A stretch of 64,000 bases of DNA from Bacteroidia bacterium (lineage in GTDB: Bacteria > Bacteroidota > Bacteroidia > J057). Below are positions 1 to 64,000 of the stretch, piece by piece (the stretch's first letter is position 1; every line of letters starts with the position of its first letter). The stretch spans positions 62,001-126,000 of the forward strand of contig JAUIKF010000002.1 in the NCBI GenBank assembly GCA_030430575.1, in the 5' to 3' direction. The translations under genes were made by a program, and so were the position numbers. The notes under the pieces were generated by a model that saw nothing but the letters and a program-made list of their open reading frames with translations, was not told the origin of the DNA and did not search any database.

Positions 1-186
1 ACCCAGCTAGGGAATCTCCGACAACTCATCCATGATCAGTACCCAGAGCTTACAGGGACTTTCCCATTTATGATTCTTTCTTCCCAGCTCGACGCCTTTG
101 AGCGCGACCTCTATATCCACGAGTGTATCGAGGAAGAGGTGCTTATGCCGAGGGCGAAGGAGTTGGAGCGGCAGGCATTTGGGTGA
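1..186 (+). CDS. Hemerythrin-like domain protein, C-terminal fragment
   Basis: An open frame enters from the left edge in frame 1 and ends at TGA 184-186, giving 61 residues with no start in the window. The last third reads DLYIHECIEEEVLMPRAKEL. This fits the closing helix of bacterial hemerythrin domains, where a His and a Glu of the di-iron site lie in an H-x3-E-x3-LFP-like pattern; here Met replaces the usual Phe or Leu before the Pro. Known members bind O2 or repair iron-sulfur clusters (Ric/YtfE). The fragment is too short to choose between these. It ends just before a hairpin at 221-262 and faces the PNGase F-like gene. The family call is an inference from about 25 residues. Confidence 0.5.
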   Translation, partial: TQLGNLRQLIHDQYPELTGTFPFMILSSQLDAFERDLYIHECIEEEVLMPRAKELERQAFG

Positions 187-220
187 AGCATCAATAATGG
201 TAGAAGTATAAAAACAATAG

Positions 221-262
221 GAAGAATCCCGAATCCTCATTGCTGAAGATTCGGGATTCTTC
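221..262. terminator. Perfect 15-bp hairpin between convergent genes
   Basis: GAAGAATCCCGAATC (221-235) pairs perfectly with 248-262 across a 12-base loop. Read leftward it is followed by a T-rich stretch near 211-217, so it can end the 1182-codon leftward gene. It may also serve the rightward hemerythrin-like gene. Confidence 0.75.
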
Positions 263-284
263 CATTTACCCTAAAAGTAATAGG

Positions 285-3200
285 CTATTTCATCAAAATC
301 GTCTTGCTAACCTGCTGATTACCAGCCTGTATACGCACGACATACATGCCTTTTGCCGCTAAAAGGTCAATTTCAAATTTCGCAACAGCTACTTGCCCAA
401 AATCTTTCCGATATACCTCTTTCCCTAGCATATCATACACCACTATTTCCGTAGCCTGAGCCCGCTCAAACTCCGTCTCCACAAAGAAGCGATTCTGCGC
501 GGGGTTGGGGTAAATGCTAATGGGCAATGCTTCGACTTCAGGTGCGTCTATGGAAGTGAAATCGTTACAAGGAATATCATAAAACTCTTCCCCCAGATTG
601 TACCCAATCGTGAACTGGTGACGAATCTCCGCCCCGAAGTCAGGGTCAAAGCGGCGGATAATATTGCCCCCCGAAGGTGCCAAAAAGCGGATAAATCCTG
701 TACCCGCTGTCGCACGGTTGAAGAAGAAATCGAGGCCATCTTCTCCGACATCTGGCAATACAAAGGTGTAACATCCATCTGGCAGATCAATGGGGTCGTT
801 GTAAGTGGTATTATTGACCAAAAAGTCCTTACGCTTCACGACATTGCCCATGTCGTCCTCGATATACCAGCGATTTTCATTCGCACGATTATTCGTCTTG
901 AGTTCTATGACAAAATTGGTAGGATACTGCGGAGGCAGGTCAAAGGGAACTTCTATATAATTATTCCTGTCGTAACCATCTGTTGCATAATTGGGGTAAC
1001 TGACATCTGCATAGAAGGTGGGCTGAGCAGGAATGTGCGCGCCTGTCCAGTTGAATAATGGCAAGGTGACCGTTTCCTCCTCCAGAAAGCCTAATTTCCC
1101 TTCCCAGCGATAATAACACGGTTTAAACCCGTTTTTTACCCCATAGGTGATGATACAGCTCGTGAGGGTATCTGTCCCTCGGTTGCTGATCTTGACAATG
1201 GGATTGTCACAGATTGGATTGAAGTGGCCGTGAATGTCTGTGGTAGTTGGCGCCAACACATCTTCCACAGCAAGGTCCAGCTTGTGGTTCGGCGGGCCGT
1301 AGCTGACTAGCTGGGCGCGCAGCACCCAGTTGCCTTCGGGCTGCTGGCCGAGTGGGTCTACTTCGTAGTCGAGTTCTACGGTATCGCCAGGACTGACCAG
1401 ATCTGTCAACTCATGATCGTAGGTCTGTACCGCATCGCCAGGACACCAGCCTGCGCGGTCAAATATCCACGTTCCGCCTTGTGGCTGGACGGGGTTTTTA
1501 GCACATTCATTCCACAACCACCATTTAAATGTCTCATTTCCATTCAGCCAAACGGAATGCTCTCTGCGGCAAAACTCAGAGCAGTTGGTACCTGCACCTC
1601 CTCCAAAGCCATGACCTGTAGTACGCGTTTTGACCCGGTACATGGAGGCGGCAGGGTCTAGACGGAACGTCTGCGGCGTGGCCCGTGTGCCATTCACAAA
1701 GCTGGCAAAAGACCAGCTCCCATCATAGATTTTCTGAATGCGCTTGACATCTCGCGCAGGCTCACCTTTGATCATCAAGAACTTCAGGTCTAGCAATTCT
1801 TGGTTATTGCCTGCTTGAAGGTATACCCAGTCATGCAAGAGTGGCGCATAGTCTGTCACGTCAAATACCCACATCGTGCCTTCAGGCCCGAGGTCTAGGT
1901 TGATGCCATAAGGCGTGATATATCGCCCGATCTCGTACCGGACAATATTATTATACCATACTTTATCATTTCTCCTCAGCACATTACCAGATGCAATCCA
2001 TGTAGAGTCTATTTTGCTCCCATCGGTTCCATAAGTATAGGAATAGGTATTTCCGTTCCAGTAGGTCAAGGTGTCTGTAGGTGTATCGGGTTGATTCGGT
2101 TCATCGTGGCGAATGACATAAGGTCCCGAAGGATTATTGTACAAAACAACATGTTGAGGCGGATTCATGATGCTGTCAACGATAAGGACAGAGTCGATCA
2201 TGGTAGCGTAATTGCTTTGGTCAAAGATGACTTGTGGACGGTTGGTAGTCACCGTCATATTGCGAAAGAGATCTTTCCCTGACACCCTGTTCCAGGCGGG
2301 GGTGCCCCACAGTTTGGCCTGATTCATACCACTATTGGCCACAAGGCCACTGCCCTCATTGAATTGATAGTAAGCGATGAGGTTAGCGTAATCAGGGTGA
2401 GACGGGGTAATGTCTTTGGCCATCCAGGCTTGAATTGTCGCCTGGTCCAACTCTTTGTCCCATACCCGAAACTCATCGATATAGCCATCATATGCACCGC
2501 CAGCATTGGGGACACGTGAGCCAATATTGAAACGAGTGATGCCACTCATCAAGCGCGTTTTCCCAGTGCCACTATGGACCAATTGACCATTGAGGTACAT
2601 CTTCATTTCGCCAGTTGTAGCATTTTTGGTAAATGCCCAATGGTTCCATTGCCCTTCATAATCCTGCGGCTGAAAACTGGTGAAGATGCGGTCATAGCCG
2701 TTTCCTTCCTGGCCTGCGTCCCAGTAGACTTGACCATTGCCCCACGGCAGGTGTGAATTGAGGACCCGCTGATTATTGGCGTTATAGCCTTCAAAGGCAT
2801 AGTCACTTTGGGGCTGGCGCGCGGTGTCGCCATATTGCCATAGGCTGACGGTGACTTCTGTACTAAGGGTTTGAAAGTGATCCGCAGGCACACTGACGAT
2901 ATCTGGGCCCTCAAAATCAAGGAAATGCTCATTGCCGGCGGTATGTACACCTGAGTTCCAGGTCATTATATCAGATTTTACCTCATTATCTGCCCCGGCG
3001 GCTTTATTGGTATAACTGAACTCCACGACGATATTGGAGATTCCATCCCATGTGAAAGGCTGCAAAAAATTAAGGCTAGCCCAGCCTGTCTGTGCAAAAT
3101 GTGTATTGCGACGATAGACGGTCTGGAAGCCATCTGTTTCATAATTGTCTGCTGCTAAAGAATCAAGCGCCGAATGCTTTAGGCGGACGTGTAGATTCTC

Positions 3201-3818
3201 TAGTTCAGTACCCAATGCAGATAGATTGAGGCGAAGCGCGGAAATATCTCCCGCCGAAAGGCCTGCTGATGAAAGCTCAGCCACGCGCCATAAGTATTGA
3301 GATTTACCACTGGTAAACTGGCTGTGGAGGGTCTCCAAACTATTTTGTCCTCCTGTCCCCAATATGGCCGAGTCGCGTGTACCTACACTCGGGAAGGTCA
3401 TGTACTTTTGCCAATCGTGATAATAGGTGTAGGTCGGACTTGTCACCATGTGAATAGAATCAGGCGCATTCCCGCTCAACAATTGATAGTTAGGGATGCT
3501 ACGGCGGGTGGAGTCAAAGACGCCAGAAGAATCCGTCAGGAATGTGTAGGTAAGGTAATCCCACTCGCCACAAGCGAAGCCATCCGCGCGGGTGCTGGGA
3601 TCACATTTTAGGGTATAAGCCATCAAAACCTTCTGAAAGCGTTCGCTTGCATCAGGAAACTTGAAGCTGCCGCGATAGACGCTGGCAGGTGCGGGGTCAC
3701 TGAAACTGAAGGTCGGCACGACGACCGTATCTCCTACGGACTGCGCCTGCGAAGCAGGTGCTAGAAGACAAAAAAGAATCAATGCCCAAAATAGGCGGGA
3801 GAGTAGCGTGTTGTTCAT
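285..3818 (-). CDS. Secreted peptide-N-glycosidase F-like protein with LamG insert and T9SS sorting domain
   Basis: Probable glycoamidase that cleaves the Asn-GlcNAc bond to release whole N-glycans from glycoproteins outside the cell. The start at 3818 puts a clear signal peptide (MNNTLLSRLF..., cleavage near SQAQS) at the N-terminus; an upstream in-frame start at 3833 adds five unneeded residues. In residues counted from 3833, an N-terminal PNGase F-type beta domain (CGEWDYLTY near 90) is followed by a LamG-like jelly roll at about 303-505. A second PNGase F-type domain at about 630-860 contains Cys-rich CSEFCRREH and the signature PQGGTWIFDRAGWCPGD. The last 75 residues (IYPNPAQNRF... to ILMK) are a type A T9SS sorting domain. 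At about 1180 residues it is far longer than Flavobacterium PNGase F (about 350). Activity is inferred from family motifs only. It may supply glycans to the mannosidases further right in the window. Confidence 0.85.
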   Translation of the reverse strand: MNNTLLSRLFWALILFCLLAPASQAQSVGDTVVVPTFSFSDPAPASVYRGSFKFPDASERFQKVLMAYTLKCDPSTRADGFACGEWDYLTYTFLTDSSGVFDSTRRSIPNYQLLSGNAPDSIHMVTSPTYTYYHDWQKYMTFPSVGTRDSAILGTGGQNSLETLHSQFTSGKSQYLWRVAELSSAGLSAGDISALRLNLSALGTELENLHVRLKHSALDSLAADNYETDGFQTVYRRNTHFAQTGWASLNFLQPFTWDGISNIVVEFSYTNKAAGADNEVKSDIMTWNSGVHTAGNEHFLDFEGPDIVSVPADHFQTLSTEVTVSLWQYGDTARQPQSDYAFEGYNANNQRVLNSHLPWGNGQVYWDAGQEGNGYDRIFTSFQPQDYEGQWNHWAFTKNATTGEMKMYLNGQLVHSGTGKTRLMSGITRFNIGSRVPNAGGAYDGYIDEFRVWDKELDQATIQAWMAKDITPSHPDYANLIAYYQFNEGSGLVANSGMNQAKLWGTPAWNRVSGKDLFRNMTVTTNRPQVIFDQSNYATMIDSVLIVDSIMNPPQHVVLYNNPSGPYVIRHDEPNQPDTPTDTLTYWNGNTYSYTYGTDGSKIDSTWIASGNVLRRNDKVWYNNIVRYEIGRYITPYGINLDLGPEGTMWVFDVTDYAPLLHDWVYLQAGNNQELLDLKFLMIKGEPARDVKRIQKIYDGSWSFASFVNGTRATPQTFRLDPAASMYRVKTRTTGHGFGGGAGTNCSEFCRREHSVWLNGNETFKWWLWNECAKNPVQPQGGTWIFDRAGWCPGDAVQTYDHELTDLVSPGDTVELDYEVDPLGQQPEGNWVLRAQLVSYGPPNHKLDLAVEDVLAPTTTDIHGHFNPICDNPIVKISNRGTDTLTSCIITYGVKNGFKPCYYRWEGKLGFLEEETVTLPLFNWTGAHIPAQPTFYADVSYPNYATDGYDRNNYIEVPFDLPPQYPTNFVIELKTNNRANENRWYIEDDMGNVVKRKDFLVNNTTYNDPIDLPDGCYTFVLPDVGEDGLDFFFNRATAGTGFIRFLAPSGGNIIRRFDPDFGAEIRHQFTIGYNLGEEFYDIPCNDFTSIDAPEVEALPISIYPNPAQNRFFVETEFERAQATEIVVYDMLGKEVYRKDFGQVAVAKFEIDLLAAKGMYVVRIQAGNQQVSKTILMK

Positions 3819-3992
3819 AAGCATTTCAGCCAATTATTTATGCGGTTCAGGAAAAAAGGAATCCACTAATTTACCTGAAATCTCCTCAATTCCCCAGATT
3901 CTATTTGTCAAAAAAGTTACAAGGGCATTTTTCTTTTACCCGAACTCGTAGGTTTTTTGCTAGGGAAGTGGCAAATGGACTCTTGAATAAAA

Positions 3993-4023
3993 GTGACCTC
4001 ACCCTTGAACCAGGCGAGGTCAC
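3993..4023 (-). terminator. Hairpin terminator of the FISUMP lipoprotein gene
   Basis: GTGACCTC (3993-4000) pairs with GAGGTCAC (4016-4023) over a 15-base loop. On the leftward strand the stem is followed by TTTTA, as in an intrinsic terminator. It lies 20 bases past the stop at 4043. Confidence 0.7.
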
Positions 4024-4042
4024 ACGAAAGAACGTTTCCCTA

Positions 4043-4663
4043 TCAGTCTTTTAAACAGCGAACGGAATAGTCATCCGTTTTGCGGAGCCCTAACCTGCGG
4101 ACGCGCTTATCAGAACTATTAAGCTCTCGCCCTGATACAAAATTCAGATTGGAAGGGTCATCTGTTTGGCTCCAGAAAGCAGTTTTGTTACCCTGTTCTG
4201 CAGAGGTTTGGTTGATTCGAAATCCTGCCATATTGGCACGAAACCCAGATCCTCCTCCTTCTTTAAGTTGGGCACCTTGGTTTGTCCCACGCCACCCATC
4301 TAGTGGCAGGTCTGATGCATCCATCCCTAAAAAAGCCTCTAGAATCCCCCATTCATCATCTGTGGGTAAGTGCCAGCCTGTAGGACAGGCATTTCGGGCC
4401 TGATCAAAAGAATATAGGTAGCCATAATTGGTGCAGTTTTCGGCGAGTCCTTCATAGCAAATAGAGCCACTCGCTTGATATCGAAGATTCTCTGCCATCC
4501 AGGTTTGTGTGCCTATAACAATCGACAGATAACCCTGGCCATCCCGTGTATCGGTAAAGAGGGTTCCAGGAGGTTCTGGCTCTACAATTTCTTCTTTACA
4601 CGATGAAAATGACACACAGAAAAGTGCTAAGGCTAAAAAATAATGTAACGATATTGATTGCAT
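4043..4663 (-). CDS. FISUMP-domain lipoprotein
   Basis: A 206-residue lipoprotein. MQSISLHYFLALALFCVSFSSC is a lipoprotein signal peptide, with the lipidated Cys at residue 22. The rest is one FISUMP domain (Fibrobacter succinogenes major paralogous domain). It begins DGQGYLSIVIGTQTWMAENL and continues through NYGYLYSF, CPTGWHLPTDDEW and FRANMAGFR to a closing YSVRCLKD. Proteins with this C-type-lectin-like fold are abundant on Bacteroidota and Fibrobacter surfaces, and their ligands are mostly unknown. It lies 28 bases downstream of the TPR-like gene that starts at 6047, so the two are probably co-transcribed. Family call is firm; biological role unknown. Confidence 0.85.
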   Translation of the reverse strand: MQSISLHYFLALALFCVSFSSCKEEIVEPEPPGTLFTDTRDGQGYLSIVIGTQTWMAENLRYQASGSICYEGLAENCTNYGYLYSFDQARNACPTGWHLPTDDEWGILEAFLGMDASDLPLDGWRGTNQGAQLKEGGGSGFRANMAGFRINQTSAEQGNKTAFWSQTDDPSNLNFVSGRELNSSDKRVRRLGLRKTDDYSVRCLKD

Positions 4664-4691
4664 GATTTTTAGTTTTAGGATAAATGAGATT

Positions 4692-6047
4692 TTATTTTTT
4701 TACCACAACTTGGACAGGGGTGGATGCTACATTTTCCCTTGTCATGATAAATTTTGCCATTTTTTTAGCTACATCTTGGATCATCTCTGAGACACGGACG
4801 GTAAAGTTGGGGAGGGAATTAGCTTTTGGTGGTTTTTTATTCATCAGGGTTTTGGCCCAGGCCTTTTCACTACCTGATTGGAACGTCGCCCAACCATAAG
4901 CATCTTCGGTTTTTGCATTCAATTCTTGGGTATTTCCCCAAGAGCTGGTATGGCGACTATAGACACGATAGGATCCTTTCAGCTTTCCGTAAACAGTCTT
5001 GATATGGTATTTATGCTGAAAGCTTTCTTTCCCCATGATGTCCTCATAGGTTACCTTTCCCCCAGGCTCACTTGGAGGAATAGGACGACGCTCTACCACG
5101 ACATTATGCTCTTCACTTCCTTCTTCTGTGGATGTAGTGGTTTTTGGGAAGGTGATAGTGGCGATTTGGCCTAAATAAATTTCATGTAAATCTAGCTTGG
5201 TAGCCAATTGCTGTGCTTTTTCTTCTGTGATGAGGTTGGCCAATTCTGACCGCTCAATGTTTAATAGACTTGCAGCTTCGTTAGGGTCTACAAAAGTGGT
5301 CCAGAATGAAATTGTATTATTTCCTTCAATTTCCGTGACCACACGGGTCCGTAAGATTTCTCCTTGTCCTTGATATGAACCATTTCCTCTGTATGCAAAA
5401 GGCAAAATCATGATTCTGCGCTGACCTGCCTGCAAGGCTTTTTCCTGAAGGGCTCTCGCTTCTGGATAATCAGGATCAAATTTCAAGGTATATTGAAGTT
5501 CTGCATAGGCTGACCGTTGACGTAGGAGCTTCCCTGAGGCTATATGTTCTTGGGCATTTTTGAAGTGAAATGCTGCTGCCAATTGTTTCATGCTATCTAG
5601 TCGCTGGTTGGCCAAGTCCCGGTCTGCTTGATAATTTCCAACAGAAAAAGTCAATGAATTGCACTTTTTAGTAGCATAGGCTTCAGATGGAAGTGCTAGA
5701 AAACGCTCCTCAAGTCTAGCAAGTGAATCGTAACTATTCACAATACTGAGCGCATTATAGACTGTCTGGTCTCCCGTAAAGGTTGTCGTGAGCTTGCTAA
5801 GGTTTGCGATTCTCCCAAGTGTATAGGGTTCTGCTTGTATTAAGGCTTCTGCCATTTCGCATTTCCATTTGAAAGGCTTATGCTTTTTCTTTTCTCCCAA
5901 CAATGCTTCGACATAGTGACTTGCAGCGTGCAAATAACGACCTGTATTCATCGCTTGTTTAGCTTTTCGCTTATGAGTCTGTGCAGTCGTCAGTAAGGGA
6001 ATAGCAATTAGGGATGCTAATAAGAGTAATGGATAAAATCGATTCAT
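4692..6047 (-). CDS. Unknown exported protein with TPR-like N-terminal half
   Basis: I do not recognise a named family. The start at 6047 gives MNRFYPLLLLASLIAIPLLTTAQ, a clean signal peptide; an upstream in-frame ATG at 6095 would add 16 hydrophobic residues and is less likely. The first half is helical with TPR-like spacing (KAKQAMNTGRYLHAASHYVEA, later FDPDYPEARALQEKALQ). A beta-rich part follows, starting RRIMILPFAYRGNG, which resembles the opening of CsgG/LpoB-like or GNA1162-like lipoprotein folds. The C-terminus (about 380-450) is rich in W, Y and K. Predicted envelope protein, upstream of and probably co-transcribed with the FISUMP gene. The CsgG-like comparison is weak inference. Confidence 0.7.
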   Translation of the reverse strand: MNRFYPLLLLASLIAIPLLTTAQTHKRKAKQAMNTGRYLHAASHYVEALLGEKKKHKPFKWKCEMAEALIQAEPYTLGRIANLSKLTTTFTGDQTVYNALSIVNSYDSLARLEERFLALPSEAYATKKCNSLTFSVGNYQADRDLANQRLDSMKQLAAAFHFKNAQEHIASGKLLRQRSAYAELQYTLKFDPDYPEARALQEKALQAGQRRIMILPFAYRGNGSYQGQGEILRTRVVTEIEGNNTISFWTTFVDPNEAASLLNIERSELANLITEEKAQQLATKLDLHEIYLGQIATITFPKTTTSTEEGSEEHNVVVERRPIPPSEPGGKVTYEDIMGKESFQHKYHIKTVYGKLKGSYRVYSRHTSSWGNTQELNAKTEDAYGWATFQSGSEKAWAKTLMNKKPPKANSLPNFTVRVSEMIQDVAKKMAKFIMTRENVASTPVQVVVKK

Positions 6048-6147
6048 AATGATAAAAAGGTTAATGATAAATATCTTGAAAAAGACATGGCTCATCCTCC
6101 CTGCACAGTGGTACAGGTGTTTGAGAAGTCAAGTAAAGTTGTCTGTT

Positions 6148-6435
6148 TTAGGCTTCGAGAAAAGCTGCTAAAGCATTTTTTACAGTTGTTATAGGTACCT
6201 GATAAAGGTCGGCTAACAAGTTGATGATCTGCGAGTTATGTTCAAATATCCCTGCGCGTTTGATGACGCGGTAGTCAGACGCAATCATATATTGCTCCTG
6301 CGCTGGCTCGTGAATTAAGGGATATCGCAATACTTGCTCAAGCAGCCCTATGTACTGTTCATCTAACTCATTCGACAAGCAAAATTCATCGAGAATGTAA
6401 CTGACAAAGAGTACTTTTCTACTGTCCCTATTCAT
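6148..6435 (-). CDS. Small unknown helical protein (95 aa)
   Basis: A 95-residue protein without signal peptide, predicted mostly helical, beginning MNRDSRKVLFVSYILDEFCL. No catalytic or nucleic-acid-binding motif is visible. It sits between two secreted-protein genes on the same strand, 34 bases after the LRR gene and 100 bases before the TPR-like gene, so it may be an operon member. It reads as real because codon use matches its neighbours and the frame fills the gap. No function assigned. Confidence 0.55.
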   Translation of the reverse strand: MNRDSRKVLFVSYILDEFCLSNELDEQYIGLLEQVLRYPLIHEPAQEQYMIASDYRVIKRAGIFEHNSQIINLLADLYQVPITTVKNALAAFLEA

Positions 6436-6469
6436 CAGTTTTCTGTATTATCGAGTGTGAAATTTTTCA

Positions 6470-9157
6470 TCATGGCCCTACCATAAGCCGTTTTACCTCT
6501 TGAAATGGTCCTCCCCAATCCAAGGAAAGGAAATATAAGCCTTTGGGTAGAGTAGGTAAGATGAGCGATGCATGATTTTGACCATCAGCACTGTGTGTCT
6601 GATGTTGAAAAACGATTTGGCCTTGTATGTTTACTAGGCGGATGGTCATCTTATCTCCAGATTTGGCGAGATAGTCCAGCGAAAGGCGGCCATTGATAGA
6701 AGGTAATGGATTGGGGGCCATTGAAAGCAGGGCTCGTTTCCACTTAGGAGAATAGGAAATTTCAACTATGTTTGACTCCCCAGTTTGCCCATCTTCACCC
6801 ATAGATATGACCTGATAATAGGCTGTTCCAATAAACGGACTCATGTCTTCAAAAACATGAAGCCTTTCTGCATTAGCTTCTAAGGTTCCTATTTCCGCTA
6901 ATGAGTTTGGAGTTAGCCCTCTTAGAATCTGTAATTTAGTATCTGTATATGAGGGGAGGTCGATTCGCAACTCTACATAATCTTCTTGTACCGTACCTTC
7001 CAATGCTAGCGCTATGTCTAAAACAGGGTTTAAGATGTACCTGAGGGTATCAGTATGACTGCGCAAAGGTGTGGTGACTCCTCCAGGAAAAAACACTGTC
7101 CCATAGCTTTGCATCACCATTTTGACAGTATCATCATAAACAGAACTGAGCCGACTGCCCAGAATCTGTTCGTCAATTGTGATAACTCTACAAGTAGACA
7201 GGTGCTCATAGGGGTAAAGGTTTATGGTGGTATCATTGAGGGTTGAGTAATAAACTTCCAGCCGAGCTTTGTCGGACGGCATGCCTGTACTTAGTCTGGC
7301 GTCTCCACCATAATAGAAGCGCATAATGATCAGCATGTTGTCTACAGTATCTCTCCATACGGACTCTGAGAGGTCATGTAGCCCACCTATTGCCTTGAAT
7401 CCATCGGGGAGGTCTATCATTTCTCCAAAACACACGCCTACAGCATTTAGAATAGGAACCAATGGTACAATCGTCGCAGAAAACTTGTAGGTTCCCGGTG
7501 AAATTTCCTCTATCTGGGCGTCAATCGCTCCTAGGGCTGGCCCAGTGGTGGCACTGAGGGATGCTTGGACATTGATAGAATATAGGGTGTCTCGTAGTAC
7601 TATCGCACTGTCAGGATATGAAATGATCCCATCAAAATTGTAATCAAGGTGCCCCACGTCCTTTCCATTAGGCAGGAGAGTCCCCCAAGCTGGAGGGAAA
7701 GTGCTACAACTCCCCGGTAGACCAGTCGCTCCGTAATAGCTAGCAATCACATAAAAGTCATTCAAATCACAACGCCCATCACCGTCCAAATCACAGTCCA
7801 GATGCCCTGTACACGGATCGTAAGGCTCTGAGACTAGGTTCATAGTCGAAAATAAGGGGCCTGGAAGGCTTACTACACAACGATAGTTGTCATGCATGCT
7901 ACTGCCTAGCGGTATAAACAGGGAGTCAGATGACGTAATAGGCGTATTTCCATGCTCCCAAGCGACGGTGCATCCTGCACATGGAAATGGTAAATTGAGG
8001 ACTAAACTAGTCCCTACAGTATCTGCTTGTAGCTTAAAATAGCGCTGAGGACCAAAATTATAATAGGCAAACGTCCGACCCGTAAACTGGTCCAAATCCT
8101 CAAAGGTTAGGGAATTGTATGCACATCGTATGTAGGTAAGTGGTGCGTTGGATAAGTCGGGCAAAAATGTGAGAAAATTGAGCTCACAACTCAACCAACT
8201 AAGGCGGTGGCAATTCTCTAAGCCATTTAGGTGCTGTAGCCTTGCTCCATCTATGTCCAAAGTTTCCAAAGAATCGAGGCTCCCTAGATTAGGGATGGAG
8301 TCGACAAAAGTATATTCACATTTGAGTGTTTTCAGTTTATTGAGGGCGTGAAGAGGGGGTAACGTTGAGACCGACATATAACTCACATTGAGATACTCAA
8401 GGCTAACCAGAGAGTCAAGTGGAGGAATCACTGTGATGTTATTGGCCCGACAATCTAGCCGCCAAAGTTTTTGTAAGCGATTGATATTTGGTAAAGTAGT
8501 TAACCCATTGCCATATATTGTGAGTTGTTCCAAATTCACCAAGTCCTCGATTCCAGGGATATTGGTGAGTTCATTATTTCCTGTAATGATGACCTTCGTC
8601 AAAGCTGTATTATTAGCCAGACTAGGAATATGCTTCAGACCATTATTCATGATCAGTAGGTACTTCAGTGCTAGGCAGTTGGACAAGTCAGGAAAAGTAA
8701 CCACTTGACAGTTATACAACCATAAGGTATCGAGACTGATAAGATCTCCCATCAGGGGTAGATGCGAAATCGGGTTTTCGCTGATAATGAGTGTCCGAAG
8801 TGCAAACATGCCCAAGAGAGATTCAATCCCTGTGACATTATTTCGTCGGATTTCTAGTTTCTCTAAATGCTGGAGGGCTGTAATTGCAGCAGGAAGGCGC
8901 CCATCAAGCCCATTATCCTTTAAGACGATCTGCGTGACATTCCCATTATCGACAGTGACTCCATACCAGTTACTTACGGGTTCAGTAGGGCAAAGCCAAT
9001 TCGTATTATTGATCCATTGCGGCCCTCCCAAAGAGTCATAAAATGCCACCAACGCAAGAGAATCATTGACGGAAACTTGAGCAGGAAGGACTAGTGGGCT
9101 ACACAACCACCAAGCAGCTAATATCAAGGGGTTAGCAAAAAAGGTAAATAATTTCAT
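6470..9157 (-). CDS. Leucine-rich-repeat surface protein with dockerin-like segment and T9SS sorting domain
   Basis: About 895 residues from the ATG at 9157 (MKLFTFFANP..., signal peptide ending near LPAQ). The first module (ALVAFYDSLGGPQWINNTNW and WYGVTVDNG) is the cap that opens plant-type LRR proteins. It is followed by about ten LRRs at roughly 80-370, with L-x2-L-x-L spacing. A calcium-binding, dockerin-like stretch follows (DCDLDGDGRCDLNDF, then DYNFDGIISYPDS), then beta-sandwich regions and a type A T9SS sorting tail (MAPNPLPSINGRL... to KRLMVGP). Likely a secreted adhesin or binding protein. Earlier in-frame starts at 9187 (TTG) and 9181 (ATG) lie on or beside the -7 promoter element at 9185-9192, which supports the later start. 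Confidence 0.85.
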   Translation of the reverse strand: MKLFTFFANPLILAAWWLCSPLVLPAQVSVNDSLALVAFYDSLGGPQWINNTNWLCPTEPVSNWYGVTVDNGNVTQIVLKDNGLDGRLPAAITALQHLEKLEIRRNNVTGIESLLGMFALRTLIISENPISHLPLMGDLISLDTLWLYNCQVVTFPDLSNCLALKYLLIMNNGLKHIPSLANNTALTKVIITGNNELTNIPGIEDLVNLEQLTIYGNGLTTLPNINRLQKLWRLDCRANNITVIPPLDSLVSLEYLNVSYMSVSTLPPLHALNKLKTLKCEYTFVDSIPNLGSLDSLETLDIDGARLQHLNGLENCHRLSWLSCELNFLTFLPDLSNAPLTYIRCAYNSLTFEDLDQFTGRTFAYYNFGPQRYFKLQADTVGTSLVLNLPFPCAGCTVAWEHGNTPITSSDSLFIPLGSSMHDNYRCVVSLPGPLFSTMNLVSEPYDPCTGHLDCDLDGDGRCDLNDFYVIASYYGATGLPGSCSTFPPAWGTLLPNGKDVGHLDYNFDGIISYPDSAIVLRDTLYSINVQASLSATTGPALGAIDAQIEEISPGTYKFSATIVPLVPILNAVGVCFGEMIDLPDGFKAIGGLHDLSESVWRDTVDNMLIIMRFYYGGDARLSTGMPSDKARLEVYYSTLNDTTINLYPYEHLSTCRVITIDEQILGSRLSSVYDDTVKMVMQSYGTVFFPGGVTTPLRSHTDTLRYILNPVLDIALALEGTVQEDYVELRIDLPSYTDTKLQILRGLTPNSLAEIGTLEANAERLHVFEDMSPFIGTAYYQVISMGEDGQTGESNIVEISYSPKWKRALLSMAPNPLPSINGRLSLDYLAKSGDKMTIRLVNIQGQIVFQHQTHSADGQNHASLILPTLPKGLYFLSLDWGGPFQEVKRLMVGP

Positions 9158-9184
9158 TTTTTTGATTTTGGTTGTTTTCATGAC

Positions 9185-9192
9185 CAAAAGTA
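9185..9192 (-). promoter_or_regulatory. Bacteroidota -7 promoter element for the LRR gene
   Basis: On the leftward strand this reads TACTTTTG, an exact match to the TAnnTTTG -7 consensus of Bacteroidota primary sigma factors. Transcription would start near 9178, about 20 bases before the ATG at 9157. No clear TTTG -33 element is seen at the expected distance, so support is partial. Confidence 0.4.
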
Positions 9193-9370
9193 CCTTGCAT
9201 CCAAAGAAGTGCCTAGGACATTTTTTGTGATTTTTTTACTTTTAAATAGCTTTTTTAGATGCAATAAGGCCTGTTAAAGTCTGATTGTCAGTTGTTTATG
9301 GCTGTGAATTTTTCTTGTATTTTTTGCAATACTTTGGTTTTTCGAATAATTAACTCATTTAATCCCTCTC

Positions 9371-10930
9371 ATGCCCCAATCTCCTCAATTAAATACCTTG
9401 TCAGAACTGTTTTTTAGCTTAGATGAATCAAAAAGAGAACATTTTAACCAATACCTGACCTCTCCTTTTTCGTTCGCTGACATTCCCAAACTTACGCCCA
9501 ATACCAAGCGTCAGTTGGAATGGATATTTGGCTATATGGTGAAACAATCTGGTTCGAATAAAAAGATTGAGATCAAAGACCTAGCTAAGCGGATGAGGTT
9601 ATCCGAAGCGCGTACCTATAGCCTAATCAACCGTTTCGGCCAAGAATTATTAGATTTTATTATACATACCCAATTTCATGCTGACAAGAGCCTTCAGGCA
9701 CTCATCCGGTTACGGTATGCAATGTCACGTAATGAGTTAGATGATCATTATCATCGCGAATTAAAGGTAGCGGAAGCGTGGCTGGAAGAAGGGGCGATGC
9801 AGGAAAGAACGGATCTGCAGATTTCTTCCTCTTTTGCACTTTCTCGTGCGCATGAATTTGAAGTCCTTAAGCTTGCCCAGAACCTTTATACCATGAATCC
9901 AAAACTGGATATGGGAAAAGCTTTGATTGGAGTAGCTGAAAAATTTGCCCAATCCTTCTTGACCGAAAAACTGATGTCTCTGTGTGCAAAGCCCCGTAAA
10001 GATCATTTTTTCAAGGGAGCTCCAGAAGAGAGAATAATATTCGAAGTATTGGAACTGAGCGATGCAGAAAGAGATTGGCTGGAAAATACGAAAGCACCGA
10101 TTCCATCTATATATTATCTTTTTTACCAATTCTTTTTAGCCCCAGAATATGACGAATCTCTATTTTTGACCATTAAAAAACAACTTCATGAACACCTCGG
10201 ATCCCTTCCTTTAGCCCATCTCCGACAATTTTATTTCCACTTGATTAATGGTCACCAGATGAGATTAAGGGCTACAAAAAGAGGGAGGAAAGTCCTCATC
10301 GCTGAAGCAATTTCAGATCTGGAAACGGGGATTGAAAAAAAATACTTATGGCGCGGCAATAGTTTGAAACTAGAGTTGCTGTCCGTTGGACTTTCCTGGT
10401 ATAAAGGATTAGCTAATAAGAGTGGGACTGAAAAAAAAGCGATTCTTTACAGAGCAGAGACCTTCATGGAAGCGATCCAATATGAGAGCTTGGTCATGCC
10501 TGCTGGCTATAACAAAGAGTTTGCTAAAGATTCTCTTGTGATACAGCTTTTATTTGAACGACAAGCCTACAGAGAAGTATTGCAAAAATTGGCCAAAAGC
10601 GATGGGAAATCTCTCCACATCATTCAAGCTCTCCATAAACGATGTGTCATTATCAAGTGCTATTATGAAGAGAATGAACAGTTGATTGATGCTGATCTTG
10701 ATTCATTAAGAAACCGTTTAGCACGTGACGAAAAGCTATCTGAGGGGAAAAAGAAAGAGTTTCGGGCATTTTATACCTGTATGCAAAAATTAGTTCGACT
10801 GAAAGAAACACCTAAAGGAGAGATTAGCCCCTCGAAGCTAGATGAACTACAGGGATTGTACAAAAAATATGCTTCCAAGATGGTAGAAGCAGCGTGGATA
10901 AAGGTCAAAATAGATGAGTTTATGAAATAA
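9371..10930 (+). CDS. Unknown large helical protein with possible N-terminal helix-turn-helix
   Basis: A 519-residue soluble protein with no signal peptide or membrane segment; I do not recognise a named family. Residues 55-100 (KKIEIKDLAKRMRLSEARTY and LINRFGQELLDFI) have helix-turn-helix spacing, with Ala and Leu at core positions. The remaining 400 residues are almost wholly helical, Lys/Glu/Leu-rich and TPR-like or ARM-like in look. The layout (possible DNA-binding head on a helical-repeat body) would suit a regulator, but this is inference. It is transcribed divergently from the LRR gene with 213 bases between the two starts. It is followed by a hairpin and by the palindromic GAGACC-word element. 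Confidence 0.6.
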   Translation: MPQSPQLNTLSELFFSLDESKREHFNQYLTSPFSFADIPKLTPNTKRQLEWIFGYMVKQSGSNKKIEIKDLAKRMRLSEARTYSLINRFGQELLDFIIHTQFHADKSLQALIRLRYAMSRNELDDHYHRELKVAEAWLEEGAMQERTDLQISSSFALSRAHEFEVLKLAQNLYTMNPKLDMGKALIGVAEKFAQSFLTEKLMSLCAKPRKDHFFKGAPEERIIFEVLELSDAERDWLENTKAPIPSIYYLFYQFFLAPEYDESLFLTIKKQLHEHLGSLPLAHLRQFYFHLINGHQMRLRATKRGRKVLIAEAISDLETGIEKKYLWRGNSLKLELLSVGLSWYKGLANKSGTEKKAILYRAETFMEAIQYESLVMPAGYNKEFAKDSLVIQLLFERQAYREVLQKLAKSDGKSLHIIQALHKRCVIIKCYYEENEQLIDADLDSLRNRLARDEKLSEGKKKEFRAFYTCMQKLVRLKETPKGEISPSKLDELQGLYKKYASKMVEAAWIKVKIDEFMK

Positions 10931-10946
10931 AGGAGTGCACAAAAAA

Positions 10947-10972
10947 ACACCTATCCCTTACGAGATAGGTGT
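10947..10972. terminator. Hairpin terminator between convergent genes
   Basis: ACACCTATC (10947-10955) pairs with GATAGGTGT (10964-10972). A run of seven A precedes it on the plus strand, so the U-run suits leftward transcription from the VWA gene. Because it sits 16 bases past the stop at 10930, it may end the rightward gene too. Confidence 0.65.
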
Positions 10973-11012
10973 GTTCTAGAACGAAAGAACGTAGACCTGT
11001 GTGATTTTTAGG

Positions 11013-11252
11013 GGAGACCGCTCGCCTTTCAGGCTCGCTGCGAGACCGTTCGTCGCAAGCTCCTCACTGCGGGACCGCTCAGACCGAAGACGGCCTTCGC
11101 TGCGAGATCGCTCGAAGACTCGCTGTGAGACTAAAGGCAATTTCTTTCTCTTGTCTCATAGCGAGGCGAGTCTTCGAGCCAAGCGGTCTCGCAGTGAGTG
11201 CCGAAGGCGCGAACGATCTCGCCTCTCGCAGCGAGCGAAGCGAGCGGTCTCC
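11013..11252. repeat. Long inverted element made of GAGACCGCTCG-type words (copy 1)
   Basis: About 240 bases in which variants of GAGACCGCTCG, GAGATCGCTCG and TCGCTGCGAGACCGTTCG recur every 20-30 bases in the left half. Their reverse complements (CGAGCGGTCTC, CGAACGATCTCG) recur in the right half, around a central AT-rich loop near 11125-11160. The right end touches the stop codon (11252-11254) of the leftward VWA gene, so the last codons and the element abut. A second copy with the same words lies at 36318-36582. It could act as a bidirectional terminator or RNA-stability structure. It is not a CRISPR array, because the units are mirrored and variable. Confidence 0.85.
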
Positions 11253-13708
11253 TACCGCCGCGTGACCGGCCGCTGATCGATCAGCTTGGCGCGCTCAACA
11301 AGCCCGAGGAACTCCATTCGGTAGCCGTTGAAGTCGTCGCCGACGGCGCCTTTGGCGAGGTCTAGGACCATGTCGTAGTTGGCGGTGCCAGCGTAGCGTG
11401 AGCCGCGAAGTAGCATCCCAAATGATGCGACAGCTGCGGAGAAGCGATAGTTATCGCTTGTGGCGGAGAGGGTTTTGTCCCCCATAAAGATCACTTTCTC
11501 GATCAATTTACTTTTAGTGCCGTCAGGATCTTTGTAGCGAAACTTTACCGTCATGAGCTCTGCATTGGCGGAGGTATTGCTGGGGAATGTCTTTTGGTAT
11601 TTGAGGGCATCTGTGCCCGCAATATTGGTAGAAGCGCTATGCGGAACTACTTCATACAAGGCCGTCACGGTGTGACCTGCGCCGAGTTCGCCAGCGTCTT
11701 TGGTGTCGTCGTTGAAGTCCTGGGCTGCCATGACGCGGTTTTCATAGCCGATCAAGCGATAGCCCTTGACATGGGTAGGGTTAAACTCAATCTGGATTTT
11801 CACGTCTTTGGCGATGGCGTAAAGCGTGCCGCCCATTTCATTGACCAATACCTTCTGCGCTTCCTGTAGATTATCGATATAAGCGTAGTTTCCATTGCCC
11901 TTATCCGCCAATTGCTCCATGCGACTGTCCTTATAATTGCCAGTTCCAAATCCCAGAACGGAAAGGAATACGCCCTGGTCACGACGTTCTTCAATCATTT
12001 TGACCAACGCACTTTCGCTGCTTGGCCCTACATTGAAATCGCCGTCAGTGGCCAGGATCACACGGTTATTGCCTTGGTGGATGAGGTTGTTGACGGCCAC
12101 ATTATAAGCGAGTTCGATACCTGCGCCGCCTGCGGTAGAGCCACCAGCGTTTAATCGATTCAGCGCATTGAGGATCGTTTGCTTGTCTGAAGCTGGAGTA
12201 GAGGGCAATACGACACCTGCGGCACCGGCGTAGACCACCATGGCTACCCGGTCGTGATGGTTGAGGTTGTCGAGGAGTAGGGAAAAGGACTGCTTGAGCA
12301 AGGGCAATTTATTGGGGCTGCTCATGGAGCCTGATACATCGATCAGGAAGACGAGGTTGCTCGCCGCTAGTTCGCTGCGGTCTATCTCAAGGCCCTTGAG
12401 ACCGATATGGACGAGCTGATGCTCGGGATTCCATGGACAGGAAGACACTTCGGGATTGATGCTAAAGGGCTGCGCAGCAAGGGGTTGCGGATAGGTATAG
12501 TCAAAATAATTGACGAGTTCTTCGATGCGGACGGCCCCTGGAGGAGGCATGGTGCTGCTGTTGAGGTAGCGGCGCGTATTGGCGTAGGACGCGGCGTCTA
12601 CGTCGATGGAGAACGTCGAAAGGGCTTCGACGAGGGGAGAAGTAAAGGGATTTTCATTGATATGGGCGTATTCTTCGACGGATGGGGGTTCCTGTTGGGC
12701 TTTAAGGGCTTTTTGCTCTGCTTTCAGCTTGGCCATTTCTGCCTCCAGGCGCTTGAGCTCCAACTCCTGCTGGCGACGCTTGCGGTCTTTCTTTGCTTCT
12801 TCTGCTGCTTTCATGTCACTAAGCTCCTTTTTGAGCTTTACTATCTCAGCATCTTGCTGGTCTTTTCTCATTTTCGACATTTTCTCTGCTGCTGCTAATT
12901 CAGAACTAGCTGGAGGGTTCTTAGGCTTATTGTCGGCCACAGTAGGCTCTTCTACAGGCGCATCCACAGGTTCAATATCTCCAAAGTCTTGTACCCCATC
13001 CGCATCATATTCATCATCCATTTGCACTTCTACCTCATCTGCCAAGATTACTTCTTCTTCAGCTAACTGCTGCATTTTCTTATCCGCTTCCTTTTGAAGA
13101 CGACGGATATTGGCCATTTTCTCTTGAACGATACGCTGTTGTTGTCTTTGAATCTCATCAGCCTTGAGTTTTTCCGCCCTAAGACGATCTATTTCAGCTC
13201 TTTCCATCAATTGACTAATCTCTTCTTGCTTGTCGGCAAGCATTTCTTTACGTCGCAATAAATCCTGCTGAAATTTCTCTGGATCTAAGGGGTCTCCTCC
13301 TCTCAAAGACTCCGTCTCTCGGATTTTGGCCTCTAATTCACGCTGCTCTTGCTCAAGGTTTCGTTGCGCATCACGTGCCCGTTCCTCTGCCGTAACCGCT
13401 CTCGGCGGATCAGCAGGAGCACCAGAAGTAGGCACTGTAGCAGAAACCGCATTGCCATTCGGTTCAGGGATTTTAAAAGCCATGGGCTTTTTTGCGGGAG
13501 GAGGGACGGCTGTTGTAGCCGGTCCTGTTTGGGCGTTTGATGACCGTTGGCCTTTTTTGCTTGAGATACTTACTTCCCCAATTGCGTCATTTCGCGTATT
13601 GGGTGCCTTGGAGGCGTGGTGTTTTGCGGAATTGTGGCAAGCAACGGCTAAGGTCAAACAAGCCAAAAAGCTCAACCATAGCACGGGCCTTTGCAGAAGG
13701 TTTTTCAT
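11252..13708 (-). CDS. YfbK-like von Willebrand factor A lipoprotein with long charged coiled coil
   Basis: An 818-residue lipoprotein. The N-terminus MKNLLQRPVLWLSFLACLTL ends in a lipobox with Cys near residue 24. Residues about 110-350 are a Glu/Lys/Gln-rich coiled coil (EERARDAQRNLEQEQRELEA and many similar). The YfbK-family N-terminal segment (NPFTSPLVEALSTFSIDVDA) precedes the VWA domain, whose metal-ion-dependent adhesion motif DVSGSM is at 457-462, with conserved Thr/Asp loops (LATDGDFNVG) after it. A YfbK-type C-terminal domain follows. Such proteins sit in the envelope, and their ligands are largely unknown. E. coli YfbK lacks the long coiled coil, so the linker is the unusual part. 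The C-terminal residues RPVTRR abut the inverted element. Confidence 0.85.
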   Translation of the reverse strand: MKNLLQRPVLWLSFLACLTLAVACHNSAKHHASKAPNTRNDAIGEVSISSKKGQRSSNAQTGPATTAVPPPAKKPMAFKIPEPNGNAVSATVPTSGAPADPPRAVTAEERARDAQRNLEQEQRELEAKIRETESLRGGDPLDPEKFQQDLLRRKEMLADKQEEISQLMERAEIDRLRAEKLKADEIQRQQQRIVQEKMANIRRLQKEADKKMQQLAEEEVILADEVEVQMDDEYDADGVQDFGDIEPVDAPVEEPTVADNKPKNPPASSELAAAEKMSKMRKDQQDAEIVKLKKELSDMKAAEEAKKDRKRRQQELELKRLEAEMAKLKAEQKALKAQQEPPSVEEYAHINENPFTSPLVEALSTFSIDVDAASYANTRRYLNSSTMPPPGAVRIEELVNYFDYTYPQPLAAQPFSINPEVSSCPWNPEHQLVHIGLKGLEIDRSELAASNLVFLIDVSGSMSSPNKLPLLKQSFSLLLDNLNHHDRVAMVVYAGAAGVVLPSTPASDKQTILNALNRLNAGGSTAGGAGIELAYNVAVNNLIHQGNNRVILATDGDFNVGPSSESALVKMIEERRDQGVFLSVLGFGTGNYKDSRMEQLADKGNGNYAYIDNLQEAQKVLVNEMGGTLYAIAKDVKIQIEFNPTHVKGYRLIGYENRVMAAQDFNDDTKDAGELGAGHTVTALYEVVPHSASTNIAGTDALKYQKTFPSNTSANAELMTVKFRYKDPDGTKSKLIEKVIFMGDKTLSATSDNYRFSAAVASFGMLLRGSRYAGTANYDMVLDLAKGAVGDDFNGYRMEFLGLVERAKLIDQRPVTRR

Positions 13709-14045
13709 GATGAGGGTATTGTAGATAAAGTAAAAAATAGAAAGATCCTTTGTGGGACAGGAGAATAGAATTTGTAATCAATAATGAATCAATCAATAAT
13801 TCTTCCTTTGTAAGGATAGAGGCAAAGGCGTAAAAAATTCCACAAAGAGTTCTGCAAAAAAAGTTGTGAATTGGTAGACAAAAGGTTCCTTTTTTACCCT
13901 TCAACCTAAGCAAAAACGAATGGCGGCAGGGCCTCATAAAAAGTGACAAATTCCGCTTATTATGCAAATGGACGCAGGAAGTTGACTAATCATCTCCCAA
14001 AAACGAACGACAAATAATCCGCTGATAAAAACGTTTTATTGAGGC
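13709..14045. other. Divergent intergenic region (337 bp)
   Basis: Lies between the divergent VWA and SanA-like genes and must hold both promoters. An ATTGATT-type iterated stretch at about 13765-13800 (AATCAATAATGAATCAATCA) resembles the AT-rich words found in other gaps. No gene, RNA or exact TAnnTTTG element was recognised. Confidence 0.5.
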
Positions 14046-14684
14046 ATGAAAATAAAAAAGATTTTTCGCTGGCTGTTCATCCTGTTCCTACTAGGTATCC
14101 TTGTAATTTGGGGCTCCAACCAGCTCGTCAAGCAATCGGCCAAGGGCCTGCTTTACACCAGCGCCAGCGATGTGCCCCCCCACAAAGTCGCCCTTGTTCT
14201 GGGCACCATCAAGACCCTGAGGAGTGGCTACACCAATATGTTTTTTGTCTACCGAATCAATGCTGCCGCCGCTCTCTACCAAGCGGGCAAAGTCCGCCAT
14301 TTCATTCTCAGCGGAGACAATCATGTCGAGGGTTATGATGAACCTTCGGATATGAAGGCCGCTTTGATGGCTAAGGGCGTCCCCGCATCTGCGATTACGC
14401 TGGATTATGCAGGATTCCGCACCTTGGATTCCATCGTCCGTGCCAAGGAAGTTTTTGGCCAAAATAACCTGATTGTGGTGTCTCAGCCATTTCACAATGA
14501 GCGTGCACTTTTTATCGCTCGTCACCATGGGATCGAAGCGGTAGGGTTCAATGCCAGAACAGCCGCTTACAGATATGGCTATAAAGTGTATCTTCGCGAA
14601 TACTTGGCGTGCGTCAAGGCGGTGTTGGATGTGTATGTGTTGAAGACCCAACCCAAGTTTTTGGGACCGAAAGTGGAGATATGA
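14046..14684 (+). CDS. SanA/ElyC/YdcF-family (DUF218) membrane-anchored protein
   Basis: A 212-residue protein with one N-terminal membrane helix (IFRWLFILFLLGILVIWGSN) and a soluble DUF218 domain facing the periplasm. Family landmarks are KVALVLGTIKTLRSG, RINAAAALYQAGKVRHFILSG, the acidic EPSDM loop, and RTLDSIVRAKEVFG followed by VVSQPFHNERALFIAR. E. coli SanA, ElyC and YdcF affect envelope integrity and peptidoglycan or lipid-carrier metabolism, but their reaction is not settled. It is followed after 48 bases by the CYTH gene in the same direction. Family confident; exact role open. Confidence 0.85.
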   Translation: MKIKKIFRWLFILFLLGILVIWGSNQLVKQSAKGLLYTSASDVPPHKVALVLGTIKTLRSGYTNMFFVYRINAAAALYQAGKVRHFILSGDNHVEGYDEPSDMKAALMAKGVPASAITLDYAGFRTLDSIVRAKEVFGQNNLIVVSQPFHNERALFIARHHGIEAVGFNARTAAYRYGYKVYLREYLACVKAVLDVYVLKTQPKFLGPKVEI

Positions 14685-14694
14685 GAAGTACAAG

Positions 14695-14722
14695 CGCAAA
14701 TTCAAGCTCAAGTTCAATTTTT
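14695..14722 (+). repeat. Single-arm iterated word (CAAGnTCAA type)
   Basis: The gap between the SanA-like and CYTH genes contains successive variants of CAAGCTCAAGTTCAA with no mirrored arm. It starts 11 bases after the stop at 14684 and ends 11 bases before the next ATG. It belongs in style with the other short-word gaps in this window. Confidence 0.5.
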
Positions 14723-14732
14723 TGTTGATTCC

Positions 14733-15254
14733 ATGACAGAAATAGAAGTTAAAATACTGGAAGTCAATCCTTTATTGATTCAAGAGAAGCTCACGGCAAT
14801 GGGAGCGGAGAAGCATTTTGACGGCGAAATGCACGCCGTTTTTTTTGATTTTGAAGATGGGCGAGTCAAGGAAAAAGGAGATGTCTTGCGCTTGAGAAAA
14901 GAAGGGGAGGAGACCATTTTAGCCTATAAAAAACGCGTCTCCCGAGAAGGTGCCAAAATCATGGAGGAACACGAAACGGCTGTCAGTAATTTTGAGGAAA
15001 TTCGTACCATACTCGCCTACCTCGGCATCCACAGCTTCACCGAAACTCGTAAGTTTCGTACCGAATATGTCCTCGGAGACACCCATATCGTCATCGACGA
15101 TTATCAGGATGAATTAGGCTTTATTCCCCCCTTTATAGAAATAGAAGCTCCCACATTGGCGCGTCTCCAAGAAGTTGCAGGGAAACTAGGCTTCCAGCCT
15201 AAGGACTGCCTGAGTTGGGATACCCATGACCTTGTCAAACATTATAAGGTCTGA
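14733..15254 (+). CDS. CYTH-domain protein (class IV adenylate cyclase/triphosphatase type)
   Basis: A 173-residue soluble protein filled by one CYTH domain. The defining ExExK metal-binding motif is EIEVK at residues 3-7. Further alternating charged strands follow: KGDVLRLRKEG, ILAYKKR, KFRTEYVLGDTHIVIDDY, and FIEIEAPT near the end. The CYTH tunnel fold hydrolyses triphosphates or thiamine triphosphate, or makes cAMP in CyaB-type proteins. The CyaB-like layout (about 175 residues, with the DDYQDELGFIPPFIEIEA segment) fits class IV cyclase-like proteins, but the substrate cannot be read from sequence. It sits between the SanA-like and GNAT genes in the same direction. Confidence 0.85.
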   Translation: MTEIEVKILEVNPLLIQEKLTAMGAEKHFDGEMHAVFFDFEDGRVKEKGDVLRLRKEGEETILAYKKRVSREGAKIMEEHETAVSNFEEIRTILAYLGIHSFTETRKFRTEYVLGDTHIVIDDYQDELGFIPPFIEIEAPTLARLQEVAGKLGFQPKDCLSWDTHDLVKHYKV

Positions 15255-15260
15255 AAGGCC

Positions 15261-15329
15261 GAATGTCTGATTGTCTGAGTGTCTAGTAATAAACCCTCAA
15301 CTATCGGACGTTCAGACAATCAGACATTC
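15261..15329. repeat. Inverted repeat with GTCTGA-type words between stop and start
   Basis: GAATGTCTGATTGTCTGA (15261-15278) is the exact reverse complement of 15312-15329, with a 33-base loop. Each arm repeats TGTCTGA. The element fills nearly the whole gap: it begins 6 bases after the CYTH stop and ends 5 bases before the GNAT ATG. Possible transcript-processing or terminator hairpin. Confidence 0.85.
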
Positions 15330-15334
15330 AGTCT

Positions 15335-15763
15335 ATGATTCACCTCGTCACGCCCCACGACACACTCGCAGTACGCGCAGCCATTTTGAGACCCTATTTG
15401 ACTGCTGAAGAGAATTTGCTGCCTGAGGACAGTGAATCGGATGCTTTTCATTTAGCCTATAGAAAAGGAGAAGAAACGATAGGCGTCGCTTCTTACTATG
15501 TCAGGCAGCTAGCGCCTTATGAGGGAATAGGCTATCGCTTACGCCAAATGGGCGTTTTGGCGTCCTATCAAAACACAGGCATCGGTGCCGAAATTATGCG
15601 TAAGGGATTTGAAGTATTGCACCAGCGTGGCGCAGACTATCTATGGTGCGATGCACGCAAAATTGCCTTCGGATTTTATGAAAAACAAGGAATGCAGATT
15701 ATCGGAGAAGAATTTCACGTGCCCAATGTTGGACCCCATAAGCACATGATCATTCAGTTTTAA
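15335..15763 (+). CDS. GNAT-family N-acetyltransferase
   Basis: A 142-residue protein with the GNAT fold. The region RQMGVLASYQNTGIGAEIMR carries the acetyl-CoA pyrophosphate-binding motif A (Q-x2-G-x-G/A form). It is followed by the beta-5 region YLWCDARKIAFGFYEKQGMQ, in which FYEKQGM is the typical motif B. It presumably acetylates a small molecule or protein amine in the cytoplasm; substrate not predictable. Length is typical for a single-domain GNAT. The preceding inverted repeat leaves only five bases before its ATG. Confidence 0.85.
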   Translation: MIHLVTPHDTLAVRAAILRPYLTAEENLLPEDSESDAFHLAYRKGEETIGVASYYVRQLAPYEGIGYRLRQMGVLASYQNTGIGAEIMRKGFEVLHQRGADYLWCDARKIAFGFYEKQGMQIIGEEFHVPNVGPHKHMIIQF

Positions 15764-15780
15764 GAGGATTTAGAGTTCAG

Positions 15781-15837
15781 AGTTCGAACGTTCGATAGTT
15801 AATCAACAACAACCCCTGAACCCTGAACGCTCGAACT
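15781..15837. repeat. Imperfect inverted repeat (AGTTCGAACGTTC words) after the GNAT gene
   Basis: AGTTCGAACGTTC (15781-15793) pairs with 15825-15837 with one mismatch over a 31-base loop. Flanking GTTCAGAGTTC and CCCTGAACCCTGAAC words extend the mirror. It starts about 15 bases after the stop at 15763, following the same pattern as the previous gap. Confidence 0.7.
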
Positions 15838-16080
15838 TTCCTCTGGGTAAGGGTTCAGCGAAATGTGTATTGAAACTTTGGGAGAATTGTCCCAATTTGG
15901 CCTTTCGACGATCTGCCTTTTTGAAATAATGGATTAATCATCTGTTAATCCCTGCGATTTTATACTTTTACGGCGTCAAACCAATCCCTTGTGCTTCCCC
16001 AAGAGAATTATTAATTAATCAATAATTCTTAACAGAAGCTCCTTGCTTTTTTGTACACAACCTCTATCTCCTCTGTCCTC
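15838..16080 (+). promoter_or_regulatory. Upstream region of the coiled-coil gene
   Basis: Contains TACTTTTA at about 15963-15970, one base off the TAnnTTTG -7 consensus. It also holds a palindrome AGAATTATT-N8-AATAATTCT at 16004-16029, between that site and the ATG at 16081. The palindrome could be an operator or a 5'-UTR hairpin. Together with the inverted repeat this accounts for the 317-base gap. Confidence 0.35.
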
Positions 16081-18009
16081 ATGAAATGCTATGCTTGCTG
16101 GCTAATTCTTTTGTCCTTTCTATCTCTCCCTTTGATCTCCATTGCTCAACAGCAAAGGCCAGATGAAAACACCTCTCGTTCGCTAGATAGTAAAACAGGT
16201 ACGGCTGATCCCAACCATGAGCCAGATGCGCGCATCCGCCAATTACAAGACTCCGTGAAATCTCTCCAACAAGAATTGTTGGATACGAAGCGTCAGCTCA
16301 AACTTACTGAGCAAGCGCTATCTGCGTCTTCCAAATCAGACCCCTTTTACATAGAGCCTCCCGAAATGGAAGCCTATCGGGACACCATTCGCATCCTCAA
16401 AGATGGCATCTATGGCTATGAAGAATTGATGCGTGAGCAGCAAGCGTTTGTGGATACGTTGTTGAATCATCTGAGTGAGTCATCGGTGAAGGATTTGAAG
16501 AAAAAAAGCCGAAATGCGCGGCTGGGGCGGTATGCTACGCTTGAAGACTCCTTGAGTCATTATAAAAAAATTACTGCGCAACAGCACGATAAATTGGCCG
16601 CTCAAGAAGCTGAAATAGCGTTATTGAAAACAAATCAGCCAGCCCCTTCCCCTGACCCTAAGCCTGTTACTTTTCCCCTTGCAGGTGAACTCAAAAAGAC
16701 GAAGGAAAATCTTTCCCAGGTTGTGGAAGAAAACCGACTATTGCGGGCACGATTAGTGGAAGAAGAAAAAAAATATGATGCATTGAAGGCCAAAGAAGAG
16801 GTGCTGATGAAGCAAAAAGATGGGAGTATGAAGGGAATGGAGGAGCAGTACAAAAGCCAAATTATGGCGCTGAACAAGCAGGTAATGAATCAGGCCAAGC
16901 GCACGCGCCAGCTCGAAGCGGAGCTTCAGGTGCGGCTCTCTTTGCAGGCAGAGCTTCAAACCAAGTTGATGACCAAGCAGCAGGAGATGTCGAAACGGTT
17001 GGCGAGAAGCCATAGCCAAGTGAAGGATGCACGTGGGACAAACAGGCGCTTGCGGTCAAATATTCGCATTCTGGAAGACCAGCTTCGAGAATCTGAAAGC
17101 CAGGCCACCTATACCCGAAAACAAGCGCAACGAATCAGCGCCGAATTGGAGAAAACGCGGGGGAAACTGATGGAGAAATCAGAAAGATTGGAACACTTGC
17201 AATATGATTTGGAAGAGGCGCGACTAGAACGCCAGCAGGCTGAAGTTGCACGTGGTCGCTTCAAAAATGAAGCGGAAGCCAGTAGACGCTTGATAGACTC
17301 TATGATTGTCTACAATCAGTCCATCCAATGGCGTAGCCAACGACTTCACAACACCATAGACTCGCTCCATGGAGAGATCGCCTTGCTAGATCCGTATAGC
17401 GAAAGCGCCCGAGCGCGCAGACGCGTCTACCAGCAGCAGCTGGACAACCTGACCCGCCTGCAAAAGCAATTGCCCGAACTGGAAAAGTCTTTGTATGCGC
17501 GAGATAAGCTCCTAGACCAGCGAGAGCGGTATTTGCGGGAATTTGGGAATAATGGAACCTTTGGATCTTTGCTCGATCAGCTTGAAGAAGCGACAAGAGA
17601 GAAAGAAGCCTATAAGCGTAAATTAGAGGAGACTTCTCCGGATTTCTCCCTTGCTCGGTCAGAGATATATACCAGTGACACCCAACGAGACAACCGCGTC
17701 GTGACAGCATTCTGTCTTGACTCCAAGCAAGCGGGCCTTGTCCTTCGCGCCAAAATCCTCGATTATTTCCGAGATAAGAAGATCGCCAAACTCTCCGATG
17801 AGCCGCTGACTTTTGCGGCGTTCTCAAATGCTAGCATTTCAGACTTACCCTTCACCTTGGCCTTTGATATTAGCGAAGAAGTCAGCACAGGCTGGCGACG
17901 CGTGGCGTGTACCGTGCGTTTGAGCAATGGCCTGTATCTGGCGCCAGCGGCGAATCCTGGCAGCCGCAAGGCGATTGAGCGGTTGTTGGGGGAGATATTG
18001 GGGGAGTAA
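16081..18009 (+). CDS. Exported coiled-coil protein of unknown function
   Basis: A protein of 642 residues from ATG 16081, chosen because MKCYACWLILLSFLSLPLIS is a good signal peptide (cleavage near SIAQ); an in-frame ATG at 16051 would add ten residues. Nearly the whole chain from about 40 to 540 is heptad coiled coil, rich in K, E, Q and R. The last 100 residues form a small globular domain (RDNRVVTAFCLDSKQAGLVL and GWRRVACTVRLSNGLYLAPA). Likely a periplasmic or outer-membrane-attached scaffold. No family name recognised. The downstream gap carries no clear terminator. Confidence 0.7.
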   Translation: MKCYACWLILLSFLSLPLISIAQQQRPDENTSRSLDSKTGTADPNHEPDARIRQLQDSVKSLQQELLDTKRQLKLTEQALSASSKSDPFYIEPPEMEAYRDTIRILKDGIYGYEELMREQQAFVDTLLNHLSESSVKDLKKKSRNARLGRYATLEDSLSHYKKITAQQHDKLAAQEAEIALLKTNQPAPSPDPKPVTFPLAGELKKTKENLSQVVEENRLLRARLVEEEKKYDALKAKEEVLMKQKDGSMKGMEEQYKSQIMALNKQVMNQAKRTRQLEAELQVRLSLQAELQTKLMTKQQEMSKRLARSHSQVKDARGTNRRLRSNIRILEDQLRESESQATYTRKQAQRISAELEKTRGKLMEKSERLEHLQYDLEEARLERQQAEVARGRFKNEAEASRRLIDSMIVYNQSIQWRSQRLHNTIDSLHGEIALLDPYSESARARRRVYQQQLDNLTRLQKQLPELEKSLYARDKLLDQRERYLREFGNNGTFGSLLDQLEEATREKEAYKRKLEETSPDFSLARSEIYTSDTQRDNRVVTAFCLDSKQAGLVLRAKILDYFRDKKIAKLSDEPLTFAAFSNASISDLPFTLAFDISEEVSTGWRRVACTVRLSNGLYLAPAANPGSRKAIERLLGEILGE

Positions 18010-18212
18010 TTTCCTTTTTGTTTGAATTATTTCTATATTGGAATTGCATTTGCAATAGAATAGGCAGCTTTCCATTTACTAATCCTATCAAAATGGAAGC
18101 ACTTTTGGCATAACTCTTTTCCCTTACCTGTACTTCTCTGATTGACTTGGCCACATACATGACCAACAGATAGTTTGTATCATAAAATTCAAACGCCCAA
18201 AATGAAATACTC

Positions 18213-18791
18213 ATGAAATACGTGATTGGCATTTCAACCATCTTATGGGTGATAGCTGGCTGCAAACTGCCAGAACCGATACCCTTTATCACCCTAGACG
18301 AAGAGATGAAGGCCTATTTTGCGGCAGCAGATTCCGGGGCAGTGTATATTTATAAAGATAGCGCTAGTGGAATAATTGATACAATTAGGGTAATCAAAAG
18401 GTCTGGGAGAAATTACAACAATTATTCCTACTTAAATGAAGGATTTACCCTAAGATATGCCGCCCAACAAACAGATAATTTTTGGACAGATGTAACAACT
18501 ACAAGAAACGACAGCCCTCGATACCATTTTTCTATCAACTATCAATCTGGACGTGGTCGATATATTTGGAAAGAAGATGGGGAATACTTTCCTACAGGGC
18601 ATGTTACGATCTTAGATCAAGTAGAAGTGGAAGGAGTGGTTTATAAAGATGTCCTAAAAATAGAGGATTTCTACGCCTACTATAACCGGTATTACTTTGC
18701 GAAAGGTGTGGGCCGAATTCTTCTTGAATCTAAAAGCTCTACGTCGAAAATCCATGTCTGGAAACTCATTGAATATATCCCTGCACAATGA
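18213..18791 (+). CDS. Small unknown lipoprotein
   Basis: A 192-residue lipoprotein. MKYVIGISTILWVIAGCKLP gives a lipobox with Cys at 17. The mature part is beta-rich and starts with a motif (FAAADSGAVYIYKDSASGII) resembling the 'GSYWxYxDS' opening of a broad set of Bacteroidota lipoproteins. No enzymatic motif. Its stop overlaps the start of the next gene by four bases (ATGA at 18788-18791), which indicates translational coupling with the outer-membrane-like protein. The broken gene at 19413 appears to be a further member of the same lipoprotein type. Confidence 0.7.
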   Translation: MKYVIGISTILWVIAGCKLPEPIPFITLDEEMKAYFAAADSGAVYIYKDSASGIIDTIRVIKRSGRNYNNYSYLNEGFTLRYAAQQTDNFWTDVTTTRNDSPRYHFSINYQSGRGRYIWKEDGEYFPTGHVTILDQVEVEGVVYKDVLKIEDFYAYYNRYYFAKGVGRILLESKSSTSKIHVWKLIEYIPAQ

Positions 18792-19384
18792 AAACATATC
18801 TCTTTATTCTTTTCTTCTCCTTATTCCTGCTCCCGCAGGCCACCTCCGCGCAGTCCTCGCGAGAACTAACCTTAGGGGCTACTGCTTTTACCTCCTATTA
18901 TCATTTCTATGGGTTTCCATTTCATTTCCAATCTTATAGTATCGGTCTTATGGCAAAATATGGACCTCATACTGTCTATGTAAGCCCGCACGTGATTGCA
19001 GAACAACCATTGTTCTTTTACTACAATATGCCTAGAGGATTCGATTTAGGCTATCAGTATAGATTTTTTCAGGGGAAAAAAGCCATTTTGCCTTTGTTGG
19101 GTATATATCTTAGTCACTCGAGGGTGGGAATTGATCGTTCTGTCAATCCTTTTTGGAGAGACGGCCCGCTCTACATCGCTCCTAACCCCCGAAACCCCCG
19201 CCTTGGAAATACTTTCAACGTGACCTATTTAAACTTAATGGGAGGACTCGAATTTTTCGCCAGGAAAAAGGTGTCTATCGCAGGGACACTAGGCTATGCA
19301 CGGAATGTGGGTAAAGCTTTTCCTAGGTACATATTTTTCAGTCAGTTACAGTTGAATATTGACTTGAGGAAGATGGCATTTTGA
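18788..19384 (+). CDS. Putative outer-membrane beta-barrel protein
   Basis: A 198-residue protein with signal peptide MKTYLFILFFSLFLLPQATS (cleavage near SAQS). The rest shows alternating aromatic/polar strands and glycines (TLGATAFTSYYHFYGFPFHF, FDLGYQYRFFQGKKAI, LGYARNVGKAF). It ends in alternating hydrophobic residues typical of a small barrel (LQLNIDLRKMAF). Phe is the final residue, as in many outer-membrane barrels. It is translationally coupled to the lipoprotein gene before it. Function unknown. Confidence 0.65.
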   Translation: MKTYLFILFFSLFLLPQATSAQSSRELTLGATAFTSYYHFYGFPFHFQSYSIGLMAKYGPHTVYVSPHVIAEQPLFFYYNMPRGFDLGYQYRFFQGKKAILPLLGIYLSHSRVGIDRSVNPFWRDGPLYIAPNPRNPRLGNTFNVTYLNLMGGLEFFARKKVSIAGTLGYARNVGKAFPRYIFFSQLQLNIDLRKMAF

Positions 19385-19412
19385 CCTTTAACAGCCTTTA
19401 TTGTTAATCATA

Positions 19413-20045
19413 ATGGATATCAGAAAAAATCTCTTCCTAATAATCTGCCTGATCATAGTCTATGGATGCACTTATCGGGTACTTCCTAGCCCTCCTAAAA
19501 TATTTACTGCCAAGGATTTCCCTTTTACACTGGGAAGTTATTGAGAATATAAATTTTTAACTTCTAGATTTAATGAGGATGATACTATCCGTGCTACGGT
19601 TGTGGCCCAAGATATTTCCATCTATGGAATAGATGACCTATGGATGCTAGAATGGAAAGGAAAACATACTGCCCTTCTTGATACACAATTTGTAAGGTAT
19701 ACAGATAGCATAATTGCTTTTTATGATTATAGCCCATTTTTTGATTCCCTTTCTTTAGAGTCACAATATTCCTTTCCCTTTCAAAAAGAAGACAAATGGT
19801 CTCTAGCTAATGACCAAGGAACCTATTCTGTTCATTCGGATAGTATTCCCAGCAGTCATTTTGGTCTAGACTTTGGCTTCGGTTATTATTTAAAGAGAAT
19901 GGCAATAGGGGATGATAATTTCAGTATCCATGATAATACGGTCTTAGTAAAGAATATCGGAATAGTTTATCGTGTAATCAATGTAACTATAGGAGTCCCA
20001 AGAAGAAGGAATTCTTACTTTCTCATTGATTACCACATTGAGTAA
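19413..20045 (+). pseudogene. Lipoprotein gene interrupted by an in-frame TGA
   Basis: ATG 19413 begins MDIRKNLFLIICLIIVYGCT, a lipoprotein signal peptide. The frame reads through FPFTLGSY to TGA at 19542-19544, then continues in the same frame (EYKFLTSRFNEDD...) without another stop to 20045. Without the TGA this is one protein of about 210 residues. The site reads GSY-stop-EY, matching the GSYWxY motif of such lipoproteins, so the TGA most simply replaces a Trp TGG codon. The downstream part alone could start only at a weak GTG (19602). Other genes here use TGA as a real stop, so recoding is unlikely. A recent nonsense mutation or a sequence error is the best reading. Confidence 0.75.
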
Positions 20046-20075
20046 AATGAAACTTCTCCTATTTATCTTTATGCA

Positions 20076-20113
20076 AAACGCCAAACCCAGCTACTCGCTG
20101 AGACTTGGCGTTT
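20076..20113. terminator. Hairpin terminator between convergent genes
   Basis: AAACGCCAA (20076-20084) pairs with TTGGCGTTT (20105-20113) around a 20-base loop. It lies between the broken lipoprotein gene and the HtrA gene, both pointing toward it, and is A- and T-flanked on both sides. Confidence 0.65.
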
Positions 20114-20144
20114 CATCTTATGCTGAAAAAAAGAGAGCGCTTTC

Positions 20145-21644
20145 CTACAACTCCAAGTCATACGCAAACAGCCGCCCAGAGCCAGGATAATACCCTTCAA
20201 GGCGAATATTGCCGCGCGTATGTTCGAGCCTTTCCGTAAGTTCTTCCGCATTCGTGACGGGTTGTCCATCGACTTTCAAGATCACAAAACCTTCGCGAAT
20301 ACTCGTTGATTGGCGCAGTTTCCCAGCGTATAATTTGGTCACTTTGACACCCCCCAAAATATCGTAACGCGCTAGGGCCGCCAATTCTCGGTCGTTCAAT
20401 TCCCCAAAATCTGCCCCCAATTCCTTGAGGAATTCGCTTCTGCCCTTGGCGAGGATGTCTGTGGTGCCTTGCTGATTGGTGAGGGAAGCGGTAAAGGTCA
20501 TGGGCTTTCCTTTTCGCAGGACTGAGAGTTCGATCTGATCGCCAGGTCGCTTCCGTGCCAGGAGTTCGCTCAGCTTATTGTCACTTTTGATCGAAATGCC
20601 GTCGGCCTTGACGATCACGTCCCCGCGCCGTACCCCTGCCATCTCGGCGGCTCCACCTTGCGAAAGTTTTTCGATGACGACACCTTCTGAGATATCCAGA
20701 TTCAATTCTTTTGCCAAAGTTCCATTCAAATTATAGACCTCTCGAATGCCCAAAAAGCCGCGCTGAACCGTCCCAAACTGCTTGAGGTCGCCTACAACTT
20801 TCCGGACGATATTGACGGGGACGGCAAATGCGTAGCCCGCATAAGCGCCTGTAGGAGAAGAAATGGCGGTGTTGATGCCCACCAAATTCCCTTCGAGATT
20901 GACCAGTGCGCCTCCACTATTCCCTGGATTCACGGCTGCATCTGTCTGGATAAATGACTCGATGGCTGCGCGATCTTTGATGATCTCTAGGTCGCGACCG
21001 ATGGCACTCACGATGCCTGCGGTGACCGTCGAAGACAGGTTAAAAGGGTTGCCCACGGCAACGACCCATTCGCCGACACGCACATTGTCGGAATTGGCGA
21101 AGCCGGTGGCAGGGAGACCTGTTTCTTCGATCTTGATGAGGCCGAGGTCAGTGGATGGATCCGTGCCTATCACAGTCGCCATATAGCTTCTATTGTCATA
21201 CAAAGTGACTTCCAGTCGATCGCCATCGGCGATGACGTGATTATTGGTCACGATATAGCCATCAGGACTGATGATCACGCCTGAACCGGTGGAAACCAGT
21301 TCTTGGTTGCCCTGGCGTTGAGGTCGAAACCCAAAGAAGTCAAAAAAGGGGTCTCTATTGTAGCTATAGTTTGCCTTTTTGATGGATTTGATGTGAACGA
21401 CGGCAGGCATAGACCGCTCTGCTGCTTTGGTGAAATCGGTGGTGGCACCATCTATGGCACCTGATTGGAAGGCCGCGTAGGAAGCATTTGGCGTAATGTG
21501 ATCAAATGTGTCACTATAGACTTCTGTGGAGGTTCCACTTGTACCTATTTGGCCTGGATTGATCCAATGATGATAGCCCAGAATAGTTAGGCTACTGACA
21601 CCTAAGGAGACGAGGAGATAACCAAAAAATTGTTTCATTTTCAT
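20145..21644 (-). CDS. htrA: HtrA/DegP-family periplasmic serine protease
   Basis: A trypsin-like protease and chaperone of the periplasm that degrades misfolded envelope proteins. From the ATG at 21644 (MKMKQFFGYLLVSLGVSSLT, a signal anchor) it has about 499 residues. The catalytic triad is visible: His136 in TNNHVIADG, Asp166 in PSTDLGLIKI and Ser243 in NPGNSGGALVN. Two PDZ domains follow: one near 290-380 (RGFLGIREVYNLNGTLAKEL, then GDVIVKADG) and a second, divergent one at 400-499 (FVILKVDGQPVTNAEEL). The start at 21689 would put 15 extra residues before the membrane helix and is less likely. Not part of an operon. Confidence 0.93.
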   Translation of the reverse strand: MKMKQFFGYLLVSLGVSSLTILGYHHWINPGQIGTSGTSTEVYSDTFDHITPNASYAAFQSGAIDGATTDFTKAAERSMPAVVHIKSIKKANYSYNRDPFFDFFGFRPQRQGNQELVSTGSGVIISPDGYIVTNNHVIADGDRLEVTLYDNRSYMATVIGTDPSTDLGLIKIEETGLPATGFANSDNVRVGEWVVAVGNPFNLSSTVTAGIVSAIGRDLEIIKDRAAIESFIQTDAAVNPGNSGGALVNLEGNLVGINTAISSPTGAYAGYAFAVPVNIVRKVVGDLKQFGTVQRGFLGIREVYNLNGTLAKELNLDISEGVVIEKLSQGGAAEMAGVRRGDVIVKADGISIKSDNKLSELLARKRPGDQIELSVLRKGKPMTFTASLTNQQGTTDILAKGRSEFLKELGADFGELNDRELAALARYDILGGVKVTKLYAGKLRQSTSIREGFVILKVDGQPVTNAEELTERLEHTRGNIRLEGYYPGSGRLFAYDLEL

Positions 21645-22034
21645 ATCTGTTGGAATGCTATTTTTCAATAATGGATACTTGAACTTCACATGGTACGAGG
21701 CGGTTCATAAGAAATTTGTTAACATCATGTTAAAGTCACCTTGCCACAAATTAGATTCTATGCCCCGCGTATCTTTGACGGCTAGCAGCAAACAATTGCT
21801 GCCCCTCAAATGTCATCTATCTAACATAATTGTGTGATTGCATTGATGTTTTGTCCTTTGAAAAAACCTAAACAAGCAGGTAATTGTTCGATACAGGGGC
21901 GAGAGTGAACGAATTGAAATGGCTTTTCGTTACCTTGGTACCTTCAATGATAAATAAGAGTGAGTAACGGGCATTTGCCTCTTTTTCAATCTTGACGGCA
22001 ATTTTTTCGCATAGCAAAAAACGATTCTATCCTC
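21645..22034. other. Divergent intergenic region (390 bp)
   Basis: Separates the HtrA gene from the large T9SS type B gene and should hold both promoters. TACCTTGG near 21935 is one base off the TAnnTTTG consensus and points right. GGCATTTGCC near 21971 is a short palindrome. No gene or RNA recognised. Confidence 0.4.
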
Positions 22035-25000
22035 ATGTCTCAAACCAGAAAGGTTATTTTTTTCTTCCTAGGACTATTTTCTTGCCTAGGTGTACAAGCT
22101 ACTCATATCGTGGGTGCTGATTTGATCTACGAATGTATTAACCCAGTCACCAATAGGTATCGGATCGAGTTAACGATGTATCGTGACTGTACACCAGCCA
22201 GTATGGCTCCGTTTGATCAGCAACTCACAATTTTTATTTTTAATGGGGATAATGGGCAAACTTTTCAGACGTTGACGGTCAATCAGCCTTTCAGTACGCC
22301 TGAGATTATTCCTGCGGACTGGACTGTCTGTACAGGCCAAGTGTACAATTTGTGTGTGGAATACGGTACCTATATTACTACTGTCACCCTTCCACGACGA
22401 GTTGGGGGATATGATATAGGGTGGTCTCGCTGTTGTCGAAATAATGCGGTAACCAATATCCAAGCAGGTCCTGGAACTACCTCTCAAGGGATTTCCGTAC
22501 TGGCACATGTGCCTAGTGCGGATATTACTGGCTGTAATTCCATGCCGGTATTTAGGCAATTAGCCCCTTTATTCCTGTGTGCGGGTCAAGCTTTTACCTT
22601 TGATCATTCTGCTACAGATGCCGATGGAGACTCACTCGTGTATGTCGTTTCCAATCCATATAGTGGGCTAAATACATTTGGCCTAGGGACTTCTAGCCAA
22701 GCGCCTACCGTGAATGCAGGCAATCCTATGGGGCCTCCTCCTTACCGAAATGTCATTTACCTCGCTGGCTACAACTATCTTGATCCTTTTGGTTCTGGCA
22801 ATTTTAGGATAGATGCACAATCAGGCCTATTATCCCTTACCCCCAACCAAGGGGGGCTTTTTGTCTTTGCGATTTCCGTCCTGGAATATCGAGATAGTGT
22901 GTTTCTGAGTGAAAATAAGCGAGATTTTCAGATCAATGTAGTGACCTGTCGACCGCAGGGAACCCCTCCGGTTATTGCCAGTGATCTGAGTCCTGTACCT
23001 ACCTCGTCAAATGATACCATTTATGTCCAACCCCAGGATACATTTTGTTATGATGTCTCCTTGGCAGACCCTACCCCGCAAGACACGGTCGTGCTATTTC
23101 CTGCGAGTGCCGCCTTTGGGTTGGGAGGGACCCTTCCTGCTCCTTTTGCGAACCTGACGCAGTCGGGAATCAATCCCGTAAGTGGAAAAGTCTGCTGGCG
23201 CCCGAGTTGTGACTATGCAGGACTTACGGTGCCCCTCATCGTAGCCGGACAAGATACAGCAGATTGCAAGGGGTATAATATCGTATTCGACACGACTTGG
23301 GTAGTCGTGGGCGGAGCTACCCCGCCCCATATCACCCACCAATTGCCAGGTGGGTTGCCAGGGAATGCGCTCACAGTAGATGTAGGAGACCCCTTTTGCT
23401 ATACCTATCGCGCGTGGGATGATGATCCGTTAAATGGCGTGATCGTGACCCCTGTAAATGGGCCTTTTGCTTCTCTGGGGACGCCCCAGGGGGCGACCTT
23501 TACTTCCAATGGCGTGAACCCCGTGACAGGCCAAGTCTGCTGGACAGCGCCGTGTGAATTGGCAGGAGAAAGGGTGCCCCTTGTCATAGAAGCGGTCGAC
23601 ACCAATTATTGCAATAAATCCTTTCCGCGTCGTAGTGTCGTTTGGGTTACGATCAATCCTTTGCCCGTAGTCAGTGTGCCCGATACCTTAGAAGGCTGTT
23701 TGGGGTCTTTGGTAAATATTCCTACTACTTCTTCTGGCCCAGTGACCTATAGTTGGAGTCCTACAACAGGGCTTTCAGACCCCACCAGTGGTGCACCAGA
23801 TGCGCGCGTCCTAGGGCCGATAGACTATATCGTGACGTTTACGGATACGTTTGGCTGCCAACAATTTGATACCGTTCATATTAAACCATTACCCCTGCCC
23901 ACAGTTGTGGTCAGCCCGCCTCAGGAGATATGTGAAAACGATTCTGTTCGCCTTTTTGCTACAGGAGGGGGCACTTATCTGTGGAGTCCTGCTACGGGTC
24001 TGAATGCGACAAATTCACGTATTCCATGGGCTAAGCCACTGGTCAGTACCACTTATCAGGTAATAGTGACTGGGCTAAACGGGTGCAAAGATACGGCTTT
24101 TGTCCCTGTTCAAGTAAACCCCTTGCCGATAGTGGATGCAGGCAATGATACGGTGAAATGTGGGGATAATGGGGTGCAGATGAGTGCTACGGGCGGTATC
24201 GGATATGTATGGACGCCGTCTACAGGCTTAAGTAATCCCCTAAGCGCAACGCCTATAGCTACCCCAGACTCATCCACGACCTACTACGTAGCGATCACTG
24301 ACACCAATGGCTGCACCAATATTGATTCGGTGCATGTACGGACCTTCTATGCGGATGCTGGACCAGACATTCAGATTTGTATAGGCGATACCACACGCCT
24401 CAAAGCCGCAGGCGGCATCGCCTACGCTTGGGATCCTTCGCCTTCCCTTATAAATCCCTCCTTGTCACAGCCTACAGTTTTTCCATTGGACACGACAGAT
24501 TATTATGTGACGGTGACTGATACAACAGGCTGTACTGATAGGGACACCATACAAGTCATCGTCAATCCTTTGCCCATTACAAGCATTATTTTCCCTGACC
24601 CTTATGTCTGCTCTGGCGGACCTGCATTTATGACTGCGACAGGAGGGGTAGGGTTCGCCTGGTCACCAGGGTCTACAATTGACGATTCCACCCTTGCCAC
24701 AGTTACCATTCGCCCAGTTAATCCAGGCCCCAACATTATCGATTCTACCTGGTACTTCGTCACAGTCACAGATACCAATGGCTGTGAAAATGATGACTCG
24801 ATCCATATAGAAGTGCGGCTGAGACCAGAAATCTATATGTCTAACGACACCTTTGTCTGTCCAGGCGATACGGTGCCAGTTTGGTATCAAGAAGGATTTG
24901 GGGTAATCAATTCATATTGGCATCCATCTCCTACGCTCCTCGATCCTACGATGGACACTACGCTTACTTATCCGCTGGTCTCCACCTATTACCTGGCGAC

Positions 25001-26471
25001 GGTAGATGCTGTCTGGGGGTGTAGCAATACGGATTCCGTACTGGTCTATGTGATTGCCCCTGATGCGGGACCTGATACGACTATTTGTTTTGAAGATTCG
25101 ATCGAATTGCAAGGAGGAGGTGGAGTAATATACCAGTGGAAGCCATCTCTTGGCCTCTCAGATCCTACCATCGCCAACCCGATGGCATCGCCTCCAGTGA
25201 CGACGACCTATACGCTGATTGTCACAGACAGTGTGGGCTGTACAGACTCTGCTATGATGACCATTACTGTCCTTCCCCTGCCTCCAGCAGACGCTGGGGA
25301 GGATGTTGCCATCTGTATTTTCGATACAGTTCAGCTAGGGGCTTCTGGAGGGGTGAAATACCTTTGGACACCAGCTACTGCCCTGTCCAACGACACCATT
25401 GCAGACCCAATGGCTTGGCCATCTATGACGACCCGCTATTTCGTCACAGTCACAGATGCAAATAATTGCTCTGATGTCGATGTTGTCAATGTGACTGTTA
25501 ATCCACTTCCAGTAGTGGATGCTGGGGAAGACACGACTATTTGCCGGAAGCAGCCTGCCTTTTTGCGGGCTACTGGAGCCTCTGCTTATATATGGGAGCC
25601 TGTCACTGGGCTTTCTGATCCTACGTCTGCGACGCCTTTGGCTACCCCAGATAGTAGCATTCAGTATCACCTGACAGGCACAGATGGGAATGGCTGTATC
25701 AACTATGACTCCGTCTATATTACTGTCACCCAGTTGCCAAGCGCAGAAGGGTCGCCCGATGATAGCATCTGTAAATTTCAGATTACCTCCCTCAGTGTAA
25801 CAGGAGATGGGGCAGCGTATCGATGGAGTACAGGGGAAGAAACGCTAGAAATCACGGTAAATCCCATCGTGCCTACCACCTATTGGGTGGTGCCATATGA
25901 GGAATCTGGTTGTCCAGGAGATACGGTCTTTATCCATGTCCATGTAGCGGTGGACCTACCACGTGCCTTCTTTGAACCAGAAGTAAAAGAAGGGTTTTAC
26001 CACCTCGATGTGCCTTTTGACAACCAAAGCCGCTTCTCCACCAATTACTTCTGGAAGTTTGGAGACGGAAGTACAGATTCTACATTTGAACCGACGCATA
26101 CCTATAGAGAGCCTGGACTCTACACTGTGACACTTTTTGCCGATAATGACATTGGCTGCCCTGACTCGTTTGTTTATGAATATGTAGAAGTACTGCCAGA
26201 GAAAATCTTTTTTCCCAATGCCTTTTCTCCCAATGATGACGGGCACAATGACTTCTTCTTTATTCCAAATGGCGGTTTTTCAGACCTTGAGATCTATATC
26301 TTCAATCGGTGGGGCGAACAAATCTATTTTTCCTCCGATCCCAATTTTCGATGGGATGGCCGCTATAAGGGTCAAGCGGTCCCCGAAGGCGTGTATGTCT
26401 TCCGAATCGTCGGTACGTCGTTTGGCGGCAATAAAGTCGAACGGGCAGGGACGATTACGGTGATTAGATAA
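22035..26471 (+). CDS. Giant Ig/PKD-repeat surface protein with type B T9SS (gliding-associated) C-terminus
   Basis: A 1478-residue secreted protein. Signal peptide MSQTRKVIFFFLGLFSCLGV is cleaved near QATH. The N-terminal module THIVGADLIYECI with LTMYRDC is a domain common at the start of large Bacteroidota exoproteins. Two cadherin-like or Ig-like segments follow, then about nine tandem modules of roughly 80 residues, each with an xDAGPDTTIC-like opening, GGVxYxWxP and TTYxVTVTDxxGC. A PKD domain (FWKFGDGSTDSTFEPTHTYR) comes before the C-terminus. The last 95 residues (FFPNAFSPNDDGHNDFF, IFNRWGEQIY, VPEGVYVFRI) are the CHU_C/gliding-associated type B sorting domain. Likely an adhesin or motility-associated surface filament. 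It stands alone, facing the TonB receptor gene. Confidence 0.92.
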   Translation: MSQTRKVIFFFLGLFSCLGVQATHIVGADLIYECINPVTNRYRIELTMYRDCTPASMAPFDQQLTIFIFNGDNGQTFQTLTVNQPFSTPEIIPADWTVCTGQVYNLCVEYGTYITTVTLPRRVGGYDIGWSRCCRNNAVTNIQAGPGTTSQGISVLAHVPSADITGCNSMPVFRQLAPLFLCAGQAFTFDHSATDADGDSLVYVVSNPYSGLNTFGLGTSSQAPTVNAGNPMGPPPYRNVIYLAGYNYLDPFGSGNFRIDAQSGLLSLTPNQGGLFVFAISVLEYRDSVFLSENKRDFQINVVTCRPQGTPPVIASDLSPVPTSSNDTIYVQPQDTFCYDVSLADPTPQDTVVLFPASAAFGLGGTLPAPFANLTQSGINPVSGKVCWRPSCDYAGLTVPLIVAGQDTADCKGYNIVFDTTWVVVGGATPPHITHQLPGGLPGNALTVDVGDPFCYTYRAWDDDPLNGVIVTPVNGPFASLGTPQGATFTSNGVNPVTGQVCWTAPCELAGERVPLVIEAVDTNYCNKSFPRRSVVWVTINPLPVVSVPDTLEGCLGSLVNIPTTSSGPVTYSWSPTTGLSDPTSGAPDARVLGPIDYIVTFTDTFGCQQFDTVHIKPLPLPTVVVSPPQEICENDSVRLFATGGGTYLWSPATGLNATNSRIPWAKPLVSTTYQVIVTGLNGCKDTAFVPVQVNPLPIVDAGNDTVKCGDNGVQMSATGGIGYVWTPSTGLSNPLSATPIATPDSSTTYYVAITDTNGCTNIDSVHVRTFYADAGPDIQICIGDTTRLKAAGGIAYAWDPSPSLINPSLSQPTVFPLDTTDYYVTVTDTTGCTDRDTIQVIVNPLPITSIIFPDPYVCSGGPAFMTATGGVGFAWSPGSTIDDSTLATVTIRPVNPGPNIIDSTWYFVTVTDTNGCENDDSIHIEVRLRPEIYMSNDTFVCPGDTVPVWYQEGFGVINSYWHPSPTLLDPTMDTTLTYPLVSTYYLATVDAVWGCSNTDSVLVYVIAPDAGPDTTICFEDSIELQGGGGVIYQWKPSLGLSDPTIANPMASPPVTTTYTLIVTDSVGCTDSAMMTITVLPLPPADAGEDVAICIFDTVQLGASGGVKYLWTPATALSNDTIADPMAWPSMTTRYFVTVTDANNCSDVDVVNVTVNPLPVVDAGEDTTICRKQPAFLRATGASAYIWEPVTGLSDPTSATPLATPDSSIQYHLTGTDGNGCINYDSVYITVTQLPSAEGSPDDSICKFQITSLSVTGDGAAYRWSTGEETLEITVNPIVPTTYWVVPYEESGCPGDTVFIHVHVAVDLPRAFFEPEVKEGFYHLDVPFDNQSRFSTNYFWKFGDGSTDSTFEPTHTYREPGLYTVTLFADNDIGCPDSFVYEYVEVLPEKIFFPNAFSPNDDGHNDFFFIPNGGFSDLEIYIFNRWGEQIYFSSDPNFRWDGRYKGQAVPEGVYVFRIVGTSFGGNKVERAGTITVIR

Positions 26472-26569
26472 GAGATTATTGATTAGTAATTGATTGATTA
26501 TTGATTTGCTAAGTTTCAACAATCAACACAGGAGAATCAATAATGAATAATCAGTCAATCAATAATCTT
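26471..26569. repeat. Inverted ATTGATT-word element touching both stop codons
   Basis: Left arm 26471-26506 and right arm 26535-26569 are imperfect reverse complements built from ATTGATT/ATTATTGATT words. The left arm begins at the stop of the rightward T9SS gene. The right arm abuts the stop (26569-26571) of the leftward TonB receptor. It is placed to act as a shared bidirectional terminator. Confidence 0.8.
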
Positions 26570-28938
26570 TAGAAGTCTACCTGATACCCTAACACAGGGA
26601 GAATCTCTCCCTGCGTCCGAAGGAAAAACTCATTGGTAGCGGGGTTATAATCCAGTCGGGTGGTGTTCTTGCGGTTAAGGACGTTTTGGATGTCTAGGGA
26701 GATAATTGAAGCGGATTTTTTGCCGTTGATGCGATAGGCGATACGCCCATCTAGGCGGAAGTAAGGCTCGACCTGATCCCGATATGAGAACGTAGGGATG
26801 GGCACAAATCGCCCTTCCATTGCCGAACGTGCTGGATCAGCAGGCGTATAGCGAAATCCTCCGTTCAGCATCGCCCGAAGTCCCCCTTGAAGGACATTTT
26901 TGCCCTTTATCGCAAATTCTCTTCCCGTGGTAAGGCTGCTTGAAAAACGGGTATTGAATCGCGAATTGTACCTGACACCATCTAATGCTTTGTAGGTAGA
27001 GGAATAGGTAGAACCTGTCAAGAGGAGGTAATATCCCTTGGAAAAGAATTTTTCTACGGCTACATCCAACCCATAATTTTCTCCAGTCCCTTCACTCACC
27101 AAGGCCCATTCCGCAAACCCACTCTGATTATTGAGCATCCAATAGGTTTCGTTGATGTCTGGCCGTATCGGCACGTTGAACAACCATTGGTAATAGACTT
27201 CTGTACGTAAGCGAAACTGCTGCCCCAGAATGGCATTATAAGACAAAACAGCGTGATGAGACTTCACCAATGGCAGGTTCATATTAGGCTGGCTAGCGAC
27301 GCCTTGATCATCTGTAAGCACGGCAAAATACGTCCCCATAGGCAAGACTTGCCCATGCAAGCCGTAGGCTGCTGCCACCGTATGCCGCCGGTTCACTTTA
27401 TACTGAAGAGAAAGTCTGGGCTCTAGGGAGGTGGTATTGTTCAGAGCAAATAAAATGGCGTGTACACCTACATTCAGGGTGAGGCGCTGCGAGGCTTTAT
27501 GGCTGAGCTGGGCATACCCTTGAAGCAGTTGTGTGCTTCCTTCGCCATCTACTAAAACCGAAAACTGTTGAGTTCCTAAGGGGGTGCGGTTTCGACTAAA
27601 GCGATAAAAAATCTGACTCGCATGGGTGCCAATTTTTAGGCGTGTTCTCAAGGAAAACTTGCGCTGATAGGTCAAAGAAGCAGAGATTCTTCTGTCAAAA
27701 TACTCCTCCGTATTGATGCGGCTAGGCACTTTGAGGGTCGTGAGTGTATCACGTGTTCTGTCGATAAATCCCCCCATACCTGCCACAACAGCCTTGATAT
27801 AAGACTTATCATCGATAAGGTAGCGAAATGTCACCCCCGCCGCGGCCATGTCTGCGCGCTCTACGCGGTCCGTCCAGTGACTGGGAGATTCCCATTGGGC
27901 GGTATCCTCTCGGGGCAGGTACAGTTCAGCGCTCAATCCACTGATGCCAAATACCGTCCAGAAGCTCCGCTGGTTCTTGCCGTTGAAGGCGAGGTTGAAG
28001 GAGAAATCCTGAAAATTATTCTCAATATTTTCCCCTACCAATTCAAAGCCCATCTTATTGAGCAAAGTGAGGGTAGAAAAACGATAGTTGAGCAAATAGG
28101 AACTACGTCCTTTTTTGATGGGGCCTTCTGTGGAGAAGTCCAAACCCAGCAAGCTGAGCTTGATCCGGTGATCCTGTTCGTCCATATTTCCCTTGCGGAA
28201 ATGCATGTCAAATGCGCCAGAAATGGCGTTTCCATACTCTGCAGGCATCGCGCCCGCCATGAAATCGGAGGTTGCCAGGAGTTGGGCACTGAAGACGGTG
28301 ATGCCGCCCCCAGAAGTGCCCGGTCGGGCAAAGTGGTTGGGGTTCGGAATGTCTATGCCTTCTAGCCGCCACAAGACGCCAAAGGACGAATTGCCACGGA
28401 TGAGGATGTCATTCTCATCTTCATTGGTGCCTACCTGTACCCCCGCAAAAGAGGTCGCCATGCGACCAGGATCATTGACGCTCGCGGCATAGAGTTTTGT
28501 CTCCTCTGCCGAAAAAGATCGCGCACTGACGACTGCCAGATCGTTGAGGGCCTTTTTGGGATGCTCTTGCGCAGTGATCAGGACTTCATCCAGGCTTTCA
28601 TCTACATCTTCTGCCATCTGAATTTCCAATACTTGTCCCCTGGCTGAATTGAGGAAAATATAATCGGAAAAATAAGGAGTGTACCCGAGGTAAGTACACT
28701 TGACCCGAACCCGCCCTACGGGAATCCCCTCAATTTTAAACGCGCCTGCCGAATCCGTCAAGGCCCCTCTTGCAGTCCCTTCTACCTGAACTGCAACTGC
28801 TTCTATCGGGCGCAGCGTATGGGCATCGATGACAGTCCCTCGGATGGTCTGAGTCTGGGCAAATAGGAGAAAAGGGGAAAGGATAAATAGGGCAAAAATG
28901 AAGATGCTAGGTGCAGAAGAAGTACAGTGAGAGGACAT
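26569..28938 (-). CDS. TonB-dependent outer-membrane receptor with carboxypeptidase-regulatory-like N-terminus
   Basis: About 789 residues from ATG 28938, with signal sequence ending near LLFAQTQ; an in-frame ATG at 28968 adds ten residues. The region TIRGTVIDAHTLRPIEAVAV to about 120 is a CarboxypepD_reg-like domain. The plug follows, with the conserved SARSFSAEET, VQVGTNEDENDILIRGNSS and LWRLEGIDIPNPNHF motifs. The rest is a 22-strand barrel ending in a hydrophobic C-terminal strand (LPVLGYQVDF). It imports an unknown large nutrient using TonB energy. No SusD partner lies beside it, so it is not a classical SusC/SusD pair. Convergent with the T9SS gene. Confidence 0.92.
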   Translation of the reverse strand: MSSHCTSSAPSIFIFALFILSPFLLFAQTQTIRGTVIDAHTLRPIEAVAVQVEGTARGALTDSAGAFKIEGIPVGRVRVKCTYLGYTPYFSDYIFLNSARGQVLEIQMAEDVDESLDEVLITAQEHPKKALNDLAVVSARSFSAEETKLYAASVNDPGRMATSFAGVQVGTNEDENDILIRGNSSFGVLWRLEGIDIPNPNHFARPGTSGGGITVFSAQLLATSDFMAGAMPAEYGNAISGAFDMHFRKGNMDEQDHRIKLSLLGLDFSTEGPIKKGRSSYLLNYRFSTLTLLNKMGFELVGENIENNFQDFSFNLAFNGKNQRSFWTVFGISGLSAELYLPREDTAQWESPSHWTDRVERADMAAAGVTFRYLIDDKSYIKAVVAGMGGFIDRTRDTLTTLKVPSRINTEEYFDRRISASLTYQRKFSLRTRLKIGTHASQIFYRFSRNRTPLGTQQFSVLVDGEGSTQLLQGYAQLSHKASQRLTLNVGVHAILFALNNTTSLEPRLSLQYKVNRRHTVAAAYGLHGQVLPMGTYFAVLTDDQGVASQPNMNLPLVKSHHAVLSYNAILGQQFRLRTEVYYQWLFNVPIRPDINETYWMLNNQSGFAEWALVSEGTGENYGLDVAVEKFFSKGYYLLLTGSTYSSTYKALDGVRYNSRFNTRFSSSLTTGREFAIKGKNVLQGGLRAMLNGGFRYTPADPARSAMEGRFVPIPTFSYRDQVEPYFRLDGRIAYRINGKKSASIISLDIQNVLNRKNTTRLDYNPATNEFFLRTQGEILPVLGYQVDF

Positions 28939-29024
28939 AGGTAAATAAGTTATCCCTAAGGTACTCAAATTTTTGCATCCCCCATTTTGGGGTTAGGGTC
29001 CAAAACTGGATTCCCAGAATTCTG

Positions 29025-30116
29025 TCATGCTAATTCATAGTTGGTGCTGCGGCCGCCTGAGGCTTCTTGTCGCAAGATGCCTTTTTCAATCAAGTCTTTT
29101 ATATCGCGTAAAGCCGTATCTGGAGAACTCTTAGTGATCTTGGCCCATTTCGAAGATTTGAGTTTTCCTTCAAAACCATCCAGCAATTTGTTGAGCATCA
29201 ATCGCTGACGCGCATTAAGCATCGTATCTTTATGCTTATCCCAGAATTCTGTTTTATAGAGGACTTTTTGGATGACTTCCTCTGAAGCCACGAGCGCACG
29301 ATGCATACAATTCAAAAACCAAGACAGCCATTCGGTTATATCTCCCTTGCTAAACTGGACTTTTTGTAATACCTGATAATAGACTTTCCGCTCGGCCAAA
29401 ATCTGACTAGAAAGACTGTAAAAACGCTGAGAACTATTTTCTGATCTCGCCAGCATCATATCGGAAATAGCCCTGGCAATGCGGCCATTGCCATCGTCAA
29501 AGGGGTGAATGATGATAAACCAAAAATGGGCAATGGCGGCTTTCAAGGCCAAGTCAGCCTTTATGTCTTGGTTAAGCCAATTCAGGAAATCTGCCATTTG
29601 ACGGGGAACTTCACTTGGCGGCGGCGATTGGAAGTGAACTTTTTCCCTTCCCATGGGCCCAGATACTATTTGCATCTCACCCGTTCGATAACAAGCAGTT
29701 TCAATTTTATGCATTCCACTTCTGCCCGTTGGAAATAAAGCCGCATGCCAGCCAAAAAGACGCTCATCATCAAGGGGTTGTTGATAGTTTTGGGTGGCAT
29801 CTAGCATCATCTCTACCACGCCCTCCACATCCCTATCCGAATAGACCATGCCCGCATACTCGATCCCCAATCTCCGGGCTATGGAGGACCGTACCTGCTC
29901 ATAATTGAGTTTTACCCCTTCTATCTCAGAAGACTTCAGCACATCAAGCGTCAGGGTGGAAAGCATCGTTTCTTCCTTTAGCGAAAACCCCAAAGTCCCC
30001 ATTTGCCCAAAGAGTTTCCCTTGTAGAAAGCGAACCTTTCCCAATATTACCTGAACGGCTTCTTCGTCCCACGTAAAATGAGGCCAACTATCGTATTGGT
30101 AGATGTATTTTGGCAT
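29025..30116 (-). CDS. Fic/DUF4172 protein with C-terminal winged helix
   Basis: A 363-residue probable AMP-transferase. The N-terminal 100 residues are a DUF4172-type domain containing the inhibitory helix motif S62-x3-E66-G67 (SSEIEG), which blocks ATP in class II Fic proteins. The catalytic motif HPFDDGNGRIAR is complete at 203-214, with His203 as the key residue. The last 70 residues (LMLNKLLDGFEGKLKSSKWA and DIKDLIEKGILRQE) look like a winged helix. Upstream at 30119-30213 lie a dyad and a 33-base direct repeat, suggesting self-repression. The target protein is unknown. No antitoxin gene is adjacent, which fits built-in inhibition. Confidence 0.92.
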   Translation of the reverse strand: MPKYIYQYDSWPHFTWDEEAVQVILGKVRFLQGKLFGQMGTLGFSLKEETMLSTLTLDVLKSSEIEGVKLNYEQVRSSIARRLGIEYAGMVYSDRDVEGVVEMMLDATQNYQQPLDDERLFGWHAALFPTGRSGMHKIETACYRTGEMQIVSGPMGREKVHFQSPPPSEVPRQMADFLNWLNQDIKADLALKAAIAHFWFIIIHPFDDGNGRIARAISDMMLARSENSSQRFYSLSSQILAERKVYYQVLQKVQFSKGDITEWLSWFLNCMHRALVASEEVIQKVLYKTEFWDKHKDTMLNARQRLMLNKLLDGFEGKLKSSKWAKITKSSPDTALRDIKDLIEKGILRQEASGGRSTNYELA

Positions 30117-30118
30117 TT

Positions 30119-30213
30119 CCGCATTTAGTTATGCGGCGAATATACGGATTATTCTCCGCATATTTAAGGAGAATGGGGCGATTATTCTCTGCATATTTAA
30201 GGGGAATGAGGTT
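30119..30213 (-). promoter_or_regulatory. Candidate operator cluster upstream of the Fic gene
   Basis: Three dyads lie just before the Fic start. CCGCAT-N6-ATGCGG is at about 30119-30136. A 33-base unit at 30148-30180 is repeated with a few changes at 30181-30213; each unit contains ATTCTCC-N10-GGAGAAT (second copy ATTCTCT...GGGGAAT). An overlapping dyad ATATACGGA/TCCGCATAT is at about 30140-30163. The Fic protein has a winged helix, so autoregulation is plausible. Inference from pattern only. Confidence 0.6.
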
Positions 30214-30258
30214 TGCATTCATTGCATAGGTGGAAATGAGTAGAACAATATTGACTCT

Positions 30259-31236
30259 TTAGGCACTAAATACCCTAGTGTTTTCACTAGTTTTTATTAG
30301 TTCTATCTCCCCTGATTGGGGACTAAAAACCATCTGCTGTACAGTAATCCCCATCCTTACATTTCCATCTGTCAGAATGTTAAAACAACCTGAGCTATCT
30401 TTTGGGAGATTCGATGAGAGCAATTCCTCCGCCCGTTCAAACCGACCACAAGAAGTAGATTGAAGTTCACTATTGTCTGAAATATTATTTTCAAGCAGCT
30501 TATAATCATTCGTGACAGCGATGAATTTGCCAGTTGTAGTTCGGGTAGCACTGCGTTTAGGGGTTCTTTCAATCACGACAATTTCGCCTTTTTGAGTACC
30601 AGTTAACAATAATAGGCAGTCACTGGCAATAGGCGTCTCTTCCAGTTTTTTCTTTGCGCTATCAAAGGAGTTAGCGTCGGCTAATATATCGCGTAGAAGA
30701 AAGGAAACTGGCGTAGCGATTTCAGGTGAATCTTTGCTTAACACAGCATTTAGTGTGATGGAAAACTGGCCTGGCTTGACGCCTGAAAGCGCGCCGATGA
30801 AGCCGATCCACCCAACTGTTTTAAACAATGTCTCCCCATTTCTTTGGAAAAGAAATATTCGAGAGTGCCTACTCAAGAGATTATTATCCGTCCACCAATC
30901 CAAGTTCCTCGCATGGCGCAAGACCCCTTTGCTTTCTATGGCAAAGGCTGTACAGCCTAAGTAGAATTTCAGTACATCATAATAAAGATTCGCAAGTAAA
31001 ACTTGGTCTGCATTGAAGTTGGAAATGGATGCGATATATTCTATTTCGTCCAGGTAATCTTGGGAAATGACCTCATTTTTTAGCTCTCCTATACCCTCAA
31101 AAAGGTATTCAGCCCCTTCAAAGTCATTTAGGTAACATTGAAGCAATGCGTTCAGCTCATCCTTGAAGTCGATCAAAAAATGCCACCTCTCACGAGGAGG
31201 GAGGTCTAGGTTTATGATGAATTCTTCTTGTTGCAT
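30259..31236 (-). CDS. NAAA/acid-ceramidase-like cysteine amidase (Ntn hydrolase)
   Basis: A 325-residue protein related to N-acylethanolamine-hydrolysing acid amidase and acid ceramidase. The nucleophile region is GCTAFAIESKGVLRHARNLD, with Cys95 in position to be the N-terminal nucleophile after autocleavage and the RNLD signature of the choloylglycine-hydrolase-like fold after it. FSITLNAVL and TNDY further on match family positions. Residues 1-94 would be the alpha subunit (PPRERWHFLIDF opens it, as in eukaryotic NAAA). No signal peptide, so it may be cytoplasmic, unlike the lysosomal homologues. The substrate (fatty-acid amide, ceramide or bile-acid-like) is not known. Separate transcription from Fic is likely. 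Confidence 0.85.
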   Translation of the reverse strand: MQQEEFIINLDLPPRERWHFLIDFKDELNALLQCYLNDFEGAEYLFEGIGELKNEVISQDYLDEIEYIASISNFNADQVLLANLYYDVLKFYLGCTAFAIESKGVLRHARNLDWWTDNNLLSRHSRIFLFQRNGETLFKTVGWIGFIGALSGVKPGQFSITLNAVLSKDSPEIATPVSFLLRDILADANSFDSAKKKLEETPIASDCLLLLTGTQKGEIVVIERTPKRSATRTTTGKFIAVTNDYKLLENNISDNSELQSTSCGRFERAEELLSSNLPKDSSGCFNILTDGNVRMGITVQQMVFSPQSGEIELIKTSENTRVFSA

Positions 31237-31277
31237 TGTTGGGGTGGGATAAAGGGTTGGGGCCTTTTCGGAAATGA

Positions 31278-31493
31278 TTATTTTTCATCTGGCCAAATTG
31301 TCGTATCACCGCTCTCATCATTTTCTGAGGTCTTTTCGGTTAATACGAACTTGATGTTTCCAATACCGATAAGGGTTTTGGTTTCTATTTTTGGGGAGAG
31401 GGTAATTGGGTGGTATGGCTGATGTCGCCAACTTTTATTGTCTATGGGCAGACAAGTCTTGTTAGGCGTCGATTTTTTCTGCTTCCGTCTCTT
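31278..31493 (-). other. Orphan open frame without start, overlapping the end of the membrane-protein gene
   Basis: On the leftward strand a frame stays open for 71 codons, ending at TAA 31278-31280. It contains protein-like sequence (for example TKTLIGIGNIKFVLTEKTSE and SGDTTIWPDEK) but no ATG. It is +1 relative to the 182-codon gene ending at 31462, and the two frames overlap in a run of six A near that gene's end. One fewer A there would fuse them, lengthening the protein by about 65 residues. It is either a frameshifted C-terminus, a gene remnant, or chance. Confidence 0.35.
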
Positions 31494-32010
31494 TTAGGAA
31501 TATGGTTTTTTCAGCAGTATGCCCTGAATTATTTCTGTCATGATATTTAAAAGATGAATGGAGAACCACAAAAGAAATATCTTCTGGAATTCTTGCCAAA
31601 AATGAGTATTTGGCAGAGGTGCCAGGATCGACAAAAAAGTATTTCCATTTCTTTGGAAGAAAAGTTCCTTTTTTTATTTCGTGGGCAAACGTTACTTGAC
31701 CTCCAAATTTTTCATCATCATCTACTTGGTCATCCTCTCGTATTCCATAAACATCAAAGTCAAAGTCCTCCATTTTATGTTGAGCTTTCCCTTTATTTTC
31801 TATGAGTGCCAACAATTCGACAATCCAATATCCTCTCTGTTTTCCAATTACGTTTATGTCAGCTGTGAAATTTATATTAGGATAGCGTTCTTGTTGACGG
31901 ATGTACCTTCTATAAACCCAAATCCCACCAATGATGAAAGACATAATTGTCGCAATTGATTGAAGGCCTCCAGCCAGATTTTTGAATTCTTCGTAATCCA
32001 TATTCTTCAA
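31462..32010 (-). CDS. Unknown protein with one N-terminal membrane helix
   Basis: A 182-residue protein. Residues 13-33 (GGLQSIATIMSFIIGGIWVY) form one membrane helix, followed by RRYIRQQERYPNINFTADIN and a soluble beta-rich domain ending FLKETEAEKIDA. The layout suggests a single-pass protein with its C-terminal domain inside, because positive residues follow the helix. Many Bacteroidota and cyanobacterial genomes encode similar short anchored proteins of unknown role. The true C-terminus may be longer if the A-run near 31475 is miscalled. Confidence 0.6.
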   Translation of the reverse strand: MKNMDYEEFKNLAGGLQSIATIMSFIIGGIWVYRRYIRQQERYPNINFTADINVIGKQRGYWIVELLALIENKGKAQHKMEDFDFDVYGIREDDQVDDDEKFGGQVTFAHEIKKGTFLPKKWKYFFVDPGTSAKYSFLARIPEDISFVVLHSSFKYHDRNNSGHTAEKTIFLKETEAEKIDA

Positions 32011-32280
32011 TTTATTCTTTTTATTATTGACGCCTAGTACCTATTTATATGTAATTGGGCAGATATTTCTCCCATAAGTACTACAATCTCACAAAGGTAT
32101 CCAAACCATAGTATTGATCTGTATTTAGTATTGCATATATACACCACCTGGATGGCTACACGCCAGGTACATGCACCCTCCCCAACTAACTCCCCCGCCC
32201 CATTCCCCCATTTTTGGTAAATTGCTCCCCGCTTACTCAAACCCCAAACCCCAAAACTCAAACCCCAAAACTTATCCATA
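32011..32280 (+). promoter_or_regulatory. 5' region of the BNR-repeat gene with C4 tracts
   Basis: Between the divergent membrane-protein and BNR genes. Next to the start, 32227-32265 carries four CCCC tracts inside iterated CTCAAACCCCAAAA words, so the opposite strand has four GGGG tracts. A hairpin ACCTGG-N11-CCAGGT is at about 32149-32171. No exact TAnnTTTG site was found. Confidence 0.4.
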
Positions 32281-35200
32281 ATGACACAACGACTACTCCC
32301 CTTCCTCCTCTGCTGTCTCGCCCTCCTCATCAGCATCCCCCCAACCCAAGCCCAAAAAAAACAACAAAAAACCTCAGCCACTGTCCAATATGACGCTTCG
32401 CTCTACGACGCCATAGAATGGCGATCGATAGGCCCATACAGAGGCGGCAGATCAGCTGCTGCCACAGGCGTCGAAGGCAAGCCCAACCTCTTTTATTTTG
32501 GGGCGACGGGCGGCGGTGTGTGGCGCACCAAAGACGGTGGACAGACTTGGGAAAATATCTCCGATGGCTATTTTGGGGGGTCGGTAGGCGCGGTGGCCGT
32601 GAGCGAATATGACAATAATGTGATCTATGTGGGCGGCGGAGAGGTGACAGTTCGGGGCAATGTGTCCTACGGCTATGGCATGTGGAAGAGTGTAGATGCG
32701 GGAAAAACGTGGTCACACATTGGATTGGCAAAATCGCGCCATATCCCACGGGTGCGCATCCACCCCAAGAACCCAGACCTCGTCTACGCCGCGGTCCTCG
32801 GCGACTTGTACAAGTCCAGTGACGAGCGCGGTGTCTACCGCTCTAAGGACGGCGGCGCCACCTGGGAACACATCCTCTTCGCCAATGCCGACGCGGGTGC
32901 CGTCGACCTTACGTTTGATCCCACGAATCCGCGCATTCTTTATGCGAGCACCTGGCGCGTGCGCCGTACGCCTTATGACCTCAGCAGTGGCGGCGAAGGC
33001 TCCGCCCTCTGGAAAAGCACCGACGGCGGCGATACCTGGGTCAACCTCATGGACAAAAAGGGCATGCCTCAAGGGACCATCGGCATCATCGGTGTGACTG
33101 TTTCGCCTGTGAACCCAGAACGAGTTTGGGCCATTATTGAAAATGACAAGGGCGGCGTGTACCGCTCAGACGATGGGGGCGACACCTGGAAGCGCATCAA
33201 CGAAAGCCGTGCCTTGCGTCAGCGGGCTTGGTATTACAGCCGTATCTATGCCGATACCGAGGACGAAAACATGGTGTATGTCGTGAATGTGAGCTATCAC
33301 AAGTCTACCGATGGGGGCAAGACATTTGAATCGCATAATGCACCACATGGCGACCATCACGATCTTTGGATCGCGCCAGAGGACAACCAGCGCATGGTCA
33401 TTGCAGATGATGGCGGCGCGCAGGTGAGTTTTGATGGGGGAGAGAATTGGTCGACGTATAATAATCAGCCTACGGCGCAGTTCTACCGCGTCACGACGGA
33501 TGACGCATTCCCATACCGTATCTACGTCGCTCAGCAAGACAACTCTACCCTTCGAATTGATCACAGGACGGATTTTGGGCAGATCAGTATTCGCAATTGG
33601 GAAGCTACGGCGGGGGGCGAAAGCGCGCATATCGCGCCTGATCCCAAAGACAATGACATTGTTTATGGAGGAAGTTATGGCGGCTTTCTGACACGCGTGA
33701 ATCACCGCACCAAGGAGCGCCAAGCCATCAATGTCTGGCCTGACAATCCGCTCGGCCATGGGGCCGAGGGCATGAAGTACCGTTTTCAGTGGAATTTCCC
33801 CATCTTCTTTTCCCCGCATGACCCAACCAAACTCTACGCCTGCTCACAGCATTTACACGTGACCCATGATGGCGGCCATTCTTGGGAGATCATAAGCCCA
33901 GACCTCACTCGAAATGATGCGGCTAAATTGGTATCTTCTGGCGGCCCCATCACCAAGGACAACACAGGCGTGGAATACTATGCGACGATTTTTGCCGCAA
34001 CGGAATCCCCTGATGAAGAAGGCCTGATTTGGGCGGGTTCTGATGATGGCTTGATTCACATGAGCAGAGATGGAGGGAAAAATTGGAAAAATGTCACGCC
34101 GCCTGCTTCGATCATGCCTGAGTGGATGATGATCAATAGTGTGGAAGTAAATCCATTTGTAAATGGCGGCCTTTATGTGGCAGCGACCATGTATAAGTCA
34201 GGCGATTATGCGCCCTATTTATACAAAACGAATAACTATGGAGAGACCTGGCAAAAGATCACGAACGGCATTGACAATGAGCATTTTACGCGGGTAATCC
34301 GCGCTGACCCCAAGCGCGAAGGCTTGCTCTATGCAGGCACGGAGAGCGGCATGTATATCTCCTTCGACGATGGCGCATCGTGGAATCCTTTCCAACTCAA
34401 TCTACCCATCGTTCCGATCACTGACCTTGCCATCAAAGATGACAACCTGATCGCTGCCACCCAAGGGCGTAGCCTTTGGCTGATCGATGATTTGACGCCC
34501 TTACATCAGCTCAGTACGGATGTAGCACAGAGCCACATGTACCTCTATCAGCCGATGAACTCCTATCGCATGGGCGGCGGCGGAAGATTTGGTCGGAGAC
34601 CTTCCAAAACGGAAGGCCAAAACCACCCAGGCGGCGTCATGGTGCATTTTTACCTAAAAGACATGCCTGATCCCCAAACAGAAGTCTCCCTTACTTTCCT
34701 CCAAGAAGACGGTACCGAGATCAAGACTTTTTCCACTACCGCCAAGGAAAAAACCCTCCAGCTAAAAGACCTACAGGCTGGTGCGAATCGCTTCATCTGG
34801 AATATGCGCTACCCCGATCCTGTCAAAGTGGAGGGCATGATCCTCTGGTCATCTCAAAGCAGAGGGCCTAAGGCGGTTCCTGGAACGTATCAGGTGAAAT
34901 TGACCGTAGGGGAATCAAGTCATACGCAGACGTTTGAGATTCTTAAAGATCCTCGATCTAGCGTATCGCTAGAAGGCTTGCAAGCGCAGTTTGATTTCTT
35001 GATGCGGAATCGCGACAAGCTCAGCGAAACACATGAATCGATCGTAGAGATTCGCGAAGTGAGGGGCCAGCTCAAGCAGATGGATAAACGCGCCAAGGCC
35101 GACTCAAGCCTCAAAGCTATCTCAGACATGTCCCACCAGATCGACTCGTCGATGACGGAGATTGAAAAGGCTTTGTACCAAACCCAAAACCGCTCGCGCC

Positions 35201-35448
35201 AAGATCCCCTGAATTACCCTATTCGCCTGAATAATAAACTCGGCCATGTAGGTCAGCTCACCGAGATGGGCAGCTTCCCGCCAACTAAACAAGCGATCGC
35301 TGTGCAAAAAGAGCTGAGCGAAGCCATAGATGCGCAATTGGAGAAATGGCAGGCGATCAAGGAACGAGACTTGCCTGCGTTCAACCGATTGGTGAAGGAG
35401 CTAAGTGTGGATGCCGTGAAATTGGCGCAGCCGGAGGTGGATAATTAA
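32281..35448 (+). CDS. BNR/sortilin-like beta-propeller exoprotein
   Basis: A 1055-residue exported protein (signal peptide MTQRLLPFLLCCLALLISIP, cleavage near TQAQ). The body is a two-propeller, VPS10/sortilin- and xyloglucanase-like fold. Asp-box (BNR) motifs recur: SxDGGxTW-like at TKDGGQTWE, SVDAGKTWS, SKDGGATWE, STDGGDTWV and SDDGGDTWK. The opening IEWRSIGPYRGGRSAAA is typical of the family in Bacteroidota. Residues about 800-870 are an Ig-like strand region (NRFIWNMRYPDPVKVEGM) and the last 150 residues are helical. Often annotated as glycosyl hydrolase, but no catalytic residues can be confirmed, and a protein-binding or peptidase-associated role is also possible. Not fused to a T9SS tail. 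Confidence 0.85.
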   Translation: MTQRLLPFLLCCLALLISIPPTQAQKKQQKTSATVQYDASLYDAIEWRSIGPYRGGRSAAATGVEGKPNLFYFGATGGGVWRTKDGGQTWENISDGYFGGSVGAVAVSEYDNNVIYVGGGEVTVRGNVSYGYGMWKSVDAGKTWSHIGLAKSRHIPRVRIHPKNPDLVYAAVLGDLYKSSDERGVYRSKDGGATWEHILFANADAGAVDLTFDPTNPRILYASTWRVRRTPYDLSSGGEGSALWKSTDGGDTWVNLMDKKGMPQGTIGIIGVTVSPVNPERVWAIIENDKGGVYRSDDGGDTWKRINESRALRQRAWYYSRIYADTEDENMVYVVNVSYHKSTDGGKTFESHNAPHGDHHDLWIAPEDNQRMVIADDGGAQVSFDGGENWSTYNNQPTAQFYRVTTDDAFPYRIYVAQQDNSTLRIDHRTDFGQISIRNWEATAGGESAHIAPDPKDNDIVYGGSYGGFLTRVNHRTKERQAINVWPDNPLGHGAEGMKYRFQWNFPIFFSPHDPTKLYACSQHLHVTHDGGHSWEIISPDLTRNDAAKLVSSGGPITKDNTGVEYYATIFAATESPDEEGLIWAGSDDGLIHMSRDGGKNWKNVTPPASIMPEWMMINSVEVNPFVNGGLYVAATMYKSGDYAPYLYKTNNYGETWQKITNGIDNEHFTRVIRADPKREGLLYAGTESGMYISFDDGASWNPFQLNLPIVPITDLAIKDDNLIAATQGRSLWLIDDLTPLHQLSTDVAQSHMYLYQPMNSYRMGGGGRFGRRPSKTEGQNHPGGVMVHFYLKDMPDPQTEVSLTFLQEDGTEIKTFSTTAKEKTLQLKDLQAGANRFIWNMRYPDPVKVEGMILWSSQSRGPKAVPGTYQVKLTVGESSHTQTFEILKDPRSSVSLEGLQAQFDFLMRNRDKLSETHESIVEIREVRGQLKQMDKRAKADSSLKAISDMSHQIDSSMTEIEKALYQTQNRSRQDPLNYPIRLNNKLGHVGQLTEMGSFPPTKQAIAVQKELSEAIDAQLEKWQAIKERDLPAFNRLVKELSVDAVKLAQPEVDN

Positions 35449-35462
35449 TGAGATAAAGAGTA

Positions 35463-35526
35463 GCCACGGATTGCACGGATTTACACGGAAAAAGAAGAAT
35501 CTGTGAAAATCTGTGTAATCCGTGGC
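35463..35526. repeat. Inverted repeat with CACGGATT words
   Basis: GCCACGGATTGCACGGATTT (from 35463) pairs with AAATCTGTGTAATCCGTGGC (to 35526), with about three mismatches over the longer arms. Each arm repeats CACGGATT/CACAGATT. It begins 14 bases after the stop at 35448. Similar 'CCACGGATTACACGGATT' elements occur in other genomes (recalled knowledge, not searched). Confidence 0.8.
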
Positions 35527-35609
35527 AAATTCCAGCGAAGAGATACAGGACTTGATGAAATTAGTTATCTTGCGTGTTAAATTTCTATTCGCATAAAAAC
35601 CTATAAGTC

Positions 35610-36317
35610 ATGTTTAATTTCCTTACAAAAAGTAATCCCGTCGGGCTCGCTTTGATCTTAGGCGTAAGCCTTTGGTTGGTGGGCTGTTCGGGTCAGACTT
35701 CTCAAAGTTATGTCATTGAAGGCATGTTGATAGATGGCACGACCAAGGCACCTCTCTCCCAAGCGCAGATTTCTGTGTTTCAGGATAATGGGAAAGATGG
35801 AATCAGTACTGATGCGACCAGTGTGACGGTTTTGACGGATGAGCAAGGCAATTTTGATTTTGAAATGCAGCCATTTAAAAACAAAACGGCTTCTGAGATT
35901 CTGTTCTCTGCATCTGTGAATACGGTCATCCCGTTCTCTACTGGACCACTTGCCTTCAACTACTCTGTTGTATGGATGGAGATCGATCCTGCCGATATCA
36001 TCGCGACAGGCGACGACCCCTATGTCCTGAATTTAGAAGGAACACCATCTGGAGAACTGACTATTTTCTTGGAGACCTCCAATCGTTTTGTCTCCTTTGA
36101 AGACCGACTAACTTATCGAATTACAGGGGATGATTATAGTTACCAAACCCCCATTTCAGAGAACGATGACCTCAATCAGGAATTTACTTACCCTGTGAAA
36201 GGCGATGCCGACGCCATCGTTCAGTTAGAAGCATTTTTTGGAAATGTTCAAATTGTCGTTGAAGACACATTCTTCTGCAGAGCAGGCGTCGAGACGTTTG
36301 CGAAAATAAAATTTTAA
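35610..36317 (+). CDS. Lipoprotein with carboxypeptidase-regulatory-like domain
   Basis: A 235-residue lipoprotein. MFNFLTKSNPVGLALILGVS leads to a lipobox with Cys at about 26 (LVGCSG). Residues 32-130 (YVIEGMLIDGTTKAPLSQAQ, then TDEQGNFDFEMQPF) form a CarboxypepD_reg-like beta-sandwich, also used as a binding domain in TonB receptors. The rest is beta-rich without a known motif. Its stop (36315-36317) directly abuts the GAGACC-word element. It lies between the BNR and GH92 genes in the same direction, so it could be part of that cluster. Confidence 0.65.
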   Translation: MFNFLTKSNPVGLALILGVSLWLVGCSGQTSQSYVIEGMLIDGTTKAPLSQAQISVFQDNGKDGISTDATSVTVLTDEQGNFDFEMQPFKNKTASEILFSASVNTVIPFSTGPLAFNYSVVWMEIDPADIIATGDDPYVLNLEGTPSGELTIFLETSNRFVSFEDRLTYRITGDDYSYQTPISENDDLNQEFTYPVKGDADAIVQLEAFFGNVQIVVEDTFFCRAGVETFAKIKF

Positions 36318-36582
36318 GGGAGACCGCTCCCTGCGGTCGCTGCGAGACCGTTCGGGCTACGCCCTCACTGCGAGATCGTTCGCGTCTTCGACACTCACTG
36401 CGAGACCGCTCGACTCGAAGACTCGCCTCGCTACGAGACAAGAGAAGAATCTTTGCCTTTTGTCTCGTAGTGAGTCTTCGAGCGATCTCGCAGCGAAGGC
36501 CGTCTTCGGCCTGAGCGGTCTCGCAGTGAGGAGCAAAGCGACGAACGATCTCGCAGCGAGCCCCGCAGGGCGAGCGGTCTCA
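36318..36582. repeat. Long inverted element made of GAGACCGCTCG-type words (copy 2)
   Basis: About 265 bases starting immediately after the stop TAA at 36315-36317. The left half repeats GAGACCGCTC/GAGATCGTTCG words and the right half repeats the complements (CGAGCGGTCTC, CGAACGATCTC). The centre (about 36440-36465) holds the turn. It uses the same words as 11013-11252. It creates a false 45-codon N-terminal extension for the GH92 gene. The right end lies 12 bases before the true ATG at 36595. Confidence 0.9.
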
Positions 36583-36594
36583 CCCCCCTCTACT

Positions 36595-38877
36595 ATGCGC
36601 ACTTTTCTTTTTACCCTCCTCCTCTTCAGCATCTTTGCTTGTGATCAGTCACCTCAAAGAGAAACGGCTGATGCCGTAAAACTGACTTCCTACGTCAATC
36701 CCTTCATCGGTACCGATGGCAAAGGGAAAACCTACCCTGGTGCAACCGTGCCCTTTGGGATGGTACAGCTCAGTCCCGACAATGGACGGAGCGGCTGGGA
36801 CTGGATTTCAGGCTATTTCTATCCAGATACGACGATCGCAGGCTTTAGCCATACCCACCTTACTGGGACGGGGGCCGGCGATATGTACGATATCTCGATG
36901 ATGCCTGTCACCTATCCGATCAAGACAGATACGAGCTTTGATGGAGCTACCTATCCAGTTCCTTATTCTACCTTTTCGCATGATAAGGAACATGCCGAGC
37001 CAGGCTATTATCAAGTCATGCTACAAGACTATGGGATTCAGGCTGAGTTGACAGCAACCAGGCGTTGCGGGTTTCACCGCTACACCTTTCCTGCGATAGA
37101 CAGTGCAGCGATCATTTTGGACCTGGGCTATACCCGCAACTGGGACTTTGCGACGGAGACGTATCTGCGCGTGATCGATGATTCTACAGTGGTGGGGCAC
37201 CGCTTCTCCGATGGCTTCGCCAAAGGACAGAAAGTCTTTTTCTGTGCCCGGTTTTCGCGTCCGTTTAAGGCGATCGTCTATGAAGGCCAAACCTCATTGG
37301 GTCCGTATACAGGGGCTGGGATGGTAGGTCGAGCGAGCAAAGCCTATTTTCATTATGAAGATCTGGAAGTAGGAGAAGAAGTATTGGTCAAAGTGGGCAT
37401 CTCTTCTGCGAGTATTGAAGGGGCGGAGTTGAATTTGAAAGTTGAGATTAAAGACTGGGATTTTGAAGGAGTAAAGGCGGCAGCTTCGGCGGTTTGGGAA
37501 AAGGAGTTACAAAAAATCAAGGTGACAACCACAGACGATTCCCTTCGAGAGATCTTCTACACAGCCATGTACCAAGCCCTTTTGGCACCTACCCTCTATT
37601 CCGATATAGATGGCGGCTTCAAAAGCACCGATGGCTCCGTCCGCCAAGCCAAAGACTACGACCGCTATTCTACTTTCTCCTTTTGGGATACCTTTCGTGC
37701 GGCGCACCCTTTCTACACGCTTGTTCAGCGTGAGCGGATGAAAGACGTATTCCGTTCGATGATGGAGCACTACCGCGAGACAGGTCTCCTGCCCGAATGG
37801 GTCCTCGCCGAGGACAAGGTCGTCATCATGATCGGCTATCACGCAGTTCCTATCCTCACCGATGCCTGGTTCAAAGGATTGCTCGAAGGCATCACCACAG
37901 GCGAAGAACTCCTCACAGCCTTTCAGGCCAGTGCCAATCAGCCTGCCAAAGGCCTTGAAGACTATAAAGCCCACGGCTATATCCCTCAGGACAAGGTCAA
38001 AGAATCCGTTTCCAAGACCTTGGAATATGCCTATGATGATGCCTGTATTGCCTTGCTGGCGAAGGAATTAGGGGAAAAGGAAGTGGCAGATGAATATGCT
38101 GTACGCGCCCATTTTCCTCAAAACCTCTTTGATTCCAAAACGGGCTTTATGCGCGCCAGAAACAGCGATGGCGTATTTGCCGAACCCTTTGATCCCCTCA
38201 CTTATAATGACGAATATATCGAAGGCAATGCTTGGCAATACACCTGGTTTATGCCGCATGACGTGCCATTCCTGATTGAAGGAATGGGGGGGAATGAAGC
38301 TTTTGTCCAAAAGCTTGACGCCCTTTTTTCTACAGAAACGCCTACAGAAGACCTCCCCGTCTTCATCACAGGCCTGATCGGTCAATATGTCCACGGCAAT
38401 GAGCCAGGCCATCATATTCCCTATTTGTACAATTATGCAGGTGCTCCATGGAAATCTCAGGAAATCTGTCATCGAATTACAAAAAAGATGCATACAGCTA
38501 TGCCTGACGGGATTTGTGGCAATGAAGATTGCGGACAAATGTCTGCATGGTTTATCTTATCTTCCCTGGGATTTTACCCCGTAGATCCAGCCTTGGGCGT
38601 ATATGCGATTGGGAGCCCACGATTTGAGCGGGCGGTTATTGATCTGAGTGAAGGCAAGCAATTTGAAATCGTGGCAAATGGCGTTTCTGATAAAAATATC
38701 TATATTCAGTCCGCTACCTTAAATGGGGAAAATTGGGAAAATAATTACCTCTTCCACAAGGATATTATGGCAGGGGGTAAATTGGTGTTCCAAATGGGGC
38801 CAAATCCCAATCAGACTCGCGGTACAAGCCCTGAAAACGCGCCACCTGCTTTTGCGAGAGCATCACATAACGATTAA
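36595..38877 (+). CDS. GH92 exo-alpha-mannosidase (clade 1)
   Basis: A 760-residue calcium-dependent GH92 enzyme that removes terminal alpha-mannose by inversion. The ATG at 36595 gives MRTFLFTLLLFSIFACDQSP, a lipoprotein signal; an in-frame ATG at 36460 starts inside the repeat element and is rejected. The N-terminal domain opens YVNPFIGTDGKGKTYPGATV and carries FSHTHLTGTGAGD near 84. The catalytic domain has EGNAWQY (Glu543, in the usual general-acid position), GNEPGHH near 601 and GNEDCGQMSAWF near 642. GNEP is typical of alpha-1,2-specific members, so this specificity is the better guess. It is the first gene of a four-gene operon with a second GH92. Anchored, so it acts on the cell surface or in the periplasm. 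Confidence 0.92.
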   Translation: MRTFLFTLLLFSIFACDQSPQRETADAVKLTSYVNPFIGTDGKGKTYPGATVPFGMVQLSPDNGRSGWDWISGYFYPDTTIAGFSHTHLTGTGAGDMYDISMMPVTYPIKTDTSFDGATYPVPYSTFSHDKEHAEPGYYQVMLQDYGIQAELTATRRCGFHRYTFPAIDSAAIILDLGYTRNWDFATETYLRVIDDSTVVGHRFSDGFAKGQKVFFCARFSRPFKAIVYEGQTSLGPYTGAGMVGRASKAYFHYEDLEVGEEVLVKVGISSASIEGAELNLKVEIKDWDFEGVKAAASAVWEKELQKIKVTTTDDSLREIFYTAMYQALLAPTLYSDIDGGFKSTDGSVRQAKDYDRYSTFSFWDTFRAAHPFYTLVQRERMKDVFRSMMEHYRETGLLPEWVLAEDKVVIMIGYHAVPILTDAWFKGLLEGITTGEELLTAFQASANQPAKGLEDYKAHGYIPQDKVKESVSKTLEYAYDDACIALLAKELGEKEVADEYAVRAHFPQNLFDSKTGFMRARNSDGVFAEPFDPLTYNDEYIEGNAWQYTWFMPHDVPFLIEGMGGNEAFVQKLDALFSTETPTEDLPVFITGLIGQYVHGNEPGHHIPYLYNYAGAPWKSQEICHRITKKMHTAMPDGICGNEDCGQMSAWFILSSLGFYPVDPALGVYAIGSPRFERAVIDLSEGKQFEIVANGVSDKNIYIQSATLNGENWENNYLFHKDIMAGGKLVFQMGPNPNQTRGTSPENAPPAFARASHND

Positions 38878-38879
38878 AA

Positions 38880-39335
38880 ATGCGAATGAATAGGGACGAA
38901 AAGAAATTCAATTTTTGGCAAAGGTGGTTGACCTATGCAAATGTTATGACCATTGGCGTGGGGCTTTTGGTGGCATTTGCTGGTAATTCGTTTTTCTTTG
39001 AATTACACAATACCTATACAAAAGACGTTTTCCTGAGCGGAAATGAATTTGAACCCAATATCTTGGCACTTAAAAACTGGTTGTTTGGCATTATTGGTGG
39101 GACAATAGTGGGCTTTCACTTACTCATGGTAATGATTTCTGAGAACTCGTTTAAGAAAAAAGAACCTTGGGCATACAAAACCATGTGGTTGGGACTCTTG
39201 TCCTGGTTTCTAATCGATAGCGGAATTTCTATGTATTATAGCGCAATTCATAATGTAGTGCTCATCAATATAGTTGCCTTAATATTGATTGGAATTCCAT
39301 TGGTTATGACACGAAAAGAATTTAATAGTAATTAA
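38880..39335 (+). CDS. Small four-helix membrane protein of unknown function
   Basis: A 151-residue protein with four predicted membrane helices: ANVMTIGVGLLVAFAGNSFF, LFGIIGGTIVGFHLLMVMI, MWLGLLSWFLIDSGISMYY and VVLINIVALILIGIPLVM. It starts two bases after the GH92 stop, so it belongs to that operon. No transporter motif or known domain. Possibly an accessory to the neighbouring surface enzymes, but no function can be inferred. Confidence 0.65.
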   Translation: MRMNRDEKKFNFWQRWLTYANVMTIGVGLLVAFAGNSFFFELHNTYTKDVFLSGNEFEPNILALKNWLFGIIGGTIVGFHLLMVMISENSFKKKEPWAYKTMWLGLLSWFLIDSGISMYYSAIHNVVLINIVALILIGIPLVMTRKEFNSN

Positions 39336-39359
39336 AAGTTCCATTTTTAACTCTTATTC

Positions 39360-39872
39360 ATGACGCGCATTTTCTTATCCCTGGCACTACTCTGCCTCCT
39401 CGCCTGTGGCGAGGACAAACCAGCACAGGACACAAAGGCTCGTCCTGCCGCAACTGCAACTGATCAGTCTAAATCACCTACAACGCCAGCCATCACAAGA
39501 AATGCGGCCACAGATGAAGCGCTTCGAAAGGCTCAGGAAACATTTGGCTTTTCCATTCCCTCCTCCTTCAAATCGACCATCCAGGTAAATGCGAACGACC
39601 AACTAAGCAGTCGATACACCTCTGATGCATCAATAGAGGAAGTGCAAACCCTCCTCTCTGAGATTTTTAAAAAAATGGAAGGCAAACAATTTGAACCGGT
39701 CAAAGGAAGAGGAGAAGAAGCGCCTTGGACTGCCAATAAGGTGGGGAATACAGAACGGCGTTTGGCCATTGTCCCCTTTCAAGGCCAGTCTTTCCAGCTA
39801 GTAGTCCAGCTAGAAGCCACAGATGGACGTCCAGGCACGGCTATCAGCATCATAAAAAACGCTAAAAAATAA
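39360..39872 (+). CDS. Small unknown lipoprotein
   Basis: A 170-residue lipoprotein. MTRIFLSLALLCLLACGEDK gives lipobox Cys16. A Thr/Ala/Pro-rich linker of about 40 residues follows. The folded part starts EALRKAQETFGFSIPSSFKS and ends FQLVVQLEATDGRPGTAISI. No domain recognised. It is third in the GH92 operon, 24 bases after the membrane gene and 5 bases before the second GH92 gene, so it is co-transcribed. Confidence 0.65.
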   Translation: MTRIFLSLALLCLLACGEDKPAQDTKARPAATATDQSKSPTTPAITRNAATDEALRKAQETFGFSIPSSFKSTIQVNANDQLSSRYTSDASIEEVQTLLSEIFKKMEGKQFEPVKGRGEEAPWTANKVGNTERRLAIVPFQGQSFQLVVQLEATDGRPGTAISIIKNAKK

Positions 39873-39877
39873 CCCTT

Positions 39878-42800
39878 GTGCGAAATTTCCTTATCCTCAC
39901 TTCCCTCAGTTTATTTCTGCTGAGCATAGCTTGTAATGGTGGAAATGAAACAGCCAACCTTACAGACCTCACCCAATATGTCAATCCACTAATTGGTACT
40001 GATTCCGACCAGGGTTTTTCTCGTGGCAATACCTATCCTGCCATCAGTATGCCGCATGGCATGGTTGCCTGGACGCCCCAGACTGGCCAAGGTGGCTGGG
40101 CTTATCAGTATCAAAAAGACAAGCTTCAAGGCATCAAAGCTACCCACCAACCCAGCCCATGGATGGGCGACTATGGGCAGTTTCTGCTGATGCCTGTCAC
40201 TTCATTTACCCAACTAGACCTTGACGCCAACAGTGCTACTTTTTCACATGACCAGGAAGAAGCGCATCCTCATCACTACAAAGTTTCTTTCACGGATAAA
40301 GGAATCACCGCTGAGATCACGCCCACGATGCGGGGCGGTATGTTTCGGTTTAGTTATCCTGCGGATCAGGAGAAAAAGCTCCTTTGGAACGTAGGGCCAG
40401 GGGAAGGGTCTGTGAAGCTATTCCCTGCCGAAGGGCGTATTGAAGGCTTGACCCGCAATAATTCTGGGGGCGTGCCAGCAGGATTCGCGTGCTATTTTGT
40501 GGCGGAATTTGAGGAAAGTTTTTCGTCTTATGGGATAGGAAAAGGGGATAATTTGGGGGAAAGCACAAAGGAAAGCATAGGCATAGATCTCACAGCCTGG
40601 GTAGGATTTGATTCTGAGAAAAACTATGAAGTCATCGTCCGTGTGGCGACTTCCTTCATCTCCTTGGCACAGGCCAAGGTGAATTTGAAAAACGAGGTGC
40701 AAGGACAATCATTTGATGCCGTGGCCACTGCTGCGCAGCAAAAATGGAATGAGGTGCTTTCGCGAATGGAAGTGGAAGGCGCTTCGGTCGATCAGATGAC
40801 AACCTTCTACTCAGGCTTGTATCGCCTTCACCTCTTCCCGCGCATTTTCCATGAACCCGATGCGCAAGGCAACCTTCAGCATTATAGTCCTTATGATGGG
40901 CAAGTCCACCCTGGCGTCATGTACGTCGACAATGGATTTTGGGACACCTTCAGGGCCGTTTTTCCCTTTTACTCCCTCTTATACCCCGAACTTGACGCCG
41001 AGATTCTTCAAGGCCTTGTCAATACCTATAAAGAGGGCGACCGTTTCCCCAAATGGACCAGTCCAGGCTATCGGAGTGTGATGATCGGTGCACACTGTGC
41101 TTCGCTATTTGCCGATGCATGGCATAAGGGCATCCGCGACTTTGACGTGGAAACAGCCTATGAAGGCACCCTCAGAGATGCCCTCGCCCCAGCTTCGCCT
41201 AACGGCACCGGCCGGGTAGGCAATGAGCTGTACCATTCCTTGGGTTACGTCCCGACGGATCAGGTGCATGAGGCTACGGCCCGCACCCTCGAATTCGCCT
41301 ACGGCGATTTCTGTACGGGGCAACTTGCCAAGGCACTTGGTAAGCAGGAAGACGCGCAGTTTTTTTACCATACCTCCAATAACTACCAAAACGTCTTTGA
41401 CCCAGAAGTGGGCTTTATGCGGGGCAAAAACGCCGACGGAACCTGGCGTCCCGACTTTAACCCTAAGGAATGGGGTGGCCCATTCACCGAAGGCAGCGCC
41501 TGGCACTATATCGGCTCCGTGATGCACGATCCGGCAGGATTGGTGGAGATGATGGGCGGGAAAGCAGCTTTTGGGGCAAAAATGGACAGCATGTTTACGG
41601 CGGGGACTGACTTTGAAGTGGGTTCTTATGGCGGTACGATCCACGAAATGCGTGAGATGACCGCAGGAGATATGGGACAATATGCCCACGGCAACCAGCC
41701 AGCCCATCACTTGCTGTATATGTATCACTTTGCCGATCAGCCGTGGAAGACGCAGTATTGGGTGCGGGAAGCGATGGATAAATTGTATGGACCAGGGCCT
41801 GACGGGTATTTAGGAGATGAGGATAATGGGCAAATGTCGGCTTGGTACCTCTTCTCGGCCTTAGGATTTTATCCCGTTTGCCCAGGCGTGCCGCAGTATG
41901 TCATGGGCGCTCCGTTGTTTCCCAAGGTGACACTCCATTTCCCCAGCGGAAAAACGCTCGAAATCATTGCCCCGAATAACAGCGCTGCCAACCGCTATAT
42001 CCAGTCTGCACAGCTCAATGACCAACCGCTGGAGCGGAGCTGGCTCCAGCACGAGGAACTCGTGAACGGCGGCAAGCTTGTCCTCGAAATGGGGCCTGCA
42101 CCCAATGAGCAGTGGGGCGTCGCACCTTCCACGCCGGCTTACTCTCTTTCTGAAGCAGAAAGCGTTGACGAAAGTACGGCCAAGGCCGCTCGGCCCGTAG
42201 AGAAGCAGGCGGTGGCCTTGCCTGAGATTACCTCTCAGGGCATGCATTTTCGTGAGACTCAGTCAGTAACGATCACTTGTGCTACGCCTGGAGCGACCCT
42301 TCATTACACCCTAGACGGTTCCCAGCCTACAGCAGCATCTCCTGTCACGACAGGCCAACTTAGCCTGGACACTTCCGCCCACCTACAAGTCATAGCCTTC
42401 AAAGAAGGCATGTACAAAAGTGCCCTCGCTGCACAGCGTTTTGTCCAGCTTACCCACGACTTTACCATTGATCTCCTCCATCCGCCTCATCCCAACTATA
42501 CAGGAGGCGGTGCCATGACTTTGCTAGACGGGGAAAAAGGTTCTACCCAATATGGCAATGGCCAGTGGCTAGGCTTTCAAGAAGTGGATGTTGAAGCAGT
42601 GGTCGATTTGGGGGAAATGCAAATGATTCAAGGCGTAGGCGTTAATTTTCTGGAGGTGCAAGGTGCCTGGATCTTTTTGCCTAAAGAGGTGAACATTTCC
42701 CTTTCTCAGAATGGAAAAACCTATACACCCGTAGGAAGGTCTCAGTTTGAGGTGGAGCAACGTGGTGCCAACCAGGTTGAGTCCATTTATTATGGGCTCA

Positions 42801-42928
42801 AAGGGACAAAGGGGCGCTACATCCGCGTCAGGGCTACAAATGTCGGTCGATTGCCAGCATTTCATCCAGGAGCTGGGGGCAAGGCATGGATTTTTGTGGA
42901 TGAGGTGGTGGTGGATTTAGGGACCTAA
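39878..42928 (+). CDS. GH92 exo-alpha-mannosidase with C-terminal chitobiase-like and F5/8-type domains
   Basis: A 1016-residue enzyme, starting at GTG 39878 (MRNFLILTSLSLFLLSIACN, lipoprotein signal, five bases after the previous gene). The N-terminal GH92 domain opens YVNPLIGTDSDQGFSRGNTY and has the variant KATHQPSPWMGDYGQF where the first enzyme has FSHTHLTGTG. Catalytic-domain motifs are EGSAWHY (Glu538), GNQPAHH (605) and GDEDNGQMSAWY (646). The Gln at the GNEP position differs from the first enzyme and suggests a different linkage preference. Residues about 785-865 look like a chitobiase/hexosaminidase C-terminal domain (ATLHYTLDGSQPT). Residues about 870-1016 look like a discoidin (F5/8 C) carbohydrate-binding domain. 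Last gene of the operon. Confidence 0.92.
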   Translation: MRNFLILTSLSLFLLSIACNGGNETANLTDLTQYVNPLIGTDSDQGFSRGNTYPAISMPHGMVAWTPQTGQGGWAYQYQKDKLQGIKATHQPSPWMGDYGQFLLMPVTSFTQLDLDANSATFSHDQEEAHPHHYKVSFTDKGITAEITPTMRGGMFRFSYPADQEKKLLWNVGPGEGSVKLFPAEGRIEGLTRNNSGGVPAGFACYFVAEFEESFSSYGIGKGDNLGESTKESIGIDLTAWVGFDSEKNYEVIVRVATSFISLAQAKVNLKNEVQGQSFDAVATAAQQKWNEVLSRMEVEGASVDQMTTFYSGLYRLHLFPRIFHEPDAQGNLQHYSPYDGQVHPGVMYVDNGFWDTFRAVFPFYSLLYPELDAEILQGLVNTYKEGDRFPKWTSPGYRSVMIGAHCASLFADAWHKGIRDFDVETAYEGTLRDALAPASPNGTGRVGNELYHSLGYVPTDQVHEATARTLEFAYGDFCTGQLAKALGKQEDAQFFYHTSNNYQNVFDPEVGFMRGKNADGTWRPDFNPKEWGGPFTEGSAWHYIGSVMHDPAGLVEMMGGKAAFGAKMDSMFTAGTDFEVGSYGGTIHEMREMTAGDMGQYAHGNQPAHHLLYMYHFADQPWKTQYWVREAMDKLYGPGPDGYLGDEDNGQMSAWYLFSALGFYPVCPGVPQYVMGAPLFPKVTLHFPSGKTLEIIAPNNSAANRYIQSAQLNDQPLERSWLQHEELVNGGKLVLEMGPAPNEQWGVAPSTPAYSLSEAESVDESTAKAARPVEKQAVALPEITSQGMHFRETQSVTITCATPGATLHYTLDGSQPTAASPVTTGQLSLDTSAHLQVIAFKEGMYKSALAAQRFVQLTHDFTIDLLHPPHPNYTGGGAMTLLDGEKGSTQYGNGQWLGFQEVDVEAVVDLGEMQMIQGVGVNFLEVQGAWIFLPKEVNISLSQNGKTYTPVGRSQFEVEQRGANQVESIYYGLKGTKGRYIRVRATNVGRLPAFHPGAGGKAWIFVDEVVVDLGT

Positions 42929-42987
42929 TTTGAGGTAAATTTTATAAGAAACCTCTCTTGTGGATGATTGTTTTTATCCAGTGTGTT

Positions 42988-43120
42988 GTTACTTTTTTTA
43001 GAAAAAAGTAACCAAAAAATCGAAGCGAGCCAACCAAGGCCAACCCTTCAGTCCGTCCGCCCACGCTCGCTTCACCCCAGCCGCACGAATTTCTATACAC
43101 TCCTGAAAATTGTTTTCAGG
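42988..43120 (+). terminator. Downstream hairpins of the GH92 operon
   Basis: Three hairpins follow the stop at 42928: GTTACTTTTTTT paired with AAAAAAGTAAC (42988-43012), a 9-base pair GAAGCGAGC/GCTCGCTTC (43022-43030 with 43065-43073), and CCTGAAAA-TTG-TTTTCAGG (43102-43120). The first contains its own poly-T tract and is the best terminator candidate. It resembles a widespread Bacteroidota 'AAAAAAGTAAC' element (recollection, not searched). Confidence 0.55.
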
Positions 43121-43140
43121 GGGATGTGCACATACTTATT

Positions 43141-43380
43141 TCACAGTCTAGAGGCTCTTATTTCCTCAATTATCTCATCTGAGGTACGATTATCTTCCCA
43201 TGCCCCAAAGAGAGACCTTATATTCAAGGGTGGTTTTTCTTTCACTTCTAGAGAATTAGTCAACTTAATGATAAGGCGTTTCTTCGCTTCATTGTCAAAA
43301 TTCCTTAGGTATCTAAAATACCTTTCCAATACTTGATTAGTTATTGTCAGACTTCTCATAATTGCAATATAACTATTCAT
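43141..43380 (-). CDS. Small antitoxin-like protein overlapping the MFS gene
   Basis: A 79-residue protein from ATG 43380; an upstream in-frame ATG at 43407 lies inside the MFS gene. The start overlaps the MFS stop by eight bases (ATGAATAG), so the two are coupled. The C-terminal segment (RSLFGAWEDNRTSDEIIEEI and RASRL) resembles the toxin-binding tail of small Bacteroidota antitoxins paired with PIN toxins, and the N-terminal part is helical. No PIN toxin follows it; the downstream region is non-coding. It may be an orphan antitoxin, or a protein of other function. Moderate certainty that it is translated, low certainty on role. Confidence 0.5.
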   Translation of the reverse strand: MNSYIAIMRSLTITNQVLERYFRYLRNFDNEAKKRLIIKLTNSLEVKEKPPLNIRSLFGAWEDNRTSDEIIEEIRASRL

Positions 43381-45247
43381 TGGGTTTCTTCTTTCCAAAA
43401 TCTCCATCTAGTGGGATAAATTTCGTGATCACAAAGGCGGGAATGGTCGCGATGATGACCCAGATGAAAAAGTGTTGGTAGCCAATGGCATCTTGTATCC
43501 ATCCACTAATCGCGCCTGGCACCATGGCTCCCAGCGCCATAAAGCCTGTGCAGATCGCATAATGCGCTGCTTTGAAAGGGCCTTCTGAGACGTGGATCAT
43601 GTAAAGCAAGAAAGCCACAAAGCCAAATCCATATCCAAACTGTTCGATGGCGACAGCCACATTGATAATGAAAAGCGATTCCGTCTGGCTATAGGCGAGG
43701 TATACATACACGAGATTGGGGACATTGATAGCGGCCACCATCCACCAGAGCCAATATTTTAAGCCTTGGCGGGATACGAGTACGCCGCCGATCAGACCGC
43801 CGGCTACCAAGGCAATGATGCCTACTGTCCCATAGACAATCCCCAGCTCACTGGTGCTCAGCCCTAGCCCGCCCAGTTCTGGGACTTCCAATAGAAATAG
43901 CCCCGCTACTTTCCCCAGTTGGGCCTCGCCCAAGCGGTAAAGCAAGATGAAGCCGATGATCACACCGATTTTTTTCTTTTGGAAAAAGGTTGAGAAGGTG
44001 TGAACAAACCCTTTCATAATATCTCCTACAGAATTCACTTCGCGTGGCGTATCAGTAGGGGGACGTGGGAGAATCCATTGATGGTAAAGGGCTGCCAAGA
44101 TCATAATGGCAGCTACCAACCAAAATACGATAGACCAGGCAAAGGGCACATCACCTGAGGTCACTGTGAAGGTCGCTTGGCCAGCTGTTTTGGCCTTGGG
44201 GTCTACTTGAATCACGACCAGGGCTGGCTGATTCCAGTTGTACTGGTCAAAGGTGAGGTGACTGCCTTCAACGAGAGAAATGCCTTTGTCTCCATCAGAA
44301 CGAGCGATGTTCAGTTGAACTGTTTCTCCCTCTGCAGGGGTATTGGAAAGGTAAAAGCGTCCAATGGCAATAGAGCCTGCTCCTTTTTCAAAAACCACTT
44401 CTTCTGGGCCAAAATGGCGTTTAAGGAATGCGCCAAGCGGTGTGGCGACGGTACGACTCCACCATCCAGGCTGCTTTTTCTCGGTGGACTTGTTTTCTTC
44501 TTTTGGATAAAAATTGTGGTTTTTGTTCCATTCACGAGCAAGCGTGAGAAGGGAGTCGGCAGGTGCTTTGGGCCAGGCACCGAGGACCAGTTTGGCCCCG
44601 TTTCCTGTGAGGTCTGTCAGAATCTTGAGGTCGCCTTCCTGTGGGTAAAATGATTGCCCAGAAGGGAATGTAGGGGTTTCATAGGTAGCGGATGAAATAG
44701 AAGAAGCAGAGAACGTCACCTTTTCCAATCCAGTAGAACTCTCCAATTGCCCGGCCATAATCACCAAAAGGCCTTGGCCCGTAATCATCGCAAATCGGTA
44801 AAAGGTGCTCCGAATTCCCACAAAGAAGGCTTGTTGATCTTCCTTGAGGGCAAGCATATAAAAGCCGTCTGCCGCTATATCATGGGTGGCAGAGCTGAAT
44901 GCCACCAGAAAGAAAAACGCCATGGTATAGCGCAAAAAATTGTCCAGCGGCAGGCAGAGCGCAACGCCTGCCAACCCCACGCCTACCGCAAACTGCATCA
45001 GCACCGTCCAAATCCTTTTGGTACGAATAATATCGACAAAAGGACTCCAGAGCCATTTAAATACCCATGGCAAGTTCAGGAGGCTAGTGTAGAACGTAAT
45101 ATCAGCATTGGATACGCCCATACGCTTATACATGATGACAGAGACGATCATCGCCATCACATAAGGCAATCCTTCAATAAAATAAAGGGAAGGAATCCAA
45201 CTCCAGGGATTACGGGTAGTAGTGGGTAAGCTATTCTGTGTATTCAT
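43373..45247 (-). CDS. AmpG-like MFS transporter with a large extramembrane insertion
   Basis: A 624-residue inner-membrane transporter. Landmarks of the AmpG/PAT branch of the MFS are LYFIEGLPYVMAMIVSVIMY at the first helix, KWLWSPFVD, and AFSSATHDIAADGFYMLAL in the fourth helix. Family members usually have 400-500 residues. Here residues about 170-368 form a soluble insertion between helices, rich in beta-forming residues, with WWSRTVATPLGAFLKRHFG in its middle. Homologues import muropeptides (AmpG) or acetyl-CoA-related or sugar substrates; the substrate here is unknown. A role in taking up glycan breakdown products is a guess, prompted only by the GH92 operon that converges on it from the left. 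The small antitoxin-like gene overlaps its stop. Confidence 0.85.
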   Translation of the reverse strand: MNTQNSLPTTTRNPWSWIPSLYFIEGLPYVMAMIVSVIMYKRMGVSNADITFYTSLLNLPWVFKWLWSPFVDIIRTKRIWTVLMQFAVGVGLAGVALCLPLDNFLRYTMAFFFLVAFSSATHDIAADGFYMLALKEDQQAFFVGIRSTFYRFAMITGQGLLVIMAGQLESSTGLEKVTFSASSISSATYETPTFPSGQSFYPQEGDLKILTDLTGNGAKLVLGAWPKAPADSLLTLAREWNKNHNFYPKEENKSTEKKQPGWWSRTVATPLGAFLKRHFGPEEVVFEKGAGSIAIGRFYLSNTPAEGETVQLNIARSDGDKGISLVEGSHLTFDQYNWNQPALVVIQVDPKAKTAGQATFTVTSGDVPFAWSIVFWLVAAIMILAALYHQWILPRPPTDTPREVNSVGDIMKGFVHTFSTFFQKKKIGVIIGFILLYRLGEAQLGKVAGLFLLEVPELGGLGLSTSELGIVYGTVGIIALVAGGLIGGVLVSRQGLKYWLWWMVAAINVPNLVYVYLAYSQTESLFIINVAVAIEQFGYGFGFVAFLLYMIHVSEGPFKAAHYAICTGFMALGAMVPGAISGWIQDAIGYQHFFIWVIIATIPAFVITKFIPLDGDFGKKKPNE

Positions 45248-45454
45248 CGCAGAAAAGATACGCAGGAAGCATCAAAATTAAAATCAAAATAGAAATCAAA
45301 AATGTGCATAAAAATTCGAGCCAAGCTCAGCCAAAATTTTTGTAGGAAATTCAATTTATAGCACTGACTATCAGGGATTTATGTAATTGAAGTATTCCCA
45401 AAATTAGAGACTTAAAACAGATCAAAAGATGCCCTCTCAGCACTAAGAACTCAA

Positions 45455-45478
45455 AACATAAAACATAAAACCCAAAAC
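45455..45478. repeat. Single-arm iterated word (CAAAACATAAAAC type)
   Basis: AACTCAAAACATAAAACATA and following CCCAAAACT variants repeat a short word in the gap downstream of the LVIVD gene, with no mirrored arm. It resembles the C-rich words before the BNR gene. Confidence 0.4.
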
Positions 45479-45484
45479 TAAAAA

Positions 45485-45509
45485 AGCCACTCCCGCTACA
45501 GGAATGGCT
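45485..45509 (-). terminator. Terminator of the LVIVD gene
   Basis: AGCCACTCC (45485-45493) pairs with GGAATGGCT (45501-45509), with one mismatch. On the leftward strand it is followed by a run of five T. It lies 28 bases past the stop at 45538. Confidence 0.8.
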
Positions 45510-45537
45510 CTTCTATTTTTAACAAATATCTAACGGG

Positions 45538-46860
45538 TTACTGAACAACAGAAATTGTGCTGATTTTTCTGAGGTTTTGCAGGTCGTTATAGTCATACTG
45601 GACGATGCCATCTTCGCCTACCATGATGAGCACGCCATCATTTGGAATGACATCTGTAGCTTTGACATCTGTGAAATGAGCTATCTGATTGCGCTCTAAA
45701 TCAAATGCATCAGAAGCGTCATACACTTTAAGACCAGCATCTCCATCACAGATAAATAAGGTGCCATTGGTGATCCCCAAGCCTTGAGGGCCACTCATCG
45801 GATAGGTCCGAAGGAGCTGAGGTACAGAAGGATTACTGATATCGAGGATATCCAGTTGGTTGGTCCAACCTCCACAGGGCCCATTATTGCCTGTGTTTCT
45901 TAAGGTCACATAGGCAGTGCCATTTTCCGCTACGACGGGGTCACAAGCGGTGACGTGCTGGAAATTCGACAAGAATGCAGGATTGTTGGGGTCCTGAGAA
46001 TCATAAATAAACATACCAGAGGTAGCGCCGATCAGGAGGAGGTCATTGAGCGTGTAAATAGTCTCAGCCTCTCCGCCCCACATCTGTAGTTCTACTGTAT
46101 TGGTGAGGTTTGGGTAATTGCAGTTTTGCGCATCAAATACCTTCAACTCATTAGGCGTAAGGATGTAGAGGTGCTCATCTTTAACGGCAAAGCGCGACAT
46201 AGAGCCAGCAGTACCAGGCGTAGCAGGGTTGATGGTACGGCGAGTGCCAGTATTACCTGTATTGGCAGTAACGGCATTGTCTTCCTGGATGCTGATTTGG
46301 TTGACTAGCCAAACATCTGGCATGCTGTTTTCGCAGTCATAAGGGACTGTTTTCATTTCGCCCGTCCACTCAATCACTACGCCCAAGTCGGGATCAGCTG
46401 TGTAGCCACGGTAGTTGATGATGTGTGGAAGCGCATTGTCGATACGCTGAATCAGGGTAGGATTGGCAGGGTTGCTGATGTTAAAGACCAGCAAGTCAGT
46501 ACTGCTATCAAGGTAGAGGTTGTCACATTTGGCAGCAATGTCATAGTTGCCAGGAACGTTGATAAAAGCGACAGGTACGGGTGACTCGGGGTTGGAATTG
46601 TCAAAGATGTGCAGACCTTTGGCAATCTCATTGACAAAAAGGAAATCATCTTTAAGGTAGATTTTTCCAGGATTTTTAAGGTCTTGAGGCGCTGTCACTT
46701 TTACGGCTGACTTGAAGTCTGTCATAGACATGTAGACTGGGCTGTACTCCATATAGGTGAAGGACATATTACATTTGTCCTTGATACACCCTTGGAGCAT
46801 CATACCTGCCAGCAAGAAAAGCATCAGTGAGATCCTGAAGCCTTTGTTGTGAATGTTCAT
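45538..46860 (-). CDS. LVIVD-repeat lipoprotein
   Basis: A 440-residue lipoprotein from ATG 46860 (MNIHNKGFRISLMLFLLAGM, lipobox Cys near residue 25 in QGCIKD); a start at 46899 adds 13 residues. The body is a beta-propeller of LVIVD repeats, seen as alternations of GKIYLKDDFLFVNE, GLHIFDNSNPESPVPVAFIN, DLLVFNISNPANPTLIQRI and LFICDGDAGLKVYDAS. Each blade ends in a 'xVxDxSNP' turn. Such proteins are common in Bacteroidota and archaea and are thought to bind ligands or partners at the surface; no enzymatic role is known. Stands alone, with its own terminator. Confidence 0.88.
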   Translation of the reverse strand: MNIHNKGFRISLMLFLLAGMMLQGCIKDKCNMSFTYMEYSPVYMSMTDFKSAVKVTAPQDLKNPGKIYLKDDFLFVNEIAKGLHIFDNSNPESPVPVAFINVPGNYDIAAKCDNLYLDSSTDLLVFNISNPANPTLIQRIDNALPHIINYRGYTADPDLGVVIEWTGEMKTVPYDCENSMPDVWLVNQISIQEDNAVTANTGNTGTRRTINPATPGTAGSMSRFAVKDEHLYILTPNELKVFDAQNCNYPNLTNTVELQMWGGEAETIYTLNDLLLIGATSGMFIYDSQDPNNPAFLSNFQHVTACDPVVAENGTAYVTLRNTGNNGPCGGWTNQLDILDISNPSVPQLLRTYPMSGPQGLGITNGTLFICDGDAGLKVYDASDAFDLERNQIAHFTDVKATDVIPNDGVLIMVGEDGIVQYDYNDLQNLRKISTISVVQ

Positions 46861-47094
46861 GATGATTGATATTAAACGGTTAATGCTAAAAACACACAAA
46901 GAACGCGCTATTCATCGAAAGGACAACCTTCCCAATAGCTTCCCTTATGTGTAGCACAAATAATTCGCAAAAGGTTTGGAATTCTTTTGTTAATAAACTT
47001 CTTTTCTCAAATCTACAATTTTTTTATCTTAAAGTAAGGGTAGTTTATCGCTTTGATGTCTCAGGGTAAAATGGCCAAACTTAATATGTTGTTT

Positions 47095-47922
47095 ATGATT
47101 ATTCGTCAGTTTCGTGCATTTGTCATAGCTATATGCCTACTCTGCGTTGGCATGTTGTCCCTTATTGCTCAGCAGCCAACAGCCGATGAAGATGTCGTGT
47201 ATCTGAAGAATGGTTCTATCATTCGAGGCGAAATCACAGAGCGTATCATAGGAGAATCTATCAAAATTCAGATTCTTGGGGGAAGCATTTTTGTGTTTGA
47301 GGAATCGGAAATAGAAACGATCCTCAAAGCGCCGAAGGTATACCAGGCCCCAGTCCAACAACCTTATGTTTCTCCCAAAGAATACCGCCGTGAACTCAAG
47401 CGAACGACCCCGGTGACTTCTCGCAAGCGTGGAGTTTACAATATGTTTTCTTATGGCTTCCAGCCAGGTCCTGATACCTGGTCTGATGTGGTCCCATGGC
47501 CTACCCTCCAGTGGCGAACGGGATATAATTTTAATCAATTTGTGAACCTAGGCGTGGGGTTTGGGATAGATGCATATATGCCCGGGGGAACGATTCCGAT
47601 CTATGCGGACTTTCATGGTGAGTTGGGAAAGGAAGTGAAACCCATCATGTTTCACTACTTCTTTCAAGCTGGTTATGGAATTTCAGCGTGGAACAACTGG
47701 AACTTCCAGGAAGTAGGTGGAGGCCCTATGGGGCAATTTGGAATTGGCTGGAAACTCAATACGCGTCGCCGGATAGAATGGGTTTTCACTGCTGGTTATA
47801 AGTTCCAAGCTATGAGCTTTATTCAAACGAACGGCTGGGAACCGTTCCCTTTACCTGAACCTCGCAGGCGTGAAACACGGGTGTTCAGACCCCTTACGCT
47901 CCAGGTAGCCGTTGGATTTTAA
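47095..47922 (+). CDS. Outer-membrane beta-barrel protein with N-terminal 'VYLKNG' domain, copy 1
   Basis: About 275 residues from ATG 47095, chosen because MIIRQFRAFVIAICLLCVGM gives a normal signal peptide (cleavage near LIAQ). Other in-frame starts at 47056, 47071 and 47086 give over-long leaders. After the signal comes a short domain DVVYLKNGSIIRGEITERII and SIFVFEESEIETI, found at the N-terminus of many Bacteroidota barrel proteins. The rest alternates polar and aromatic residues and ends in LTLQVAVGF, with terminal Phe as in outer-membrane barrels. Highly similar to the next gene (same domains, same last four residues, AVGF versus AIGF). Tandem duplication is clear. Function unknown. 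Confidence 0.75.
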   Translation: MIIRQFRAFVIAICLLCVGMLSLIAQQPTADEDVVYLKNGSIIRGEITERIIGESIKIQILGGSIFVFEESEIETILKAPKVYQAPVQQPYVSPKEYRRELKRTTPVTSRKRGVYNMFSYGFQPGPDTWSDVVPWPTLQWRTGYNFNQFVNLGVGFGIDAYMPGGTIPIYADFHGELGKEVKPIMFHYFFQAGYGISAWNNWNFQEVGGGPMGQFGIGWKLNTRRRIEWVFTAGYKFQAMSFIQTNGWEPFPLPEPRRRETRVFRPLTLQVAVGF

Positions 47923-47951
47923 CTATCATTCGTCTTTTTATTCAATACATC

Positions 47952-48758
47952 ATGACACGACAGATTATCCAAACCATAATCGTGAGCTTTTTCCTGTTGG
48001 GTAGCCTATTCAGTACCCTACAGGCACAAACGCCCATGGAAGACGTCGTTTATCTCAAAGATGGAAGTGTCATCCGGGGGAAAATCGTAGAACAGATCAT
48101 AGGGGAGCATATCAAAATAGAACTGCTGGGTGGCTCTGTATTGGTATACGAAGAATCAGAAGTGGTCAAGATAACCAGAGAACCCTCTTTGCATGCCCCC
48201 ACTCAGGTAACGACCTATCCTTCTACTACCAAGAAGTTTTCAGACTATCCCATCACCCTCCGTGCCCCAAAGACGGTTTACAATATGTTTGCCTTTGGGT
48301 TAGCCTTTGGGCAGGGGTTTAATGGAAATGTTGGCCTTAATCCTAGTTTTACCTACAAGGTGGGGATGCACTTCAGTCAATACCTCAATTTGGGATTGGG
48401 GATAGGGCTAGATCCGTATGAAGGGGGGACGGTTTCCCCGCTATTTGTGAATGTCTCAGGCGAGGTTGGTCGTCCAGCTGAGATTATGCCTCATTATTTT
48501 GTGGATTTTGGATATGGCATGCCCTTAGGAGGATCTTGGAATACGAATGTATTCAGAGGAGGCCCCATGCTTCATGCTGGTGGTGGTTGGAAATTCAATT
48601 CCAGACGCAGATCAGAATGGACCCTTACCCTAGGCTACAAGTTCCAACATACCTACCAAGAACGCCAGATCTGGCTTCCACAGTCTCCTGAACCTGTAAG
48701 TGTTATCGGCACACGCTTTTATCAAAAGATCGTCATGCAGGTGGCGATAGGGTTTTGA
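47952..48758 (+). CDS. Outer-membrane beta-barrel protein, copy 2 of tandem pair
   Basis: A 268-residue paralogue of the preceding gene, 29 bases downstream and probably co-transcribed. Signal peptide MTRQIIQTIIVSFFLLGSLF is cleaved near LQAQ. It keeps the DVVYLKDGSVIRGKIVEQII and SVLVYEESEVVKI domain. Shared landmarks further on are YNMFAFGL (YNMFSYGF in copy 1), the G-rich GGPMLHAGGGWKFNSRRRSE and the final MQVAIGF. Both copies are predicted 8-12 stranded barrels. The pair has diverged mainly in the surface-loop regions, as often follows duplication of surface proteins. Function unknown. Confidence 0.75.
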   Translation: MTRQIIQTIIVSFFLLGSLFSTLQAQTPMEDVVYLKDGSVIRGKIVEQIIGEHIKIELLGGSVLVYEESEVVKITREPSLHAPTQVTTYPSTTKKFSDYPITLRAPKTVYNMFAFGLAFGQGFNGNVGLNPSFTYKVGMHFSQYLNLGLGIGLDPYEGGTVSPLFVNVSGEVGRPAEIMPHYFVDFGYGMPLGGSWNTNVFRGGPMLHAGGGWKFNSRRRSEWTLTLGYKFQHTYQERQIWLPQSPEPVSVIGTRFYQKIVMQVAIGF

Positions 48759-48761
48759 GGG

Positions 48762-48860
48762 AAATGATTAAATGAGAAAAGGAGTAAATGAGAAAATGGA
48801 GGCGGGGATATTCCTAAACCCATTTATTCATTTTCTCATCTTATCATTTACTCATTCTCT
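48762..48860. repeat. Inverted repeat of ATGAGAAAATG words reaching into the HD-Pnk gene
   Basis: The left arm (48762-48798) repeats AAATGAGAAAATG-type words. The right arm (48821-about 48860) mirrors them, ending inside the last codons of the leftward HD-Pnk gene (stop 48848-48850). It begins three bases after the rightward stop at 48758. As with the other elements, it sits on the stop codons of both convergent genes. Confidence 0.75.
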
Positions 48861-49969
48861 TCTTCTACCACTTCAAAGCTATGCGACTCCCAAGGATGTG
48901 GGTAAGCTAGATGCTTATGTGCTTGAATGATCACTTGTTCATCTAATGCTTGAGGATATAATTGGTTTTGGGAAAGGAGGGATGAAAGACTTTTTTCGAA
49001 AAACACAAAGTGAAGGGTACCCGAGGCACCTAAGATAATCTTTGAAAGTTGGTCACGGTGTTTTTTGTGGAGATTCATGCCATCCAGGACGATGGGAACC
49101 CCTTTTCGTAACAATGGCGTAAGGTGTGCTGATAAAGACCGGATAGATGTTGAATCCAAGGAATCCTGAAAGGAGTTTGAGAAAAAGTCGCTTACAGATA
49201 GGTAAGTATGACCAGGGTAGTGTTCCTTCACATATTGGGTCTTGCCCGAACGAGGTGCGCCAATGGTGATTACACAGCGGGCACCTTTGGCCCTGTCGGC
49301 AGGCACCTTTAGCATTAAAATCTTTTCCATCAACAATGCCTCTTTCCTCTTCCACGTCACCCAAAGCGCATTTTTTTTGCTATATCCCGCTTCCCAAAAA
49401 TATCGCTGTACCTCGTCATACGTTCCAAGTGTTTTGGTGACTTGTGGGACGATATAGTCATTGAACCGTTGGACGTAGCCTACAACAGTCGCTTTGTCTT
49501 CACATTCTCGGCCCATCATGTCAAATAGGGCAAATATGCCCAATAAATGTAAGTCAGTCTGCGTCGCCAACAGTTTATAGGCATCCAAAGACCTTTGCTC
49601 CCTGCCCCATCTAAATGGCACATAATGCCAACGTACTAGGTCTAAGATACGCTTTCTCTGGGCGGCACTGATGGCTTTTTCAAGTAAAATATCGCGAGCA
49701 ATCGGTACACCTGCTTGCTCATGACCAGGCGACCGCCATCTTCCCCCTTCCCAACGCGTGACTTCGGCCTTCCCCACATCATGTAGCATAGCTGCCCAGT
49801 ACAGAACTTCCTGATCTGCCTCTGACAAATTGTATGTATCTATATGGGTATGATACTGCTCAAGTACCAGCAACGTATGATTGTAGACATTCCCCTCACC
49901 ATGATAGCGTGGGTTCTGCTCAGTGGCCTTGAGGCGTTCAATCAGGGATTCAGGAAGGAGCAGGGTCAT
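48848..49969 (-). CDS. HD-Pnk end-healing enzyme (HD phosphoesterase plus 5'-OH polynucleotide kinase)
   Basis: A two-domain nucleic-acid repair enzyme of about 373 residues. In residues from ATG 49969, the N-terminal HD domain has His31 (NHT), HD at 63-64 with Lys67 (HDVGK), His83, His115 (RWHYVPF), Asp150 and Arg154 (FALFDMMGR). Their spacing follows the active-site residues reported for Runella HD-Pnk, as far as I recall it. It would remove 2',3'-cyclic or 3' phosphate ends. The C-terminal half is a P-loop kinase: Walker A GAPRSGKT at 237-244, an SVSDFF segment and DGMNLHKKHRD. It would phosphorylate 5'-OH ends. No RNA ligase lies next to it, so the joining partner must be elsewhere. An in-frame ATG at 49990 adds seven residues. 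The assignment by architecture is strong; activity untested. Confidence 0.85.
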   Translation of the reverse strand: MTLLLPESLIERLKATEQNPRYHGEGNVYNHTLLVLEQYHTHIDTYNLSEADQEVLYWAAMLHDVGKAEVTRWEGGRWRSPGHEQAGVPIARDILLEKAISAAQRKRILDLVRWHYVPFRWGREQRSLDAYKLLATQTDLHLLGIFALFDMMGRECEDKATVVGYVQRFNDYIVPQVTKTLGTYDEVQRYFWEAGYSKKNALWVTWKRKEALLMEKILMLKVPADRAKGARCVITIGAPRSGKTQYVKEHYPGHTYLSVSDFFSNSFQDSLDSTSIRSLSAHLTPLLRKGVPIVLDGMNLHKKHRDQLSKIILGASGTLHFVFFEKSLSSLLSQNQLYPQALDEQVIIQAHKHLAYPHPWESHSFEVVEEENE

Positions 49970-50083
49970 GCTTGCTGGACGAAAAATCATGGACAGTTAA
50001 AAGACGTGCAAATTAGGGGTTTCGCGTGATTCCTCAAAGTGCAGATATAGTGCCATCGTTTTAGGAGGCACTTAGGTACAGAA

Positions 50084-50116
50084 AGACCCCGCAGGTTTTC
50101 AAAACCTGCGGGGTCT
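50084..50116. repeat. Perfect 33-base palindrome (REP-like)
   Basis: AGACCCCGCAGGTTTT (50084-50099), a single central C, then its exact reverse complement (50101-50116). It lies between the HD-Pnk start and the OmpA-gene stop. It resembles a widespread Bacteroidota REP-like element with ACCTGCGGGGT arms (recalled). It may also terminate the leftward OmpA gene. Confidence 0.85.
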
Positions 50117-50141
50117 ACAGAGCCTTAGTTACGCTATTTCC

Positions 50142-52445
50142 TCACCCATCATCATCATCAGGCTTGGTCTTCACAGGTTTCTTCTTTTCATCTTCCATCA
50201 AAAACTTTTCCATTTCTGCATCTAATTCATCATCAAGGTCGTCCTCAAAGGATTCAAGGTCCCAGTCATCTGTCTCGGTAGAATCGCCATCCGTTTCCAG
50301 TAAATCTAATAGATCAAATTCCCTCAAAAACTCTTCTGGATCATAATCGTCGTCATCTAAGAATTCTTCCTCAAAGTTCAGCTCTTCTTTCATGGGGAGA
50401 AACTTCTTCCCTTTATAAGCGGGGTCCCAGATAAGGCGAAACTCTACCCGCCGGTTTTTGCGTTTATTTTCCTCTGTATCATTGGGGACCAAGGGACGAG
50501 TTTCGCCATAGCCTTGAGCCAAAACCCTCCCTGGGGGGAATTTGCCTTCCTTTTCAATATACGCCTGAATCTGCTGGGCTCGTTGGAGGGATAAGTCGAG
50601 GTTATAGGCGGCCTCGCCGTCGCCATCTGTATGTCCCTCCACCACCACACGATACATAGGGTAGTTGGTAAGGAATTTGGCGATATAGTCAAGTTTGGGC
50701 TTGACATAGCCGGAAAGCTTATAGCTATTGCTTCCAAATTCCAAGGACTCAAAAACCAGCGGTTTGTTTTGTTCAATACTTTGGGTGATCACATCAAAGG
50801 TCGTATCTCCATATAAGACAAGGTCGTTGCGAATGGTGAGAAAATTGTCACCTATGACGTAGATGCGGTATCGGTTGTTGTTTTTTAGGTCAAATTCGAA
50901 GAATCCCCTGGTATTGATTTGCTTGGGCGCGATTTCAATGCCATTGTCCAAATCTACTACCATGACAGATCCAACAAGTGGATGGCCTGTGATGGAGTCA
51001 AGCAAGACGCCGCGGAGCTTTGTGGTCGCATCAGGCCGTGATTCCATAGGCATGGGAAAGGAAAAGAGGTCAAAGTCCTGAAATTCGAAGGCGAGTTCCC
51101 CGCGTTTAGAGCTGGCATAAAAGATGTTCTCGCCATCGCTATCGATAGAGAAATAATACTCATTGACGGTGGAGTTGACTAGAGGCCCTACATTTTTGGG
51201 TTCTTCCCATTGGTTGTCCATCCATCGCGTCTTGAAGATGTCAAACCCTCCATAGTTCTTGAGCTGACCATTTGATCCAAAATAGAGTGTGCGGTTGATC
51301 ATATGGAAAAAGGGCGAAAGCTCATCTTGAGAAGTGTTGATCACAGGGCCTACATTCTGGGCTTTGCTCCATCCACCGCCTTCATTTCTTGTACAGAAAT
51401 AGATATCTATTCCCCCAAATCCTCCTCTCCGATTGGAAGAAAAGAACAAGAGACTGCCGTCGGCAGAGATATTGGGCTGAGAATCCCACGAACCTGAGTT
51501 CACAAAAACGCCGAGATTTTTCACATCGACCCAATCTCCCGCGTCATAAGTAGCTTGATATATATCACAGTCCCCTAAATGCCCTTCATCGTCCGAGTTG
51601 CAGCGGGTGAAATACAATGTCTTTCCGTCGGGATCAAGACAAGCTGAGCCTTCATTGAAGCGGGAATTGATCGCATCGCTGAACTTAGCAGCATCCTCCC
51701 ATTTGCCAGTAATGAAATTTTTGACAGAATAATAAAGCTCTTCATTTTCCCCCATAAAAGGGTCGATAACGTCGTTTTGTCCTCGGCGAGAGGTGAAGAT
51801 CAGGACACTGTCCGAAGGATGCATATAAGGGGCATAATCAGCATCTTCTGAATTGATGGCGCGCCCCATATTGGTGAGTACACTTTTAGGGGGAATGAGT
51901 GGGTCGATTCGCTGACGTAATTCAAGAAGTTGATAATAGGTATCGATAGAAAGCCAATCGCTTCTGGTAGCGGCCGTGAGAGAATCGTAAGCGAGACGGG
52001 GGGCACCCCAGTTTCGGGTGTGTTTGATGGCAAGCTCATAGTAAAAAACGGCCGCAGCAGTATCTTGCATGATTTGGCGCGTGCGGCCTAGTTTCCACAA
52101 CATAGAGACTCCACTGCTGTCGCGAAAATTCTGCACACCAAACTGACGCACATATTGAGAAAGGGCCAGGCCATATTCGAAGATGTCTTCTCCACGTTCA
52201 AGTTTGCGAAGTGCAGCCAATTTCTTCTTGTCATGATACCGTGCGCGACGGTTGATATTGGGGAAACTGGGTGCGCCTTTCCCTGACCGAAAAAAGTATC
52301 CTTGTGTGGTATCTACTTCTTGGAGCAACACGGACTTTTCCATGATGACATCATCCTCTGTTTTGCCAAAAGGAGGATTGTGCTGAGCAGATAATGTCAA
52401 AAAGTTCCCAAAAAGGAGCAGCACCAACGTGGCTTTACACAACAT
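50142..52445 (-). CDS. OmpA-family outer-membrane protein with PD40 repeats and acidic C-terminal tail
   Basis: A protein of about 767 residues from ATG 52445 (MLCKATLVLLLFGNFLTLSA, cleavage near SAQ). The region 70-190 is TPR-like. Residues about 200-470 are WD40-like PD40 repeats (for example NEGSACLDPDGKTLYFTRCN and QPNISADGSLLFFSSNRRGG). A Carboxypeptidase-like strand region follows (LRGVLLDSITGHPLVGSVMV). The OmpA_C domain, starting near 565 (SLEFGSNSYKLSGYVKPKLD), has the peptidoglycan-binding signatures EGHTDGDGEAAYNLDLSLQR and NRRVEFRL. The last roughly 85 residues are extremely acidic (LETDGDSTETDDWDLE is one stretch). It links the outer membrane to peptidoglycan. Convergent with nothing; the permease gene starts upstream in the opposite direction. 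Confidence 0.9.
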   Translation of the reverse strand: MLCKATLVLLLFGNFLTLSAQHNPPFGKTEDDVIMEKSVLLQEVDTTQGYFFRSGKGAPSFPNINRRARYHDKKKLAALRKLERGEDIFEYGLALSQYVRQFGVQNFRDSSGVSMLWKLGRTRQIMQDTAAAVFYYELAIKHTRNWGAPRLAYDSLTAATRSDWLSIDTYYQLLELRQRIDPLIPPKSVLTNMGRAINSEDADYAPYMHPSDSVLIFTSRRGQNDVIDPFMGENEELYYSVKNFITGKWEDAAKFSDAINSRFNEGSACLDPDGKTLYFTRCNSDDEGHLGDCDIYQATYDAGDWVDVKNLGVFVNSGSWDSQPNISADGSLLFFSSNRRGGFGGIDIYFCTRNEGGGWSKAQNVGPVINTSQDELSPFFHMINRTLYFGSNGQLKNYGGFDIFKTRWMDNQWEEPKNVGPLVNSTVNEYYFSIDSDGENIFYASSKRGELAFEFQDFDLFSFPMPMESRPDATTKLRGVLLDSITGHPLVGSVMVVDLDNGIEIAPKQINTRGFFEFDLKNNNRYRIYVIGDNFLTIRNDLVLYGDTTFDVITQSIEQNKPLVFESLEFGSNSYKLSGYVKPKLDYIAKFLTNYPMYRVVVEGHTDGDGEAAYNLDLSLQRAQQIQAYIEKEGKFPPGRVLAQGYGETRPLVPNDTEENKRKNRRVEFRLIWDPAYKGKKFLPMKEELNFEEEFLDDDDYDPEEFLREFDLLDLLETDGDSTETDDWDLESFEDDLDDELDAEMEKFLMEDEKKKPVKTKPDDDDG

Positions 52446-52728
52446 TCGGAATAGAAGCATCAGAAGGGAAAAATGTTAAATTGATATAACGTAATTAAAT
52501 TCACCTAAAGGGTTACGACAATTCATAACGAAGTATCACCTTAAAGAGCAAAATTCTACCTAAAAAGCACAGATTTTTCTCATAAAAATTCCAAGATATG
52601 TTCATTTTCGCACACTTTCCTGTATTCAAACGAACATTTTTTTCTTGTTTTCTAAGGATTAATGAATACAATTTGTTGATTTTTAGCCAGTTACAAATAT
52701 CGGCATACAATTGGGAAAATGGTATATC
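52446..52728. other. Divergent intergenic region (283 bp)
   Basis: AT-rich region between the OmpA gene and the permease gene, expected to carry both promoters. TACAATTTG near 52668 is close to the -7 consensus but has one base too many between TA and TTTG. No gene or RNA seen. Confidence 0.35.
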
Positions 52729-55125
52729 ATGCTAAAAAATTACCTGAAAATTGCTTATCGCAACCTCCTCAAACACAAGGTCTACACCTTGATCAATTTA
52801 TTGGGCCTAGCTACAGGGCTGGCTGTATGCCTGCTTATCAGTATTTACCTGATGCATGAGTGGAGCTATGATCGCTTCTACGAAGGGGCAGAACAGGTCC
52901 ACCGCATCTATTGGAAAAGTGGCAATTCTCAGACTCGTACGCCCCATCCAATAGCGCTCCAACTCGTCGAAGACTTTCCCGAAGTGGTGGCTGCCACCAG
53001 CTTGACACCCATGTGGGGACCGGGGCTTACGCGCCCCAATTATCCGGTCCGATATGGCGATAAGTTGTTTGAAGAGCGTGAAATCTTTGCGGTAGATACC
53101 ACCTTCTTTCAGGTGTTTCCTTTCCCTTTTGTGGCAGGAAATGCTGAGACGGCCCTTTTGCACCCCAATGGGGTGGTCATTACTGCCCGCGCTGCACGGC
53201 GGTATTTTGGGGAAGAACCAGCCATTGGTAAATTGTTGAGGATAGGCGAAAGCGTAGACTTTCAGGTGACAGGCGTGGTGGCAGATATCCCAGAAACGGC
53301 TCATTTTCACTTTGACTTTCTGCTTCCTTACCCCTTTATGAAAAGCCGTGACAACGGAGATTTCTATACCTGGCGCGATTTTGGGCATTACAATTACGTC
53401 AAATTGGCGGCTGGTGCGGACCCCGAAGCTATCGAAAAGAAAATGATTTCTTGGGTAGGCCAATTCATCGATCTTACGGAAGAGGACATCCAATTAATGG
53501 AAGATGATTTGGAAGCCTTTCAGCTCCAAGCGGTTACTGACATTCATTTACATTCCCATCTACGGTGGGAATTGGAACCCAATAGTCATGTTTCCTATAT
53601 CTACTTGCTGCTTTCGGCGGCATTGCTTACCCTGATTCTCGCATGCGTGAATTTCATGAACCTCAGCACGGCACGGTCCCTTGAGCGGGCACGTGAGATT
53701 GGCCTGCGTAAGACCCTGGGAGCTCATCGACGTCAGTTGATTGGCCAGTTTTTAGGAGAGGCTGCATTTTTCTGCGGGATCAGTATCCTGTTGGCGGCAG
53801 GTATCACTGACTTGGCGCTGCCTATGTTGTCATCGCTTACAGGCAAGACATTGTCTTTTGCCGTGCTTGGCGGCTACCTCTGGATGCCCATTTTGGTAGG
53901 AGTGGGGATAGGGGTTGCTTTACTGGCAGGTGCTTATCCGGCATTTTATTTATCTGGGATCAAACCACTTCAGAGTTTAAAAGGCCGATTTAGTCATAGT
54001 AAAAAAGGCATCCAGGTTCGGAAAGGGCTGGTGGTGTTCCAATTTGTGATTTCGACGAGTCTTGTGTGTGGTACCCTGGTCATCTTCCAACAGATTCAGC
54101 ACCTTCAGCATTCACAACTGGGCTTTGACAAAGCCCATATGATGGTGGTTCCTCTTTCAGATACTGCTGCCGACCAATACAAAGTGCTCAAAGAGGACCT
54201 TCGACAAATCCCTGAAATCCTTCATACATCTGCTATTTCCAATGTGCCAGGAGGGCTATTCAATCAAAATGGAATCCGGTGGAAGGAAGAACGAGTCCTG
54301 GTATCCGAGCTCAGTGTGGATGTAGATTTTTTGGAATGCATGGGACTGGAAGTGGTAAATGGGCGGTCCTTTTCCAATAAATTTACAGCAGATTCTGCCG
54401 TTGCCTATATGCTTAATGAGACTGCTGCCCGCCAATTTTCCTGGTCTCAGCCCATTGAACAACACATAGTCTGGGAGGACGATGACCGTGATAAAGAAGG
54501 GCGTATTGTAGGCGTGGTAAAGGACTTCAATTTTCAGTCGCTTCATCACAATATTGGCCCAATGGCCTTCAAGATCCAGCCTGGGGATTTCAATTATTTG
54601 TTGGTCAAAATAAATGGAGAAGAGATTCCTTATACCCTTTCTCAAATCGAAACGATTTGGCAAAAAATAGAGCCTGCACGACCTTTTGCTTTTTCATTCT
54701 TAGATGATGACTTTGATGCGCTGTATCGTTCAGAGCAGCGAATGGGCAGCCTTTTTGGCATATTCACAGGACTTGCTTTGCTGATCGCGTGTCTGGGACT
54801 GTTTGGGCTTGCGACCTTCGCGACGGCACAGCGGACGCGAGAATTAGGCATAAGGAAAATTATGGGCGCTTCTTCTTCACAGATTATCTCTTTACTGACA
54901 AGGGATTTCCTAAAGCTAGTCATGGTCGCTTTTGTTTTGGCGACGCCTATCGCCTGGTGGGCTATGCACCAATGGCTACAAGACTTTGCTTATCAAGTGA
55001 CGCTGTCGCCTTGGTTTTTCTTAAGCGCTGGCGCTTTTTCTTTATTGCTGGCAGCCACAACCGTAGGGCTATTGGCCCTTAAAGCTGCACAAGCGAACCC
55101 TGTAGAGGCTTTGAGATATGAGTAA
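52729..55125 (+). CDS. FtsX/MacB-type ABC transporter permease
   Basis: A 798-residue inner-membrane protein. ATG 52729 gives MLKNYLKIAYRNLLKHKVYT, the usual start of Bacteroidota FtsX-type permeases; an upstream TTG at 52711 is unlikely. It has four membrane helices as two pairs: the N-terminal helix near 20-45 and the pair around SYIYLLLSAALLTLILACVN, then two more after GRFSHSKKGIQVRKGLVVFQ and at the C-terminus (ATFATAQRTRELGIRKIMGA marks the second FtsX domain). Two periplasmic MacB_PCD-like domains lie between. Such proteins export peptides, lipoproteins or macrolides with an ATPase partner. No ATPase gene is adjacent, so the partner is encoded elsewhere. Confidence 0.88.
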   Translation: MLKNYLKIAYRNLLKHKVYTLINLLGLATGLAVCLLISIYLMHEWSYDRFYEGAEQVHRIYWKSGNSQTRTPHPIALQLVEDFPEVVAATSLTPMWGPGLTRPNYPVRYGDKLFEEREIFAVDTTFFQVFPFPFVAGNAETALLHPNGVVITARAARRYFGEEPAIGKLLRIGESVDFQVTGVVADIPETAHFHFDFLLPYPFMKSRDNGDFYTWRDFGHYNYVKLAAGADPEAIEKKMISWVGQFIDLTEEDIQLMEDDLEAFQLQAVTDIHLHSHLRWELEPNSHVSYIYLLLSAALLTLILACVNFMNLSTARSLERAREIGLRKTLGAHRRQLIGQFLGEAAFFCGISILLAAGITDLALPMLSSLTGKTLSFAVLGGYLWMPILVGVGIGVALLAGAYPAFYLSGIKPLQSLKGRFSHSKKGIQVRKGLVVFQFVISTSLVCGTLVIFQQIQHLQHSQLGFDKAHMMVVPLSDTAADQYKVLKEDLRQIPEILHTSAISNVPGGLFNQNGIRWKEERVLVSELSVDVDFLECMGLEVVNGRSFSNKFTADSAVAYMLNETAARQFSWSQPIEQHIVWEDDDRDKEGRIVGVVKDFNFQSLHHNIGPMAFKIQPGDFNYLLVKINGEEIPYTLSQIETIWQKIEPARPFAFSFLDDDFDALYRSEQRMGSLFGIFTGLALLIACLGLFGLATFATAQRTRELGIRKIMGASSSQIISLLTRDFLKLVMVAFVLATPIAWWAMHQWLQDFAYQVTLSPWFFLSAGAFSLLLAATTVGLLALKAAQANPVEALRYE

Positions 55126-55176
55126 TCATATACCTATTACACTGTAAATTAAGTTTCTTGCTTTTACAACATCGTT

Positions 55177-55281
55177 GTCATTTCGACCAACGGGAGAAAT
55201 CTAACAAGCCCTTTCGAATGGTTATTTCCAGGCTTCTAGACCACATTGTTAGATTTCTCCTCGAAGACTCGTCGAAATGAC
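55177..55281. repeat. Inverted repeat GTCATTTCGAC... GTCGAAATGAC
   Basis: GTCATTTCGAC (55177-55187) and GGGAGAAATCTAACA (from 55192) have mirrored partners TGTTAGATTTCTCC (55247-55260) and GTCGAAATGAC (55271-55281). A looser outer mirror extends to about 55145 and 55318. This element is recalled as frequent in Bacteroidota genomes; not searched here. It lies between the permease and PspA-paralogue genes, both ending toward it. Confidence 0.8.
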
Positions 55282-55339
55282 TTCTTTGAATTTGTGTAAA
55301 AACTTTGTTTACACGGTACTATACCTACATACAAAAAAA

Positions 55340-55367
55340 CCGCTCAAAGTATTGAAACTTTGAGCGG
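55340..55367 (-). terminator. Terminator of the PspA operon
   Basis: CCGCTCAAAGT (55340-55350) pairs with ACTTTGAGCGG (55357-55367), an 11-base perfect stem with a six-base loop. On the leftward strand it is followed by a run of seven T. It sits 56 bases past the stop at 55423. Confidence 0.85.
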
Positions 55368-55422
55368 GCTAATATGTAAAGGTCGGTGGGAATTACCTTT
55401 AGGAATAACGCCTAAAGATATG

Positions 55423-55917
55423 CTAAAAATCGCCTAAAGTCTTTTTGGGTCTAGTGACAGGATCAATCGGTGCTTCTGATGTATCAGGGTTTTCTTCAGC
55501 CGTTTCTGATTGGCTGGTCTCTTCAACTGAATCTGAAGCACTCACTTCTACCGTAGTGGGCTCTTCTGTAGGCTCATCAGGCAGCAAACCCATCTCACGC
55601 TTCATTTGCTCGACCATATTCAAGGCATTGATTTTTTCCATCTCAGCCTCTTTCGCCATCTGCTCTATCTGCTTTTCGCGCTCGGCAGCGGCATCTAATG
55701 CCATTTCAAACTTCGCTTCAGACAAGGCAGAGTCCTCATTGAGTTTCTGAATCCAATCATCAGAATCATCTTTGAAGCCTTCCAGCATATTGCCGAGTGC
55801 TTGATTGATCTTATTCTGCTTTTGCAGATTTCTAGCTTTTTCCAAAAACTCCTTTCGCAGTTTTAAGTCTTGCTTATACTGCTCCTTGAGTTGTTGCCTT
55901 TTTTCTTCATTAGTCAT
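55423..55917 (-). CDS. PspA-tail paralogue (partial coiled-coil protein)
   Basis: A 164-residue soluble protein. It starts two bases after the PspA gene ends, so the two are an operon. Residues 55-115 (WIQKLNEDSALSEAKFEMAL, then EMEKINALNMVEQMKREMGL) line up with the C-terminal helical tail of its neighbour (NRINEETAKNEARMEMALDS and RAAELVNKFKVDMGM). It lacks the long PspA coiled-coil hairpin. The N-terminal 50 residues are Lys/Glu-rich coiled coil, and the last 45 are Glu/Thr/Ser/Pro-rich and disordered. It probably acts with PspA or competes for its partners; this is inference. Confidence 0.75.
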   Translation of the reverse strand: MTNEEKRQQLKEQYKQDLKLRKEFLEKARNLQKQNKINQALGNMLEGFKDDSDDWIQKLNEDSALSEAKFEMALDAAAEREKQIEQMAKEAEMEKINALNMVEQMKREMGLLPDEPTEEPTTVEVSASDSVEETSQSETAEENPDTSEAPIDPVTRPKKTLGDF

Positions 55918-55919
55918 GA

Positions 55920-56648
55920 CTAGGATTTCTCTTTGGTCCCTACATCCAAATCAATGTCGTCTAGTTCCGTTCCCAGTGGATCTTCCATCATGCCCATATC
56001 CACTTTGAATTTGTTGACCAGTTCTGCGGCGCGAATTTTCTCCGCTTCCTCTTCTATTTTCATAGAATCAGTATCTACAGAATCCAAGGCCATTTCCATG
56101 CGCGCTTCATTTTTGGCGGTCTCTTCATTGATGCGATTGATCATCTCATCATGCGTAGCGTCAATACCAGCTACTTCGAAGGACTCCATGGTATCGGCGA
56201 TTTTTGCCTGCCACTTGGCGCGCTCATGCTGGCGCAGTGCTTCCTTGGCGTCATTGATTTTTTTCTGCCGCTGCTTCATGAAGACTTTCTTGACTTCTAG
56301 CGCCTTTTGGTAAGCGGTTTTTGCAGTTTCATGCTGGCTCTTGGTCTGCATCATGTGGTCTTTGATGCTTTCTAGCCTGAGGGCATAGTTTTGTGCAATA
56401 TCGTCACGACCGGCATTGATAGCAGCCTTCATTTTGGATACCAGATCTTGGTATTCTGCGCGGTAACGCTTGAGTTCTTTTTCGAGTAGGGTTACATTGG
56501 CCTTTACCGTGGCAATGTTTTCATTCATCTTGGGGATCTGATCATTCATCTCCCGGATGTTTTGCTCTAGGATGAGCTTAGGGTCCTCGATAGAACTAAT
56601 GAGGCCGCCAAAAAGGGACTTCACAGCCCGGACAAATCTTTTCCACAT
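55920..56648 (-). CDS. pspA: PspA/IM30-family membrane-remodelling protein
   Basis: A 242-residue member of the PspA/Vipp1 (ESCRT-III-like) family, which binds and stabilises stressed inner membranes. The N-terminal amphipathic helix MWKRFVRAVKSLFGGLISSI and the ISSIEDPKLILEQNIREMND start are typical. Residues 25-180 form the long helical hairpin, with the turn near KSQHETAKTAYQKALEVKKV. The C-terminal tail is acidic (DDIDLDVGTKEKS) and homologous to part of the next gene. Length is close to E. coli PspA (222). No pspF- or pspBC-like gene is present in the window. A candidate 5' stretch of CCCCCAAACTCAA words lies just before the ATG. Confidence 0.9.
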   Translation of the reverse strand: MWKRFVRAVKSLFGGLISSIEDPKLILEQNIREMNDQIPKMNENIATVKANVTLLEKELKRYRAEYQDLVSKMKAAINAGRDDIAQNYALRLESIKDHMMQTKSQHETAKTAYQKALEVKKVFMKQRQKKINDAKEALRQHERAKWQAKIADTMESFEVAGIDATHDEMINRINEETAKNEARMEMALDSVDTDSMKIEEEAEKIRAAELVNKFKVDMGMMEDPLGTELDDIDLDVGTKEKS

Positions 56649-56695
56649 AATTGATTCGTTGAGTCTTGAGTTTGGGGGTTAGATGCTGGTGAAAA

Positions 56696-56787
56696 ATTAT
56701 TGATTAATATATTGACTGAGTCAATTAGAAAGGTTGACAAACAAGTTATGCTTTTGTTTTAAATCAGTCAATCAATTAATATTTAAT
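56696..56787. repeat. Inverted repeat of ATTGATTAATAT words upstream of pspA
   Basis: ATTATTGATTAATATATTGA (from 56696) is an imperfect reverse complement of 56764-56787. It fills much of the gap between the end of fbp and the start of pspA. Same ATTGATT flavour as the element at 26.5 kb. Confidence 0.65.
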
Positions 56788-56859
56788 CTTAAAACAGGCT
56801 CCCTTTTATTAGGGAATACTGAACAAAGATAATAAAGTAATAGGTACGAAAAAAAAGTA

Positions 56860-56888
56860 CTCGCAAGAAGGCTAATCCTCCTTACGAG
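56860..56888 (-). terminator. Terminator of fbp
   Basis: CTCGCAAGAAGG (56860-56871) pairs with CCTCCTTACGAG (56877-56888), with two non-Watson-Crick positions. On the leftward strand it runs into eight T. It is 36 bases past the fbp stop. Confidence 0.75.
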
Positions 56889-56923
56889 CCTATATTCATC
56901 TAATTACTCAAATTGAGTCTTTT

Positions 56924-57946
56924 TTAACCCACAATTTCTGCCGCTAAGAGCTTATCAAACTGCTCGACATAGCTTTCTACTTTGTGGACTTCATCTTTAT
57001 TGCCGATGAAAAATGGGGTGCGTTGGTGAAGGTGGGTGGGCTGAATATCCATCACATTTTGGTAGCCATCACTGCCGTAGCCACCTGCTTGCTCAGCAAT
57101 AAATGCCATTGGATTGGCTTCAAAATTGAGGCGAAGCTTGCCTTTGGGTTTTTTGGTGGTGCCAGGGTACATGAAGATTCCACCAGTAAGCAGATTTCTG
57201 TGAAAATCAGCTACGAGTGAACCAATATATCGGGCCGAATAGGGGGTAGGAGAATCTCGCTTGATGTGGCGAAGATATTCCTTGGTTCCTTCAAAAAAGT
57301 CCCTATAGTGACCTTCATTGACCGAATAGGTGGTACATTTTTCGGGGAATTTCATATCAGGATGTGATAGGAGAAATTCGCCTATTGAGGGGTCTAAGGT
57401 AAAGCCGTTCACCCCATTGCCTGTCGTATAGACCAGCATGGTACTAGAGCCATACAGCAAATATCCGGCTGCCACTTGCTGGTGACCTGGCTGTAAGAGG
57501 TCCTCTTGAGTCAAAGGACCAGAAGTTGTTTTACGTTTATATATGGAGAAAATAGTACCAATAGCGACATTTACATCTATATTGGAACTGCCATCCAAAG
57601 GATCCATGAGGACGACATATTTGCCCTCTGATTCATTGTCAATAATAAAGTCATCATTTTCCTCAGACCCTACCGCACAGACCATTCGACCTCTAAACAA
57701 GGCATCCATCATTTGCTCATTGGAAAAGATATCAAGTTTCTGAACGCGCTCTCCCTGGCAATTGGTCTCTCCTGTGAGACCTAGAATATCCACCAACCCC
57801 GCTTTATTGACTTCGCGATTGATCATGCGTGCAGCAAGAACGATGTCCCTCAAAATTTTTGAAAATCGCCCAATAGCCTCTGGATGATCTTGCTCTTGTT
57901 CGATGATAAATTGTTCAAGGGTGATGACATTGGTTCCGTGTTGCAT
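56924..57946 (-). CDS. fbp: Fructose-1,6-bisphosphatase, class I
   Basis: A 340-residue gluconeogenic enzyme that converts fructose 1,6-bisphosphate to fructose 6-phosphate and phosphate. The metal-binding signature KYVVLMDPLDGSSNIDVNVA is at about 108-127, and the GSEENDD acidic site precedes it. The substrate region is at KRDSPTPYSARYIGSLVADF with RNLLTGGIFMYPGT, and the C-terminal NPMAFIAEQAGGYGSDG is standard. Length and motif order are normal for class I. It is followed by a terminator and preceded by the GH125 gene 89 bases upstream, so the two may share a transcript. A short hairpin (GGCGAAAT/ATTTCGCC at about 57986-58018) lies between them. Confidence 0.95.
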   Translation of the reverse strand: MQHGTNVITLEQFIIEQEQDHPEAIGRFSKILRDIVLAARMINREVNKAGLVDILGLTGETNCQGERVQKLDIFSNEQMMDALFRGRMVCAVGSEENDDFIIDNESEGKYVVLMDPLDGSSNIDVNVAIGTIFSIYKRKTTSGPLTQEDLLQPGHQQVAAGYLLYGSSTMLVYTTGNGVNGFTLDPSIGEFLLSHPDMKFPEKCTTYSVNEGHYRDFFEGTKEYLRHIKRDSPTPYSARYIGSLVADFHRNLLTGGIFMYPGTTKKPKGKLRLNFEANPMAFIAEQAGGYGSDGYQNVMDIQPTHLHQRTPFFIGNKDEVHKVESYVEQFDKLLAAEIVG

Positions 57947-58035
57947 GCGTGTAAAGTGTTAAAAATTAGATGAATAATCGCTTGTGGCGAAATTACGCAA
58001 AAAATCATCATTTCGCCAAGCTTACACTTTTAAAT

Positions 58036-59457
58036 TTAATTGCTCAAAAGGTGCGGACGCTCTTGATAAGTCTTAATGATCAATTCTCCAAAGAGGGTAT
58101 TGGCCCAGGCAAACCATTTCCGGGTAAATTTTTCGGGGTCATCTGGATTAAAAGATTCGTGCATAAATCCTGTGCCTGCATGGCTTTTCCGCAACTGCTC
58201 AATACACCATTTGATCTCTTCATCCTCCTGTGCCGTCAAGGCACGCATGATCAGGCTCATGGGCCATACCATCGGCGGCAAGGTATGTGGGCTACCGATA
58301 CCTTCTGTGATTTTGCCTGAAAAATAATAGGGATTGCTACTGCTGAGGACAAATTTTCGTGTATTCAGGTATAATGAATCTGTGGCCTTCATCGCACCGA
58401 GATAGGGCAAAGAGAGCAGGTTGGGAATATTGGCGTCGTCCATAAAATGCTGATTGCCAAACCCATCTACTTCATAAGGAATGATTTCTCCAAAGTCGAG
58501 GTGATCGGCTTGGGCATATTTAGCAAGTGCTTCCGCTACTTCCGCTGCCAAGGCATTACAAGCTGAGGCAAAATCAACTTCTTCTGTTACCACTTCACAT
58601 ATCTCAGCCAATTGACGGAGTGAAACTACGGCAAAATGATTGGAAGGAATCAAAAAGGGGAAGGTGGTGGCATCATCTGATGGCCGGAAAATGGAGACGA
58701 TCAAGCCGATGGGGTTGATAGGATTTCCCCAACCATTCCCAGGGACCGTGTCGGTCTGCCAGGCGGTTGTGCGCGTGAAAGAATAAGGCCCTCTGTTTTC
58801 TTTTCGTTGTTGTTCTTTGAAGGTTTGCAGCACCAGCTTCATGGCTGCCTTCCAATCTTCGTCGAAAATACTCGTATCGCCTGTCTGCTGCCAATAGCCA
58901 TGGGCCAGGCGGATGGCATAACACAGCGAATCTATCTCCCATTTGCGTTCATGTAGCTCAGGCTTCATCTCCGTATGATCCGACTCCCAGTGACTGCCTT
59001 TGGGGCCATCGTTGAAGGCATTGGCATAAGGATCAATAAGGATGCATTGAGTTTGGCGGTGGACCACCCCTGCCAAGAGAAGGCGCAGCTTCTCATCTTC
59101 AGAAGCCAATGGCAAATAGGGCCAGACTTGGGCTGTCGAGTCGCGGAGCCACATGGCAGGGATGTCGCCTGTGATGACAAAGGTGTCTGGTTTGCCATCT
59201 ACTATTTTATGCTGTACCGTCGTGTCAAGTGTATTGGGAAAGCAATTTTGGAACATCCATGCTAGCTCAGGAGACTCTATATGCCCCAGCATTTTGATGA
59301 TAAGCTGCTCGACTGCATCGCTGGTAAAATTTCGTTCCTTAAGAGCGGGTCTCCCACTCTCAAAAGACGGAGTGGATGCGTGAATCGCAGGAAATCCCAT
59401 TGTAATGCCTGCTGCTGCAAGGCTGGTAGTTTTGATAAAGTTTCTTCTAGAAGGCAT
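58036..59457 (-). CDS. GH125 metal-independent exo-alpha-1,6-mannosidase
   Basis: A 473-residue glycoside hydrolase of family 125, which removes terminal alpha-1,6-linked mannose without a metal. [20 protein letters not shown] is a Tat signal (RRNFIK), so the enzyme is folded before export. Family landmarks are [33 protein letters not shown] (the acid/base region), [20 protein letters not shown], and [13 protein letters not shown] near the C-terminus. The expected catalytic pair is an Asp and a Glu, as in Clostridium GH125; exact residues were not assigned. Complements the two GH92 enzymes at 36.6 and 39.9 kb. Possibly co-transcribed with fbp. Confidence 0.92.
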
Positions 59458-59463
59458 GCGGGA

Positions 59464-59577
59464 ATGGATTGATTAATTGATGATTGGTTCAAAGTGTGAT
59501 TGCCCTAAACAGACAGATAGCCCCAAAATAATAAGCAAATCTCAATTAATAATCACCCAATCAATTAATCCATAATT
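59464..59577. repeat. Imperfect inverted TTGATTAATTGA-word element
   Basis: TGGATTGATTAATTGA near 59464 mirrors TCAATTAATCCA near 59560-59572. It lies between the GH125 start and the end of the next leftward gene. AT-rich word style as at 26.5 and 56.7 kb. Confidence 0.55.
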
Positions 59578-59610
59578 AAAAAGGGCAACCCCATTTGGAG
59601 CTGCCCTTTT
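59578..59610 (-). terminator. Terminator of the large T9SS gene
   Basis: AAAAGGGCA near 59579-59587 pairs with TGCCCTTTT (59602-59610), with additional CC/GG pairs in the loop. The run of A on the plus strand supplies U on the leftward transcript. Stop of the gene is at 59641. Confidence 0.75.
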
Positions 59611-59640
59611 GTATGTATAGGATCAAATTGTCAATGTTGA

Positions 59641-62600
59641 CTATTCGATCATGACACGCTTGTGGAGGGTGCCATCTTCGCTGATCACACTGAGGATGTA
59701 AACCCCTTTTGCAATATTAGCGGGCATTTCCATATCATAAGAATGGGTGCCATTGACATTCCCAAGGCTCTCGCTTACCACACGCTGCCCAGCTACAGAT
59801 GTCATCTGAATTCTGACATCTTTGAGGTATAGTCTGCTAAATTCAATGGAGAACTTACCATTGTTAGGGTTTGGATATACCTTGATGTTGCTGTTAAGCA
59901 AATCGTCGATGCTGACAGACATGAGGTCGATCGTCTGAGAAGTGGTATCGCTACCACAGCCATTGTAAGCGATCAATGTCACGGTGTAGGTGCCATTAGC
60001 CGTGTAAATGTGTCCTGGGTTCAAGCCAGACTCAGTAGGTGAGCCATCACCGAAGTCCCAAGAATAAGTCGTACTGTTGGCACTAGAGTTATTGGAGAAG
60101 GTAACTGTACCACCAGAAACGACATTCGAGAATGACGCCGTAGGCAGGCTGTCAAGGACAGCAAGGGTGATTGTATTGGTCGTAACATCACAGCCATTGG
60201 CATCAGTTACAGTACCTGTATAATCACCAGCAGGAACACCGTTCAAGTCAGCAGTAGTAGCGCCGTTGGACCAGAGGTAAGTATAAGGTCCTACACCCCC
60301 CATAGGGGTGATGAAGATATAGCCAGAATTGTCACCTGCACAGTTTTCATCTCCTGTACCATCTACAGAAACACTCACTGCAGAGCCAGGCTCAGAAATA
60401 GTAAGCATGGCACTTGAGAGGGTACAGCCGAGGCTATCCGTCACAGTCCCTGTATAGGTACCAGCAGGAAGGTTACTAAGGTCTTCTGTTGTTTCTCCAT
60501 TGCTCCAAGCATAGGTATACGGTGCCGTACCACCTGCGACAGTGATGTCGATTGCACCAGTAGAATCACCGAAACAAAGCACATTAACAACTGTATCCAA
60601 CATCATTGAGACAGGTGACGCTGGTTCGGTGATGATGAAGATATTGGAATTGGTACATCCCAAGGTATCTGTGACATCGACGACATACTGACCGCCAGAG
60701 AGGCCTGTCAGGTCAGCGATAGAGTCACCATTGCTCCAGGCATAGGTCAGCATACCTACCCCACCAGCGACGGTGATGTCAATGGCGCCATTGGCCGCGC
60801 CGTGACAATCGACATCAGTAGTCATAGCATTGATGTCAATGGGTTCTAGTGCAATAATCGTAATGTCATCACTAGCGGTACAGCCCAGGCTGTCAGAAAC
60901 TGTAACCGTATAAGTGGTGGTGTCAATAATGCCAAATGTGCCGGTCGCCGTATACGTCTGATTCGTAGAGCCTGTACTCCACATGTAATTGAGGTTGTAG
61001 CCTGTATTACCTGCATCGAGTACGATATTGCTACGCCCACAGACTGTGGTGTCTGGACCTAGGTCGATAGGGCCGATAGTGGGATGGACATCTGCTATGA
61101 CCATTGCTGGATCACTTTCGCAACCTACAGCTGTGTAGAATACTCTTCCGCTCCAGTTTCTTGGACGGTTAGAAGAGGTCGGGAATAGACCAGGAGTACC
61201 TATTCCTTGATAAATGGTAATAAAGTTATCAGAAGCCCAAGGAGCGCCTTCTGATGTTCCAGTAACATAGCGCATACTACCATTATATGAATGGACATAG
61301 AAAGCATAGGTCTGGCCTATGGGAATAGTCACATTCAGGTGAATAGGAATAGGCGTCAGATTATTATTTCCATTTGCAATTACGGTATCCCTCCCTAATG
61401 AAGTCCAAGCATTAGGGTCACTCTCAGGAGCCCCTAGATAAGAACCTACTTTGTAGAATATCTCAAAATCTGTAGCAGTGGTGCGTGAATTATTCAGATA
61501 AAAACTATCAATGGTCACATTCCCACCAGTAGCTTCTATATCAAACATGTTACCAGATGCCCCATTATTTGAATTAGCTGTAAATAAATCTTGTTGTGCA
61601 TAAGCAGCGCTAGTCGCGTAGAAAGTATCAGGTGAAGTAATTGAACCTGTGGTATAGCTATTTCCGAAGGCAATTGGCAGTCCTCCAGGGGTATCATACC
61701 AAAGAATGGTATCACCATTACTGGTAGCTCCTAAGGTAGCTGTTGCTCCATAACAAACCACAGTATTCGATGTGCCAGGAACATTAGGTAGGAAGCTGTG
61801 CTCCACTGAAGCAATAATCGTATCATTTGAATTGTCTACATCCCCAACAAGGCCCGTTGCGACACCGACAGTATAAACACCTACAGTAGAAAGGTTAGCC
61901 ATGGTAGAAAAGGTGTAGGTAACAGAAGAACCAGATGCAATAGGACCAGGAACTGTTGCAATTACTGGTGTCCCTGCATTCACAGAATAGCCAATGGGCA
62001 CATTAGTTACCGAACCACAGCCATAATTAGTTACTTCAACAGTTACCGAATCCATTCCTAATCCACATCCGGACATTGGGCTTACAAATTCTGTAATTCC
62101 AACATCTGAACCAGAACCATTAAAGATTTCAATATCATCAATGGCCATGTCAGAGGTAAGGGCTCCTCCTGTGATGCCACGGAAGCGGATATTAATGGTG
62201 TTTCCAATATACCCAGTCAAGTTAACCAATGCAGAATCCCATGGAATGGTTCTTCCAGATTGTTGTTGACCTACCAGTGGAGGCATCGCATCATTATTCC
62301 ATGTTGCGCCGCCATCTGTAGATACATCAACGTGAACAGAACCAGTCCCAGCACCATACATGTGATACCAGAATTTGAGCGTAGGACAAGTCAGAGTACC
62401 AAGATCAATACATGGGGAAACTAATAAGAAAGAAGAATTAGTCTGCCCAGAAGCTTCTGTATACATATAGATACCTGCACTTGTGTTTAATGTATGGTCA
62501 TTATTGGGACCTGTACTACCAGAACCTGCTACGCCGGCTTCAGATTCCCACATATATGCACCTCCACCATCAGTCCAACCATTAATATATGGAAGGGTTC

Positions 62601-64000
62601 TACCACGGTTTTCTCCCCATGTCTGGAAGTCTTCAATCCAAGGGGCAGTCACTTGGTAATTAGTCACGCTATCAGTAAAAGCATTATTTGCTAAGTTTCC
62701 ATCTGTGATTCCTGATGTAGGTACAAATGCAACATTTGAGGCTAAATTGTATCCTCCAGAAGAGGAAAGGTTTGCAGTAGCTGTAAATGTATAGGAAATA
62801 ACCTGTCCAGGCCTAATACTATCAGAGACAGTTTCGGCTACAGGACCTGTATTTATAGGTCCTTGAGAGATAAAAGCAGCACTGATAGAGTTTGCAGGAA
62901 TCGTAGAACATCCGTTATTCAAAATCTGGATGGTTATAGGGTCAGCAGCAGAACCACATCCATCTGCGGGAGAAGTAATCCCTACAACTGCCAGATCTTC
63001 TCCAGAACCACCAAACACTTCTATATCATCAATTGCCATATCACCAGAAGTGCCATTTCCGTCAACCCCTCTAAAACGAAGATTGAAAGTACTTCCTGAA
63101 TAATCTCCTAATGAGGCTGTCGCTTCTAACCATGGAGCTCCAGACAATGCTTGTTGCTGCCCTACAAGAGGGGGCATGATATCATTTATCCAGGTCATCC
63201 CTCCATCTGTAGATATATCAACATGAAGTGAACCCATAGTAGAGCCATACATGTGATACCAAAATCTTAGCTTAGGACAGCTGAGCGTATCTAGGTCTAT
63301 ACAAGGAGAGATCATAAGAGATTGTCCCCCATTCCCTAGGCTGTTTGCCTCAAGATACATAAAAGTACCTGCAGAAGTACCAAAGGTATGGTCCACATTA
63401 GGTCCTGTACCACTTGTTGGTGTTGTACCTTGATCTCCTCGCCAGGGTGTCTGTCCACCTCCATTTCTCCATCCTGCATTTGGAAAACTTCCTGTACCAA
63501 GCGCAAAGCCTTCAAAATCCTGAACAAAAGGAGCAACAATCTTCTCATTAAGCAATGAATCTACCTGGCCATTATTGCTATTATCTTTATCTGCTGGATA
63601 AATGATAAAGGTGCTTAAGGCGTAGGTACCACTATTACTCATAGTCACAGTACTAGAAAAAGTATGAACCATTGATCCATTAGGTGCCAAGGTATCCGTA
63701 ATCGTCTCAACCACCGGAAACTGAGTGCCTGACACAGGATCAGTCACTTGGAAACCAACCTGAAAATTAGTGGCTGAATTCATGCCAAGGTTATTAACCT
63801 GAACTGATACTGTCTCAGCTCCCCCAAGACATCCAGATGTAGGGCTAGACAAAACAGCTATTTTTAAGTCATCTGAAAGTGGAGGGCCATGAATAATTCT
63901 AATATTAGGACGACGGTTACTATAGGAGGTACTTCCTAAAGTATTCGTACCTGCTGTTGAACTACTAGCAATCCCAATTGCCAGGCCAGTCTTGGTTTCA
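59641..64000 (-). CDS. Giant MAM/SprB/PKD surface protein with T9SS sorting domain (5' end beyond window)
   Basis: An open frame runs leftward from the right edge (no stop between 63852 and 64000), so at least 1450 residues with the start outside. Near the edge it reads SNRRPNIRIIHGPPLSDDLK. Two units follow, each of a short Ig-like domain (SPxxGCGxGxD) and a MAM-type domain: FWYHMYGS/AGxxHVDxSTDGGxTWxND, with PPLVGQQQ and DMAIDDIE. Then an Ig-like module, a sialidase-like segment (WSGRVFYTAVGCESDP) and three SprB repeats (DVDCHGAANGAIDITVAGG is the first). A PKD domain (TTYSWDFGDGSPTESGLNPG) and a type A sorting domain (KVYPNPNNGKFSIEF to MIE) close it. It is probably a surface adhesin or gliding-associated protein. 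The domain repeats are real at protein level. Confidence 0.9.
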   Translation of the reverse strand, partial: ETKTGLAIGIASSSTAGTNTLGSTSYSNRRPNIRIIHGPPLSDDLKIAVLSSPTSGCLGGAETVSVQVNNLGMNSATNFQVGFQVTDPVSGTQFPVVETITDTLAPNGSMVHTFSSTVTMSNSGTYALSTFIIYPADKDNSNNGQVDSLLNEKIVAPFVQDFEGFALGTGSFPNAGWRNGGGQTPWRGDQGTTPTSGTGPNVDHTFGTSAGTFMYLEANSLGNGGQSLMISPCIDLDTLSCPKLRFWYHMYGSTMGSLHVDISTDGGMTWINDIMPPLVGQQQALSGAPWLEATASLGDYSGSTFNLRFRGVDGNGTSGDMAIDDIEVFGGSGEDLAVVGITSPADGCGSAADPITIQILNNGCSTIPANSISAAFISQGPINTGPVAETVSDSIRPGQVISYTFTATANLSSSGGYNLASNVAFVPTSGITDGNLANNAFTDSVTNYQVTAPWIEDFQTWGENRGRTLPYINGWTDGGGAYMWESEAGVAGSGSTGPNNDHTLNTSAGIYMYTEASGQTNSSFLLVSPCIDLGTLTCPTLKFWYHMYGAGTGSVHVDVSTDGGATWNNDAMPPLVGQQQSGRTIPWDSALVNLTGYIGNTINIRFRGITGGALTSDMAIDDIEIFNGSGSDVGITEFVSPMSGCGLGMDSVTVEVTNYGCGSVTNVPIGYSVNAGTPVIATVPGPIASGSSVTYTFSTMANLSTVGVYTVGVATGLVGDVDNSNDTIIASVEHSFLPNVPGTSNTVVCYGATATLGATSNGDTILWYDTPGGLPIAFGNSYTTGSITSPDTFYATSAAYAQQDLFTANSNNGASGNMFDIEATGGNVTIDSFYLNNSRTTATDFEIFYKVGSYLGAPESDPNAWTSLGRDTVIANGNNNLTPIPIHLNVTIPIGQTYAFYVHSYNGSMRYVTGTSEGAPWASDNFITIYQGIGTPGLFPTSSNRPRNWSGRVFYTAVGCESDPAMVIADVHPTIGPIDLGPDTTVCGRSNIVLDAGNTGYNLNYMWSTGSTNQTYTATGTFGIIDTTTYTVTVSDSLGCTASDDITIIALEPIDINAMTTDVDCHGAANGAIDITVAGGVGMLTYAWSNGDSIADLTGLSGGQYVVDVTDTLGCTNSNIFIITEPASPVSMMLDTVVNVLCFGDSTGAIDITVAGGTAPYTYAWSNGETTEDLSNLPAGTYTGTVTDSLGCTLSSAMLTISEPGSAVSVSVDGTGDENCAGDNSGYIFITPMGGVGPYTYLWSNGATTADLNGVPAGDYTGTVTDANGCDVTTNTITLAVLDSLPTASFSNVVSGGTVTFSNNSSANSTTYSWDFGDGSPTESGLNPGHIYTANGTYTVTLIAYNGCGSDTTSQTIDLMSVSIDDLLNSNIKVYPNPNNGKFSIEFSRLYLKDVRIQMTSVAGQRVVSESLGNVNGTHSYDMEMPANIAKGVYILSVISEDGTLHKRVMIE

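Follow-up and report, generated by a model that had tools for sequence, protein, structure and literature searches.

A half-length PspA paralogue encoded beside pspA in Bacteroidota, with a short tail motif that may recruit an AAA+ ATPase

PspA is a bacterial membrane-repair protein that is related to the ESCRT-III proteins of eukaryotes. The window analyzed here is a stretch of 64,000 nucleotides (G000:C73:62001-126000) from the 8.2-Mb draft genome of a Bacteroidia bacterium. It carries a pspA gene that is followed 3' on the same strand, after a spacing of 2 nt, by a second gene, whose product is referred to below as the partner (Table 1). The window PspA is recognized by PF04012 with E 5.1e-22 and 79 bits, against a curated cut-off of 33.9. 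The partner gives nothing below E 0.6 in Pfam, PF04012 included, nothing below E 0.09 in NCBIfam, no match in PHROGs and, by sequence, no relative below E 0.17 among solved structures. The two genes look like one two-gene unit, since they are framed by intrinsic-terminator-like hairpins, one of which separates pspA from the fructose-1,6-bisphosphatase gene. A single-chain AlphaFold model of the partner consists of one confident helix (residues 3-108) and a disordered tail, with a pTM of 0.39; this predicted model is neither for nor against docking on PspA. A defence system was considered and rejected, as PADLOC returned no more than weak coiled-coil matches for PspA and weak AAA matches (IetA and others) for the ATPase described below. 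The partner and the associated protein c1 had no match in PADLOC.

Table 1. Features of the pspA locus (positions in the window).
Feature	Position	Strand	Remarks
Intrinsic-terminator-like hairpin 3' of partner	55340-55367	-	from the sequence
Partner gene	55423-55917	-	half-length PspA paralogue, 164 aa, without curated family
Partner C-terminal motif KKTLGDF	55426-55446	-	end of the tail (residues 109-164), which is modelled as disordered
Partner residues 23-119	55561-55851	-	homologous to PspA alpha3-alpha5 according to hhalign
pspA	55920-56648	-	divergent Bacteroidota clade, 242 aa, sole PspA_IM30 (PF04012) match of the genome
PspA residues 136-227	55968-56243	-	copied region according to hhalign
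Promoter-like site 5' of pspA	56696-56724	-	10/12; number of such sites in the region not above shuffles
Intrinsic-terminator-like hairpin between fructose-1,6-bisphosphatase gene and pspA	56859-56889	-	from the sequence

The partner resembles the C-terminal half of PspA. BLASTP against the window PspA gives E 9e-11 with 28% over 134 columns, and a tblastn search of the window's genome with the partner recovers PspA at E 2.3e-6. In hhalign, a profile of 18 partners matches a profile of 15 PspA proteins at 97.9% (E 5.3e-13, 92 columns); with 29 partners the value is 99.1% (E 5.8e-19), and in the profile comparison with 61 partners it is 99.4%. When scored with the PspA profile, 25 of 29 partners exceed all shuffled sequences (1160 plain and 1160 heptad-preserving). 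An unrelated coiled-coil profile, that of c1, served as a control and reached 7.7% and 0.3% only; c1 was also rejected as a PspA paralogue on account of the 7.7%. Judged from sequence, the similarity between the partner and PspA is above chance and is homology. The preliminary description had placed both genes and their likeness correctly, and the profile comparison, in which a lack of significant similarity would have spoken against it, was significant.

The extent of the homologous region was larger than first described. Alignments begin in PspA at residue ~100 (BLASTP) or ~125-136 (hhalign), and BLASTP carries the match weakly into alpha2, beyond alpha3-alpha5; helix names are assigned from the published PspA/Vipp1 layout. 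In these alignments, the partner has no counterpart of alpha0, alpha1 or the first half of alpha2. The partner had been described as carrying a copy of the C-terminal tail of PspA. The shared region stands, and because the match spans alpha3, alpha4, alpha5 and part of alpha2, the partner is a copy of half of PspA and not of the tail alone. The suggestion that it is a truncated paralogue in the same operon, without alpha0 and alpha1, agrees with the profiles and with the 2-nt spacing.

PF04012 matches 164 of the 395 genomes of the phylum. Among the matches listed, 56 genomes form a canonical group with E <= 1e-30, and a divergent group with E values from ~1e-22 to 1e-11 largely coincides with the genomes matched by the partner profile. 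The partner profile matches 99 of the 395 genomes, one of which (G342) carries a canonical PspA and is matched weakly. The divergent PspA profile scores higher than the canonical one, which was built from 27 rows, for 87 of 88 partners (medians of 34.1 vs 2.4 bits). This preference points to a duplication within the divergent clade, so that the partner most likely comes from this Bacteroidota clade of PspA and not from canonical PspA. Both kinds of PspA can coexist, as in G382, where a canonical PspA (E 2.9e-50) is found together with a divergent one that is accompanied by c1 and the AAA gene. Second, weak PF04012 matches lie away from pspA in two genomes, in frames of 318-342 aa (L077, G018:C62:23186-23806; L078, G019:C48:14043-14639); these are possibly other ESCRT-III-like proteins.

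The pspA operons of relatives were surveyed in the best 80 of 163 loci found with divergent PspA, which come from Rhodothermales, Balneolaceae, Salinivenus, Rhodothermus, Roseithermus, Gracilimonas, Fodinibius and Bacteroidia MAGs near the window. The partner lies directly downstream of pspA on the same strand in 70 of these 80 loci, mostly from Rhodothermia/Balneolia. Linkage to pspA in relatives, without which the proposed partnership was to be given up, is thus established. Partner and PspA are also both present in all 29 further loci that were read after the phylum search. The window's order is represented by 22 genomes, with the partner in 18, PspA in 18 and both in 17. The two genes are adjacent in 13 of the 22 and apart in four (G009, G011, G013 and G017); one genome has the partner only (G012), and in another (G010) just a fragment of PspA was found, located at the end of a contig. 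A genome of the same class outside the order (G059) carries both genes unlinked. Outside the window's order, the partner is missing in 5 of the best 80 of 163 loci. In six genomes read that are without the partner, pspA is followed directly by c1; this arrangement occurs in four members of one family (G355, G367, G406 and G430) and two of another (G075 and G128), and two of the five loci (L175 and L191) are the same records as two of the genomes read without the partner. The partner is present in G079 and G254, though the first profile missed both. The partner is dispensable, being absent in several lineages while c1 stays in the genomes read.

Beyond the helices, the tails of the partner and PspA hardly align. 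In the best 80 of 163 loci, 67 of 70 partners carry the motif K[TS][LIVM]G within the last 70 residues, as do 67 of 80 PspA proteins, compared with 11 of the 857 other genes of the same loci; the tails are homologous, so the two tail counts are not independent. The near-identical pattern [KR][TS][LIVM]G is found in none of 27 canonical PspA proteins. As far as can be read from the sequences, the telling point is the conservation of the motif within a tail that otherwise changes freely. In the window's order, the motif occurs in 0 of 15 PspA proteins and the form [TSPVLN][LIMF]GD in 17 of 18 partners, the remaining one (L008) ending in RKLGDF. Where the partner has been lost outside the window's order, the PspA tails that were read keep the motif. 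With a slightly looser motif, two copies are present in 10 of 70 partners from the best 80 of 163 loci; examples of two-copy partners are L088, L098 and L016. The partner of G018 (L017:1881-2330, plus strand) has a tail of repeated TLGDEELIPPRPSEDAVQ-like units with three copies. Such repetition suggests selection for multivalency. TLGDF was rejected as a general tag, since the TLGDF-stop pattern occurs twice in the window's genome, once in frame in the partner and once without ending an open reading frame. As a MIM, K[TS][LIVM]G is not known.

The company of the two genes is conserved as well. In Rhodothermia/Balneolia, the gene order is thymidine phosphorylase (assigned by reading of the sequence), pspA, partner, c1, enoyl-CoA hydratase and CorC/CNNM, and an AAA gene is located in the same operon in 30 of the best 80 of 163 loci, which by record name are mostly from Balneolia. 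The c1 protein measures ~295 aa. Its hydrophobic N-terminal stretch is modelled as two helices (2-TM), and the remainder is a helical coiled coil. The protein has no Pfam family, and a Foldseek search with the c1 model gave no match at E <= 0.001; the best Z in VIA-align, 11.2 with an F-BAR domain, is below the meaningful level for helical bundles. The AAA protein is CDC48/FtsH/CdvC-like and carries a single Walker A/B pair, which lies in the C-terminal region. A Pfam scan of one representative (L169) found AAA and no MIT domain at E <= 0.1. In 14 of the best 80 of 163 loci, the operon is followed by a band-7/flotillin-like gene (FloA-like by eye) in reverse orientation; in L149, L154, L161, L163 and other Rhodothermales, it lies ~3-5 kb after the partner on the minus strand. 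Where the end of the FloA-like gene was seen, its product has the C-terminus [KR]SIG. Such tails are usual for FloA, and in Bacillus there is a link between SPFH proteins and PspA.

Across the phylum (395 genomes), c1 and the AAA gene occur in exactly the same 98 genomes; 97 of these are also among the 99 matched by the partner/PspA profile. The profile matches without c1 or AAA are G342 and G371. G334 has adjacent c1 and AAA genes and a PF04012 match, and none to the divergent PspA profile. Because the carriers belong mainly to one large clade and to the window's order, the 98 genomes do not count as independent cases; the co-occurrence is thus weaker than its numbers and is largely a clade signature of Rhodothermia/Balneolia and the window's order. 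In the window's genome, c1 lies elsewhere (G000:C86:174260-175066, plus strand; L227), between glutamyl-tRNA synthetase and enoyl-CoA hydratase, and the c1-enoyl-CoA hydratase pair also occurs in the pspA operon of Rhodothermia/Balneolia. The AAA gene is on another contig (C24). Of the 22 genomes of the order, 15 have c1 and 21 have AAA. The one without AAA (G015) lacks all four genes, and two (G006 and G014) have c1 and AAA with PspA and the partner absent. Two further genomes, G017 and G021, keep the motif and AAA with c1 not detectable, which makes the AAA protein the better candidate for a reader of the motif.

A natural deletion is found in G371, a 2.2-Mb, 98% complete genome of Balneolaceae from the largest carrier family (f65). 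Its locus reads thymidine phosphorylase, pspA, enoyl-CoA hydratase and CorC, without partner, c1 or AAA. At the thresholds applied, c1 and AAA were not found in the rest of the genome, and a search with the partner profile yields PspA alone. The PspA of G371 is otherwise well conserved (389 bits), and its tail is without the motif. The joint loss of the partner, c1, AAA and the PspA motif ties the motif to the lost genes. This co-loss is one event.

Two features, the tail motif and the accompanying AAA+ ATPase, suggest that the partner marks the PspA polymer for the ATPase. We propose, with a probability of about 45%, that the partner is an accessory ESCRT-III-like subunit of PspA that docks on its polymers and whose tail recruits the ATPase and/or c1. 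It would have arisen by duplication and N-terminal truncation of a divergent PspA and may dock on PspA polymers by its alpha3-alpha5 region, in the manner of the contact between alpha5 and the hairpin tip of a neighbouring subunit in Vipp1 and ESCRT-III. Lacking a hairpin itself, it would not be able to extend these polymers. Its flexible tail would be displayed, and the tail motif would recruit the ATPase or c1; the ATPase could then remodel the PspA polymer or take it apart at the membrane. The role of the partner would then resemble that of the ESCRT-III subunits that recruit Vps4 in eukaryotes. In the lineage of the window, recruitment through the tail would have been handed over entirely to the partner. 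The preliminary description had allowed that such a paralogue could cap, recruit or regulate PspA assemblies; any of the three may apply, and the shared motif and the co-inheritance of c1 and AAA favour recruitment.

Capping or length control, in which alpha5 of the partner would bind free hairpin tips at filament ends and stop growth, with the tail secondary, is considered unlikely. In the available parts of Liu et al. 2021 (PMC8281802), subunits of Vipp1 and ESCRT-III contact one another through alpha5, which grips the hairpin tip of a neighbouring subunit, and Vipp1 no longer forms polymers once alpha5 and alpha6 are removed; such an essential alpha5 would suit a cap, as would a partner that keeps alpha3-alpha5 and is without alpha1 and the hairpin tip. 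However, alpha5 appears by eye to be eroded or absent in several families in which alpha4 and the tail motif persist (L014-L018; L080, L081, L083, L084, L086, L089, L099; L157, L165, L207 and L211). Capping that depends on alpha5 can therefore not hold for every family, and the accessory, recruiting subunit is favoured over a pure alpha5 cap. Clade-specific drift has a smaller chance of being correct. The partner would then be a decaying tandem duplicate, kept by its position in the operon and without a dedicated link to c1 or the ATPase, which fits its fast evolution (25-39% mean column identity) and its loss in several lineages. Yet its N-terminal, alpha4 and tail motifs are conserved over many families, and it is kept in the window's order even where it is unlinked from pspA. 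Least probable is a soluble regulator that would titrate PspA or couple it to a transcription factor (in Proteobacteria, PspA acts on PspF): the partner is small and soluble, has a disordered tail and shares a transcription unit with pspA, but no transcription factor was identified among the recurrent neighbours, and the conserved company consists of a membrane protein and a CDC48/FtsH/CdvC-like AAA protein.

The accessory subunit can be placed beside several known systems. With the PspA/IM30 (Vipp1) family, PF04012, it shares the alpha3-alpha5 region and an operon with a true member; it differs in having no alpha0, no alpha1, no N-terminal half of alpha2 and no PF04012 match, and in being two thirds of the length, half of that tail or unmatched. 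It was supposed at first that no such partner had been described for PspA. This needs to be corrected, as the available parts of Ravi et al. 2024 (PMC11237479) mention, in one sentence, a third coiled-coil gene in the PspA neighbourhood of Bacteroidetes. Their PspA-Snf7-coiled-coil neighbourhood (CBH24266.1), with PspA, a coiled-coil gene and a further gene, is probably the same type of locus; the truncation, the origin from the C-terminal half, the motif, the co-inheritance and the co-loss are not described in those main-text parts. Elsewhere, the same parts report PspA alongside a protein with two AAA domains, the first of them inactive, and the AAA protein found here fits, with one C-terminal Walker A/B pair. 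In the available parts of the literature searched, including PMC11237479, PMC8281802, PMC10936438 and PMC11746142, the paralogy, motif, co-inheritance and co-loss were not found.

What emerges is that members of one PspA clade are inherited along with three other proteins, namely a paralogue that lacks the hairpin, a membrane protein and an AAA+ ATPase. The tail motif that the two paralogues share is short and amenable to mutation. It is tempting, on still more tentative grounds, to see in Rhodothermia/Balneolia and the window's order a complete bacterial ESCRT-III machine, made up of a PspA polymer, a hairpin-less adaptor, c1 as an anchor and a dedicated AAA+ ATPase recruited by K[TS][LIVM]G; the odds are somewhat against it. 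Whether bacterial ESCRT-III (PspA, Vipp1) has a Vps4-like ATPase is an open question in the available parts of Liu et al. (PMC8281802), and it becomes directly testable, since the carriers include named species (Gracilimonas, Fodinibius). The findings suggest a more complete ESCRT-like machine in some bacteria than previously thought. In comparison with the MIM-bearing, Vps4-recruiting ESCRT-III of eukaryotes, the AAA protein differs in that no MIT domain was seen (L169), while the likeness lies in a set of polymer-forming paralogues, a short tail motif and an AAA+ ATPase with putative recruitment; if true, this would amount to a bacterial counterpart of ESCRT-III/Vps4 that uses a recruiting signal of its own.
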